Assembly: GCA_025351325.1 (NCBI GenBank)
Contig: JANXWE010000070.1
Coordinates: 1-39,383 of the forward strand
Length of the DNA: 39,383 nt
From: Fimbriiglobus sp.
GTDB lineage: Bacteria > Planctomycetota > Planctomycetia > Gemmatales > Gemmataceae
Direction of reading: 5' to 3'
Part shown: positions 1 through 39,383 of the stretch, piece by piece
Layout of the letters: the number at the start of each line of letters is the position of its first letter
How positions within the stretch are numbered: position 1 is the first letter of the stretch
The notes under the pieces: generated by a model
What the model was told of the DNA's origin: nothing
Databases searched by the model: none
What the model saw: the letters and a program-made list of their open reading frames with translations, nothing else
Translations under genes and position numbers: made by a program

Positions 1-1215
1 GCCACGGCCATCGGCGCCGCCATCACCATCGTTTCCGGACCGGAATTGAAGTCGAAGTGGGTCGGCGAATCCGAAGAAAACCTGCGGATGGTCTTCCACA
101 AAGCCCGGCAGTCCGCCCCCGCGATCATCGTCTTCGACGAACTCGATTCGTTCGCCACCCGGCGCGGCTCGTACTCCGGCTCCGGGGTCGAGCACAGCAT
201 GGTGAATCAACTGCTCACGGAAATGGACGGCTTCCACAAAGAGGAACTCGTCTTCGTCGTCGGCACCACCAACTTCGTTGAGTCCCTCGACCCCGCATTG
301 TTGCGGCCCGGCCGCTTCGAGTTCCATTTGCACATCCCGTATCCGGATGACACCGACCGGCGCGAGATTTTGAAGATCTACGACAAGAAGATGAAGCTCG
401 ACTTCACCCCGGAAGCCATCGACTACGCCGTGCGCCGTACCGGCGAAAACTTCATGACCAACACCGGCACGTCGTTCAGCGGGGATCACTTGAACGCGCT
501 CTGTCGGTCGGTGGCCCGCGTCCGTTTACGAGATAATATCGTCGGGCCTTCGACTCAGAAAGAAATCGAGCGTGGCTTCAACGAATACGAAGAGAAGGTC
601 GACCTCAGCGACAAAGACTCGGTGCTAGTCGCCACCCACGAGGCGGGGCACTTTGTCGTGTCCCTGTTCTGCACGCATCACCCGGCACCGGAACGCGTGA
701 CCATTCAGAGCGAGATGCCCTGGGCGCCTTTTTACACCGGTTACAAGAAGGACGATGCCCGTAAGATTGGCTACACCCGCAGCGAACTGTTCGACCGGCT
801 CAGCGTGCTCTACGGCGGCATCGAAGCCGAGCGATTGCTGATCGGCGACGTCTCCACTGGTGCCAGCGCCTTTGGGAATCCGCAAGGTGACTTGTTCCGC
901 GCCACGCAACTGGCCATGACCATCGTCGAAACGTGTGGCATGTCCGGTCTTCAAGCCTCGTTGCGGGTGTACCGCGATGAAAAAGGCGACCGCGAAGTGA
1001 TCTCGGGGAGTACCGCCGAAGCCATCGACCGGCAAGTGAATACGATCATCGTGGAGGCCCAGGCGCGGGCCGCGAAGATCTTGCTCGACCACCGTGCCGA
1101 TCTCGAAGAACTCCGCGAAGAATTGATGCGCGTGAAGACCATCGAGTCGACCCGCGTCAACGAGATCATCGACGCCGTGCGGACCAAGTACGCCAACGAA
1201 TTTCCCAAAGTTTAA
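1..1215 (+). CDS. FtsH-like AAA+/M41 zinc metalloprotease, 5'-truncated
   Basis: The frame is open from base 1, so the gene starts left of the window; 404 residues are visible and the Walker A motif is missing. Visible AAA+ elements are a pore-loop segment SKWVGESEEN, a Walker B IIVFDELD (Asp/Glu at about residues 46-47) and the arginine-finger region LLRPGRFEF. The KWVGESE form is typical of Cdc48/Vps4-type AAA domains, not of classical FtsH. A peptidase M41 domain follows, with zinc motif HEAGH at residues 213-217 and a likely third ligand Asp near residue 297 in the GDLFRAT segment. Family knowledge: such enzymes unfold proteins with ATP and degrade them. No membrane segment is seen in the visible part. 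The next gene starts 28 bases downstream on the same strand, suggesting an operon with the small protein and the two giant paralogues. Certain as an AAA-M41 fusion; its substrates are unknown. Confidence 0.9.
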   Translation, partial: ATAIGAAITIVSGPELKSKWVGESEENLRMVFHKARQSAPAIIVFDELDSFATRRGSYSGSGVEHSMVNQLLTEMDGFHKEELVFVVGTTNFVESLDPALLRPGRFEFHLHIPYPDDTDRREILKIYDKKMKLDFTPEAIDYAVRRTGENFMTNTGTSFSGDHLNALCRSVARVRLRDNIVGPSTQKEIERGFNEYEEKVDLSDKDSVLVATHEAGHFVVSLFCTHHPAPERVTIQSEMPWAPFYTGYKKDDARKIGYTRSELFDRLSVLYGGIEAERLLIGDVSTGASAFGNPQGDLFRATQLAMTIVETCGMSGLQASLRVYRDEKGDREVISGSTAEAIDRQVNTIIVEAQARAAKILLDHRADLEELREELMRVKTIESTRVNEIIDAVRTKYANEFPKV

Positions 1216-1243
1216 TGGTCCGGACACACGGCGAGGTGCCAGC

Positions 1244-1507
1244 ATGGCCGAAGTACTGATTCTGCTCCGACGCGACCCGAAGACCGGCAAGCAGAACATC
1301 ATCGTGAAGCTGGAGTCCGATCCGGATTCCCTGCCCATCGAGCACGAGCAGTTGCACAAACGGATCGTGGAAAAATTGGTGGGGAAGGGGATGAAGGCCG
1401 AGGACTTGGGCGACATCGTCATCGAGCGGGAAGGGTCGCGCGAACCGACCGCGACCAATGATCCGAACGAAGCCGAGCGCAACAAGACGGCGCAGGGACA
1501 GGACTGA
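1244..1507 (+). CDS. Small protein linked to the FtsH-like protease (87 aa)
   Basis: This is an 87-residue acidic, soluble protein of unknown function. It starts with MAEVLILLRRDPKTGKQNI, which looks like a beta-strand pair, followed by a charged helix and a polar tail. There is no signal peptide or membrane segment. It begins 28 bases after the protease gene, and its stop codon lies one base before the ATG of the next gene, so it is almost certainly co-transcribed and translationally coupled. That position suggests an adaptor or structural partner of the protease and the large downstream proteins. This is inference from context only. Confidence 0.8.
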   Translation: MAEVLILLRRDPKTGKQNIIVKLESDPDSLPIEHEQLHKRIVEKLVGKGMKAEDLGDIVIEREGSREPTATNDPNEAERNKTAQGQD

Positions 1508-1508
1508 T

Positions 1509-4500
1509 ATGATCCTCTGTTTCCCCGATCTCGACACGTTCCGCCTGGCGGCCGCGGGTTCGTTACTTCCTGCGGACGTGGTACTGGCCCCCGCACGGGT
1601 TCGGTTCGAGGACGATGGTCGAATCCATTTGCAAACCGACGCCAAGATCACCAAGAAACTCGCCGGGGAACTCGCCCGATTGGCCGTGACGGTCACCAAG
1701 GTACTTCCGGAACCATCCGAGGAACTGTCGTGTTGGCTGCAAGCCATCGAGGCCGAACCGGACAGCGCCCCGCTCCTTTCGACTCACGCCCCGGTGATTT
1801 TTGAAGTCCCCGATCCGAAACAATTACCCCAGTTGGTCGGGGAGATGCTCCGCCTCGGGAACGATCGCCAAAGTTATTGCTGGCTCGAGACCGGCAGAGC
1901 CAAGCACATGCTCCTCCGCGTGATCGGCCCACCCTATTACACGTTGTTGCAATCGCTCGATCCCCAATTCTCCGGCTCGTCGGAGACCCTCACGGCGTTC
2001 GTCGAACAGGGGCCGCGCGTCTGGGTGCAAATCGGCTACCAACACCCCGTGGCCCGGCGCATCAAGCTGCCCGACGAGCAGATGGTGTTGATCCGCCCGG
2101 GGCGGCAATGGACGTACCTCGATGACCCGCCGTTTCGAGATATCTACGACGTGTTGCAGTTCCCGCTGCCGGGTGTTCCGATCACGTGGCAGTCGGTGCC
2201 GACGCCGGAAAAACTGACGGTGCCGTTGAAATTGGCGTCGGGCAATGCCGCCGAGGTTCCGGAATTCTGGGTGCTGCGGAGTCAAGCCGCCAAGCATCTG
2301 GATACATTCGTCCGCGACGCCGACGACCGGCTCTTGCAGCGGTTGCGCTTCGCCGTGTCGGAAGCGAGCGACAATGCCGAGAGCGTCATTGTGTTGCGGC
2401 TCAGCCCGTCGAAGTTGCCTGCCCCGGTACTCGAGCTTCCCGGTGCCGTCGGCTACAAACCCTACTTCAAACTGACGAATTTATTCGTCCCCACCGGGCT
2501 GCGGTTGCACCCGCAGTTGCGTCGCGACGCCGTCCGTACCTTGCTGGCGAGTGATCCGGATCGGGTGGTTTGGTTGTCGCCGTTACCGAATGGGGAGTTC
2601 CTTCCCGAGTCCATTGCGGAAGAGGCGTTTCGTCCACTCGACCATTGGGTGGACTACATTTTGGAGTCGTCTCCGGCACCGCTCAAAGCGTGGGTGGCTG
2701 CCACGCAATTCGATTTTGAATCGTTCGTTTGTGCCGATCAAGCTTCGAAGCCACGCGGCCCCGATCGTGGGCCGAAGGATCGCGGACGAGGGAAAGAGAC
2801 CGATAGTCTGATCCCGCTCCAACCCGAAACACCGCCGGTTGCAGTCGATCCGAACGCGACTGCGGGCTTCACCACGACGACTCCGAAACCGGTCGACGAC
2901 GCCCTGAAAGTCGACGCCTGGAAACTCCGCCGTGCGGCGCTCCAAGACGAGTTTCAAAAACTCGAAGGCGGCCTCGATCAACCGGAACGCCAGTCTCTCT
3001 GGCCGGCATTGGCCCGTGCCAACACCGGCGCCGGCGATCCCGCGGAGGCATCCATTTGCTGGGTCAATGCAATGTGGGAGCAAGTGGCGCTTCCGGCCGA
3101 ATTCGTCCAGGGCTGGTATCAAACGGAACACCCGAATCAGTCCAAACCGAACGGCGCGACTGAACTCGACACGCTGTTGCAGAGCCGGAATCCGGATCGG
3201 ATCGAAGTGCGGCAACTGGCCAGCACGGTTTTGGCCAGTTTGTCGACCGACCCGGCGCCGGCGTGGCTGCGGTCGCGGCTTCCGGCGATCCAGCAATACC
3301 TCGAAGCCAACGACGGTAAACTCCCGGTGCGCGCCGTCTGGCTGATCGCGCTGGAGCTGGCCACCGTGACCGGTGCCGACGTGCTCGGTCTGGCGCGCGT
3401 GCGGGATCGCATACTGCAAAGGTTGCTCGACGGTGGCCTCAACGCCGAGACCGACTTGCCCTTCTTCCTGCGGACGGCCGGGCTGAAGGATTCCGAGCGG
3501 GTCCGGTTCGTGCGCGACCAAGCGATGAGTTTACACCAGTTGTGCCGCAAGTGGGCCGAGGCGACCAATTTCGCGTCGTACGCGTACGGTTTCAAACAGA
3601 GCGATGCAAAATCGACACTTCCCTATGTCGATTTGCTGTTCGCCTATGGGTTTGCCAAACTCGGCGAAGCGACGACCGCTCGGACGCTGATGGATAAGAC
3701 GCGCCGCTCGCTGGATCCGAATCCGAAATCGGACGAGCGACTCATGACCAAAAAATATCTTTACGAAGCCTTCCTCTATCGCGCCGAAGAAGTTCTTGCC
3801 GGCAAAGTCCCTTCGCGGGCGCTGCCGGTCGAGTTGGCCAAGGACATCGAACTGCTGGCGATCGCCGGGAGAAACGTCGACAACAGTCCCCATAAAAACG
3901 CTTACAAAGCGATCATGAGGCTGCGTGCCCAATCCGTTATTCTCGAGCCGATCGAAAAGTACGATCACCTCGACAAGGCCGCGCAGGGCGGCAATCCCTT
4001 TCTCGATGCGCTCCGCGATTTGAGCGACATCCGCGATCCGTCGAACATGATCCGCCAAGTCCGCATGCTATACCGGGGTGGCATTGGGGGCAACGAACCG
4101 CAACCATTGCTCGTCGTCCAGATGATGACGTTGCACGCCGCCATGCCTTGGGCCGTCCGCGCCGGCGAGGGCTTCACGCTCGAATTACTCAGTTTGGTGC
4201 CCGAGGTGCTTCGGCAAAGTCTCGCCCTCGGAGCGGTGAAAAATCTGACGAAAATCCAGGGCGAACTACTCGACCGCGCTCTCTTTTTCGCGGCCCATTT
4301 CGGGCGCCGCGATCACATCCAAACGCTCCAAGGTCTGTTCATCGACCTCGTGGCGAGCAAACAGAAAGAAGACCGTATCGATATGATCAACCTCGCGGCC
4401 CGCCAGTGCATGAAGTGCTTGGTTCAAGCCGGGTTGCGCGACGAGATCGATACGATATTGCTGCGGCTCTACAACTTGATCTTGCAAGGCGAGAGTTTGC

Positions 4501-5000
4501 CGCAATTGAAAACGAGGTGGCTGTCTCGGCAAATCGAATGGGGCCGCTTGCTGCAAGCCCTCTTGCATTTGGCGAGCGGTTGGTCGCATTCCGGAAACGC
4601 CGACATGGCGAACCCCATCCTCGATGAAGCCCGCGCCGAATTGCTCGCGCCGGCGAAGCCGGTCGGAACCCAAGCGAACGTCTTGATTCCGGTGTTTTAC
4701 ACGAAGTTGGCCAAGAGCTACATCGCGGCAATCGGGCAAGGTCAGAGCGAAACCGGGTTGAATCGCTTGTCGGAACTCTTCGTTCAAATGGATCCGAAGC
4801 GTTTGACCATCGGCGGAACGAACGCCCGCTTTTACTCCGAGTTGCACATTGCCATCGTCGAGGAGGTCGTCCTCGCCATCGTCAGCGACGACTTCGCCTT
4901 GGGGCCGGGTGGTCGCCGCTGGCTCGACGAAGACGAGTTCCTGGTGCGCCGCCGCATCCACCGCGATATGCAATCCACCTTGACCAAGAGTCGGCTCTGA
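1509..5000 (+). CDS. Very large protein of unknown function, paralogue A (1163 aa)
   Basis: The start is the ATG at 1509, one base after the previous stop and preceded by AGGACAGGA. A longer frame opens upstream but would overlap the previous gene. The first half looks like mixed alpha/beta sequence starting MILCFPDLDTFRLAAAG. A low-complexity, charged and proline/threonine-rich linker lies around residues 410-470. The C-terminal half is helical and solenoid- or TPR-like, with repeated Trp/Ala-rich helices. It aligns over most of its length with the next protein: shared openings (FPDLDTFRLA / FPNFDALRLA), a shared segment ending FEVP, a shared motif SICWVNAMW / PLCWLHSLW, and similar C-termini (DDFALGP..RWLDEDE / EDFSLGP..SWLDVDE). 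No catalytic motif was recognised. Context suggests a partner of the AAA protease. Confidence 0.88.
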   Translation: MILCFPDLDTFRLAAAGSLLPADVVLAPARVRFEDDGRIHLQTDAKITKKLAGELARLAVTVTKVLPEPSEELSCWLQAIEAEPDSAPLLSTHAPVIFEVPDPKQLPQLVGEMLRLGNDRQSYCWLETGRAKHMLLRVIGPPYYTLLQSLDPQFSGSSETLTAFVEQGPRVWVQIGYQHPVARRIKLPDEQMVLIRPGRQWTYLDDPPFRDIYDVLQFPLPGVPITWQSVPTPEKLTVPLKLASGNAAEVPEFWVLRSQAAKHLDTFVRDADDRLLQRLRFAVSEASDNAESVIVLRLSPSKLPAPVLELPGAVGYKPYFKLTNLFVPTGLRLHPQLRRDAVRTLLASDPDRVVWLSPLPNGEFLPESIAEEAFRPLDHWVDYILESSPAPLKAWVAATQFDFESFVCADQASKPRGPDRGPKDRGRGKETDSLIPLQPETPPVAVDPNATAGFTTTTPKPVDDALKVDAWKLRRAALQDEFQKLEGGLDQPERQSLWPALARANTGAGDPAEASICWVNAMWEQVALPAEFVQGWYQTEHPNQSKPNGATELDTLLQSRNPDRIEVRQLASTVLASLSTDPAPAWLRSRLPAIQQYLEANDGKLPVRAVWLIALELATVTGADVLGLARVRDRILQRLLDGGLNAETDLPFFLRTAGLKDSERVRFVRDQAMSLHQLCRKWAEATNFASYAYGFKQSDAKSTLPYVDLLFAYGFAKLGEATTARTLMDKTRRSLDPNPKSDERLMTKKYLYEAFLYRAEEVLAGKVPSRALPVELAKDIELLAIAGRNVDNSPHKNAYKAIMRLRAQSVILEPIEKYDHLDKAAQGGNPFLDALRDLSDIRDPSNMIRQVRMLYRGGIGGNEPQPLLVVQMMTLHAAMPWAVRAGEGFTLELLSLVPEVLRQSLALGAVKNLTKIQGELLDRALFFAAHFGRRDHIQTLQGLFIDLVASKQKEDRIDMINLAARQCMKCLVQAGLRDEIDTILLRLYNLILQGESLPQLKTRWLSRQIEWGRLLQALLHLASGWSHSGNADMANPILDEARAELLAPAKPVGTQANVLIPVFYTKLAKSYIAAIGQGQSETGLNRLSELFVQMDPKRLTIGGTNARFYSELHIAIVEEVVLAIVSDDFALGPGGRRWLDEDEFLVRRRIHRDMQSTLTKSRL

Positions 5001-5018
5001 TCCTCCGGGTGCCGGCCG

Positions 5019-8000
5019 ATGTTGTTCTTGTTCTTCCCGAATTTCGACGCCCTCCGCCTCGCCCTGGCGTCCGGGATACTTCCCGTCGCCGTGACCCACG
5101 CCGAAGTCTCGGCCATTTCCGACTGCCCGAGTGGCATTTGGTTGCGGCCGAAGGTACCGCTCTCCAAAGAGTCACTCGCCGCATTGGCTCACATCGGTGT
5201 GCGACCGTTTGCCAGCCCGAATGATCAGAACTTGCGGACCTTGCCCTGTTGGGCCGCAGCTCTCCCCCTCAAACGTGGCGACGACGGTCACTCGGCACAG
5301 CCGGTGCTTTTCGAAGTGCCCACCACACGTTTAGCGAGTTTCCTCCGGGAGTTGCACCGCAGCAAAACTCAGCCAGAACGTTACCGGATCGATGGTGACT
5401 TGGCGTTCGTTCATGTTTCTGTCGCCCCCCTTTATTGGATCGAGCAGAGTCAAGATAAACCGAATCCGGGGATTCGCAGTTACCGCCGGGCCGGGCCAAA
5501 CTTCTGGGTTCAATCCGGCTGGCATCATCTGCTGCCCACGGCGGTGAATCCGGATGCCGATGAGACGATTCTGGTTTCGGCGAGTGGCGAGTGGAGAACT
5601 CTCGAACGCGGCCCCTGGCGGACTTCCAAAGACGTTCTTCAATTGCGTCCTGGGTTGCCGAACATCAGCAATCGTTCCCCACGCCCTGAATTGAAGATCG
5701 AGCTTTGGTTGAAACCCCGGACGTCAGCTCGGAGCATCGAGACATTCTGGATTCACGATGGTTCGTTGGCAACGCTGCGGTCACTCCTCGAACCGTTCGA
5801 TCATCGGACGATCCTGCAACTCGAGATGGCTGTACTCGAACAACCGCAACGGGGGAACCGCGTGGCGATTCGAATTCGAAGGGACACCGGAGTGCTCCCA
5901 TTCGTCTGGCCACTCCGGGCGTTTGTCGCGCATCCGCAGTCCGAGCGTCTGATGATCCCTGCGGATTGCGAGTTGACGCCGGCGCTGCGAACCTCGGCTC
6001 TGCAGCAATGGCTGGCGTTGAATCCGGGAGAAATCGCCTGGTTGGAACCGGACGCCGGCACCATCCAAATCCATCGCGTCGCCCGGACGGCGTTCCGTCC
6101 CATTTCCGATTGGATTCGCTACACTGCGCCGCAAGCGCGGTGCTTCCCGCACGTCTCGGTCCCAGACAATCCCTTCGCCTGTCCCGGCTTTGTCGCCATC
6201 TCGGAACCGACATCCAACTCTCCCCCAGTACCCTCGGTCACGTCGACGATGGCTACCGGCCAAGCCAGTGGCCGAACGTCCGCAAAATCCTCACGGTTCT
6301 GGTTTGCCAAATGGGCCGGTAAACTATTTTCAAAACCTCAAGATCCTGGATACGAGCCGGAATTAGGGGAACCCGAAGTCGAATCCGATGCATCCGATGC
6401 TCCACGCCGTTCAACGCTGACTCAGCAAGAACGGATCGCACGGCGGGCCGAGTTGGAAGAATTTCTCTACCGGCAAGATTCGTTTGCGAACCCTAAAGTT
6501 GTCGGGCAGCAGTGGGCCGAACTGGCCGAGTTGTACGCCGAAAGTGGCAATCTCACCGATGCCCCACTCTGCTGGCTGCATTCGTTGTGGTGCACCCCGC
6601 TCTCGAGTGAACATGCTTGGCAACAGTGGGATAAGGTCGAAGCGCGCGGTGCGAAATCATCTCTGCGAATCACCATTTTAGAGCTGATCCACCTCGCCCT
6701 GGCCCCGCCTTCAAAGCGACCCGTCTCCACGGTCACCGATTACAAATCCATATCAGCCGAGCTGACTGCCGCCGAAGAGACACTGCCGTGCCGGATGGTT
6801 TGGTTGGCCCGGTGGTCACTGGCGACTCTCGGCGGCGGGGATGTGTTGATGTTGGCCCACGGCCGAGATCGCCTCTTCGCCCGACTCCGAACGGAAACCG
6901 CATTAGCGGCTTTGGATACGCCGTCGTTCCTGCGCTTCCGCGGGCTGATGGGGAGCGACCGCTACTCCTTGGCACGGGATTGGTTATTGCGGTGCCGGGA
7001 GCCGATTCAGCGCTGGGTGAAAAAACAATCGGCCACGAACCGATTGGCTTGGGCCGGGATTGGAGCCGACTTAACCAGCACCTCAGCCTACGCCGATTGG
7101 ATGTTCGCGTGGGGGTTCGCCAAACTCGGTGATCAAATCCGAGCAAATGAATTGATTCACTCAGCAACTAGGGCACTGCAAGCTCCCCTCGGTTCGACAG
7201 CCGTGCCGGAAGTCCATCGAAGGCTCCAAGAGTTATTCCTGGGCGAGGTTCGTGCGGCGTTAGGTGCCACGAGAGATTCGACCGAATCCACGGTGCACGA
7301 GACACCCGCGCAACTGGAATTGGCAGACTACACCGTGGCGAAACTCATCGCCCATTCCGAAATCCTAAGCCGACATCGAACCCGATCCGAATTCGGTGCC
7401 CGGCCCCTGCTCGCCCTCATGGGAGACGATGACTTCGGTCGTCATTTGTCCCGAATCCTCGACGGGACAGCGACCGCCACTTTGTCGGTCATTCGCCCAC
7501 TGCTCGACGAGGTGGCGAAGGATCGCACGGCGGGTACATTACCCCGCGTGATTCTGACGCTCTTGGAAATCGTGGGCGATGCTTCGACTGCTACCGAGGT
7601 TTTGGAATATTGCCCGACCGCCCTCGAGCAACTGCCCGAAGCCTTGCGACTTCGAAACGTCCAAGATTCTGAAAGTTCGAGCTACTTGATTCGCTTGGGC
7701 AGTCGTGGCGTGGAACTCGTCTGCCAGTTGGCGATCCAGCATTCCCTGCCGAATGGTTTGCAACTGCTCGTCAACAGTCTCGACCGCTCCTTGAGCGATG
7801 GAGATCCGCCGACCCGCGCGATCTTCCGACAGTCGGCGACACCCTTATTCCGCGCCTTGAGCCGCTGCGGACTCACCGGCGAACTCCGGTCGCTGATCAC
7901 CCGGTGGGCCCGCGTCGGTGTCGACGATTCGGAGTTGTACTTGAGCGCCGCCATCGGCTGGTACTCGTTGGGGGAGACAGAACGGGGGAATCGAATTTTG

Positions 8001-8348
8001 GACACAACCCGAGACAAACTCTTCGTCCAGGGATTATCCGACGAGCGTGATCGTACGCGGACCGCGTTGGCCTACGCCAAAGCACTGGCATTTGCACCAC
8101 CCCGATTGGCCCTGGGCCGTTTGGAAGAACTGTTCCAACGACTGGGTACCATTTCGTCCGGTGGCGCCACGGCCCGATACTTCGCACTGAAGCCGTTGGA
8201 GTTGATCGATGTCGCGATTACCGCCATCGTGAATGAAGATTTCAGTTTAGGGCCGGAAGTGCGGAGCTGGCTCGATGTGGACGAACTGCGAATCCGCACC
8301 CGAATCACCCGCGATTTGGATGCGGCGATGGCCGGTTTGAACGGGTGA
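5019..8348 (+). CDS. Very large protein of unknown function, paralogue B (1109 aa)
   Basis: This paralogue of the preceding gene starts 18 bases after its stop. It has the same plan: an alpha/beta N-terminal half opening with MLFLFFPNFDALRLALASG, a disordered Ser/Thr/Pro-rich linker near residues 400-480, and a helical, TPR-like C-terminal half ending with a conserved EDFSLGP..SWLDVDE block. Sequence identity to paralogue A appears modest, so the duplication is old and both copies have been kept. No enzyme motif, signal peptide or membrane helix was seen. Keeping two diverged copies side by side with a protease suggests either a heteromeric assembly or two recognition modules (inference). Confidence 0.88.
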   Translation: MLFLFFPNFDALRLALASGILPVAVTHAEVSAISDCPSGIWLRPKVPLSKESLAALAHIGVRPFASPNDQNLRTLPCWAAALPLKRGDDGHSAQPVLFEVPTTRLASFLRELHRSKTQPERYRIDGDLAFVHVSVAPLYWIEQSQDKPNPGIRSYRRAGPNFWVQSGWHHLLPTAVNPDADETILVSASGEWRTLERGPWRTSKDVLQLRPGLPNISNRSPRPELKIELWLKPRTSARSIETFWIHDGSLATLRSLLEPFDHRTILQLEMAVLEQPQRGNRVAIRIRRDTGVLPFVWPLRAFVAHPQSERLMIPADCELTPALRTSALQQWLALNPGEIAWLEPDAGTIQIHRVARTAFRPISDWIRYTAPQARCFPHVSVPDNPFACPGFVAISEPTSNSPPVPSVTSTMATGQASGRTSAKSSRFWFAKWAGKLFSKPQDPGYEPELGEPEVESDASDAPRRSTLTQQERIARRAELEEFLYRQDSFANPKVVGQQWAELAELYAESGNLTDAPLCWLHSLWCTPLSSEHAWQQWDKVEARGAKSSLRITILELIHLALAPPSKRPVSTVTDYKSISAELTAAEETLPCRMVWLARWSLATLGGGDVLMLAHGRDRLFARLRTETALAALDTPSFLRFRGLMGSDRYSLARDWLLRCREPIQRWVKKQSATNRLAWAGIGADLTSTSAYADWMFAWGFAKLGDQIRANELIHSATRALQAPLGSTAVPEVHRRLQELFLGEVRAALGATRDSTESTVHETPAQLELADYTVAKLIAHSEILSRHRTRSEFGARPLLALMGDDDFGRHLSRILDGTATATLSVIRPLLDEVAKDRTAGTLPRVILTLLEIVGDASTATEVLEYCPTALEQLPEALRLRNVQDSESSSYLIRLGSRGVELVCQLAIQHSLPNGLQLLVNSLDRSLSDGDPPTRAIFRQSATPLFRALSRCGLTGELRSLITRWARVGVDDSELYLSAAIGWYSLGETERGNRILDTTRDKLFVQGLSDERDRTRTALAYAKALAFAPPRLALGRLEELFQRLGTISSGGATARYFALKPLELIDVAITAIVNEDFSLGPEVRSWLDVDELRIRTRITRDLDAAMAGLNG

Positions 8349-8353
8349 TGCCG

Positions 8354-9253
8354 TCACGTCGCCAGACGTTTTAACTTTTGAATGGGGCCGCCTTTGCCGG
8401 CGTCGCGGTGCAGCGTGCCGTTTTCGAACCAGAAGACCCCCATGGCCGTATTGGTAACGTCTCGGCCGTTCACGGTACCCAACGCGAGTTGCGGAGCGAT
8501 TCGCCCGTTCTCAATCTTGACTTCGCGGACGCTCTAAATTTTTTCCCGGAGCTGTCGACCGTCGTGCATGAAGATGTCGCCCATCTTGTTGTCGGCTCCG
8601 AACCGGATCCGAAATCTGGGTTCGTTTTCAATTTCCCAAGTGCCGACGAGTTTCTCCCATTCCCCCGGATTGGCGTTTGGACTCTGGTTCGGTTGCGATG
8701 GGGATTGCGGTTGTGAATCATTCTGACCCGATTGTGGGAACATGGTATTGTTGCCCGATTCCGCGATGATGGAATTGTCAGCCATCAGGAACACTTTGAT
8801 CAACAGGCGCCCGCCCTCATCCGGGAGTTGGGAGAATGTAATCATCAAGCGGGCTTTGCCGTTGACCCAGACCCGCATCAACCCGCGTCGATTGTTCTCC
8901 TCCCAGGTGGATCGTTCGTGGAAGTACGGGTTCGTGTAGCGTTGAACTTCGTCGCCGCAGATGGCGTCGAAATCACCGGAATTCGGCTGCCGACCTTTGC
9001 CGAGAATTGCTTCGACTTCGGAAATCGTGGCACCACTTTTCAACAGAACGTAGCTTTCTTGGCTCACTTTCGAATTTGGAATATCGAGCGTTAACCCGCG
9101 ACCCAGTGGGATGGAACCCTTGAACACGAACACCACGAGGACGATGCCGACTAACAGCACCGACGCAATTCCCCCTAAGGTGAGGAGGACAACCTTCGTC
9201 GTATTCGATTTCTTTCGTTTCGTGGAGCGCTTTCGCATTGCATTTTTCTTCAT
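8354..9253 (-). pseudogene. Membrane-anchored protein gene interrupted by an in-frame amber codon
   Basis: The start is the ATG at 9253, with GGAG seven bases upstream; an open frame extends to a TTG at 9301. The product has a basic N-terminus rich in Lys/Arg, one membrane helix at about residues 22-45, and a segment like small beta-lactamase-inhibitor/SmpA folds (VLLKSGATISEVEAILGKG). A Gln/Ser/Pro linker follows, then a domain starting WEKLVGTWEIENEPRFRIRF. A TAG codon at 8534-8536 stops translation after LREKI. The same frame then continues for 59 sense codons with protein-like content (ending GGPIQKLKRLAT) to a TGA at 8354-8356. The sequence reads as one gene with a nonsense mutation, a sequencing error or a readthrough site. 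It converges on the giant paralogue B gene. Confidence 0.7.
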
Positions 9254-9438
9254 TGAAATCTCCACATCCACTGGATCAGTCAAATCAAAATAACGTGTCA
9301 AAACCGTGAGTCAAACGAATAAAAAAGCGGAACAGGGTCCAGCAACGATACTTGGAGGTGGTTGAACTGCTCGAAGTGGCCCCGGTTACTATTCGCCCGA
9401 ATCGGAATTCTTCCGGACTCCCCGTAGCCAATCGAACT

Positions 9439-9460
9439 TGCAAGTGCTAACTTGTATTTT
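9439..9460 (+). promoter_or_regulatory. Small hairpin plus T-run upstream of rpsP
   Basis: TGCAAGT at 9439-9445 pairs with ACTTGTA at 9450-9456 (seven pairs, one G-U) around a GCTA loop, and TTTT follows at once. It lies 37 bases before the rpsP start. It could be a weak terminator or attenuator in the ribosomal-protein leader. The stem is AT-rich, so it may also be chance. Confidence 0.3.
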
Positions 9461-9496
9461 CCTGACAAATAGATCGTTCGGAAGAGGACTTCGTCT

Positions 9497-9802
9497 GTGG
9501 CCGTTCGCATTCGCATGAAACAGATGGGCCGTGCCCACCGCCATTACTACCGGATCGTTGCCATCGACGGTCGCCAACCGCGTGACGGTAAGGTGATCGA
9601 AGAATTGGGCAGCTACGACCCGCACCTTGCCGAAAAAGAAAACCGCGTGAAGTTCACCGCGTCAAGGATCAAATACTGGCTGAGCGTCGGTGCGAAACCG
9701 TCCGAGCAGTGTGAAGTCTTCTTCAAAAAATTCATGAAGAAGTTCGAAGACATCGAAGCGGCCGACGCCGTGGCCAAAGCGGCTCCTGTTTCGGCAGCCT
9801 AG
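9497..9802 (+). CDS. rpsP: 30S ribosomal protein S16
   Basis: This is a 101-residue protein with the hallmark S16 opening AVRIRMKQMGRAHRHYYRIV and the block LGSYDPHLAEKENRVKF, followed by a short Ala-rich tail. S16 binds 16S rRNA and is needed for assembly of the small subunit. The start is a GTG at 9497 with GAAGAGGA about eight bases upstream. It opens the rpsP-trmD-rplS cluster. Its TAG stop overlaps the GTG of trmD by one base, implying translational coupling. The usual rimM between rpsP and trmD is absent. Confidence 0.97.
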   Translation: MAVRIRMKQMGRAHRHYYRIVAIDGRQPRDGKVIEELGSYDPHLAEKENRVKFTASRIKYWLSVGAKPSEQCEVFFKKFMKKFEDIEAADAVAKAAPVSAA

Positions 9803-10542
9803 TGAATGCGGTGCCAGTTGTGGAGACGACATCAACGAGTCCGTCTGTGATGACCACACGACGGACGATTCGTTTCGATGTGCTCACACTGTTCCCCGAT
9901 TTGTTTCAAGGGTTTCTGGATCAGAGCCTGTTGAAAATTGCCCGTGATGCCGGGATCGTCGATGTTCGATTGTGGAACATCCGCGATTGGTCGCTCGACA
10001 AACACAAACGCGTCGATGATCGCCCGTACGGCGGTGGCCCCGGTATGGTGCTCATGGCCGACCCGGTGGTTGATTGCGTAGAAGCGGTGCAACGAGAAGC
10101 GGCCGAACCCGGTTTGCTAATAATGCTGACGCCGACGGGTCGAAGGTTGACGCAACCCGTGGTGCAAGAACTAGTCCAACATTCTCGGTTGCTGCTACTT
10201 TGTGGGCGTTACGAAGGATTCGACGACCGCATCCGCCAAGTGCTCAAGCCGATGGAGATCTCCGTGGGAGATTTCGTCTGCAACGGTGGCGAGGTTCCCG
10301 CGATGCTGGTGATCGAATCGACCATGCGGTTGATTCCCGGTGTTCTCGGAGACGCGGCCAGTGCGGTCGACGAGAGCCACAGCGAAGCGGGTCGCTTAGA
10401 ATACCCACACTACACGAAGCCACGCGAATATCGTGGTTTGAAAGTTCCCGAAGTGTTGTTGAACGGAAATCACAAGGCCATCGAAAACTGGCGACAAAAC
10501 CAGTCGAACGAACGAAGTCATCCCGAATCCGGTGCTAACTAG
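9802..10542 (+). CDS. trmD: tRNA (guanine-N1-)-methyltransferase
   Basis: TrmD methylates N1 of G37 next to the anticodon in tRNAs reading CNN codons and so prevents frameshifting. Visible family motifs are FDVLTLFPDLFQGFLDQS, DDRPYGGGPGMVLMADPV, LLCGRYEGFDDRI, the SAM-binding knot region SVGDFVCNGGEVPAMLVIES and LEYPHYTKPREYRGLKVPEVLLNG. The GTG at 9802 overlaps the rpsP stop. An ATG at 9850 (MTTRRTIRFDVLTLFP) would match the usual family N-terminus better, so the first 16 residues are uncertain. Length is normal (246 or 230 residues). Confidence 0.96.
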   Translation: MNAVPVVETTSTSPSVMTTRRTIRFDVLTLFPDLFQGFLDQSLLKIARDAGIVDVRLWNIRDWSLDKHKRVDDRPYGGGPGMVLMADPVVDCVEAVQREAAEPGLLIMLTPTGRRLTQPVVQELVQHSRLLLLCGRYEGFDDRIRQVLKPMEISVGDFVCNGGEVPAMLVIESTMRLIPGVLGDAASAVDESHSEAGRLEYPHYTKPREYRGLKVPEVLLNGNHKAIENWRQNQSNERSHPESGAN

Positions 10543-10611
10543 TTAGCTCGGTTGCTCAACCAGAACCGCCTCGGATCGGGGCGCTGCGACGAACGCGAAA
10601 GGGCGAAAGCC

Positions 10612-11109
10612 ATGCAACGGAAATTGATTCAAGTCGTGGAAACCGGACTGCTGAAATCGGACATTCCCGAGTTCAAAGTCGGCGACACCGTCATCGTCCA
10701 TCAGAAACTGCTCGACGGTGCCAAAGAGCGCGTCCAGACGTTCGAGGGCGATGTCATCGCCCGCAACGGCTCGGGCATCCGCGAGATGATCACCGTCCGC
10801 CGACTCGTTCAGGGCGAAGGCGTCGAGCGGATCTTTTTGATCCATTCGCCCCGCGTCGCCAAGATCGACGTGAAGAAGGCCGGCATGGTTCGCCGGGCCA
10901 AGCTGTACTATATCCGTGATCGCGTTGGCAAAGCCATCAAGATCCGCGGCGACGTCAAGCGTCAAACGATGCTCGACACCTCGGCTGCAAAGGCTTCGCA
11001 AGAAGCCGCCGCAGTCAAGGCCGCCGTGGCACGCGAACAAACCGCCACGACGGGCGAGAGCAAGCGGGCCGCCAAGCGCAAGGCCAAAGCCGATACCTCC
11101 AAGAAGTAG
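10612..11109 (+). CDS. rplS: 50S ribosomal protein L19
   Basis: L19 sits at the interface of the ribosomal subunits. The sequence carries the family blocks FKVGDTVIVHQKLLDGAKER, FEGDVIARNGSGI, TVRRLVQGEGVERIFLIHSP and RRAKLYYIRDRVGKAIKI. The start is the ATG at 10612 (MQRKLIQVVE), preceded by a purine-rich stretch; an in-frame upstream start would add 20 atypical residues. The product has 165 residues, longer than the usual 115-120 because of a Lys/Ala-rich basic tail of about 45 residues. The TAG stop overlaps the next GTG by one base. Confidence 0.96.
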   Translation: MQRKLIQVVETGLLKSDIPEFKVGDTVIVHQKLLDGAKERVQTFEGDVIARNGSGIREMITVRRLVQGEGVERIFLIHSPRVAKIDVKKAGMVRRAKLYYIRDRVGKAIKIRGDVKRQTMLDTSAAKASQEAAAVKAAVAREQTATTGESKRAAKRKAKADTSKK

Positions 11110-11543
11110 TGGACGTTCCCGGCCTCACCACGCCGACCGAGTTTCGCCACTGGCGATTCTGGCGACGCTGGTTCGGCCAACGTTCCGAGAAAGCCGCCGC
11201 GAAGTTCCTCCGGAAGCTCGGCTGGCACATTCTCGGCACGAACATCCACGACGGTTTGGGCGAGTTGGATCTGATCGCCCATGATGGCGAGGCGCTGGTG
11301 ATCGTCGAAGTTCGTTCGACATCCCAACCCGACCCGCAAGTTGCAGCCGCTTCGGTCGATCTTCGCAAGCAGCGGAAGTTGACCCAAGCGGCTCTTCGTT
11401 TTCTCGGCCGGCACCGGCTCCATGGTGTCGCCCTCCGATTCGATGTGCTCGCCCTGGCTTGGCCACCGACGGCCCGCGAACCGACCATTCTGCACCTCCG
11501 TCAGGCGTTTGAACCCAACGACCGCTTTCAGATGTTCTCGTAA
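11109..11543 (+). CDS. YraN/UPF0102 family endonuclease-fold protein
   Basis: This is a 144-residue protein with the UPF0102 pattern: a helix with GQRSEKAAAKFLRKLGWHIL, then GELDLIAHDGEALVIVEVRS. That matches the Asp and Glu-x-Lys-like core of the restriction-endonuclease fold, although the classical ExK Lys is replaced (VEVRS). Its biochemical function is not established. The GTG start at 11109 overlaps the rplS stop by one base, the same coupling as rpsP/trmD. In many bacteria yraN lies near rplS and rnhB; no rnhB is seen here. Confidence 0.9.
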   Translation: MDVPGLTTPTEFRHWRFWRRWFGQRSEKAAAKFLRKLGWHILGTNIHDGLGELDLIAHDGEALVIVEVRSTSQPDPQVAAASVDLRKQRKLTQAALRFLGRHRLHGVALRFDVLALAWPPTAREPTILHLRQAFEPNDRFQMFS

Positions 11544-11556
11544 CCGCAGGCACACC

Positions 11557-12774
11557 ATGCCCGAATTCGCCCCCGTCGAAGACCAACTCGCCACCCTCTT
11601 GCGGGGTGCGGCGCAAGTCGAAACCGTTCCAGAGTTGCGGCAAAAACTCGAACGGAGCCGGGCCACCCACACCCCCCTGCGGGTGAAGTACGGCATCGAT
11701 CCCACCGGGTTCGATGTTCACCTCGGTCACACCGTGCCGTTGCGGAAACTGCGTCAGTTCCAGGAACTCGGCCACACGGCGGTGCTCATCATCGGCACGG
11801 CGACGGCCCAAGTGGGCGACCCTTCCGGCCGCGATGCCTCCAGGGCGGGCCTGACCGAAGAGCAGATCGAGAAGAACGCCGAAAGCTACTTGGTGCAGAT
11901 CGCCAAAGTCGTGGACGTTTCGACCGCCGAGATCCGCCCGAACCGCGCTTGGTTCGGAAACTTCGGTTTCAATGAGATGTTGAAGCTCCTGGCCCAATCG
12001 ACGGTGCAACAAATCCTCGCAAGGGAAGACTTCGCCAACCGGGTCAAGTCGGGAACTGCGATTTACCTGCACGAGTGCCTCTACCCACTCATGCAGGGCT
12101 GGGACAGCGTCGAAATCCGTGCCGACGTCGAACTCGGGGGAACCGAACAACTCTTCAACTTGATGGTCGGCCGCGACCTCCAGCGGAACGCGGGCCAACC
12201 GCCGCAAGTGCCCATCACGCTGCCGATCTTGCGCGGCCTCGATGGCGAGAAAAAGATGGGCAAGAGCCTCGGCAACTACATCGGCGTCGGTGAGCCGGCG
12301 ATGGAGCAATTCGGCAAGACCATGCGCATCCCCGATGCCTTGATGCGCGAGTGGTTCACCCTGTTAACGGACTTGAGCGAAGGTGAAATCGCGGCGATCC
12401 TCGTCGGCAAACCCAACGAAGCCAAGAAGCGTTTGGGCGCCGAGATCGTGAAATGGTTCCACGGCCAAGCCGGTGCCGAAACGGTACTGGCCGACTGGAA
12501 GAAGCAATTCGAGGAGCAGGGCGACCCCGATTCCATTCCCGAAGTGGCCGTCGCCTCCACGGAGCTGGTGGATGGGCAACTCGGGGTGTTGAAGTTGATC
12601 GTGCTCGCGGGCTTGGCCAAGAGCAACAGCGAAGCCCGCAAGAAAGTCGAAGAAGGGGCCTTCAACTTCGGCCCCGACCGCAGCAAACCGGCCGACTTCA
12701 AAGCGACGATTCCCGTCGTCGATGGCTTGGTGATCCGCCTGGGTCGGAAGATTTTCCGCATCGTGTTGAAGTAG
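11557..12774 (+). CDS. tyrS: Tyrosyl-tRNA synthetase
   Basis: This class I synthetase charges tRNA-Tyr. The start is the ATG at 11557 (MPEFAPVEDQL), just after yraN; an upstream in-frame extension overlaps yraN and is not family-like. The protein has 405 residues. The HIGH motif is present as HLGH in VKYGIDPTGFDVHLGHTVPL, a DPSGRD segment follows, and the KMSKS loop is present as KMGKS in LDGEKKMGKSLGNYIGV. The C-terminal S4-like RNA-binding domain runs from VLKLIVLAGLAKSNSEARK to the end. The KMGKS and HLGH variants fit the TyrZ-like subgroup. Confidence 0.95.
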   Translation: MPEFAPVEDQLATLLRGAAQVETVPELRQKLERSRATHTPLRVKYGIDPTGFDVHLGHTVPLRKLRQFQELGHTAVLIIGTATAQVGDPSGRDASRAGLTEEQIEKNAESYLVQIAKVVDVSTAEIRPNRAWFGNFGFNEMLKLLAQSTVQQILAREDFANRVKSGTAIYLHECLYPLMQGWDSVEIRADVELGGTEQLFNLMVGRDLQRNAGQPPQVPITLPILRGLDGEKKMGKSLGNYIGVGEPAMEQFGKTMRIPDALMREWFTLLTDLSEGEIAAILVGKPNEAKKRLGAEIVKWFHGQAGAETVLADWKKQFEEQGDPDSIPEVAVASTELVDGQLGVLKLIVLAGLAKSNSEARKKVEEGAFNFGPDRSKPADFKATIPVVDGLVIRLGRKIFRIVLK

Positions 12775-12842
12775 GAGTGCAGAAACATTTTTGATTTCCC
12801 CTTGAACCTTTGCGCCGGAATCGGCATCACTGACTCTGCACA

Positions 12843-12993
12843 GGCGTGCAAAACTGAGGTTTCGATTTCGGCTGAATCGTAGATCGACCGACAGTGCGGG
12901 TTCGACTCCCGCCCCCTCCATTCTCCACCGCGGAGGGGTAGCCCAACGGCAGAGGCAGGCGAACTACCCGTTAAACTCAGACTGTTTCACGCC
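12843..12993 (+). tRNA. Candidate circularly permuted tRNA-like gene A (3' half before 5' half)
   Basis: Upstream part: a perfect T-arm at 12896-12912 (GCGGG, loop TTCGACT, CCCGC), then a 3' acceptor strand CCCCTCC at 12913-12919 and A at 12920. After an 11-base linker comes the 5' acceptor strand GGAGGGG at 12932-12938, pairing 7/7 with it. TA and a D-arm with loop GG (GCC at 12941-12943, GGC at 12954-12956) follow. No matching 5' half lies upstream of the T-arm, and no matching 3' half follows the D-arm. Bases before the T-arm pair with bases after the D-arm in nested blocks: 12843-12848/12988-12993, 12854-12858/12976-12980, 12860-12862/12973-12975, 12879-12882/12964-12967, 12884-12886/12960-12962 and 12888-12889/12958-12959. 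So the anticodon arm becomes a long helix with open ends. No normal anticodon loop can be assigned. It could be a permuted tRNA, a two-piece tRNA-like RNA or a remnant. Confidence 0.6.
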
Positions 12994-13014
12994 AAAATTC
13001 AACCCGTGTCGGAG

Positions 13015-13160
13015 GTGCTTCACTCGACGTTCGACCACCAACCAACGATTGCGGGTTCGAATCCCGTCCCCCAGGCTCCAGCCGAACTATCTCTGGGGGT
13101 CGCCTAACGGTTAGGCAGCTGGTTTCAGACTCAGGGTCGACGACCGGATACTGTGGGCAC
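13015..13160 (+). tRNA. Candidate circularly permuted tRNA-like gene B (3' half before 5' half)
   Basis: Same plan as gene A, just downstream. The T-arm at 13051-13067 (GCGGG, loop TTCGAAT, CCCGT) is followed by CCCCCAG at 13068-13074 and G. After a 17-base linker comes CTGGGGG at 13093-13099, pairing 7/7. TC and a four-pair D-arm GCCT/AGGC (13102-13105, 13113-13116) with loop GG follow. Flanks again pair in nested order: 13040-13046 with 13118-13124 (six of seven, forming the anticodon stem), 13031-13036 with 13135-13140 (six of six), 13021-13023 with 13153-13155 and 13015-13018 with 13157-13160. If the 5' piece supplied the whole loop TTTCAGA the anticodon would read TCA, but the join point cannot be seen, so I assign none. 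Confidence 0.6.
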
Positions 13161-13207
13161 ACGTGCCTTGAGGATCGACACAACACTTTACCAAAAAGGT
13201 GTACCGG

Positions 13208-13241
13208 CCCCGTCGAGAGTGCTATCTCGGCGGGGTTCTTT
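13208..13241 (+). terminator. Strong intrinsic terminator closing the tRNA-like segment
   Basis: CCCCGTCGAGA at 13208-13218 pairs with TCTCGGCGGGG at 13225-13235 (eleven pairs, one G-U) around a six-base loop, followed by TTCTTT. It faces the + strand and lies 48 bases after the trailer of tRNA-like gene B. It implies that a stable + strand RNA is made through 12843-13207. The TolC-like gene on the other strand ends 81 bases further on. Confidence 0.8.
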
Positions 13242-13321
13242 ATGCGCTCCAGAACTAACCCAAAACATCACGAGCCGGAGCCACTCGGCTCCGGCTCATA
13301 TTCAGTTCGATCCCATCCCGA

Positions 13322-15601
13322 CTACCGCGAAGGGATCTGCAAGATCGGCGTCGTCGGGCTGGAGAGAGCCGGCAACACCGGAATGAGCGGTGGCTCCGAC
13401 TGAGCCGTGCCCGGCAACGGCCGCTTCGGCAACGTCACACTCCCGTTCGGTTTGAACGTTCCGCTTCCTTCCGTGGCTGTTGGCACCGGAGTGAGCGTCG
13501 TCGGTGGCGTCTGCCAGTTGTCCCAAGACTTCGTGCTCGATGCCGTGGGTTGATCCCCGCCCGGCAACGCTCTCGGCGTCGACACCGGTGCTGGAAGCAA
13601 GCCGGGCAAGTTCGAACCGGGTGCGGTTGGCATCGGCTGCGAACCCATTGGCATTGCTGGCGATGGTTGGAACGGGTCGATCGCCGACGGTGGAGTGTTA
13701 CCGAGAATCTCGGACGGGTGCTCCCGCAGTTTGATGGCCGAGTCGAGCGCCCGGAAGTGATCCGCCGCCTTCTTCTGCACGAACGCGGGCAACGGGCCAT
13801 CCGCCACACTGATGTTGTTGTAAGTCTGGATCGTCCCCTTCACGTACTCCAACCGAGCCAAGCCCGTATTGTAGTTCGCCAAGCCGCGGTACTGCTCCGA
13901 GATCGTATTCGCCAAGTCGCGCTGGCTCTGGATCAACGTGTTCAGTTGATTGACGTAGTCATCTTGGGCGATGGCTCCCAATCGCGCTTCCTGCTGTTTG
14001 ATCACATCGACGAGGAACTTACGCCGCGCTTCGTTGAGAATGTTGGTCTGGTAACCGGCATCCATTGAGCGAATGGCTTCGACGAGGCCCTCGTGAACTT
14101 TCCGCTCCGAATCGGTGAGTTGGTAGTAACTCTTCCAAAGCGACGCCTGCGATTGTCGGACGAGGGCATTCGCGTCGCGGAACCCGATCGGAATGTCGAC
14201 CCGGATGCCGGCCTGCCAACTGTTGAACTGATTCAGGCGCAGGTTGGAGAGGGCGTTGTCCGGTGCCCCGCCGGTCAATCCCCGCCCCAGGGCGTTGACG
14301 TCGTAGCTGCCGAAGAGCCGAACATCCGGCATTCGTAAGTTCTTCTGGTTCAGCAAGTCGAGCTGCCGGGCCTTGATCTCTTGACGCGCGATCAACACTT
14401 CCGGCCGGTTTTCCAAGGCCTCCTTTTTCACGGCATTGATGTCGGGCGAATAGCGGCCTTTCGCCGGCGCGTCGGCCGGGACGAAGAGGGTGCCATCGGA
14501 GCGCATCCCCAACAAACCGCGCAACACCCGATCCGCTTCGAGGATTTGCTGCTTGGCTGCCAGCTCTTGCAATTTGAAGAGATAGTACTGACCGCCGGCT
14601 TGGTCTTTCAGATACGGTGCCCCAACTCCTTTGTCGGTTCGATCTTTGAGCTTGGTGTACAGCCCGAAGGCTTGTTCCAGCCCGACTTCCTGAGCGTACT
14701 TGCTGTAGTAGGCCGCGTAGAGGTTCCAGTACGCGGTCTCGACATTCAGGAGCATCTGGTTGATCTGGAGATCGAACTGAAGCCGGGCTTGGGCCGTGCG
14801 AACCCGGGTCACCAAGATCCCTTCCGAACCTTGGCCACCGGAGGGCCGCAAACCGGGGATCAACAAACTTCCCGGATGGGCCCCGAGCAGTTGGTTGGCC
14901 TCGATCCCGAATCCTTGCATGAGCGGCTGTTCAAAAATGAACTGCACCCGCGGCGTGTACGATGTCGTCAGGGCGATGAACTGGCTGTTCGTCGGGGCAC
15001 TCGCCAAGTTCAAATAGTTCATGCTCGTGGTGATCCCCGCCATCCCCCCCGTGGGCAGCGGCTTGGCCAACGTGCTCGTCAAGCTGGCCGAGTCCCCGTT
15101 CGAGAAACTCTGCTGCAGGCTCAGCGTCGCTTGGTCTTGCTTCGACCACGTCATGCTCGTCGACCAACGGGCGTCGAACTTCGACAGCGACCGTTCGACT
15201 TCCGCTTGGGCAATCGCCGGATCGAGCAAGAACGCTTTGATCGTGTCGGTACCGGAGGTGCCACGACCGGTGAACCCAGGGAGTGCGGGGTTATCCGTGC
15301 CGTTAATGCCACTGCCGGTGTTCCCTTGCTCGATGGCGATGGCGAACGCTTCTTTGAGGGTGAGCAACCGCGTCGGCCGCGCGGAATCCGACACCGTAGC
15401 CGGCTTGGCATCCATCGGCTCGTTCGGCGGAACGATCGTCCCGTACGGATCGCTTTCCAACGTCGGTGGAATGTTCGGCCGCGTGGCTTCTTTCCAGTCC
15501 GCCGGTTCGAGGAAGAGTTGATGCTTGCAGCCCGCCAGCCCCAGGCCGGTGAGTGCGATCAGTCCGCCCGCGAAACGTGCTTTCCAGCGAATCTTCCGCA
15601 T
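13322..15601 (-). CDS. TolC-like outer-membrane efflux lipoprotein
   Basis: The start is the ATG at 15601, preceded by GGGCGGGA; an ATG 11 codons upstream is possible. The N-terminus is a lipoprotein signal with lipobox LAGC (MRKIRWKARFAGGLIALTGLGLAGCKH). The body has the TolC/OEP pattern of long helices and outer-membrane strands, for example NQMLLNVETAYWNLYAAYYSKYAQEVGL and QAGIRVDIPIGFRDANALVRQSQASLWKSYYQL. At 759 residues it is longer than TolC because of a Pro/Ser/Thr-rich tail of about 170 residues. Family role: the outer-membrane exit duct for tripartite efflux pumps. It could serve the DevBCA-like exporter at 17670-20778, but is not in its operon. Confidence 0.88.
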   Translation of the reverse strand: MRKIRWKARFAGGLIALTGLGLAGCKHQLFLEPADWKEATRPNIPPTLESDPYGTIVPPNEPMDAKPATVSDSARPTRLLTLKEAFAIAIEQGNTGSGINGTDNPALPGFTGRGTSGTDTIKAFLLDPAIAQAEVERSLSKFDARWSTSMTWSKQDQATLSLQQSFSNGDSASLTSTLAKPLPTGGMAGITTSMNYLNLASAPTNSQFIALTTSYTPRVQFIFEQPLMQGFGIEANQLLGAHPGSLLIPGLRPSGGQGSEGILVTRVRTAQARLQFDLQINQMLLNVETAYWNLYAAYYSKYAQEVGLEQAFGLYTKLKDRTDKGVGAPYLKDQAGGQYYLFKLQELAAKQQILEADRVLRGLLGMRSDGTLFVPADAPAKGRYSPDINAVKKEALENRPEVLIARQEIKARQLDLLNQKNLRMPDVRLFGSYDVNALGRGLTGGAPDNALSNLRLNQFNSWQAGIRVDIPIGFRDANALVRQSQASLWKSYYQLTDSERKVHEGLVEAIRSMDAGYQTNILNEARRKFLVDVIKQQEARLGAIAQDDYVNQLNTLIQSQRDLANTISEQYRGLANYNTGLARLEYVKGTIQTYNNISVADGPLPAFVQKKAADHFRALDSAIKLREHPSEILGNTPPSAIDPFQPSPAMPMGSQPMPTAPGSNLPGLLPAPVSTPRALPGGDQPTASSTKSWDNWQTPPTTLTPVPTATEGSGTFKPNGSVTLPKRPLPGTAQSEPPLIPVLPALSSPTTPILQIPSR

Positions 15602-15797
15602 AGTCCCGCCCCCATCCCACTGCAGTCTGGTCATTCCCCCGACGACCCGATCCGCAGAACGTCTCTTCGGTTATCGGCCAACCACGAAACGGAATGTACC
15701 AAACTTGCCGAATATTCTGGTTGCACCGCCGACAGGAGGGCTAATATCAGGAATCTGGGAAGTTTGGCTTAAGTGGGGGGACATTTCAGTTAAAAAA

Positions 15798-15925
15798 TCT
15801 CTGAGGAACGCGGATGAAAACCGATGAAGAGGATCAAAGAAAAACGATTCGTTTCTGATCCTCTTGATCCTGCCTTGTTCCGCGTCATCCGCGTTCGTTT
15901 CAATTCCTGAGCAAAATCTCAGAGG
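15798..15925. repeat. Large imperfect palindrome in the 324-base intergenic region
   Basis: TCTCTGAG near 15798 mirrors CTCAGAG at 15918-15924. Inside, ACGCGGATG mirrors CATCCGCGT and AGAGGATCA mirrors TGATCCTCT, so most of 128 bases can fold into one hairpin. The composition resembles dispersed palindromic repeats common between genes in this phylum. The rest of 15635-15958 shows no gene; it presumably holds the promoters of the TolC-like gene and the DUF962-like gene. Confidence 0.65.
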
Positions 15926-15958
15926 CTTCTTCTAGCAAGCTTCCGTATCCTAATCATC

Positions 15959-16297
15959 ATGGAAGACACACCTCCGACTCCGAATTTCCCCATCGCCCGT
16001 CGCACCTTGCGGTTTGCCAAGCGTGCCCGCTTAAACTGGCTCGAGCGGCATCAGCACCAATTCAACTTCGCCATCCACCTGCTCGGCATCCCCTTGGCGA
16101 TCTCCGGCGTCATCCTCCTGTTCTTGGTCGATTGGTACTGGGGAGCGTCTTTGTTCGTTCTCGGCTACTTGTTCCAGTGGTGCGGGCACCTCGTCGAAGG
16201 AAACGACGTCGGCGAATGGATCGTGATCAAGAAAGCACTCGGGCTTCAAACCGTCGCGATCTCGCCCAAATACAACGCGGTCAAGAACGGTGACTGA
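15959..16297 (+). CDS. Mpo1/DUF962-like small membrane protein
   Basis: This is a 112-residue protein with two hydrophobic stretches (HLLGIPLAISGVILLFLV and a second around LFVLGYLFQWCGHLVEG) and the conserved histidine pattern RHQHQFNFAIHLLG ... GHLVEGN. The pattern matches the DUF962/Mpo1 family. In yeast Mpo1 is a dioxygenase acting on 2-hydroxy fatty acids; whether this short bacterial form has that activity is unknown. The next gene starts with a GTG eight bases inside its 3' end, so the two are translationally coupled. Confidence 0.75.
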   Translation: MEDTPPTPNFPIARRTLRFAKRARLNWLERHQHQFNFAIHLLGIPLAISGVILLFLVDWYWGASLFVLGYLFQWCGHLVEGNDVGEWIVIKKALGLQTVAISPKYNAVKNGD

Positions 16298-16835
16298 CCC
16301 CATCCAAGACACACGCCGGTGGATCGAAACCGTCGTCATCGGGCTGAACCTCTGCCCGTTCGCCCGGCGTGTCTTCGACGCCGAAACCATCCGTTACGCC
16401 GTGACCGGAGCGACCAACACCACCTCGTTGCTCGACGCGTTGACCACCGAGTTGCAACGACTGGTTGCCGAACCAATTAGCGCCGTCGAAACGATGATCC
16501 TGATTCATCCCCAAGTTTTGCAAAACTTCCTGGACTACAACGACTTCCTGAGCGACGCCGATCAACTCCTCGAAACGCTGGGTTTGGCCGGCATCGTCCA
16601 AATTGCCAGCTTTCATCCGGAATACCGCTTCGCGGGTACGAAATCGGACGCGGTCGAGAACTTCACCAACCGCTCGCCCTTTCCCATGCTGCACCTGCTG
16701 CGCGAAGAGAGCGTGACCAAAGTGGCCAATGATCCTGACTTTTTGGACGGGATTCCAGAACGCAACATTGCTGTACTCCGGGCTTTAGGACGAACGAAAT
16801 TGTTGGCGATGCTCAAGAGTCGAGGCACAAATTGA
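16290..16835 (+). CDS. DUF1415 family protein
   Basis: This is a 181-residue soluble protein matching the DUF1415 pattern: an N-terminal VVIGLNLCPFARRVF with a conserved Cys, and downstream IASFHPEYRFAGT followed by NRSPFPMLHLLREESV. Its function is not known. It starts at a GTG at 16290, overlapping the previous gene by eight bases, so the two are made together. The Cys/His/Asn motifs hint at an enzyme (inference). Confidence 0.85.
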   Translation: MTDPIQDTRRWIETVVIGLNLCPFARRVFDAETIRYAVTGATNTTSLLDALTTELQRLVAEPISAVETMILIHPQVLQNFLDYNDFLSDADQLLETLGLAGIVQIASFHPEYRFAGTKSDAVENFTNRSPFPMLHLLREESVTKVANDPDFLDGIPERNIAVLRALGRTKLLAMLKSRGTN

Positions 16836-16937
16836 AATCTTGTACACTGGGTTATAAGCTCCAGAATGGCGATGTCAAATTGGTTTGTGGGAAATTGTGA
16901 CTTCGGTCGACTTTTCGACCAATTCTGCACGATCTGC

Positions 16938-16991
16938 TTGACAACTTTGCCCGATCCAGCTAATACTCGAATTGTAATCAAACGTTTGATT
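16938..16991 (+). promoter_or_regulatory. Promoter with palindromic operator for the TetR-exporter operon
   Basis: A near-consensus -35 TTGACA at 16938-16943 and -10 TAATAC at 16961-16966 are spaced by 17 bases. A perfect 16-base palindrome, AATCAAAC followed by GTTTGATT, lies at 16976-16991, just downstream of the predicted start site. A repressor bound there would block transcription, so autoregulation by the adjacent TetR-family protein is likely. The site also argues against the GTG at 16993 as the translation start. Confidence 0.8.
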
Positions 16992-17055
16992 CGTGAAGAC
17001 TCACGTGTTGATTTCCATAGATGAATTCTCGCAACACGTTATTGAGAAACATCTT

Positions 17056-17673
17056 ATGGAACCGAGACAGCGTTTACTGGCTGCCGCGGAAGCGGTGTTT
17101 GCTGAAAAAGGGTTCGATGCGGCATCGATCCGCGAGATCAGCACCGAAGCCGAGGTGAACTTGGCTTCGATCAAATATTATTTCGGCGACAAAGAAGGGT
17201 TGTACATCGAAGCGGTGAAATATGCCCACACGTGTACTTCAGCGGAAGGGCCATTACCAGAGTTCCCGGTCGGATTGAAACCGGTCGACAAATTGAAGCT
17301 TTTCATCCGCGAGATGGTGTCCCGGATGCACGGGCCGGCCCGGCCATCGTCGATGAAACTGATGATGCGGGAAATGGCCCATCCCGGGAAAGCCGCTCAC
17401 GTTGTGGTGCAAGAATTCATCCAACCGATGGCGTTTCGCCTCCGGTCGATCCTGCGAGAACTCCTTCCCGATTATCCGGAATCGGAGTCGCTCATGATCG
17501 GGTTCAGCATCATCGGGCAGGTACTGTACTACCGGCAGAATCGCCCGATTTCTGAGCTGATTTTCGACAAGCCGCAAGTGGATGCACTGAGCGAAGCGAT
17601 GGTTGCCGACCATATTGTGCGGTTCAGTTTGGCCGCCCTCGGCCACGCGGAACCCATCGGGAGTATGCCATGA
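17056..17673 (+). CDS. TetR/AcrR family transcriptional regulator
   Basis: This is a 205-residue repressor from the ATG at 17056; a GTG at 16993 would add 21 residues but lies right behind the operator. The helix-turn-helix is clear: RLLAAAEAVFAEKGFDAASI, then REISTEAEVNLASIKYYFGD, about residues 5-50. The C-terminal ligand domain resembles the CecR/DUF1956 subgroup. Its stop overlaps the ATG of the permease (ATGA), so it is the first gene of the exporter operon. By family logic it represses the operon until a toxic or signalling compound binds. The ligand is unknown. Confidence 0.92.
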   Translation: MEPRQRLLAAAEAVFAEKGFDAASIREISTEAEVNLASIKYYFGDKEGLYIEAVKYAHTCTSAEGPLPEFPVGLKPVDKLKLFIREMVSRMHGPARPSSMKLMMREMAHPGKAAHVVVQEFIQPMAFRLRSILRELLPDYPESESLMIGFSIIGQVLYYRQNRPISELIFDKPQVDALSEAMVADHIVRFSLAALGHAEPIGSMP

Positions 17674-18836
17674 ATTGGGTCGCGTTGCGGATGCTCACGG
17701 GCGATAAAGCGAAATATTTAGGTATTGTTTTCGGCGTCAGTTTCGCCGCGTTGCTCATGGCGCAACAGAGTGCCATTTTTGCGGGGTTGATGCGAAATAC
17801 GACCAGTCAGATTCGCGACATCGAAGGTGCGGACATCTGGGTGATGGACAAGAGCGTGCAGTTCGTCGACGACATCAAACCGATGTCCGAGAACAGGTTA
17901 CTGCGCGTCCGCGGTGTCGAAGGCGTGGCCTGGGCCGTGAAATTGTACAAGTCCGTCGCCCGCGCCAAGCTCGCCGACGGTACCTTCCAACAAGTGATTT
18001 TGCTCGGGTTGGATTACGACAACAAAGACTCCGCCGGTCGGGTGGTGGGCCAGCCGCGTGCCGAACGGATCCTTGCGGGAAATTGGGAAGATCTGGAACA
18101 GCCCGATGCGGTGTTTCTCGACGAATTCGGCTGGCGCTACTTGTTCGGCGACACCCCCTACGAACAGGGCCGGTCGCTGGAAATCAACAATAAACGGGCT
18201 AACATTGTCGGCATGGTGAAGTGCAAACCGACCTTTCAAACGTTCCCAATCCTCTACACGAAATACTCGCAAGCGATCCAGTACAACCCGCCGGAACCGA
18301 AGACGTTGTCGTTCATTTTGGTGAAGGCCCAAGACGGCGTTCCGCACAACGAACTCTGTGCGGCCATCACAAAACAGACCGGAATGAAGGCCCAGACCAA
18401 CGACGAATTCTTCTGGACGACGATTCAGTATTACATGGAGCGCACCGGCATCCCGATCAACTTCGGCATCACGGTGTTCCTCGGGTTCGTCGTCGGTTGC
18501 GCCATCGCCGGGCAGACGTTTTACCTGTTCACCCTCGAGAATTTGAAGCAGTTCGGCTCGTTGAAAGCGATGGGGGTGAGCAACCTCCGCATCATCAAAA
18601 TGGTCATGCTCCAAGCCCTGGTCGTCGGCCTCATCGGCTACGGTCTCGGCGTCGGCGGCGCCGCGTTGTTCGGGCTGGTTTTCGAGACGTTCGTGAAGTC
18701 CGCCCCTCCGGCTTTCTACTTCGGCTGGCAAATCTTGGTGATCGCCGCCGTGGCCGTGGCCGTGATCATCACCCTCTCGGCCGCGATGAGTTTGAAGAAA
18801 GTGTTATTTTTGGAAGCAGGAGTGGTGTTCAGATGA
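17670..18836 (+). CDS. DevC-like ABC exporter permease
   Basis: This is a 388-residue MacB/FtsX-type permease, the usual length of DevC. A first membrane helix (about residues 16-38) is followed by a large extracytoplasmic domain (about 40-265). Three helices follow around 270-295, 310-345 and 350-380. The segment LENLKQFGSLKAMGVSNLRIIKMVMLQ is the characteristic FtsX-family cytoplasmic coupling region. It is coupled by ATGA overlaps to the upstream regulator and to the downstream ATPase. Family role: works with a DevA-type ATPase, a DevB-type adaptor and a TolC duct to export glycolipids or other hydrophobic compounds. Confidence 0.9.
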   Translation: MNWVALRMLTGDKAKYLGIVFGVSFAALLMAQQSAIFAGLMRNTTSQIRDIEGADIWVMDKSVQFVDDIKPMSENRLLRVRGVEGVAWAVKLYKSVARAKLADGTFQQVILLGLDYDNKDSAGRVVGQPRAERILAGNWEDLEQPDAVFLDEFGWRYLFGDTPYEQGRSLEINNKRANIVGMVKCKPTFQTFPILYTKYSQAIQYNPPEPKTLSFILVKAQDGVPHNELCAAITKQTGMKAQTNDEFFWTTIQYYMERTGIPINFGITVFLGFVVGCAIAGQTFYLFTLENLKQFGSLKAMGVSNLRIIKMVMLQALVVGLIGYGLGVGGAALFGLVFETFVKSAPPAFYFGWQILVIAAVAVAVIITLSAAMSLKKVLFLEAGVVFR

Positions 18837-19660
18837 AAACGCAGACCTCACCCCCTAACCCCCTCTCCGAAACGGAGAGGGGGAACCGGAATGAACTCTT
18901 TCTCCCCCTTTCCGCTTCGGAGAGGGGGCCGGGGGGTGAGGTTTCCGGATCGCGAAGTGTGCGCCTAAACCACGTCACCAAAGAATTCGGCGTTGGAGAC
19001 GCCAAAACGGTGGCCCTGCGGGATGTGTCGTTGGAGCTCCCCTACGGCGAACTGGTGCTGCTGGTGGGGCAGTCGGGGTGCGGGAAAACGACGCTGATTT
19101 CCATCGTCGCGGGATTACTCGATCCGACGATCGGCGACGTGGACGTCTTGGGTCAGAGTCTGACCAAAATGAGGGGCAGCCGCAAGGTGCGATTCCGCGG
19201 GTCGAACATCGGCTTCATCTTCCAGCAGTACAACTTGATCCCGTCGTTGAATGCCGTGGAGAACGCCTGCGTTCCGCTGCTGATCGCCGGATGGCCCCGG
19301 AAGAAAGCCATCGAAAAAGCCGCATCGGTACTCGAGAAAGTCGGCTTGGCCAACCGGATGAAATCGTACGGCAATCAACTGTCGGGTGGTCAGCAACAGC
19401 GGGTGGCGATCGCACGGGCCTTGGTTCACGAGCCGAAGCTCCTGGTCTGCGACGAACCGACGGCCGCTCTCGACGCGGCCTCGGGGCGCACGGTCATGGG
19501 TTTAATCCGCGAAGTGGCGGTGCAGCCCGATCGGGCCGTGATCGTGGTGACGCACGACAGCCGCGTTTACGACTTCGGCGACCGGATCGTGTCGATGAAC
19601 GACGGCGGTATCGAAAATATCGAAACGGATCGAGAGAAGTTCGGCGGCACAGGGCACTAA
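18833..19660 (+). CDS. DevA-like ABC exporter ATPase, with a repeat near its N-terminus
   Basis: The ATPase has Walker A GQSGCGKTTL, a Q-loop in FIFQQYNLIPSLNAVENA, signature LSGGQQQRVAIARAL, Walker B LLVCDEPTAALD and switch His in VIVVTHDSR. This is the LolD/MacB/DevA type. The ATG at 18833 overlaps the permease stop (ATGA) and gives 275 residues, of which about residues 5-37 are encoded by a palindromic repeat. An in-frame GTG at 18959, right after the repeat, would give a normal-length protein beginning MRLNHVTKEFG. Which start is used cannot be decided by eye. The catalytic parts are intact, so it is probably functional. Confidence 0.9.
   Translation: MKTQTSPPNPLSETERGNRNELFLPLSASERGPGGEVSGSRSVRLNHVTKEFGVGDAKTVALRDVSLELPYGELVLLVGQSGCGKTTLISIVAGLLDPTIGDVDVLGQSLTKMRGSRKVRFRGSNIGFIFQQYNLIPSLNAVENACVPLLIAGWPRKKAIEKAASVLEKVGLANRMKSYGNQLSGGQQQRVAIARALVHEPKLLVCDEPTAALDAASGRTVMGLIREVAVQPDRAVIVVTHDSRVYDFGDRIVSMNDGGIENIETDREKFGGTGH
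18845..18942. repeat. Palindromic repeat inside the ABC ATPase reading frame
   Basis: This 98-base element has inverted ends (ACCTCACCCCC and GGGGGGTGAGGT) and two inner hairpins built from CCCTCTCC/GGAGAGGG and CCCCTTTCC/GGAGAGGGG arms. It looks like the small dispersed palindromic repeats seen in many large bacterial genomes, probably non-autonomous. It contains no stop in the ATPase frame and there encodes a Pro/Ser/Glu-rich peptide. Confidence 0.8.
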
Positions 19661-19677
19661 TTTCCAGAGGATTGCAC

Positions 19678-20778
19678 ATGTTCACGCGTTATTTACTCCC
19701 GGCAGTTGCCGTGTGTACGCTGCTGTTCGCCGTATTCCAAATGACCAAGGCCCAGCAGAAACCGGCGCCGGTGTCGCCGCCGATTGAACCGGGCAAGTCG
19801 CCGTATCTCAAGCAGTTGGCGGGGGCTGGGATCGTCGAATCGGAAACCGAGAACATCGCTGTGGGGTCGCACGTACCGGGGGTGGTGACCAAAGTGTTCG
19901 TGAAGGTCGGGGAGCTGGTCGAACCCGAGCAGCGGCTCTTCGAACTCGACGACCGGTTTCAGCGGGCCGAATTCGAAGTCCGCAAGGCGGCCCAAATGAG
20001 TGCCGAAGCGACCGTGAAGAAACTCAAGGAATCGCCCCGCCGGGAAGAGCGGCCGATTTACGAGGCGAAGCTGCTCGAAGCCGAGGTGAATTTCCGTGAA
20101 CAATCGCAACTCTATGACCGGTTGAAAAAAATCTCCAACACGAGTTCCATCTCGGAGGAAGAGCTCGAAAAACGGTTCATGGGCAATGAACTCGGCAAAG
20201 CGCAGTTGGCGAAATCGCGGGCCGATTTCAAACTGTGGGAGGCGGGCACCTGGCTACCCGATTTGGAAATCGCCCAAGCCGCGCTCGCGCAAACGGTGGC
20301 CCAGCGGGTGCAGTCGGAAGTGGATCTGAGCCGACTGACGGCGAAGGCTCCCCACGCCCGGTGGAAAGCAGTTTCCAACGGCACCGAAGTGCCCGACGAC
20401 GCGGGCGTGAAGTTCAAAGTGCTCCAAGTGAGCATCCGGCCCGGAGAATTTGTCGGTGCGGCTGCCGGCCAAGCGTTGATTGTGCTCGGTTATGTCGGCA
20501 AGCTCCACGTGCGGGTCGACATCGATGAGAACGACATCATCCGCTTCCGGCCGAACCTCGTCGGTGTGGCCAAGCCCCGTGGCAACCCCGACGTCGGTTT
20601 CCCGCTGACATACGTTCGCGTCGAACCGTATGTCATTCCGAAACGATCCCTGACCGGGGCGAATACCGAGCGGGTCGACACGCGAGTGCTCCAAGTGATC
20701 TATTCCATCGACACGCAGGGCCAGTCGTTGTACGTCGGCCAGCAAATGGATGTGTTCCTCAACGCCGGGGAAAAATAG
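19678..20778 (+). CDS. DevB/HlyD-like membrane-fusion protein
   Basis: This is a 366-residue periplasmic adaptor. The start ATG at 19678 follows AGAGGA by six bases. It has an N-terminal anchor or signal (FTRYLLPAVAVCTLLFAVFQM), a first lipoyl half (NIAVGSHVPGVVTKVFVKVGELVEPEQRLFELDD), a coiled-coil hairpin (about residues 95-220), and a second lipoyl half (VLQVSIRPGEFVGAAAGQALIVLG). A beta-barrel domain ends the protein. Between AKAP and KVLQV there are about 20 extra residues compared with the typical second lipoyl half. It completes a regulator-permease-ATPase-adaptor operon, 17 bases after the ATPase. Membrane-fusion proteins link inner-membrane ABC exporters to TolC. Confidence 0.9.
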   Translation: MFTRYLLPAVAVCTLLFAVFQMTKAQQKPAPVSPPIEPGKSPYLKQLAGAGIVESETENIAVGSHVPGVVTKVFVKVGELVEPEQRLFELDDRFQRAEFEVRKAAQMSAEATVKKLKESPRREERPIYEAKLLEAEVNFREQSQLYDRLKKISNTSSISEEELEKRFMGNELGKAQLAKSRADFKLWEAGTWLPDLEIAQAALAQTVAQRVQSEVDLSRLTAKAPHARWKAVSNGTEVPDDAGVKFKVLQVSIRPGEFVGAAAGQALIVLGYVGKLHVRVDIDENDIIRFRPNLVGVAKPRGNPDVGFPLTYVRVEPYVIPKRSLTGANTERVDTRVLQVIYSIDTQGQSLYVGQQMDVFLNAGEK

Positions 20779-20817
20779 AATGCCGGAACCGTACCGGTAT
20801 TCCCTCGGAACTCCGCC

Positions 20818-21480
20818 ATGCCCGCAATTGCTCCATCGATCCTCGCCGCCGACTTCAGCCGCTTGGGCGAACTGTTGAAACTCGCCGAAGCCGGCGGCGC
20901 GGACCGGTTCCACATCGACGTGATGGACGGGCACTTTGTCCCGAACCTGAGCATGGGTTCGGTCGTGGTGAAGGGGCTGCGGCCAATCACCAAGCGGCCC
21001 CTCGAAGTTCACCTGATGGTGGAAGAGCCGATGCGTTTCGTCGACGGCTTCGTCCAAGCCGGTGCCGATACCATTATCTTTCATCTCGAAGTGCAGCCCG
21101 ATCCCGTCCCGCTTTTGCAGCAGATACGCGGGTTGGGCAAGAAGGTCGGCCTCGCCTTCAACCCCGATTATCCGGTCGATCGGATCGAACCGTACCTACC
21201 CGATATCGACCTGGCACTCTGCATGACCGTCTACCCGGGCTTCGGTGGGCAAGCCTACATTCCGGAAAGCAACGAACGCATTCGCCTGCTCCGAAAACTC
21301 ATCGACCGCTCCAATCCGCGCTGCGAACTCGAAGTGGACGGCGGCATCGACCGCCGCACGATCAGCCTTGCCGCAGAAGCGGGGGCGACCGTGTTCGTCG
21401 CCGGTACCGCCATCTTTGGTTCGCCGGCTGGGGCCACGGTAGCCACGCGAGAATTACTGGGGTTGGCCGGCCATCGATAA
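20818..21480 (+). CDS. rpe: Ribulose-phosphate 3-epimerase
   Basis: This 220-residue TIM-barrel enzyme interconverts ribulose 5-phosphate and xylulose 5-phosphate in the pentose phosphate pathway. Family motifs present are APSILAADFSRLGEL, the metal-binding FHIDVMDGHFVPNL (His and Asp), LEVHLMVEEP, MTVYPGFGGQAYI and ELEVDGGID, plus the phosphate-binding VAGTAIFG. The length and all the catalytic motifs appear intact. It starts 39 bases after the exporter operon and may be read from it or from its own promoter. Confidence 0.96.
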   Translation: MPAIAPSILAADFSRLGELLKLAEAGGADRFHIDVMDGHFVPNLSMGSVVVKGLRPITKRPLEVHLMVEEPMRFVDGFVQAGADTIIFHLEVQPDPVPLLQQIRGLGKKVGLAFNPDYPVDRIEPYLPDIDLALCMTVYPGFGGQAYIPESNERIRLLRKLIDRSNPRCELEVDGGIDRRTISLAAEAGATVFVAGTAIFGSPAGATVATRELLGLAGHR

Positions 21481-21577
21481 GTTGCAAGGATCATCCGGGA
21501 TGACCGATTGCCGATCGTCTCGTTCCCGGCTTAATTGACGAGTCGGTTGATTCTCTCACCCTGCAATTGTCGAATCG

Positions 21578-22513
21578 ATGCCTGACAAGGTCCACCACGT
21601 CCGCCGCAGGTTCCGGTTCATGCTGCATCGCTTCCTCACGACACTGGCCATGGCCAGCATCTGTTTTTGTTCCAGTCCCGCGGTGCCGGTGGCCGGTACG
21701 ATTCTACCTGTCGAACCGGAACTGAAGTTCGATGCGGCGCCGTTGCCGAGCAATGAAGCGTTCGCGGAAGCAGCCCGCACCGATCCCCTCCAAATGCTTC
21801 GACTCGCCGCGAAACGCTACAAGATTTCCAAGCCCGAAGGCGACAAAGAGGTCATCGCCGGCTACACGGCCTCGTTCCTCAAACAGGAGCGCATCGGCGA
21901 TACGTTGCACCCGCAAGAAGTGATCCGTGTTTGTTACCGGGAATCACCGTATGCCGTGCTGATGCTCTGGGAGCAGGGGAGTCGAAATATGGCCGAGGGG
22001 ACTTTGTACGCTTCCGGTGAGAACAACGGAAAGATGCTCGTTTGGCTCCCGAAGTTATTTGGACGGATCACGGAGGTCGATCCGCGCAGCCGGTTGCCAC
22101 GCGGATCCGCACGCTACACCATTGAAGAATTCGGGTTCTTTTACAGCGCGAAGCGGGCCTTAACGGTTTGGACGGCGGCCGAAGCACGCGGTGCTTTGCA
22201 ATGGAAATTTCTCGGCACCCGGAACGTGGCCGAGGCGGACGAACGCGAATGTCACGTCGTGCGCCGAACCTGCGCGGTGGATGAAATCGACCCCTTTGCC
22301 GCCGGGGAAGGGAACCCGCGTATCAGCGAGGCCAACCGGGCCGATTCCTTCCGAACTATCACGCTGTACTTCGACACCCACACGTGGCTGCAACTGGGGG
22401 CTGAGCTGCACCGCTCCGATGGCGCCTTGGTCAGTTCCTACTTCTACCGCAACGTCGTGTTGAACCCGGTGTTGTCCCCGGAGACGTTTAGCAGGAGTTC
22501 GCTCCGGAAGTGA
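21578..22513 (+). CDS. Secreted DUF1571 family protein
   Basis: This is a 311-residue protein with a signal-peptide-like N-terminus (basic start, then MLHRFLTTLAMASICFCSSPAVPVAG). The mature part contains KEVIAGYTASFLKQERIGDTLHPQEVIRVCYRE and FYFDTHTWLQLG-like segments that match the DUF1571 pattern, a family of unknown function frequent in planctomycetes and possibly of LolA-like fold. A second ATG 14 codons downstream could be the true start. A GC-rich hairpin without a T-run lies right after its stop. Confidence 0.8.
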   Translation: MPDKVHHVRRRFRFMLHRFLTTLAMASICFCSSPAVPVAGTILPVEPELKFDAAPLPSNEAFAEAARTDPLQMLRLAAKRYKISKPEGDKEVIAGYTASFLKQERIGDTLHPQEVIRVCYRESPYAVLMLWEQGSRNMAEGTLYASGENNGKMLVWLPKLFGRITEVDPRSRLPRGSARYTIEEFGFFYSAKRALTVWTAAEARGALQWKFLGTRNVAEADERECHVVRRTCAVDEIDPFAAGEGNPRISEANRADSFRTITLYFDTHTWLQLGAELHRSDGALVSSYFYRNVVLNPVLSPETFSRSSLRK

Positions 22514-22534
22514 AGACGGGGTGGAATCCCCGCC

Positions 22535-22562
22535 TTGCCACGATGGGAAATCCGTGTAAATT
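22535..22562 (+). promoter_or_regulatory. Promoter of the CAT-anticodon tRNA gene
   Basis: TTGCCA at 22535-22540 and TAAATT at 22557-22562 are spaced by 16 bases. The predicted start site falls two to four bases before the mature 5' end of the tRNA. Confidence 0.6.
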
Positions 22563-22571
22563 GTCAGTGTT

Positions 22572-22644
22572 GTCGGGGTAGCTCAGCGGTTAGAGCGGTC
22601 GCTTCATAAGCGATAGGTCGCCGGTTCAAGTCCGGCCCTCGATA
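22572..22644 (+). tRNA. tRNA with CAT anticodon (elongator Met or lysidine-type Ile)
   Basis: The full cloverleaf is visible. The acceptor is GTCGGGG/CCTCGAT (seven pairs, two G-U), the D-arm GCTC/GAGC, and the anticodon stem GTCGC/GCGAT with loop TTCATAA. The T-arm is GCCGG/CCGGC with loop TTCAAGT. No CCA is encoded. The first acceptor pair is G-U and the anticodon stem lacks three G-C pairs, so it is not the initiator. Its 3' part is repeated at 24442-24473. Confidence 0.92.
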
Positions 22645-22646
22645 CT
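22611..22646 (+). repeat. Left copy of tRNA 3'-end direct repeat (attL-like)
   Basis: A stretch of 32 bases from the 3' anticodon stem to the acceptor end is identical to 24442-24473, and three of the next four bases also match. Such tRNA 3' duplications are the usual mark of integration by a tyrosine recombinase. Confidence 0.8.
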
Positions 22647-22763
22647 GTCCAAGTCCTAAGATTGCAGGCTCAAACGAGGATTCGGAAGCGGACAACACCC
22701 CTCAGATCGACCCGCGAAATCGGGGCGTACCCCTCAAAACGGGACTTTCAACCTCATGATTCC

Positions 22764-22790
22764 GTGGTCTTTTCAAAACCACTTCTTTTA
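22764..22790 (+). terminator. Possible terminator between the tRNA and the inserted genes
   Basis: GTGGT at 22764-22768 pairs with ACCAC at 22778-22782, followed by TTCTTTTA. The stem is short. It could end tRNA transcription before the HipA-like gene. Confidence 0.4.
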
Positions 22791-22809
22791 GTGAGCCGGA
22801 ATTAAAGAG

Positions 22810-23541
22810 ATGATAGAGCATTTCATTCCGTCACCGTCCTTCGTCACAGCTCAGACTTACATCAGAGATTGGCCTACCTTCTCGAAACCTTGTTTGGTCA
22901 CATGCGATGACGGTAATAACTATGTGATCAAAGGGGCGCATCTCGGAAAAGCAGTGTGTAACGAACAAATCGTTGCTAGACTGGGAATGAAAATTGGTGC
23001 GCCGGTAAGCGAACCGAGTTTCGTAAAAGTGTCAAAGGAGTTGATAAACCTAGAACCCAAATTATCGCACTTTTCTCCAGGAATTTGCCATGGTAATGTT
23101 TTTCACGCGAACTATTCTGATAGAAGTTGGCTCGATTTTACTCAAGAATCATACAACCGTCCTCGATTCGCATCCCTTGCAGTCCTCTACGGGTGGATGT
23201 TCTGCGGAGACAGTCAACTCATCTACTCGAATTTAGCCCCCCATTTGGTGCTATCAGTAGATCACGGTCATTTTTTCCCTGGCGGGCCAAACTGGCAGAT
23301 GGATAATTTGCCATCGCATCCACATGCAACATGCGAAGATGCTATCTTAACTGTAGTCGGTCTAACTAAGGGTGAAGTGAGAGCAGCGGTAGATCGTCTT
23401 GAAGGCATCACTAAAGTGGACATCAGCGAAGCTGTTGCTATGCCTCCAATAGAGTGGGGATTGACGGCCCCAGAACGGGTCGCAATTGGGGATTATCTTT
23501 GGATTCGCCGCGAACAAGTGATTCAGTCGATAGGAGCCTAA
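22810..23541 (+). CDS. HipA-like kinase-fold protein
   Basis: This is a 243-residue protein resembling the short HipA-like kinase family (without the HipB-binding N-domain). An N-terminal nucleotide-binding-like sheet (TCDDGNNYVIKGAHLGKAVCNEQIVARLG) is followed by a conserved core LSVDHGHFFPGGPNW. The usual HipA catalytic spacing (DxHxKN-like) is not clear, so activity is uncertain. It sits four bases before a DUF3037 gene, a pairing I recall in many genomes. Its DNA is visibly AT-richer than its neighbours, and it lies between duplicated tRNA ends, so it was probably acquired by transfer. Possible roles are toxin-antitoxin or defence (inference). Confidence 0.75.
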   Translation: MIEHFIPSPSFVTAQTYIRDWPTFSKPCLVTCDDGNNYVIKGAHLGKAVCNEQIVARLGMKIGAPVSEPSFVKVSKELINLEPKLSHFSPGICHGNVFHANYSDRSWLDFTQESYNRPRFASLAVLYGWMFCGDSQLIYSNLAPHLVLSVDHGHFFPGGPNWQMDNLPSHPHATCEDAILTVVGLTKGEVRAAVDRLEGITKVDISEAVAMPPIEWGLTAPERVAIGDYLWIRREQVIQSIGA

Positions 23542-23544
23542 ACC

Positions 23545-24384
23545 ATGCCATCCAAGTTTACAGTACTACAGTACTTACCGAATCCCGTATCCGGCGAGCG
23601 GGTGAACATCGGTGTGATCGCATTTTCAGAGAAGGGTGGGCACGTCCGATTTCTGAGTCGCTGGAATCGTGTAAAAGCGTTTTCCGGCGGAGATGTTACA
23701 TTTCTTAAGGATCTCTCGAAAGAAGTTGTCTCCCGAGTCGAGTCCCTAACAGAGGCCGTCAGGGATAAATACGTCGAGAAGTTTGATACCACCGCAGTTG
23801 AGTCTTGGATATCGAGATGGGCCCACACGATCGAATTCACACAATCTAGGGCTTCGACACTTGAGCCTGCCGAGCTACTCAACGATCTCTGCGGTAGGTT
23901 ACTAGCTGAGCCTATTTCCGAACCCAAGCTATCTCGCGATAGGAAGGCAGCTTCTCAAGTCGCTGCTTATGGCCTGAGAAAGGCTCTTCAGGATAAAGTG
24001 CAAATGAGAGCCGAGACGTTACTCAAGAAGCGTTACGATTTAGAAGGAAAGCGTCAATCTCATACGTTCGACGCAGCCATTGCCAATGGTGTTCCGTATG
24101 TGGCAGTGATGGGGGTTTCCTTTGAAGGTCCTCCTCATTCGAATACCGATACGTTTTTCGACTCCCTAGCTTGGGCGGTCAGCGATTGTGCTTCGGCAGC
24201 ACAAGCGATACCGATAGCCATCGTAGCCTTACCTCCGAAAAGCAACCTCGAAGGTTTCTCATTCCAACAGAAAAGCTTTGCCGCGAAGAAGAAGCTTTAT
24301 TCCGATCTTGGAGCGAGTTTTGTTGTTGAAGCAGATTACCAAGATTGGGCACATACTGTTGTTGGTGGTCTCCGAAATCTGTAG
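23545..24384 (+). CDS. DUF3037 family protein
   Basis: This is a 279-residue soluble protein. Its N-terminus FTVLQYLPNPVSGERVNIGVIAFSE is the signature of DUF3037, a family of unknown function. The C-terminal part has a mixed fold ending DWAHTVVGGLRNL. It starts four bases after the HipA-like gene and forms a bicistron with it. The AT-richer composition matches that gene and contrasts with the flanking chromosome. It may regulate or be the target of the kinase-like partner (inference only). Confidence 0.85.
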   Translation: MPSKFTVLQYLPNPVSGERVNIGVIAFSEKGGHVRFLSRWNRVKAFSGGDVTFLKDLSKEVVSRVESLTEAVRDKYVEKFDTTAVESWISRWAHTIEFTQSRASTLEPAELLNDLCGRLLAEPISEPKLSRDRKAASQVAAYGLRKALQDKVQMRAETLLKKRYDLEGKRQSHTFDAAIANGVPYVAVMGVSFEGPPHSNTDTFFDSLAWAVSDCASAAQAIPIAIVALPPKSNLEGFSFQQKSFAAKKKLYSDLGASFVVEADYQDWAHTVVGGLRNL

Positions 24385-24436
24385 TCGATTTGCTAAACTA
24401 CAGCTTATTTCTGAATGCGAGCCTGGTAGTAATCCT

Positions 24437-24477
24437 GCATACGATAGGTCGCCGGTTCAAGTCCGGCCCTCGACACT
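24437..24477 (+). repeat. Right copy of tRNA 3' end (attR-like tRNA fragment)
   Basis: Identical to the left copy over 24442-24473, containing a complete T-arm and most of the 3' acceptor strand. The bases before it (CATA then CGAT) resemble the anticodon-loop side with two bases missing. No proper 5' half precedes it, so it is a tRNA fragment left by integration. The region ends seven bases before the glycosyltransferase stop codon. Confidence 0.8.
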
Positions 24478-24483
24478 ATTTGT

Positions 24484-25755
24484 TCATCCGCCTGACGCCA
24501 TAGGTCGGGCGGAACGCATTTCGACGGCCACTCGCCAAACTTCTTCGAGCTTTTCCGAGATCGGGCCCCACTCGTATTCTTGAGAAACGAACCGCTGCCC
24601 TTCATCGGCGCGGTCGATGGCCGCATCGGGATTTTGCATCGTTTCGAGTATGGCATCCGCCAACCCGGTTTCATCGTCGGTCACGGTGAGGTGTCGGCCG
24701 GCTTCCAATCGCAACCCCTCCGCACCGATGTGGGTGCTGACCACGGGCGTCCCCATCGCCAACGACTCCAGAATTTTTAGTCGGGAACCGCCGCCGACGC
24801 GGAGTGGAACCACCGTCATGCCGCAGGTGGCGAGGAACGGGCGGACGTCGGCCACCGTGCCAAACACTTCGACTCCGGGAATACTTGTGGCGGCCTCGCG
24901 GAGCCAATCCGGTGGGTTCCGACCGACAATCGTCAAGCTCGCCCGCGATTCGGCTGCGTGGACTTTAGGAAACACCTGCTCAATCATCAGTCGGACGCCG
25001 TCTTGGTTCGGTCGCCAATCGAGGCTACCCAGGAAAACGACTTTGTACGGATCCCGTTCGACATCACGTTGCGGCCGGAAGAATTCGATATCGACGCCGT
25101 TGTCGACCACTTCGGTCTGTTCCGTGCCGTTGAGGTTGTCGCGGATCAGCGTGGCATCTTCTTCGGAGACGGCCACCGTCCAGAGCGCATGGGCGAAGGC
25201 CCAACGCTCGAATTTCTCGAACTTCAACCACTGCCGGCGGGCGTACCAACGTTTGACGCTGTTCTCCTCGGTCTCGGTGTAGCGTTTCCAAATGAGGCTT
25301 TCGACATTGTGAGCCACCACCACCCAGGGCACCCGTTTGAGGCGTTTGCCGAGTGCTCGCCTCAAAACTTGGGCGTACGGTGTCCACTCGCAGTGCCAGA
25401 CATCAACCCGGTTCTGCGCGGCAAACTCTGCAACGGCCGCGACCAATTCGGGACTGGTGTGCGTGGTCACCGAGAAGGGTAAGGGGGACAGTAAATTTCC
25501 TGCAAGGCGGGCGTAAAATCCGGCCCCTGCCTTCTTCGGCACAGCACGCGGAACCATCACGGTGTCGATCCCCAAGTTCTGCAAAACCTTGATCGCCACT
25601 TCGGCCTCGCCCGGTTCGGCGTTGCGATGACACAAAATCGTGATGCGGTGCCGCTCCGCCAGACGGGCCAACAAATTGAACGTCCGAATCCGCTTCCCGG
25701 AGGTCAGCGGGTACGGCAATTCTTCATCGAGTACGGCAATACGGAGTGAGCGCAT
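24484..25755 (-). CDS. GT4-type glycosyltransferase (group 1)
   Basis: A protein of 423 residues from the ATG at 25755, chosen because AGG lies seven bases upstream; an ATG two codons earlier is also possible. The GT-B architecture is visible. The N-terminal domain has a Gly-rich acceptor loop (LPYPLTSGKRIRTFNLLARLAERH). The C-terminal donor domain has VVFLGSLDWRPNQDGVRLM, LTIVGRNPP and the Glu-containing block VPLRVGGGSRLKILESLAMGTPVVST. It probably adds a sugar to a polysaccharide or glycolipid. Its 3' end abuts the right tRNA fragment without sign of damage. Confidence 0.9.
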   Translation of the reverse strand: MRSLRIAVLDEELPYPLTSGKRIRTFNLLARLAERHRITILCHRNAEPGEAEVAIKVLQNLGIDTVMVPRAVPKKAGAGFYARLAGNLLSPLPFSVTTHTSPELVAAVAEFAAQNRVDVWHCEWTPYAQVLRRALGKRLKRVPWVVVAHNVESLIWKRYTETEENSVKRWYARRQWLKFEKFERWAFAHALWTVAVSEEDATLIRDNLNGTEQTEVVDNGVDIEFFRPQRDVERDPYKVVFLGSLDWRPNQDGVRLMIEQVFPKVHAAESRASLTIVGRNPPDWLREAATSIPGVEVFGTVADVRPFLATCGMTVVPLRVGGGSRLKILESLAMGTPVVSTHIGAEGLRLEAGRHLTVTDDETGLADAILETMQNPDAAIDRADEGQRFVSQEYEWGPISEKLEEVWRVAVEMRSARPMASGG

Positions 25756-25799
25756 CGGCATCCTGCCCTAGATCCAACTTGTGAATACCTCTAGTTTGC

Positions 25800-25930
25800 A
25801 CCGAGATCAGGAACGAGTGCAACCCGAACTCTGCAAATTCGGATTGGCGATTGCCGATTTCGGATTAGAACACGATCATTACTCTGGAGTGCCTGTCTCC
25901 AATCCAAAGTCCGCATTCTCCAATCTGAAC
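25800..25930. repeat. Low-complexity intergenic repeat-like stretch
   Basis: Several variants of the words CGGATT, GGCGATTGCCGATT, CCAATC and TCCGCATT occur in direct and inverted order just before the YcjX-like gene. They look like decayed copies of a short dispersed intergenic repeat. No gene was seen here. Confidence 0.4.
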
Positions 25931-25935
25931 TCGAT

Positions 25936-27306
25936 ATGGCTGCATTTCGGCTGAAAACGACGGAATGCCGGGTGGGGGTGCTGGGCCTGTACAACGCCGG
26001 GAAGACCGTTTTCCTGACGTCGCTCGTGAATCATCTCGAACACCACGACCCGGATCGTTTCTCGTTTGGTAAAGCTGGCACCCACATCCGCAAGTTTCGG
26101 TTTCTGGATGCCGACACCGACTGGAACGCGTTCAATTACGCCGGGTTCCGCGATGCCCTCGCCCACAATGGCCGTTGGCCCGAGAAGACTCGCGATCGGT
26201 CGATGGTGGCGTGCCAATTCGAGCGTTCGGATTGGGCCTTCAGCGATGTGCAGTTGAAGCTGTACGACCTTCCCGGGGAACGCCTCGCCGATGCGGCGAT
26301 GATCGGCAAAAGCTTCGCAGAGTGGTCGGAACACCTGATGACACTGATCCGCAACGACACCCCTTACCGAACCATTTGCGAAGGGTTCCTCAAAGCGTCG
26401 ATGGCAGAGGACGCCACGGAAGCGAGTGTCGTTTCGGCTTACAAACTGGCATTGGCGAAGTTGATCCTCTCGTTCAAGCCGATGATTTCACCGTCGACTT
26501 TTTTGCTCGATATCAGCGGTAATCTCGCCAAGCCATCCAGCCCCCAGGAACTCGCGACGAGCCGACACGTCGGCTTGGATGCGCATTCGGAATTCGCCCC
26601 GCTCACCGCCGAACTCCGTGCGGCACACCCGGTCATGACGGCCCTGTTCGCGGCCCGATTCGAGAAGTACAAAACAGAACTTGTTCAGCCCTATTTCCAC
26701 ACGTTGAAGTCGTGCCATTCGCTGGTGGTGATCGTCGATGTGATGATGCTATTAGCCGGGGGCGTCGGCATGTACGACGACACCCGCCAGATTCTCCAAG
26801 ACTTATTTCGGGTGCTCGACCCCGGCGAAACGGGGATGCAGACGGTCGGTCGACACTTGGCGAAGACCTTTTTGCCACACGCTTTGCGGCCGGGTTGGAT
26901 CAACCGCGTGGCCTTTGTCGCTCCGAAACTCGATCTGGTTCACCCGAACGACCGTGACCGAATGGTGCGACTCCTGCGGCAACTGGTCGGCAAACTCGCC
27001 GACAATTGCGACGGGCTAAAGTCCCAATATTTTAACAGTGCGTCGGCCATTTCGACGAAGTTGCTCCCGGCAGACCCGAACGAGCGGCTGTTGATTGGCA
27101 TTCCGTATCGCGATGCGGACGGACGAAAGATCCCGCCGGGTGCCGAGCAGCGCTTCCGGATTTCGGAATTACCGGAGTCGTGGCCCGCAAATTGGCAAGC
27201 AGGAATGTACCACTACCCCGAAGTGTACCCGACGATTCCCATGCGGAAGAACGCCGCCCCGGAACAAAAGAACCTCGACAAAATCTTGGAGTTCGTGCTG
27301 GGTTGA
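25936..27306 (+). CDS. YcjX-like P-loop NTPase (DUF463)
   Basis: This is a 456-residue protein with P-loop GLYNAGKTVFLTSLVNHLEHH near residue 17, a G3-like LYDLPGERLAD, and a variant specificity motif APKLDLVHPNDRDRM, where YcjX has TKADHVHP. The family is a stress-induced GTPase-like group often next to the membrane protein YcjF. No YcjF partner is found here, and the gene stands alone, convergent with the DUF1549/DUF1553 gene. Its role is unknown. Confidence 0.85.
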   Translation: MAAFRLKTTECRVGVLGLYNAGKTVFLTSLVNHLEHHDPDRFSFGKAGTHIRKFRFLDADTDWNAFNYAGFRDALAHNGRWPEKTRDRSMVACQFERSDWAFSDVQLKLYDLPGERLADAAMIGKSFAEWSEHLMTLIRNDTPYRTICEGFLKASMAEDATEASVVSAYKLALAKLILSFKPMISPSTFLLDISGNLAKPSSPQELATSRHVGLDAHSEFAPLTAELRAAHPVMTALFAARFEKYKTELVQPYFHTLKSCHSLVVIVDVMMLLAGGVGMYDDTRQILQDLFRVLDPGETGMQTVGRHLAKTFLPHALRPGWINRVAFVAPKLDLVHPNDRDRMVRLLRQLVGKLADNCDGLKSQYFNSASAISTKLLPADPNERLLIGIPYRDADGRKIPPGAEQRFRISELPESWPANWQAGMYHYPEVYPTIPMRKNAAPEQKNLDKILEFVLG

Positions 27307-27313
27307 ACGCCCG

Positions 27314-29512
27314 TCATTCAACGTAAATGAATTCGCTCAGGTTCAACAACGCCGAGCACAGGTCGGCGAGCGCCGCATCTTGGTTCCCCTTCAGCAACGC
27401 GGTTTGATCCGTGAGGAATTTCAGAAGCAGTTCGGACTCGTCCGGACGCGGTGGCCGCCCGAATGAACGCCGGTACGCGGTGGCAATCCATTCTTTCGGG
27501 CCGTCGCCGACCTTGGCTTGCAAGCTTTTAGCCATGAGTCGGCTCTGCTCTTGGCCGAGCGGACCGTTCATCAGGATCAATGCTTGCGGGGCGAACGTGC
27601 TGACGCCACGATCGGCGCACGACCCAATTGTGTCGGGTTGGTCGAACGCTTCGAGCAAGGGCTGGCGGACGTTCCGTTTGCCGAACAGGTAGATGCTGCG
27701 GCGGGTGTGCTGCTTCGTGTCGGGGGTGACCCGCCAAAGTCCGACCGGTTCCTCTTCCGTGAAAATCAGATCGTAGACCTCTTGTTGCAATGGCACTTTC
27801 ACGCTCGGCCCGTACGACTCTCGGTTGAGCGTCCCCGCCGCCGCGAGGATTGAATCGCGGATTGCCTCGGCAGTCAAACGCTGGCGGTTGGCCTTCCAGA
27901 GCAGCCTGTTCTCAGGGTCGTGCTCGGTGGTCAGCGCGTTCGATTTGGTTGTGCTTTGCTGACGGTAGGTCGCGCTCATCACCATCAATTTGTGGATACG
28001 CTTGAGACTCCACTCTTCTCCGGGCGATGTTGTCGGCGATACGAGTTCAGCGGCGAGCCAGTCGAGCAGTTCCGGGTGGGTCGGAAGTTCTCCACGGGTG
28101 CCGAAGTCGTTGGGGCTGGCGACGATACCCCGGCCGAAGTGCTGTTGCCAGACGCGGTTGACGATGACGCGAGCCGTGAGGGGATGTTTGGGATCGGTGA
28201 TCCAGTGCGCCAAATCAAGCCGGGTCTTGGGTGCATTTTGCGTCGAATTGGCGACGCGGACGAAGCCCGGTTGCACGGTGGACAACTTCCGTTTGGCGTC
28301 GCCCCGTTTCAAAATATGGGTGATCGCCTCGGGCTTGTCTTCGCTGAGCGCCCAGGCGGCGGCCGGGGGATCTGGCAACTCCAGTTCCAGTTTCACTCGT
28401 TCGGCTTGTAGCGCTCTGTGCTTCGCCAAATCGTCGGCGGAATACACCGCCAGCAGTTCATCCCAGAGAATTTTCGTCGATGGTTCGGCCGCATTGACGA
28501 GCGCTTGCTGCGCCGGTGTTCGCTTGGGCGATTCTTGTTTCAACGCGTCGCGCACCGCTTCGGTTAGTTTGGCGATCTTCTCCGCGAGGAGTTTGGGTCG
28601 GTATTTCCCATCCAATTCGGCCAACGATTTTTTGATCGGCTCGATTCGCTTCATCACGGCGGCAGTGACTTTGGAATAGGTCTCGCGTTCCATCGGTGTG
28701 GCGATTCCGACATCGCGGTAGGACGTGCCCGCGAAGAAAGCTTGAAGCCTGTAGTAGTCCCCTTGGGAGAGCGGATCGAACTTGTGATCGTGGCAGCGCG
28801 TGCAACCCATCGTCAGGCCAAGGATCGCGGAGCCGAGACCGTTGACCATCTCGGTGAGGACTTCTTGGCGGTTCTCGTCGCGATCCACATTCCCAGCCAC
28901 CATGTGGACGGAACCGCAGCGGTGCAATCCGGTTGCGATCCACAAATCGGCGACTTCACGAGGAGGTTTGTCTTTCGCCAGCAAGTCCCCCGCAAGTTGC
29001 TCGGTGAGAAAACGGTCGTACGGTTTATCTTCGTGGAAACTACGGATGACGTAGTCACGGTAGCGCCAAGCATGCGGACGTTCACCATCAATTTCGTAAC
29101 CGTTGGATTCGGCAAAGCGCACCACGTCGAGCCAATGCTGAGCCTGCTGCTCCGCATAATGCGGCGACGCCAGTAATCGATCCACACACGTTTCATAGGC
29201 TTTCGGAGAAGAGTCGTTCAAATACGCCTCGATCTCGGCCGGTGTAGGCGGCAATCCGTGCAGGTCGAAAGTCAAGCGGCGGAGGAGTGTGAGCTTGCTC
29301 GCTTCCGGCGACGGTTTGAGTTTCGTCTCGGCGAGTTTTGCCCGGATGAACCAGTCAATCGGATCGACGTTCGCCGGTACCTTCGGCCGTGCGATGGGAA
29401 CGAATGACCAATGCGCTCGGTTGGCCGCAGTCAATTCCGGATCGGTATAAACCGGTTCCGCCCCGAGAAGTGGGGCGCCGAACAAAATGACGAAGAAGAA
29501 CGCAATTCGCAT
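27314..29512 (-). CDS. Secreted DUF1549/DUF1553 protein (planctomycete type)
   Basis: This is a 732-residue protein with a signal peptide (MRIAFFFVILFGAPLLGAEP). DUF1549 covers about residues 45-250 (DWFIRAKLAE, LRRLTFDLHGLPPTPAEIEAYL, YAEQQAQHWLDVVRFAESNGYE) and contains the CxxCHDHKFDPLSQGDYY heme-like segment. DUF1553 follows (LDLAHWITDPKHPLTARVIVNRVWQQHFGRGIV, NDFGTRGELPTHPELLDWLA). The family is strongly expanded in planctomycetes. Its function is unknown, but it is thought to act in the periplasm, possibly in electron transfer or polysaccharide breakdown. The usual DUF1501 partner is not adjacent. Confidence 0.93.
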   Translation of the reverse strand: MRIAFFFVILFGAPLLGAEPVYTDPELTAANRAHWSFVPIARPKVPANVDPIDWFIRAKLAETKLKPSPEASKLTLLRRLTFDLHGLPPTPAEIEAYLNDSSPKAYETCVDRLLASPHYAEQQAQHWLDVVRFAESNGYEIDGERPHAWRYRDYVIRSFHEDKPYDRFLTEQLAGDLLAKDKPPREVADLWIATGLHRCGSVHMVAGNVDRDENRQEVLTEMVNGLGSAILGLTMGCTRCHDHKFDPLSQGDYYRLQAFFAGTSYRDVGIATPMERETYSKVTAAVMKRIEPIKKSLAELDGKYRPKLLAEKIAKLTEAVRDALKQESPKRTPAQQALVNAAEPSTKILWDELLAVYSADDLAKHRALQAERVKLELELPDPPAAAWALSEDKPEAITHILKRGDAKRKLSTVQPGFVRVANSTQNAPKTRLDLAHWITDPKHPLTARVIVNRVWQQHFGRGIVASPNDFGTRGELPTHPELLDWLAAELVSPTTSPGEEWSLKRIHKLMVMSATYRQQSTTKSNALTTEHDPENRLLWKANRQRLTAEAIRDSILAAAGTLNRESYGPSVKVPLQQEVYDLIFTEEEPVGLWRVTPDTKQHTRRSIYLFGKRNVRQPLLEAFDQPDTIGSCADRGVSTFAPQALILMNGPLGQEQSRLMAKSLQAKVGDGPKEWIATAYRRSFGRPPRPDESELLLKFLTDQTALLKGNQDAALADLCSALLNLSEFIYVE

Positions 29513-29530
29513 GACGACCCTTCTATTTGC

Positions 29531-30559
29531 TCAACTACCGGTGCCGAGCACCCCTGCGGGATCGGCGAAGATGGCGGGGGTGCCACCCGTGTGGATGAAC
29601 ACCAAAATGCTACCGGGCGGGTATTTGTCGGCTCGCACGTCGGCGATCAACGCCGCCATCGCTTTCGCGGAATAGACCGGATCGAGCAAAATCGCTTCGG
29701 TACGGGCCAGCAAGTGCAACGCCTCTTGCCCCGCTTTCGATGGTAGCCCATAACCGGGTGCGATGTAAGATTTATCCGCGTCGAAATCGCTCGGTTTCAG
29801 CCGCTGCGGCACACCAAGAAGTTCCGCCGCGGCGTTGGCATCCCGTGCCAGCGCTTCGGGAATATCCCATGGCCACGCCATCGGGCAGATCAAGCGAACC
29901 TTGGCCGAGAGTCCGAGAAGTTGAACCCCGAGTGCTACGCCGGCGCCGGTTCCCCCGGCGGACGACACATAAATCGCGGCGGCTTCCAACTCTTCGGACG
30001 CCAGATCGTCGGCGATTTCAGCCATGCAATCGACGTAACTCAGTGCGGCACGGGGCACGACCCGATCGCGATCCCACACGTACGGGTTGTGGCCCTCTTT
30101 TCGGAATTCATCGGCACGGGCCAGCAAGTACGAATCGAGTTCCGGGCCGATTTTCGCATCGGTGAATTCGACATGGGCACCGACCAAATAGTCGAGCAGC
30201 AAGTTCCCTTGCGGTTCCGTCGAAAGCCCCGCTCGGCTCAAGTATAGGTAGCAGGGCAACCCGAGCTTCGCACACGCGGCCGCCGTTTGCCGGCAATTGT
30301 TCGATTGGACTTTCGCTCCCCAAACGACCCGGTCGCAATCTTGATCGAGGGCGTCGCCCATGAGAAATTCGTTGTGCCGGGCTTTGTTCCCGCCGAGGAG
30401 CAACCCGGTGCAGTCGTCGCGCTTGATGAAGACGCGTATCCTGCCACCGAGGGCCGCCGAGAATGCAGGGACCTCTTCCAACGGCGTCGGTAAATGGGCC
30501 AGGGGCACACGCGGAATTTCTTCCAATGCCGCAAAGAGTTCGTCCGCCGAAAGGGCCAT
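29531..30559 (-). CDS. PLP-dependent ACC deaminase/D-cysteine desulfhydrase family enzyme
   Basis: This is a 342-residue protein from the ATG at 30559 (MALSADELFAALEEIPRVPLAHLPTPLE). The open frame continues upstream into the carotenoid promoter region but is not family-like there. Fold type II PLP elements are KRDDCTGLLLGGNKARHNEFLMG, with the Schiff-base Lys in GGNKARH, and YVSSAGGTGAGVALG, which binds phosphate. The family splits ACC or D-cysteine and related amino acids; the substrate cannot be told from sequence alone. It is divergent from the carotenoid operon, with 103 bases between the two starts. Confidence 0.9.
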   Translation of the reverse strand: MALSADELFAALEEIPRVPLAHLPTPLEEVPAFSAALGGRIRVFIKRDDCTGLLLGGNKARHNEFLMGDALDQDCDRVVWGAKVQSNNCRQTAAACAKLGLPCYLYLSRAGLSTEPQGNLLLDYLVGAHVEFTDAKIGPELDSYLLARADEFRKEGHNPYVWDRDRVVPRAALSYVDCMAEIADDLASEELEAAAIYVSSAGGTGAGVALGVQLLGLSAKVRLICPMAWPWDIPEALARDANAAAELLGVPQRLKPSDFDADKSYIAPGYGLPSKAGQEALHLLARTEAILLDPVYSAKAMAALIADVRADKYPPGSILVFIHTGGTPAIFADPAGVLGTGS

Positions 30560-30662
30560 TCCAAAAACCTCACTGAGATTCCGTGTAGAAACTTTACTTG
30601 GTCTCGTCGTACTATCTACCAGTATTGAGAGGATTCCCACCGACTCAGTCTTTGGATGAAGC

Positions 30663-32255
30663 ATGGCTACGACGACGATTCTCAAAGCACCACTGACCAA
30701 ATCAAAACAGAAACGCAAGCCAGAGTCCGTTCTGATTGTCGGTGCCGGCCCTGGTGGGTTGGCGGCGGCGCTGTTGCTCAAACAAGCCGGACTGCGTGTG
30801 AAGATCATCGAGCGGATGCCCCGTGTCGGCGGGCGTTGCTCGGCCATCGAAGAGCAGGGCTTCCGCTTCGATCTCGGCCCGACGTTCTTCCTTTACCCAC
30901 GCGTGCTCGAACGGATCTTCCAAGTCATCGGCCGCAACCTCTGGGACGAAATCCCGATGGTGCGGCTCGATCCTCAGTACCGCGTGCTCTTCGGCACGAC
31001 CGGTGGCCAGCTCGACTGCACCCCGGATCTCACCCGGATGGCCGCCGAAGTCGCCAAGCTCAACCCGACCGACGGCGCCAACGTCAAGAAGTTCATCCTC
31101 GACAACCGGGTGAAGCTCGAAAAGTTCCGGCCCGCTCTCGAAAGCCCCTTCCTCGGCTGGAAAGATCTCATCAGTTGGGAATTGATCAAACTACTCCCGA
31201 TGCTCCGGCCGTGGGCGTCGGTGGATGGTGAACTGCAACGCTACTTCCAAGATCCACGCACCCGGCTGGCATTCAGTTTCCAGTCGAAGTACCTTGGCAT
31301 GTCGCCGTTCAATTGCCCGAGCTTGTTCAGCATTCTGAGCTATCTCGAGTACGACTTCGGCGTCTGGCATCCCTACGGCGGCTGCAGTGCCGTGTCCGAA
31401 GGGATGGCACGCATTGCTCAGGAACTCGGTGTCGAAATCGAACTGAATGAATCGGTCGAAGAGATCCTGTTCGACGGTCGCAAAGCGGTTGGCGTGCGCA
31501 CGGAATCGGGTGAACACCGGGCTGACGCTTTGATTCTGAATTCGGACTTCGCCAACACCATGACGAAGCTCGTTCCGAATCATCTGCGTCGCCGTTGGAC
31601 GGATGAAAAGCTGGCCAAGAAGAAGTATTCCTGTTCGACGTTCATGCTCTACCTGGGCATCGACGGGGTGTACGACCAATTGCCCCACCACACGATCTAC
31701 ACGTCCGAGAATTACTTGCAGAACCTCGACGACATCGAGAAAAACCACAGCTTGACGGAAGACACCTCGTTTTACATACAGAATGCGTCCCCGACCGATC
31801 CGTCCATGGCTCCGAAGGGGATGAGTACGATTTACTGCCTGGTTCCGGTGACGCACCAGCACCCCAACGTGAGCTGGGCTGAGCAAAGACAGAACTACCG
31901 CGACAATGTGATTCGGCAGATGGCCAAGCTGGGCATGAAAGACATTGAGAAACGGATTCGGTTCGAGAAGGTGCTGACGCCCGCGAACTGGGAACACGAT
32001 CACGAAGTCTACAAAGGGGCCACGTTCAACCTCGCCCACAACCTCGGGCAGATGTTGCACCTGCGGCCACGGAATCGCTTCGAGGATTTGGAACAGGTCT
32101 ACCTCGTTGGTGGTGGCACCCACCCGGGCAGTGGTCTGCCGGTGATTTACGAATCGGCTCGGATCACCGCCCGATTACTACTCCAAGATTTTGGCCGGGA
32201 CGTCGCCTGGTTGGACGCCGAAGCCGGCACGCCTGCGAAAGTTGCGGTCGGCTAA
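30663..32255 (+). CDS. CrtI/CrtN-family carotenoid desaturase 1
   Basis: This is a 530-residue flavoprotein with an N-terminal FAD motif VLIVGAGPGGLAAALLLKQAG after a short basic leader, GGRCSAIEEQGFRFDLGPTFF in the substrate/FAD region, and a C-terminal FAD segment YLVGGGTHPGSGLPVIYESA. The family oxidises phytoene, dehydrosqualene or apo-carotenoids. It is the first gene of a six-gene operon, with the second desaturase 26 bases downstream. The absence of a nearby phytoene synthase, and the acyltransferase and GT2 genes, favour a C30 squalene-derived route (CrtN/CrtP type), but the exact step cannot be assigned. Confidence 0.9.
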   Translation: MATTTILKAPLTKSKQKRKPESVLIVGAGPGGLAAALLLKQAGLRVKIIERMPRVGGRCSAIEEQGFRFDLGPTFFLYPRVLERIFQVIGRNLWDEIPMVRLDPQYRVLFGTTGGQLDCTPDLTRMAAEVAKLNPTDGANVKKFILDNRVKLEKFRPALESPFLGWKDLISWELIKLLPMLRPWASVDGELQRYFQDPRTRLAFSFQSKYLGMSPFNCPSLFSILSYLEYDFGVWHPYGGCSAVSEGMARIAQELGVEIELNESVEEILFDGRKAVGVRTESGEHRADALILNSDFANTMTKLVPNHLRRRWTDEKLAKKKYSCSTFMLYLGIDGVYDQLPHHTIYTSENYLQNLDDIEKNHSLTEDTSFYIQNASPTDPSMAPKGMSTIYCLVPVTHQHPNVSWAEQRQNYRDNVIRQMAKLGMKDIEKRIRFEKVLTPANWEHDHEVYKGATFNLAHNLGQMLHLRPRNRFEDLEQVYLVGGGTHPGSGLPVIYESARITARLLLQDFGRDVAWLDAEAGTPAKVAVG

Positions 32256-32281
32256 TTCACACACGACAACGGGGTTTTCGA

Positions 32282-33877
32282 GTGAGTGCTACACGGATTG
32301 CGATTATCGGCGGTGGTCTCGGCGGCTTGGCTTCGGCCTGCACCCTGGCGGCCCGTGGTTACGAAGTCGTCGTGTTCGAAAAGTCGTCCTGGCTCGGTGG
32401 CAAAGCGGCCGTGTTGAACGAAGCTGGGTTCCGGTTCGACATGGGGCCGACGATTTTGACGATCCCCGCCGTGCTCAAACAGATCTTCGCCGAGGCGGGG
32501 CGCCGGATCGAAGATTACCTGACGCTGGTGAAACTCGACCCGCAGTGGCGTTGCTTCTTCAGCGATGGCAACGTCCTCGATCTCGTCGAAAACACCGGCG
32601 CCATGAAGGCCAAGTTGGAATCGTTCGCCCCCGGCAGCGGGTCAGCGGAAGGCTACGAGAAGTTCCTCGAACTCTCCAACCGGCTGCACTCCATCAGCGA
32701 CGATTACTTCTTCTGGAAGTCGATCGGTGGCATCCGTGACATGATCGATTTCAAAGCGGGGTTCTCGCCGAAAATCCTCGGCGACGTCATGAAAATGCGG
32801 ATGGGTCGCTCGGTCGCTGGCACCGTGCGCAAGTACGTCCCCGATGCCCGTGTCGCCCAGATGATCGACCACTTCACTCAGTATGTCGGTTCGTCGCCCG
32901 ATGCGTCCCCGGCGATTTTGTGCAGCATTGCACATATGCAAACGTCCGAGGGGGTTTGGTACCCGATGGGCGGCACCCGGGCCGTCCCCGAGGCACTCGT
33001 GAAACTCGGCACCGAACTCGGTGTCGAGTATCGCACCGAGACGGGCATCCAGCACATTCACACGAATCCATCCGGTGACACGGTGGTGTCCGTCGAAACC
33101 GACGGCGGCGAACGGATCGAAGTCGCTGGGATCGTTTCAAACGCCGATAGCGTGCGGACGCACCGTGAATTGCTCAACGGTAACGCCCCGAAGGCCAAAG
33201 TGAAGTTCGACGCCAGACGCAAGTACGAACCGGCCTGCTCCGGCGTCGTGCTCTACCTCGGGTTGAACAAGGCCTACGACCATTTGTTGCACCACAACTT
33301 CATCTTCAGCCGCGATCCGGAAGAAGAGTTCCACGCCATCTACGACGAAGGCGAACCGGCGCCCGATCCGACCTGCTATGTCGCGGCGACCACCCGCACG
33401 GAACCGGGCACGGCCCCGCCCGGCGGCGAAGCGCTGTACGTCCTCGTTCACACGCCGTACTTGCGGCCGCACCACGATTGGGCGAAGATGCTACCGGCGT
33501 ACCGGCAGGTGATTTTGGACAAGCTCAAGACGACGGGTAATATGCCGGACATTGAGGAGCGAATCGTGTACGAATCGAACCTCACGCCGCAGAGCATCCA
33601 CGACCGCTACCGCGTCCTCAACGGGGCAATTTACGGCATCGCTTCGCACGGCAAGTGGCTGGGGGCGTTCAAACCGGCCAACCGCTCACCCGACATCAAG
33701 GGGCTGTACTTGGCCGGTGGCGCGGCTCATCCAGGCCCAGGAATGCCCATGGTGCTAATGTCGGGCTGGATTGCCGCTGATACACTCGACCGCGACGCGG
33801 TCGCTCCACGTGTTCGGGCCAAGGCCAACGAGTTTGCGGGCAAGCCGACGTCGCACTGGGCGGAGATGCCAGCGTGA
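32282..33877 (+). CDS. CrtI/CrtN/CrtP-family carotenoid desaturase or oxidase 2
   Basis: This is a 531-residue paralogue of the previous enzyme, starting at a GTG (MSATRIAIIGGGLGGLASAC). It has FAD motif IGGGLGGLASACTLAARG, GGKAAVLNEAGFRFDMGPTIL, and C-terminal LYLAGGAAHPGPGMPMVLMSG. A second CrtI-family enzyme in C30 clusters often works as the terminal oxidase CrtP, but the N-terminus here is equally close to CrtN. Its TGA overlaps the next GTG (GTGA), so it is coupled to the acyltransferase. Confidence 0.9.
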   Translation: MSATRIAIIGGGLGGLASACTLAARGYEVVVFEKSSWLGGKAAVLNEAGFRFDMGPTILTIPAVLKQIFAEAGRRIEDYLTLVKLDPQWRCFFSDGNVLDLVENTGAMKAKLESFAPGSGSAEGYEKFLELSNRLHSISDDYFFWKSIGGIRDMIDFKAGFSPKILGDVMKMRMGRSVAGTVRKYVPDARVAQMIDHFTQYVGSSPDASPAILCSIAHMQTSEGVWYPMGGTRAVPEALVKLGTELGVEYRTETGIQHIHTNPSGDTVVSVETDGGERIEVAGIVSNADSVRTHRELLNGNAPKAKVKFDARRKYEPACSGVVLYLGLNKAYDHLLHHNFIFSRDPEEEFHAIYDEGEPAPDPTCYVAATTRTEPGTAPPGGEALYVLVHTPYLRPHHDWAKMLPAYRQVILDKLKTTGNMPDIEERIVYESNLTPQSIHDRYRVLNGAIYGIASHGKWLGAFKPANRSPDIKGLYLAGGAAHPGPGMPMVLMSGWIAADTLDRDAVAPRVRAKANEFAGKPTSHWAEMPA

Positions 33878-34659
33878 GCGGCACGAAACTGCCGAAACGT
33901 ATCCATTGGCTCTTCCAGGGCTTCAGTCGCTATGTCATGCGGTATGTTCGCAAACGCTTTCACGCGGTTCGCCTGTCGGCCAGCGGTGCCAAACTGCCGA
34001 CCGACGGCGAACCGATTCTCGTCGTTGCCAACCACCCGTCGTGGTGGGATCCGATGGTCGGGATGCCGCTTGTCTTGTCGTTGAAGGACTACCACAGCTA
34101 CGCACCGATTCACATCCAAATGCTCAAGAACTACCCCATCTTCGGTAAGCTCGGCTTCTTCCCGCTCGATCCGACATCGCTCCGCAGTGCCGCCGAGTTT
34201 CTGCAAATCGGCGACGCCATCCTCGCGGAACCGAAACGGGCTATCTGGATCACCGCTCAAGGTGATTTCGCCGACGTTCGCACCCGGCCGCTGAACTTGA
34301 AAAGCGGCGTCGGTCACTTGGCGGCCCGCATGAAACGTGGCTGGGTCGTCTGCTTGGCCATCGAATATTCCTTCTGGACGGAGAGCACTCCCGAAGCTTT
34401 GTTGCGCATCGCGGAACCGGTGGCCATCGATCCCGAGTCCAAGCGAACCGGCCGGGAATGGACGGCCAAACTCGAAGCCATCCTCACCGAAAATCTCGAT
34501 ATCTTGAACTTGGAAACGCAATCCCGCGACCCGGCGAAATTCACGATTCTCCACGGCGGCCAAGTCGGCGTCGGTGGTGGCTACGATCTCTTCCGCCGGC
34601 TGGCGTGCTGGTTGCGTTTCCGCCGATTTCGCCCCGATCACCGCCAGGGGACACCATGA
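33874..34659 (+). CDS. PlsC-like acyltransferase (carotenoid-linked)
   Basis: This is a 261-residue protein of the 1-acylglycerol-3-phosphate acyltransferase family. The catalytic NHxxxxD motif is present as [15 protein letters not shown] (about residue 50). A second block, [13 protein letters not shown], is followed by [16 protein letters not shown], which replaces the usual FPEGTRS-like motif. In staphyloxanthin clusters an acyltransferase (CrtO) esterifies the glycosylated carotenoid, and this gene probably plays that part. Its GTG start overlaps the upstream stop, and its TGA overlaps the next ATG (ATGA). Confidence 0.85.
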
Positions 34660-35816
34660 TCCTCGCGCTCGTCGCCCTGGCCCTGTTCTTCTCGGGCCTC
34701 CCGTGTTGGCTCTATTTTCGCAATGTCAAGCAGTTCCGCGTCCCGGAAATCAGTACCGGTGGCACGCCGGAACGAATCTCGGTGCTGATCCCCGCACGCA
34801 ACGAGGAGGCCGGGATCGCCAAGGCCCTCGAAGCGGTGCTGGCCAACACCGGCGTCGAATTGGAAGTGATCGTGCTCGACGATAGTTCGACCGACCGCAC
34901 CGCCGAAATCGTGCAGGAGGTCGCCAGTCGAGATCCCCGCGTCCGCTTGGCCACGTCTTCGCCGTTGCCGGCCGGTTGGTGCGGTAAGCAGTACGCTTGC
35001 TTCCAACTTTCGCAACTGGCCCGGTACGAAGTCATCACCTTTCTTGATGCCGATGTCCGACTCGGCCCGGTCGCCTTGCAGCGCATGGGCGGATTCCTGC
35101 GTACCTCCGGTGCGAGTCTGGTCAGTGGTTTCCCACGCCAAGAAACCGGTACCCTCGGTGAAGTTTTGATCGTCCCGCTGATCAACTGGTTACTACTCGG
35201 TTACCTCCCACTGAATCGGATGCGTCTGAGTCTCCTCCCGGCACTCGGGGCCGGCTGTGGTCAGTGGTTTCTGACGACCGCCGAAGCGTACCGCCAAGTC
35301 GGTGGGCACGGGCACCCGATGGTACGCGCTTCCCTGCACGACGGGGTCAAACTGCCACGTGCTTACCGCACATGCGGCTTGAAAACCGACCTCGGCGATG
35401 CGAGCCAAGATGCCGTCTGTCGGATGTACCGCAGTACCGGCCAAGTCTGGAACGGCTTCGCCAAAAATGCCCGCGAGGGGATCGGCTCCCCAGGTATGAT
35501 CTGGATTTGGACGGTGCTACTCACCCTCGGGCACGTGCTACCGTTCGCACTCCTGTGCTATCTGCCGCTGCCGCTCTACGAAACTTTGGCGATCCTCCTG
35601 GCGGTCGGCTGGTCGCTCGCACCGCGAATTCATGCCGCGAGCCGATTTCAACAACCATGGTGGGGGGTCATTTTCCATCCGTTGTCGATTGCGACGTTAC
35701 TCGCCATTCAATGGTACGCCACGGTGCGAAGCTGGCTCGGTCGCCCGGTCGGTTGGAAAGGACGTACCCCGCCGACACTAACATCAGAATTGAAAGTACC
35801 TCTTCCATCCGCGTGA
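34656..35816 (+). CDS. GT2 glycosyltransferase, CrtQ-like
   Basis: This is a 386-residue membrane glycosyltransferase. The ATG at 34656 overlaps the acyltransferase stop; a longer frame upstream is an overlap artefact. It has an N-terminal membrane helix ([21 protein letters not shown]), a GT-A core with [14 protein letters not shown] and [15 protein letters not shown], a DxD-like FLDADVRLG, and C-terminal membrane helices (about residues 285-360). The build matches CrtQ, which glucosylates C30 carotenoid acids. Context supports sugar transfer to the carotenoid at the membrane. Confidence 0.88.
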
Positions 35817-35823
35817 GCCGAGC

Positions 35824-36588
35824 ATGAGTCAAGAATTACCCGCCTACGTCGTGATCGGTGCCGCCGGGGGCATCGGCACCGCCCTCTGTCGGCTGCTCGC
35901 CGCCAAAGGGGCGCGGCTGTTCCTGGTCGGCCAAACGGCGGGCAAACTCGACGCGCTCGCGGCCGAACTTCGTGAGGCGCACCCGCAGAGCGAGTATGTC
36001 ACGCACGTCGGGGATGCCACGAAATCGGCAGACATGGATTCGGCATTTACTGCGGCGACCGCAAAGTTCGGCACGTTAGCGGGGGCAACCAATTTAGTCG
36101 GTTCGATCATTCTCAAACCGGCGCACCTGACTACCGATGCCGAGTTCGAGCAGACATTGCAACTCAACACTTACTCCGCATTTTACACCGTCCGTGCGGC
36201 CGCCAAAGCGATGATGACCACCGGCGGTTCCATCGTCCTCGCGTCTACCGTGGCAACGCGAATCGGGCTGATGAATCACGAAGCCATCGCCACCGCCAAA
36301 GGGGCTGTGAATGGCTTGGTACTCTCCGCAGCGGCAACCTACGCTCCCCGCAACATCCGTGTGAATGCGGTGGCTCCTGGTTTGGTGAAGACCCCGCTAG
36401 CTGCCCGCATCACCTCGAACGAGCTGGCCTTGAAGGCATCCACCGCAATGCACCCACTTGGCCGAGTTGGAGAACCAAACGACGTGGCGACAGCAATCAC
36501 GTGGTTACTTGACCCCGCCACAACGTGGGTGACGGGTCAGCTCATTGGTATCGACGGTGGACTTTCGACCGTGAAGGCGAAGGGATGA
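35824..36588 (+). CDS. SDR-family protein lacking the catalytic Tyr
   Basis: This is a 254-residue short-chain dehydrogenase fold, with cofactor motif VVIGAAGGIGTALCRLLAAKGA near the N-terminus. It has a variant NAG-type segment (ATNLVGS), a Ser in VLASTVATRIG, and the Lys in NHEAIATAKGAVNGL. Where the family has Tyr four residues before that Lys, this protein has Ile, so the classical YxxxK pair is broken while the Lys remains. It ends with a normal WVTGQLIGIDGG. It may be a divergent enzyme or a non-catalytic partner in the carotenoid pathway. It is coupled by ATGA to the next gene. Confidence 0.88.
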   Translation: MSQELPAYVVIGAAGGIGTALCRLLAAKGARLFLVGQTAGKLDALAAELREAHPQSEYVTHVGDATKSADMDSAFTAATAKFGTLAGATNLVGSIILKPAHLTTDAEFEQTLQLNTYSAFYTVRAAAKAMMTTGGSIVLASTVATRIGLMNHEAIATAKGAVNGLVLSAAATYAPRNIRVNAVAPGLVKTPLAARITSNELALKASTAMHPLGRVGEPNDVATAITWLLDPATTWVTGQLIGIDGGLSTVKAKG

Positions 36589-37007
36589 GCGACGGACTGC
36601 TGATCGCGAATGCCTTGGCCACGTGGTTCATGGTCGGCGTGATTTGGCTAGTGCAGTTGCTCATATACCCATCGTTCCGCAACATCGCACCCGACCGATT
36701 CCGGGCGGAAATGCTGAAGCATCAAACGGTGACGGGCCGGGTCGTGATCCTGCCGATGCTCGTCGAATTGGGCACGTCGTTGGCGTTGCTCGTGTTCCAC
36801 CCGGAATCGGCACTGGTATGGCTCGGCAACGTCTGCGTTGGCGCCTGGGGCTTCTCGACGGTGTTGGTTCAAGTCCCTCAACACACCCGATTGATAGCCG
36901 ACGGCCTGGAGGTTCGAACGCTGGCCAATTTGGTGAAATACAACTGGCCCCGAACCATCGCCTGGACGCTGCACGGGGGCATCTGCGCGGCGTTGTTGTG
37001 GAAGTGA
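36585..37007 (+). CDS. Small four-helix membrane protein in the carotenoid operon
   Basis: This is a 140-residue protein with about four hydrophobic segments. The ATG at 36585 overlaps the SDR stop (ATGA). Conserved-looking features are WLVQLLIYPSFRNI, with a Tyr-Pro inside the first helix region, HQTVTGRVVILPMLVE, and QHTRLIADGLE with a His in a helix. The family is not recognised with confidence. Tight coupling to the SDR and the carotenoid genes suggests a function in pigment modification or membrane placement (inference). Confidence 0.8.
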   Translation: MSDGLLIANALATWFMVGVIWLVQLLIYPSFRNIAPDRFRAEMLKHQTVTGRVVILPMLVELGTSLALLVFHPESALVWLGNVCVGAWGFSTVLVQVPQHTRLIADGLEVRTLANLVKYNWPRTIAWTLHGGICAALLWK

Positions 37008-37008
37008 C

Positions 37009-38943
37009 TCACAGATCCAAATCCTCGGCGACGGTCTGATCGGCCTTCTCCATGATGAATTTGTACCGTGGGGCCGCATCGCTGCCCATCAGGTCACGGA
37101 AGGCGTCGTGGGCCTCCAAATTTGACTCGACTTCCACCTTCAGCACAGTACGTGTCTTCACGTCGAGCGTCGTCTGGGCTAACACACGGGCCGGCATTTC
37201 TCCCAGTCCTTTGAACCGGGTGATGTCGATCTTCGAGTTGCTCCGCAACCCTCCAATGATCTCTTCCTTATGTTCGTCGTCGCGTGCCCAATACGTCTCC
37301 TTACCGACATCAAGCCGGTACAACGGCGGCTGAGCGATGAAAATGTGTCCCTTGCGTACTAACTCCGGCATGTGACGAAAGAAGAAGCCGAGTAGTAGCG
37401 TGCAGATATGGTAGCCGTCCGCGTCGGCGTCCATCAGCAGGATGATCTTGCCGTAACGCAGGCCGCCGTATTGGAATTTGTCCCCGGCGCCGGTGCCGAT
37501 GGCATTGGTCAAGTCGGCCAGTTCGGCATTTTTCAACACATCAAGGGTCGTAAGATCTTCGCCATTGAGAATCTTACCCCGTAGTGGCAGTACCGCTTGG
37601 GTGGCATTGTTGCGGCCCTGTTTCGCCGAGCCACCGGCACTATCACCTTCGACGATGAACAGTTCCGTGTGGCCTAGGTCGGCCGACTTGCAGTCGGCCA
37701 ATTTGCCGGGCAAGCTGAGCCGGCGGGTATTGCTGACCGACTTGCGGGTGATCTCGATGGCGGCCCGAGACGCCTCCCGGGCTTTCGCCGCCAGCACGAT
37801 GCGACCGACGATGGCATCGGCGGCCGAGCCGTTGGAATTCAGCCACGTTTCTAAGGCCGTGCGGACGAAGTTGTCGACCTTGGCTTCGGTTTCGCCGTTG
37901 TTGAGTCGCTGCTTGGTCTGCCCCTCGAACTCCGGATTTTGCACGAACACCGACAGGATCGCCACGACCCCTTCGCGGATATCGTCGGCGGTGATCTTCA
38001 ACCCTTTGATCTTCACGTCGTGGGTTTCGATGTAGTTGTTCACCGCTTTCCGCAGGGCCGATTTGAAGCCGTTTTCGTGCGTGCCACCGTTGGGTGTGCG
38101 GATGCCGTTGACGTACGACCGCAATGTTTCGTCGGTCGATTGCGTCCATTGCAGCGCGATTTCCATCCGGTCTTCGCCCTCGCGTTTGGCGTGGAACGCG
38201 GCCTCCGTCACAGGTGCTTTCTGATCGTCCATCACGAGTTTGACGAGGAAGTCGGGGATGCCGCCGGGGTGCGACAGGTCGACCGATTCGGCGGTGATGT
38301 CGTTCCTGAACGTGATGTTCAGCCCGGCGTGGATGTACGAGATGTCCTCGAGTCGATGGTGGATCGTGTCGGCGTCGAACCGGGTCGTTTTGAAGATCGT
38401 GTCGTCGGGGTGGAACGTGATGATGGTACCGTGGCCCCGGAATGGCCCGATCTTTTCGAGCTTCGTCTGCGGGATTCCCTTCGCAAAAGTCATCTGGTAC
38501 TCGAATCCGTCCCGGCGCACGTTGGCAATCAATTTCTTCGAGAGCGCATTGACCACCGACGCACCGACCCCGTGGAGGCCACCGGAGTAGAAGTAGTTAC
38601 TGTCCTTGTTGTTGAATTTCCCCCCGGCGTGCAGCTTGGTCAGCACGAGTTCGAGGCCGGAGATTTTGTACTTCGGATGGGTGTCGACGGGGATGCCGCG
38701 GCCGTTGTCTTGCACGGTGATGGCGTCGCCCGATTTGTGCAGCACCACGAGAATGTGATCGGCGTAGCCGTTCAGGTATTCGTCGATGGAGTTGTCGACG
38801 ATTTCCATGACGAGGTGGTGCAACCCCTTCGCATCGACCCCGCCGATGTACATGGCCGGGCGGACGCGCACCGGCTCCAAGCCCTCGAGCGCGGTGATCT
38901 CATCGGTGGTGTATTTCGACGGCTTCGGGGGTGTCGTACTCAT
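37009..38943 (-). CDS. Type II DNA topoisomerase subunit B (GyrB/ParE)
   Basis: This is a 644-residue ATPase subunit. The GHKL ATPase domain has LEGLEPVRVRPAMYIGGVD, the catalytic Glu/Asn region LVMEIVDNSIDE, VQDNGRGIPVDTHPKYKISGLE and the lid SGGLHGVGASVVNALS. The TOPRIM region has LFIVEGDSAGGSAKQGRN, a variant acidic motif LLMDADADGYHICTLLLGFFFR, and RFKGLGEMPA. The length and lack of the proteobacterial GyrB insert do not separate GyrB from ParE, so no symbol is given. No A subunit is adjacent. It converges with the carotenoid operon, its stop lying one base after that of the membrane protein gene. Confidence 0.93.
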   Translation of the reverse strand: MSTTPPKPSKYTTDEITALEGLEPVRVRPAMYIGGVDAKGLHHLVMEIVDNSIDEYLNGYADHILVVLHKSGDAITVQDNGRGIPVDTHPKYKISGLELVLTKLHAGGKFNNKDSNYFYSGGLHGVGASVVNALSKKLIANVRRDGFEYQMTFAKGIPQTKLEKIGPFRGHGTIITFHPDDTIFKTTRFDADTIHHRLEDISYIHAGLNITFRNDITAESVDLSHPGGIPDFLVKLVMDDQKAPVTEAAFHAKREGEDRMEIALQWTQSTDETLRSYVNGIRTPNGGTHENGFKSALRKAVNNYIETHDVKIKGLKITADDIREGVVAILSVFVQNPEFEGQTKQRLNNGETEAKVDNFVRTALETWLNSNGSAADAIVGRIVLAAKAREASRAAIEITRKSVSNTRRLSLPGKLADCKSADLGHTELFIVEGDSAGGSAKQGRNNATQAVLPLRGKILNGEDLTTLDVLKNAELADLTNAIGTGAGDKFQYGGLRYGKIILLMDADADGYHICTLLLGFFFRHMPELVRKGHIFIAQPPLYRLDVGKETYWARDDEHKEEIIGGLRSNSKIDITRFKGLGEMPARVLAQTTLDVKTRTVLKVEVESNLEAHDAFRDLMGSDAAPRYKFIMEKADQTVAEDLDL

Positions 38944-38979
38944 GCTGGCGTGCGGTTCCTATGGCGTGTCAACGGCGTG

Positions 38980-39297
38980 TCACTGGTAGTATTTCTTGCT
39001 CAGAATTTCGCCGGTGTCGGCGTCGATGACGTAGTGGGGGCCGCCGCCGGCGACGCGCGAACCGTTCCGCTGTTTGATTTCGTAGTTGACATGCCAACCA
39101 TCTTTTTCGAGAAAGATTTCGATCCCGTAGTGGTGGAGTTGTTCGTAAGCGAGCAATCCGTCCGCGTTGCTGATGGCGAGGGCTTCGTGGATTTCTACTT
39201 TCGGGAGGGGCGCGGATCGGGCCTCCTCGTAGGACTCAAATAGGGAAGCCAGATGGACCGCTGCATCCGCCGACGCGTCGGTCAGGGCCGATGACAT
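38980..39297 (-). CDS. Small NTF2-immunity-like protein
   Basis: This is a 105-residue soluble protein with helical N-terminal half and a C-terminal half YEIKQRNGSRVAGGGPHYVIDADTGEILSKKYYQ. The GGGPHYVID-TGEI pattern is like the strand pair ending NTF2-fold immunity proteins. The match is from memory and weak. It lies 36 bases upstream of the topoisomerase gene on the same strand, and its start overlaps the end of an ORF running in from the right. No toxin partner is visible within the window. Confidence 0.6.
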   Translation of the reverse strand: MSSALTDASADAAVHLASLFESYEEARSAPLPKVEIHEALAISNADGLLAYEQLHHYGIEIFLEKDGWHVNYEIKQRNGSRVAGGGPHYVIDADTGEILSKKYYQ

Positions 39298-39383
39298 AAA
39301 TTTGTTCCTCGCTGATGGTGAAAAACGGGATGCCCGCTTCGTCGGCCAACTTATGGTCGTCGCTACTCGGGTCGGGCATGAAT
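39236..39383 (-). CDS. Partial ORF entering from the right edge
   Basis: The frame is open from the window edge to a stop at 39236-39238. From an in-frame ATG at 39379 it reads MPDPSSDDHKLADEAGIPFF and then TISEEQIYVIG, followed by a Gly/Pro-rich tail. The segment HKLADEAGIPFF resembles the C-terminal part of HAD-like or related enzymes, where an Asp-rich loop precedes AGIPF. It overlaps the start of the NTF2-like gene by 62 bases. Likely the 3' end of a real gene, but too short for a firm call. Confidence 0.45.
   Translation of the reverse strand, partial: FMPDPSSDDHKLADEAGIPFFTISEEQIYVIGPDRRVGGCSGPSGFPI

What the first reader, a model, noticed from the sequence alone, without database searches (positions are those of the whole stretch)
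12843..12993. tRNA-like gene A with its halves in reverse order
A canonical T-arm plus 3' acceptor strand (12896-12920) lies 11 bases upstream of a 5' acceptor strand plus D-arm (12932-12957). The acceptor strands match 7/7 (GGAGGGG with CCCCTCC). The sequence before the T-arm and after the D-arm pairs in nested blocks totalling about 23 pairs, replacing the anticodon loop with a long open-ended helix. Permuted tRNA genes are known from red and green algae and a few archaea, and permuted two-piece tmRNA from several bacterial groups. I know of no described permuted ordinary tRNA in bacteria (memory only). The complete D-arm and the lack of a G3-U70 pair argue against tmRNA.
Basis: partly seen in the sequence, partly recalled or inferred. 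Interest (0 to 1): 0.9.

Follow-up and report, generated by a model that had tools for sequence, protein, structure and literature searches.

The report
Double tRNA-mimic RNA with DUF7873 partner
The back-to-front tRNA halves are real, but they are half of a roughly 400-letter noncoding RNA that carries two tRNA look-alike domains and occurs together with one uncharacterised protein (DUF7873) in many bacterial phyla and phages, which points to an undescribed RNA-protein machine.

Summary
T-arm plus 3' acceptor (12896-12919) precedes 5' acceptor plus D-arm (12932-12956), with 7/7 acceptor pairs. A second module of the same kind (13051-13116) follows 94 nt later. It is not a permuted tRNA gene: there is no anticodon arm, and the genome has a full set of ordinary tRNAs and a one-piece tmRNA. 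Both modules belong to one conserved ncRNA of about 400 nt (about 12838-13243).

The same double module lies beside genes for DUF7873, a protein family of unknown function, in 144 of 157 loci from Planctomycetota, Actinobacteria, Chloroflexota, Myxococcota and phages. Where it is not adjacent, all 9 genomes tested carry it elsewhere. In this family the two co-occur in 21 of 22 genomes (p 8e-19); the window's genome has DUF7873 on another contig. Base 15 and base 48 (tRNA Levitt pair) covary perfectly (91 A-U, 20 G-C, no mixed), so the reversed halves fold as a tRNA elbow. Module A mimics tRNA-Leu, and the loops carry RNase P-like signatures.

The closest known RNA is YrlA, the Ro60-linked bacterial Y RNA, but Ro60 is absent here and rare beside these loci. 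I find a new RNA class and likely RNP; its biochemical role is unproven.

The parts
12802..12830 (+). Promoter-like element TTGAAC-17 nt-CATCAC just upstream of the RNA
   Evidence: Read from sequence; TTGAAC-17-CATCAT at the same place in G003 and G036. The consensus scan did not call it, so function is inferred from conservation.
12838..13243 (+). Whole noncoding RNA (about 400 nt): two permuted tRNA-like domains, from just after the promoter to the terminator
   Evidence: 74% and 72% identity over both modules in G003 and G036; same order in G014, in phages and in 144 of 157 DUF7873 loci. Exact 5' end inferred.
12843..12848 (+). Outer closing helix of domain A, 5' strand (pairs with 12988-12993)
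   Evidence: GGCGTG/CACGCC; both strands kept in G003 and G036
12896..12919 (+). Module A T-arm (12896-12912) and 3' acceptor strand (12913-12919)
   Evidence: base 48 (12895) is T, pairing with A15 as in tRNA
12920..12931 (+). Module A acceptor-end loop: position 73 A, pyrimidines at 74 and 75, no encoded CCA; candidate RNase P site at 12931/12932
   Evidence: loop statistics over 112 modules; cleavage is inferred
12932..12956 (+). Module A 5' acceptor strand (12932-12938) and D-arm (12941-12956), tRNA-Leu-like
   Evidence: 7/7 acceptor pairs; Leu is the best-matching isotype in 35 of 36 module-A sequences including this one
12988..12993 (+). Outer closing helix of domain A, 3' strand
13006..13012 (+). 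Outer closing helix of domain B, 5' strand (GTGTCG pairs with CGACAC 13176-13181)
   Evidence: compensatory GTGCCG/CGGCAC in G003 and G036
13051..13074 (+). Module B T-arm (13051-13067) and 3' acceptor strand (13068-13074)
   Evidence: R1 model 70.4 bits over 13009-13162 (the window is one of 27 training sequences)
13093..13116 (+). Module B 5' acceptor strand (13093-13099) and D-arm (13102-13116)
   Evidence: 7/7 acceptor pairs with CCCCCAG
13176..13181 (+). Outer closing helix of domain B, 3' strand
13207..13243 (+). Intrinsic terminator: 12-bp hairpin then TTCTTTA
   Evidence: fold -24.1 kcal/mol; matching hairpins plus T-run end the RNA in G003, G036 and L131; not called by the consensus scan

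Best explanation
The feature is module A of a noncoding RNA of about 400 nt that contains two tRNA-like domains in permuted order (T-arm, acceptor stem closed by a loop, D-arm), each enclosed by a long helix in place of the anticodon arm. SHOWN by comparison: both domains fold like the upper half of a tRNA; module A imitates tRNA-Leu; the RNA is conserved across many phyla and phages and almost always present in genomes that encode DUF7873. INFERRED: DUF7873 and the RNA form a ribonucleoprotein analogous to, but distinct from, Ro60-Y RNA. The enclosing stems or the conserved single-stranded motifs (CUCAG, AUCGA, CUUAAACG) would be the protein-binding part. The tRNA-like heads would be bound by tRNA enzymes, most likely RNase P, which would cut the loops before G1, so that the RNA is held together in pieces as permuted tmRNA is. 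The heads would then recruit, decoy or regulate tRNA-handling enzymes.
For: Linkage: 122 of 157 DUF7873 loci have at least one strict module within 900 nt downstream on the same strand, 55 of them two, none on the other strand, none in shuffles; 22 more by covariance model in loci not used to build it. Co-occurrence: 21 of 22 DUF7873 genomes in the family against 1 of 73 without (Fisher 8e-19); all 9 genomes tested with no adjacent RNA carry it elsewhere, e.g. Herpetosiphon aurantiacus at 102 bits. G000 has DUF7873 at C211 (E 1.7e-90). Folding: Levitt pair 15-48 is A-U 91, G-C 20, mixed 0 (p 2e-22), with U8 in 111 and A14 in 109 of 112; the outer helices of B, not used in selection, are about 82% paired with double changes at all 13 pairs. 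Isotype: Leu in 35 of 36. RNase P-like signs: Y74 in 107, Y75 in 102, CCA in 35, U-1 in 65 of 112. No other conserved neighbour gene. Isolated phages Mimi, D472, KpLz-2_45 and GodonK carry the pair.
Against: No expression, cleavage or binding data. In this genome RNA and gene are on different contigs. DUF7873 is mildly acidic (pI 5.7-6.8), has no confident fold match and is not shown to bind RNA. Scanner selection inflates T-arm, acceptor and D-arm pair counts. Rows share ancestry, so p-values are nominal. CCA is encoded in only about a third of modules and not in the window's. The B-domain model also detects Ro60-linked YrlA pairs, so the two classes are related.
Confidence: 0.72

Rival explanations
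1. It is simply a diverged tandem of YrlA Y RNAs that serves a Ro60/Rsr protein.
For: Same permuted tRNA-like architecture; Rfam YrlA hits of 24.1 and 21.7 bits. True Ro60-linked YrlA can also be paired: G014 L106, 60 and 39 bits. Phage contig L234 carries Ro60, a YrlA pair and DUF7873.
Against: No TROVE gene in G000 or G003. Ro60 lies near only 2 of 97 non-redundant DUF7873 loci. Scores are far under the gathering score of 69, and no Y RNA match passed it in 15 further loci. G014 and G036 hold a separate Ro60 locus with its own YrlA-like RNA.
Confidence: 0.15
2. Two permuted tRNA genes that are matured by cleavage and circular joining into working tRNAs.
For: Permuted order, 7/7 acceptor pairs, tRNA-like tertiary bases; module A is Leu-like.
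Against: No anticodon stem-loop can form; the position is filled by helices conserved in relatives. The ordinary tRNA set is complete. Two modules per RNA with a protein partner.
Confidence: 0.03
3. A permuted tmRNA variant.
For: Permuted tmRNA shares the order; weak Rfam hits cyano_tmRNA 24.3 and tmRNA_permuted 20.9 bits; RNase P-like loop signatures.
Against: Scores are below threshold. G000 has an ordinary tmRNA at 124 bits; G3-U70 appears in 3 of 70 modules; the D-arm is complete.
Confidence: 0.03
4. A decoy or inhibitor: DUF7873 and the RNA sequester tRNA-targeting nucleases or tRNA enzymes in phage-host conflict.
For: Patchy accessory distribution; frequent in phages inside tRNA arrays. 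YrlA has been proposed as a competitive inhibitor of an anticodon nuclease (PMC7790460).
Against: No defence-library match for DUF7873; no conserved neighbour; most anticodon nucleases need an anticodon arm, which is absent.
Confidence: 0.2

Closest known systems
YrlA bacterial Y RNA (Rfam RF02553; Chen et al. 2014 as cited in PMC7790460 and PMC8394870)
   Same: T-arm, acceptor stem closed by a loop, then D-arm, flanked by a long stem formed from both ends; tRNA mimicry; sometimes in tandem
   Different: Two domains in one RNA of about 400 nt (YrlA is 90-150 nt, PMC8394870), first domain tRNA-Leu-like, RNase P-like loop signatures, partner DUF7873 rather than Ro60, Rfam score far below threshold
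Permuted two-piece tmRNA (RF04321, RF01851)
   Same: 3' half before 5' half; acceptor ends joined by a loop that is cut by processing enzymes
   Different: Complete D-arm, no G3-U70, no tag found, two heads; genome has an ordinary tmRNA
Circularly permuted tRNA genes (algae, archaea; PMC3978253, PMC3218864)
   Same: Permuted gene order of tRNA halves
   Different: No anticodon arm; not needed for decoding; in bacteria and phages with a protein partner

Membership tests
YrlA / bacterial Y RNA | Permuted tRNA-like domain enclosed by a stem of the 5' and 3' ends | tested here: met
YrlA / bacterial Y RNA | Score at or above the Rfam gathering threshold (69 bits) | tested here: not met
   24.1 and 21.7 bits in the window; no Y RNA match in 15 other DUF7873 loci
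YrlA / bacterial Y RNA | Encoded near, or in a genome with, Ro60/Rsr (TROVE) | tested here: not met
   None in G000 (96% complete) or G003; 2 of 97 DUF7873 loci
YrlA / bacterial Y RNA | Binds Ro60 through a conserved stem motif | not testable with these tools
   needs binding assays
Permuted tRNA gene | Anticodon stem-loop forms after joining the ends | tested here: not met
   Long helices instead; no 5-bp stem with 7-nt loop
Permuted tRNA gene | Supplies an isoacceptor otherwise missing | tested here: not met
   51 ordinary tRNAs, all amino acids covered
Permuted tRNA gene | Bulge-helix-bulge splice motif at the ends | not tested
   bacteria lack the archaeal/eukaryotic splicing endonuclease (general knowledge)
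Permuted tmRNA | G3-U70 pair and Rfam tmRNA score | tested here: not met
   3 of 70 modules with G-U at 3-70; 20.9 bits against gathering 47
Permuted tmRNA | Is the genome's tmRNA | tested here: not met
   ordinary tmRNA at C303:1066-1478, 124.4 bits
DUF7873-linked double tRNA-like RNA (defined here) | Two permuted tRNA-like modules, 84-151 nt apart, first Leu-like | tested here: met
DUF7873-linked double tRNA-like RNA (defined here) | DUF7873 gene in the same genome | tested here: met
   G000 C211:15625-16353, E 1.7e-90

The most novel reading that the evidence does not exclude
DUF7873 and its double tRNA-mimic RNA form a categorically new ribonucleoprotein, spread by phages. RNase P cuts both heads at G1, the RNA works as several pieces held by base pairing, and the Leu-like head is charged by leucyl-tRNA synthetase (which does not read the anticodon), coupling the complex to translation or tRNA supply.
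Probability: 0.25. Interest if true: 0.96.

Novelty: new variant of a known kind. Interest (0 to 1): 0.87.

Why it matters
It adds a widespread, apparently undescribed class of tRNA-mimicking RNA to a very short list (tmRNA, YrlA), with a protein partner of unknown function and no known fold match. It spans many phyla and isolated phages, so it is open to test in cultured hosts. The tRNA-Leu mimicry and RNase P-like signatures give concrete biochemical predictions, and the pair tells what a so far anonymous protein family is likely to act on. It also shows that tRNA-like Y RNA architecture exists without Ro60.

Tried and rejected
Plain MFE folding of the window gave no significant z-score. First idea, a natural permuted intron-exon (group I) tRNA, was dropped: no group I hit in Rfam. 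Second idea, an ordinary Y RNA with Ro60, was weakened by absence of TROVE and replaced by DUF7873 once its gene was seen upstream in G003, G036, G014 and phage GodonK. C120 and C204 hits of the YrlA model in G000 overlap ordinary tRNA genes. Encoded CCA in the loops did not track CCA in neighbouring tRNA genes (14 of 27 modules even where tRNAs lack it). Fold searches of the DUF7873 model (pLDDT 93.7) gave no match at E 0.001 or better in PDB or BFVD; the best second-look match is 3kdq, an uncharacterised Corynebacterium protein (Z 9.7, rmsd 8.1, 148 of 152 residues), not interpreted for function. No match in NCBIfam or PADLOC, no significant PDB sequence relative. No paper in the open library mentions DUF7873; the key YrlA paper is not held. 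Consensus promoter/terminator scan missed the conserved elements.

Full report
WHAT IS THERE. The window belongs to a 5.1-Mb assembly, contig C363; relatives found by homology are Gemmataceae-type Planctomycetota. Between tyrS (11422-12774; Pfam tRNA-synt_1b) and a convergent outer-membrane efflux protein (13322-15634) lies an intergenic stretch. It has two modules, each built T-arm, 3' acceptor, loop, 5' acceptor, D-arm: A at 12896-12956 and B at 13051-13116, both with 7/7 acceptor pairs. ARAGORN and Rfam at gathering threshold see neither. Permissive Rfam gives YrlA (24.1 bits for B, 21.7 for A) and permuted tmRNA, all below threshold.

ONE CONSERVED RNA. The whole A+B stretch aligns to G003 (74% over 264 nt) and G036 (72% over 270 nt), and A to G014 (85%). 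In G003, G036 and G014 both modules are present in the same order, with compensatory acceptor changes (GGAGGGG, GGCGGGG, AGGGGGG, each with its complement). A promoter-like TTGAAC-17-CATCAT precedes the RNA in three genomes and a hairpin-plus-T terminator ends it. In G003 another terminator-like hairpin separates it from the upstream gene. Outer helices GGCGTG/CACGCC (A) and GTGTCG/CGACAC, GTGCCG/CGGCAC (B) close each domain.

NOT A tRNA, NOT tmRNA. G000 has 51 ordinary tRNA genes for all amino acids, with all five Leu anticodons, and a one-piece tmRNA at 124 bits. Neither module has an anticodon arm.

THE PARTNER. Immediately upstream of the RNA in G003, G036, G014 and Gordonia phage GodonK is a protein of about 245 aa, Pfam DUF7873, with E-values from 4e-102 to 3e-94. 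In the window's genome DUF7873 is on contig C211. A genome-collection scan found 185 relatives (80 loci kept) in Planctomycetota, Actinobacteria, Chloroflexota, Myxococcota, Armatimonadota, Acidobacteria and Deinococcales; a viral-collection scan found 77; 73 phage records also match. Of 157 loci, 122 have a strict module within 900 nt downstream on the same strand, 55 of them exactly two. None lies on the opposite strand in 1.29 Mb, none appears in shuffles. A covariance model of domain B (R1, 27 sequences) adds 22 of the 34 strict-negative loci, counting a few where the RNA lies upstream of the gene: 144 of 157. All 9 cellular genomes tested among the rest carry the RNA elsewhere, including four Herpetosiphon genomes at 102-104 bits. 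Across 95 genomes of the family, DUF7873 is in 22 and a full-length R1 match at E 1e-8 or better in 22, with 21 shared. The RNA-only genome, G007, has its match about 1 kb from a TROVE gene, so it is likely a Ro60-linked Y RNA; the gene-only genome, G026, has a weaker match beside its gene. In about half of these genomes the two are far apart, yet both are kept.

THE HALVES FOLD AS A tRNA ELBOW. In 112 non-redundant modules, base 15 in the D-loop and base 48 just before the T-arm are A-U 91 times, G-C 20 times and never A-C or G-U; the neighbouring column shows no such pattern; U8 and A14 are near invariant. The scanner did not use these bases. Enclosing helices of domain B, also not used in selection, are about 82% paired with double changes at all 13 pairs. 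The 100% pairing of the core helices is partly by construction.

WHAT THE HEADS IMITATE. Compared with 353 ordinary tRNAs from the fetched loci, module A is closest to tRNA-Leu in 35 of 36 cases although Leu makes up 14% of the set; position 73 is A in 29 of 35. Module B is mixed (Thr, Gln, Arg) with U73 in 25 of 35. Loop positions 74 and 75 are pyrimidines in 107 and 102 of 112, CCA is encoded in 35 and U precedes G1 in 65. From established knowledge, bacterial RNase P pairs with RCC of the tRNA 3' end and favours U at -1, and LeuRS does not read the anticodon; RNase P cutting and leucylation are therefore inferences.

RELATION TO Y RNAs. YrlA has the same permuted head on a long stem, binds Ro60 with the stem and PNPase with the head (PMC8394870). 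Ro60 homologues lie near only 2 of 97 non-redundant DUF7873 loci and none was found in G000 or G003. G014 and G036 have a separate Ro60 locus with its own YrlA-like RNA, and R1 weakly detects those, so the classes are probably related. I file this as a new variant: works like a Y RNA, but is not a member by two tested features.

DUF7873. AlphaFold2 gives pLDDT 93.7: long helices plus a long beta hairpin. No match at E 0.001 or better; 3kdq, an uncharacterised protein, is the best second-look match. No other gene is conserved nearby. In phages the pair often sits among tRNA genes.

LIMITS. No expression, cleavage or binding data exist here; loci are related by descent; the open paper library lacks the main YrlA paper, so absence of prior description is not proven.

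Noticed in passing
G000 C143:16761-17590 (L088): Array of five tRNA genes (Glu, Asp, Leu, Ser, Arg), some separated by inverted-repeat spacers; a further tRNA-like sequence at L088 about 829-893 with CAT in the anticodon position is missed by ARAGORN.
   Followed up: partly
L039 (Ruegeria phage RpAliso) 2864-3470: A phage-encoded permuted tmRNA (129.5 bits) is followed by two permuted tRNA-like modules of Y RNA type, a 718-aa protein without Pfam match, and an RlaP-type nucleotidyltransferase; no Ro60 found in the record.
   Followed up: partly
L234 1507-5112: Viral contig with Ro60, its tandem YrlA-type modules and DUF7873 within 4 kb, a possible link between the two RNA classes.
   Followed up: partly
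L106 4631-4885 (G014): Tandem YrlA-like pair (60.4 and 38.7 bits, below gathering) beside a short TROVE protein, so Ro60-linked Y RNAs can also be paired.
   Followed up: partly
L258, L260, L262, L266 about 3625-3925: In these phage contigs the double module lies upstream of DUF7873 instead of downstream.
   Followed up: no
L300 (Klebsiella jumbo phage KpLz-2_45) 2766-3043: Divergent DUF7873 (33% identity) still followed by both modules, the first with a classical tRNA-Leu D-arm.
   Followed up: partly
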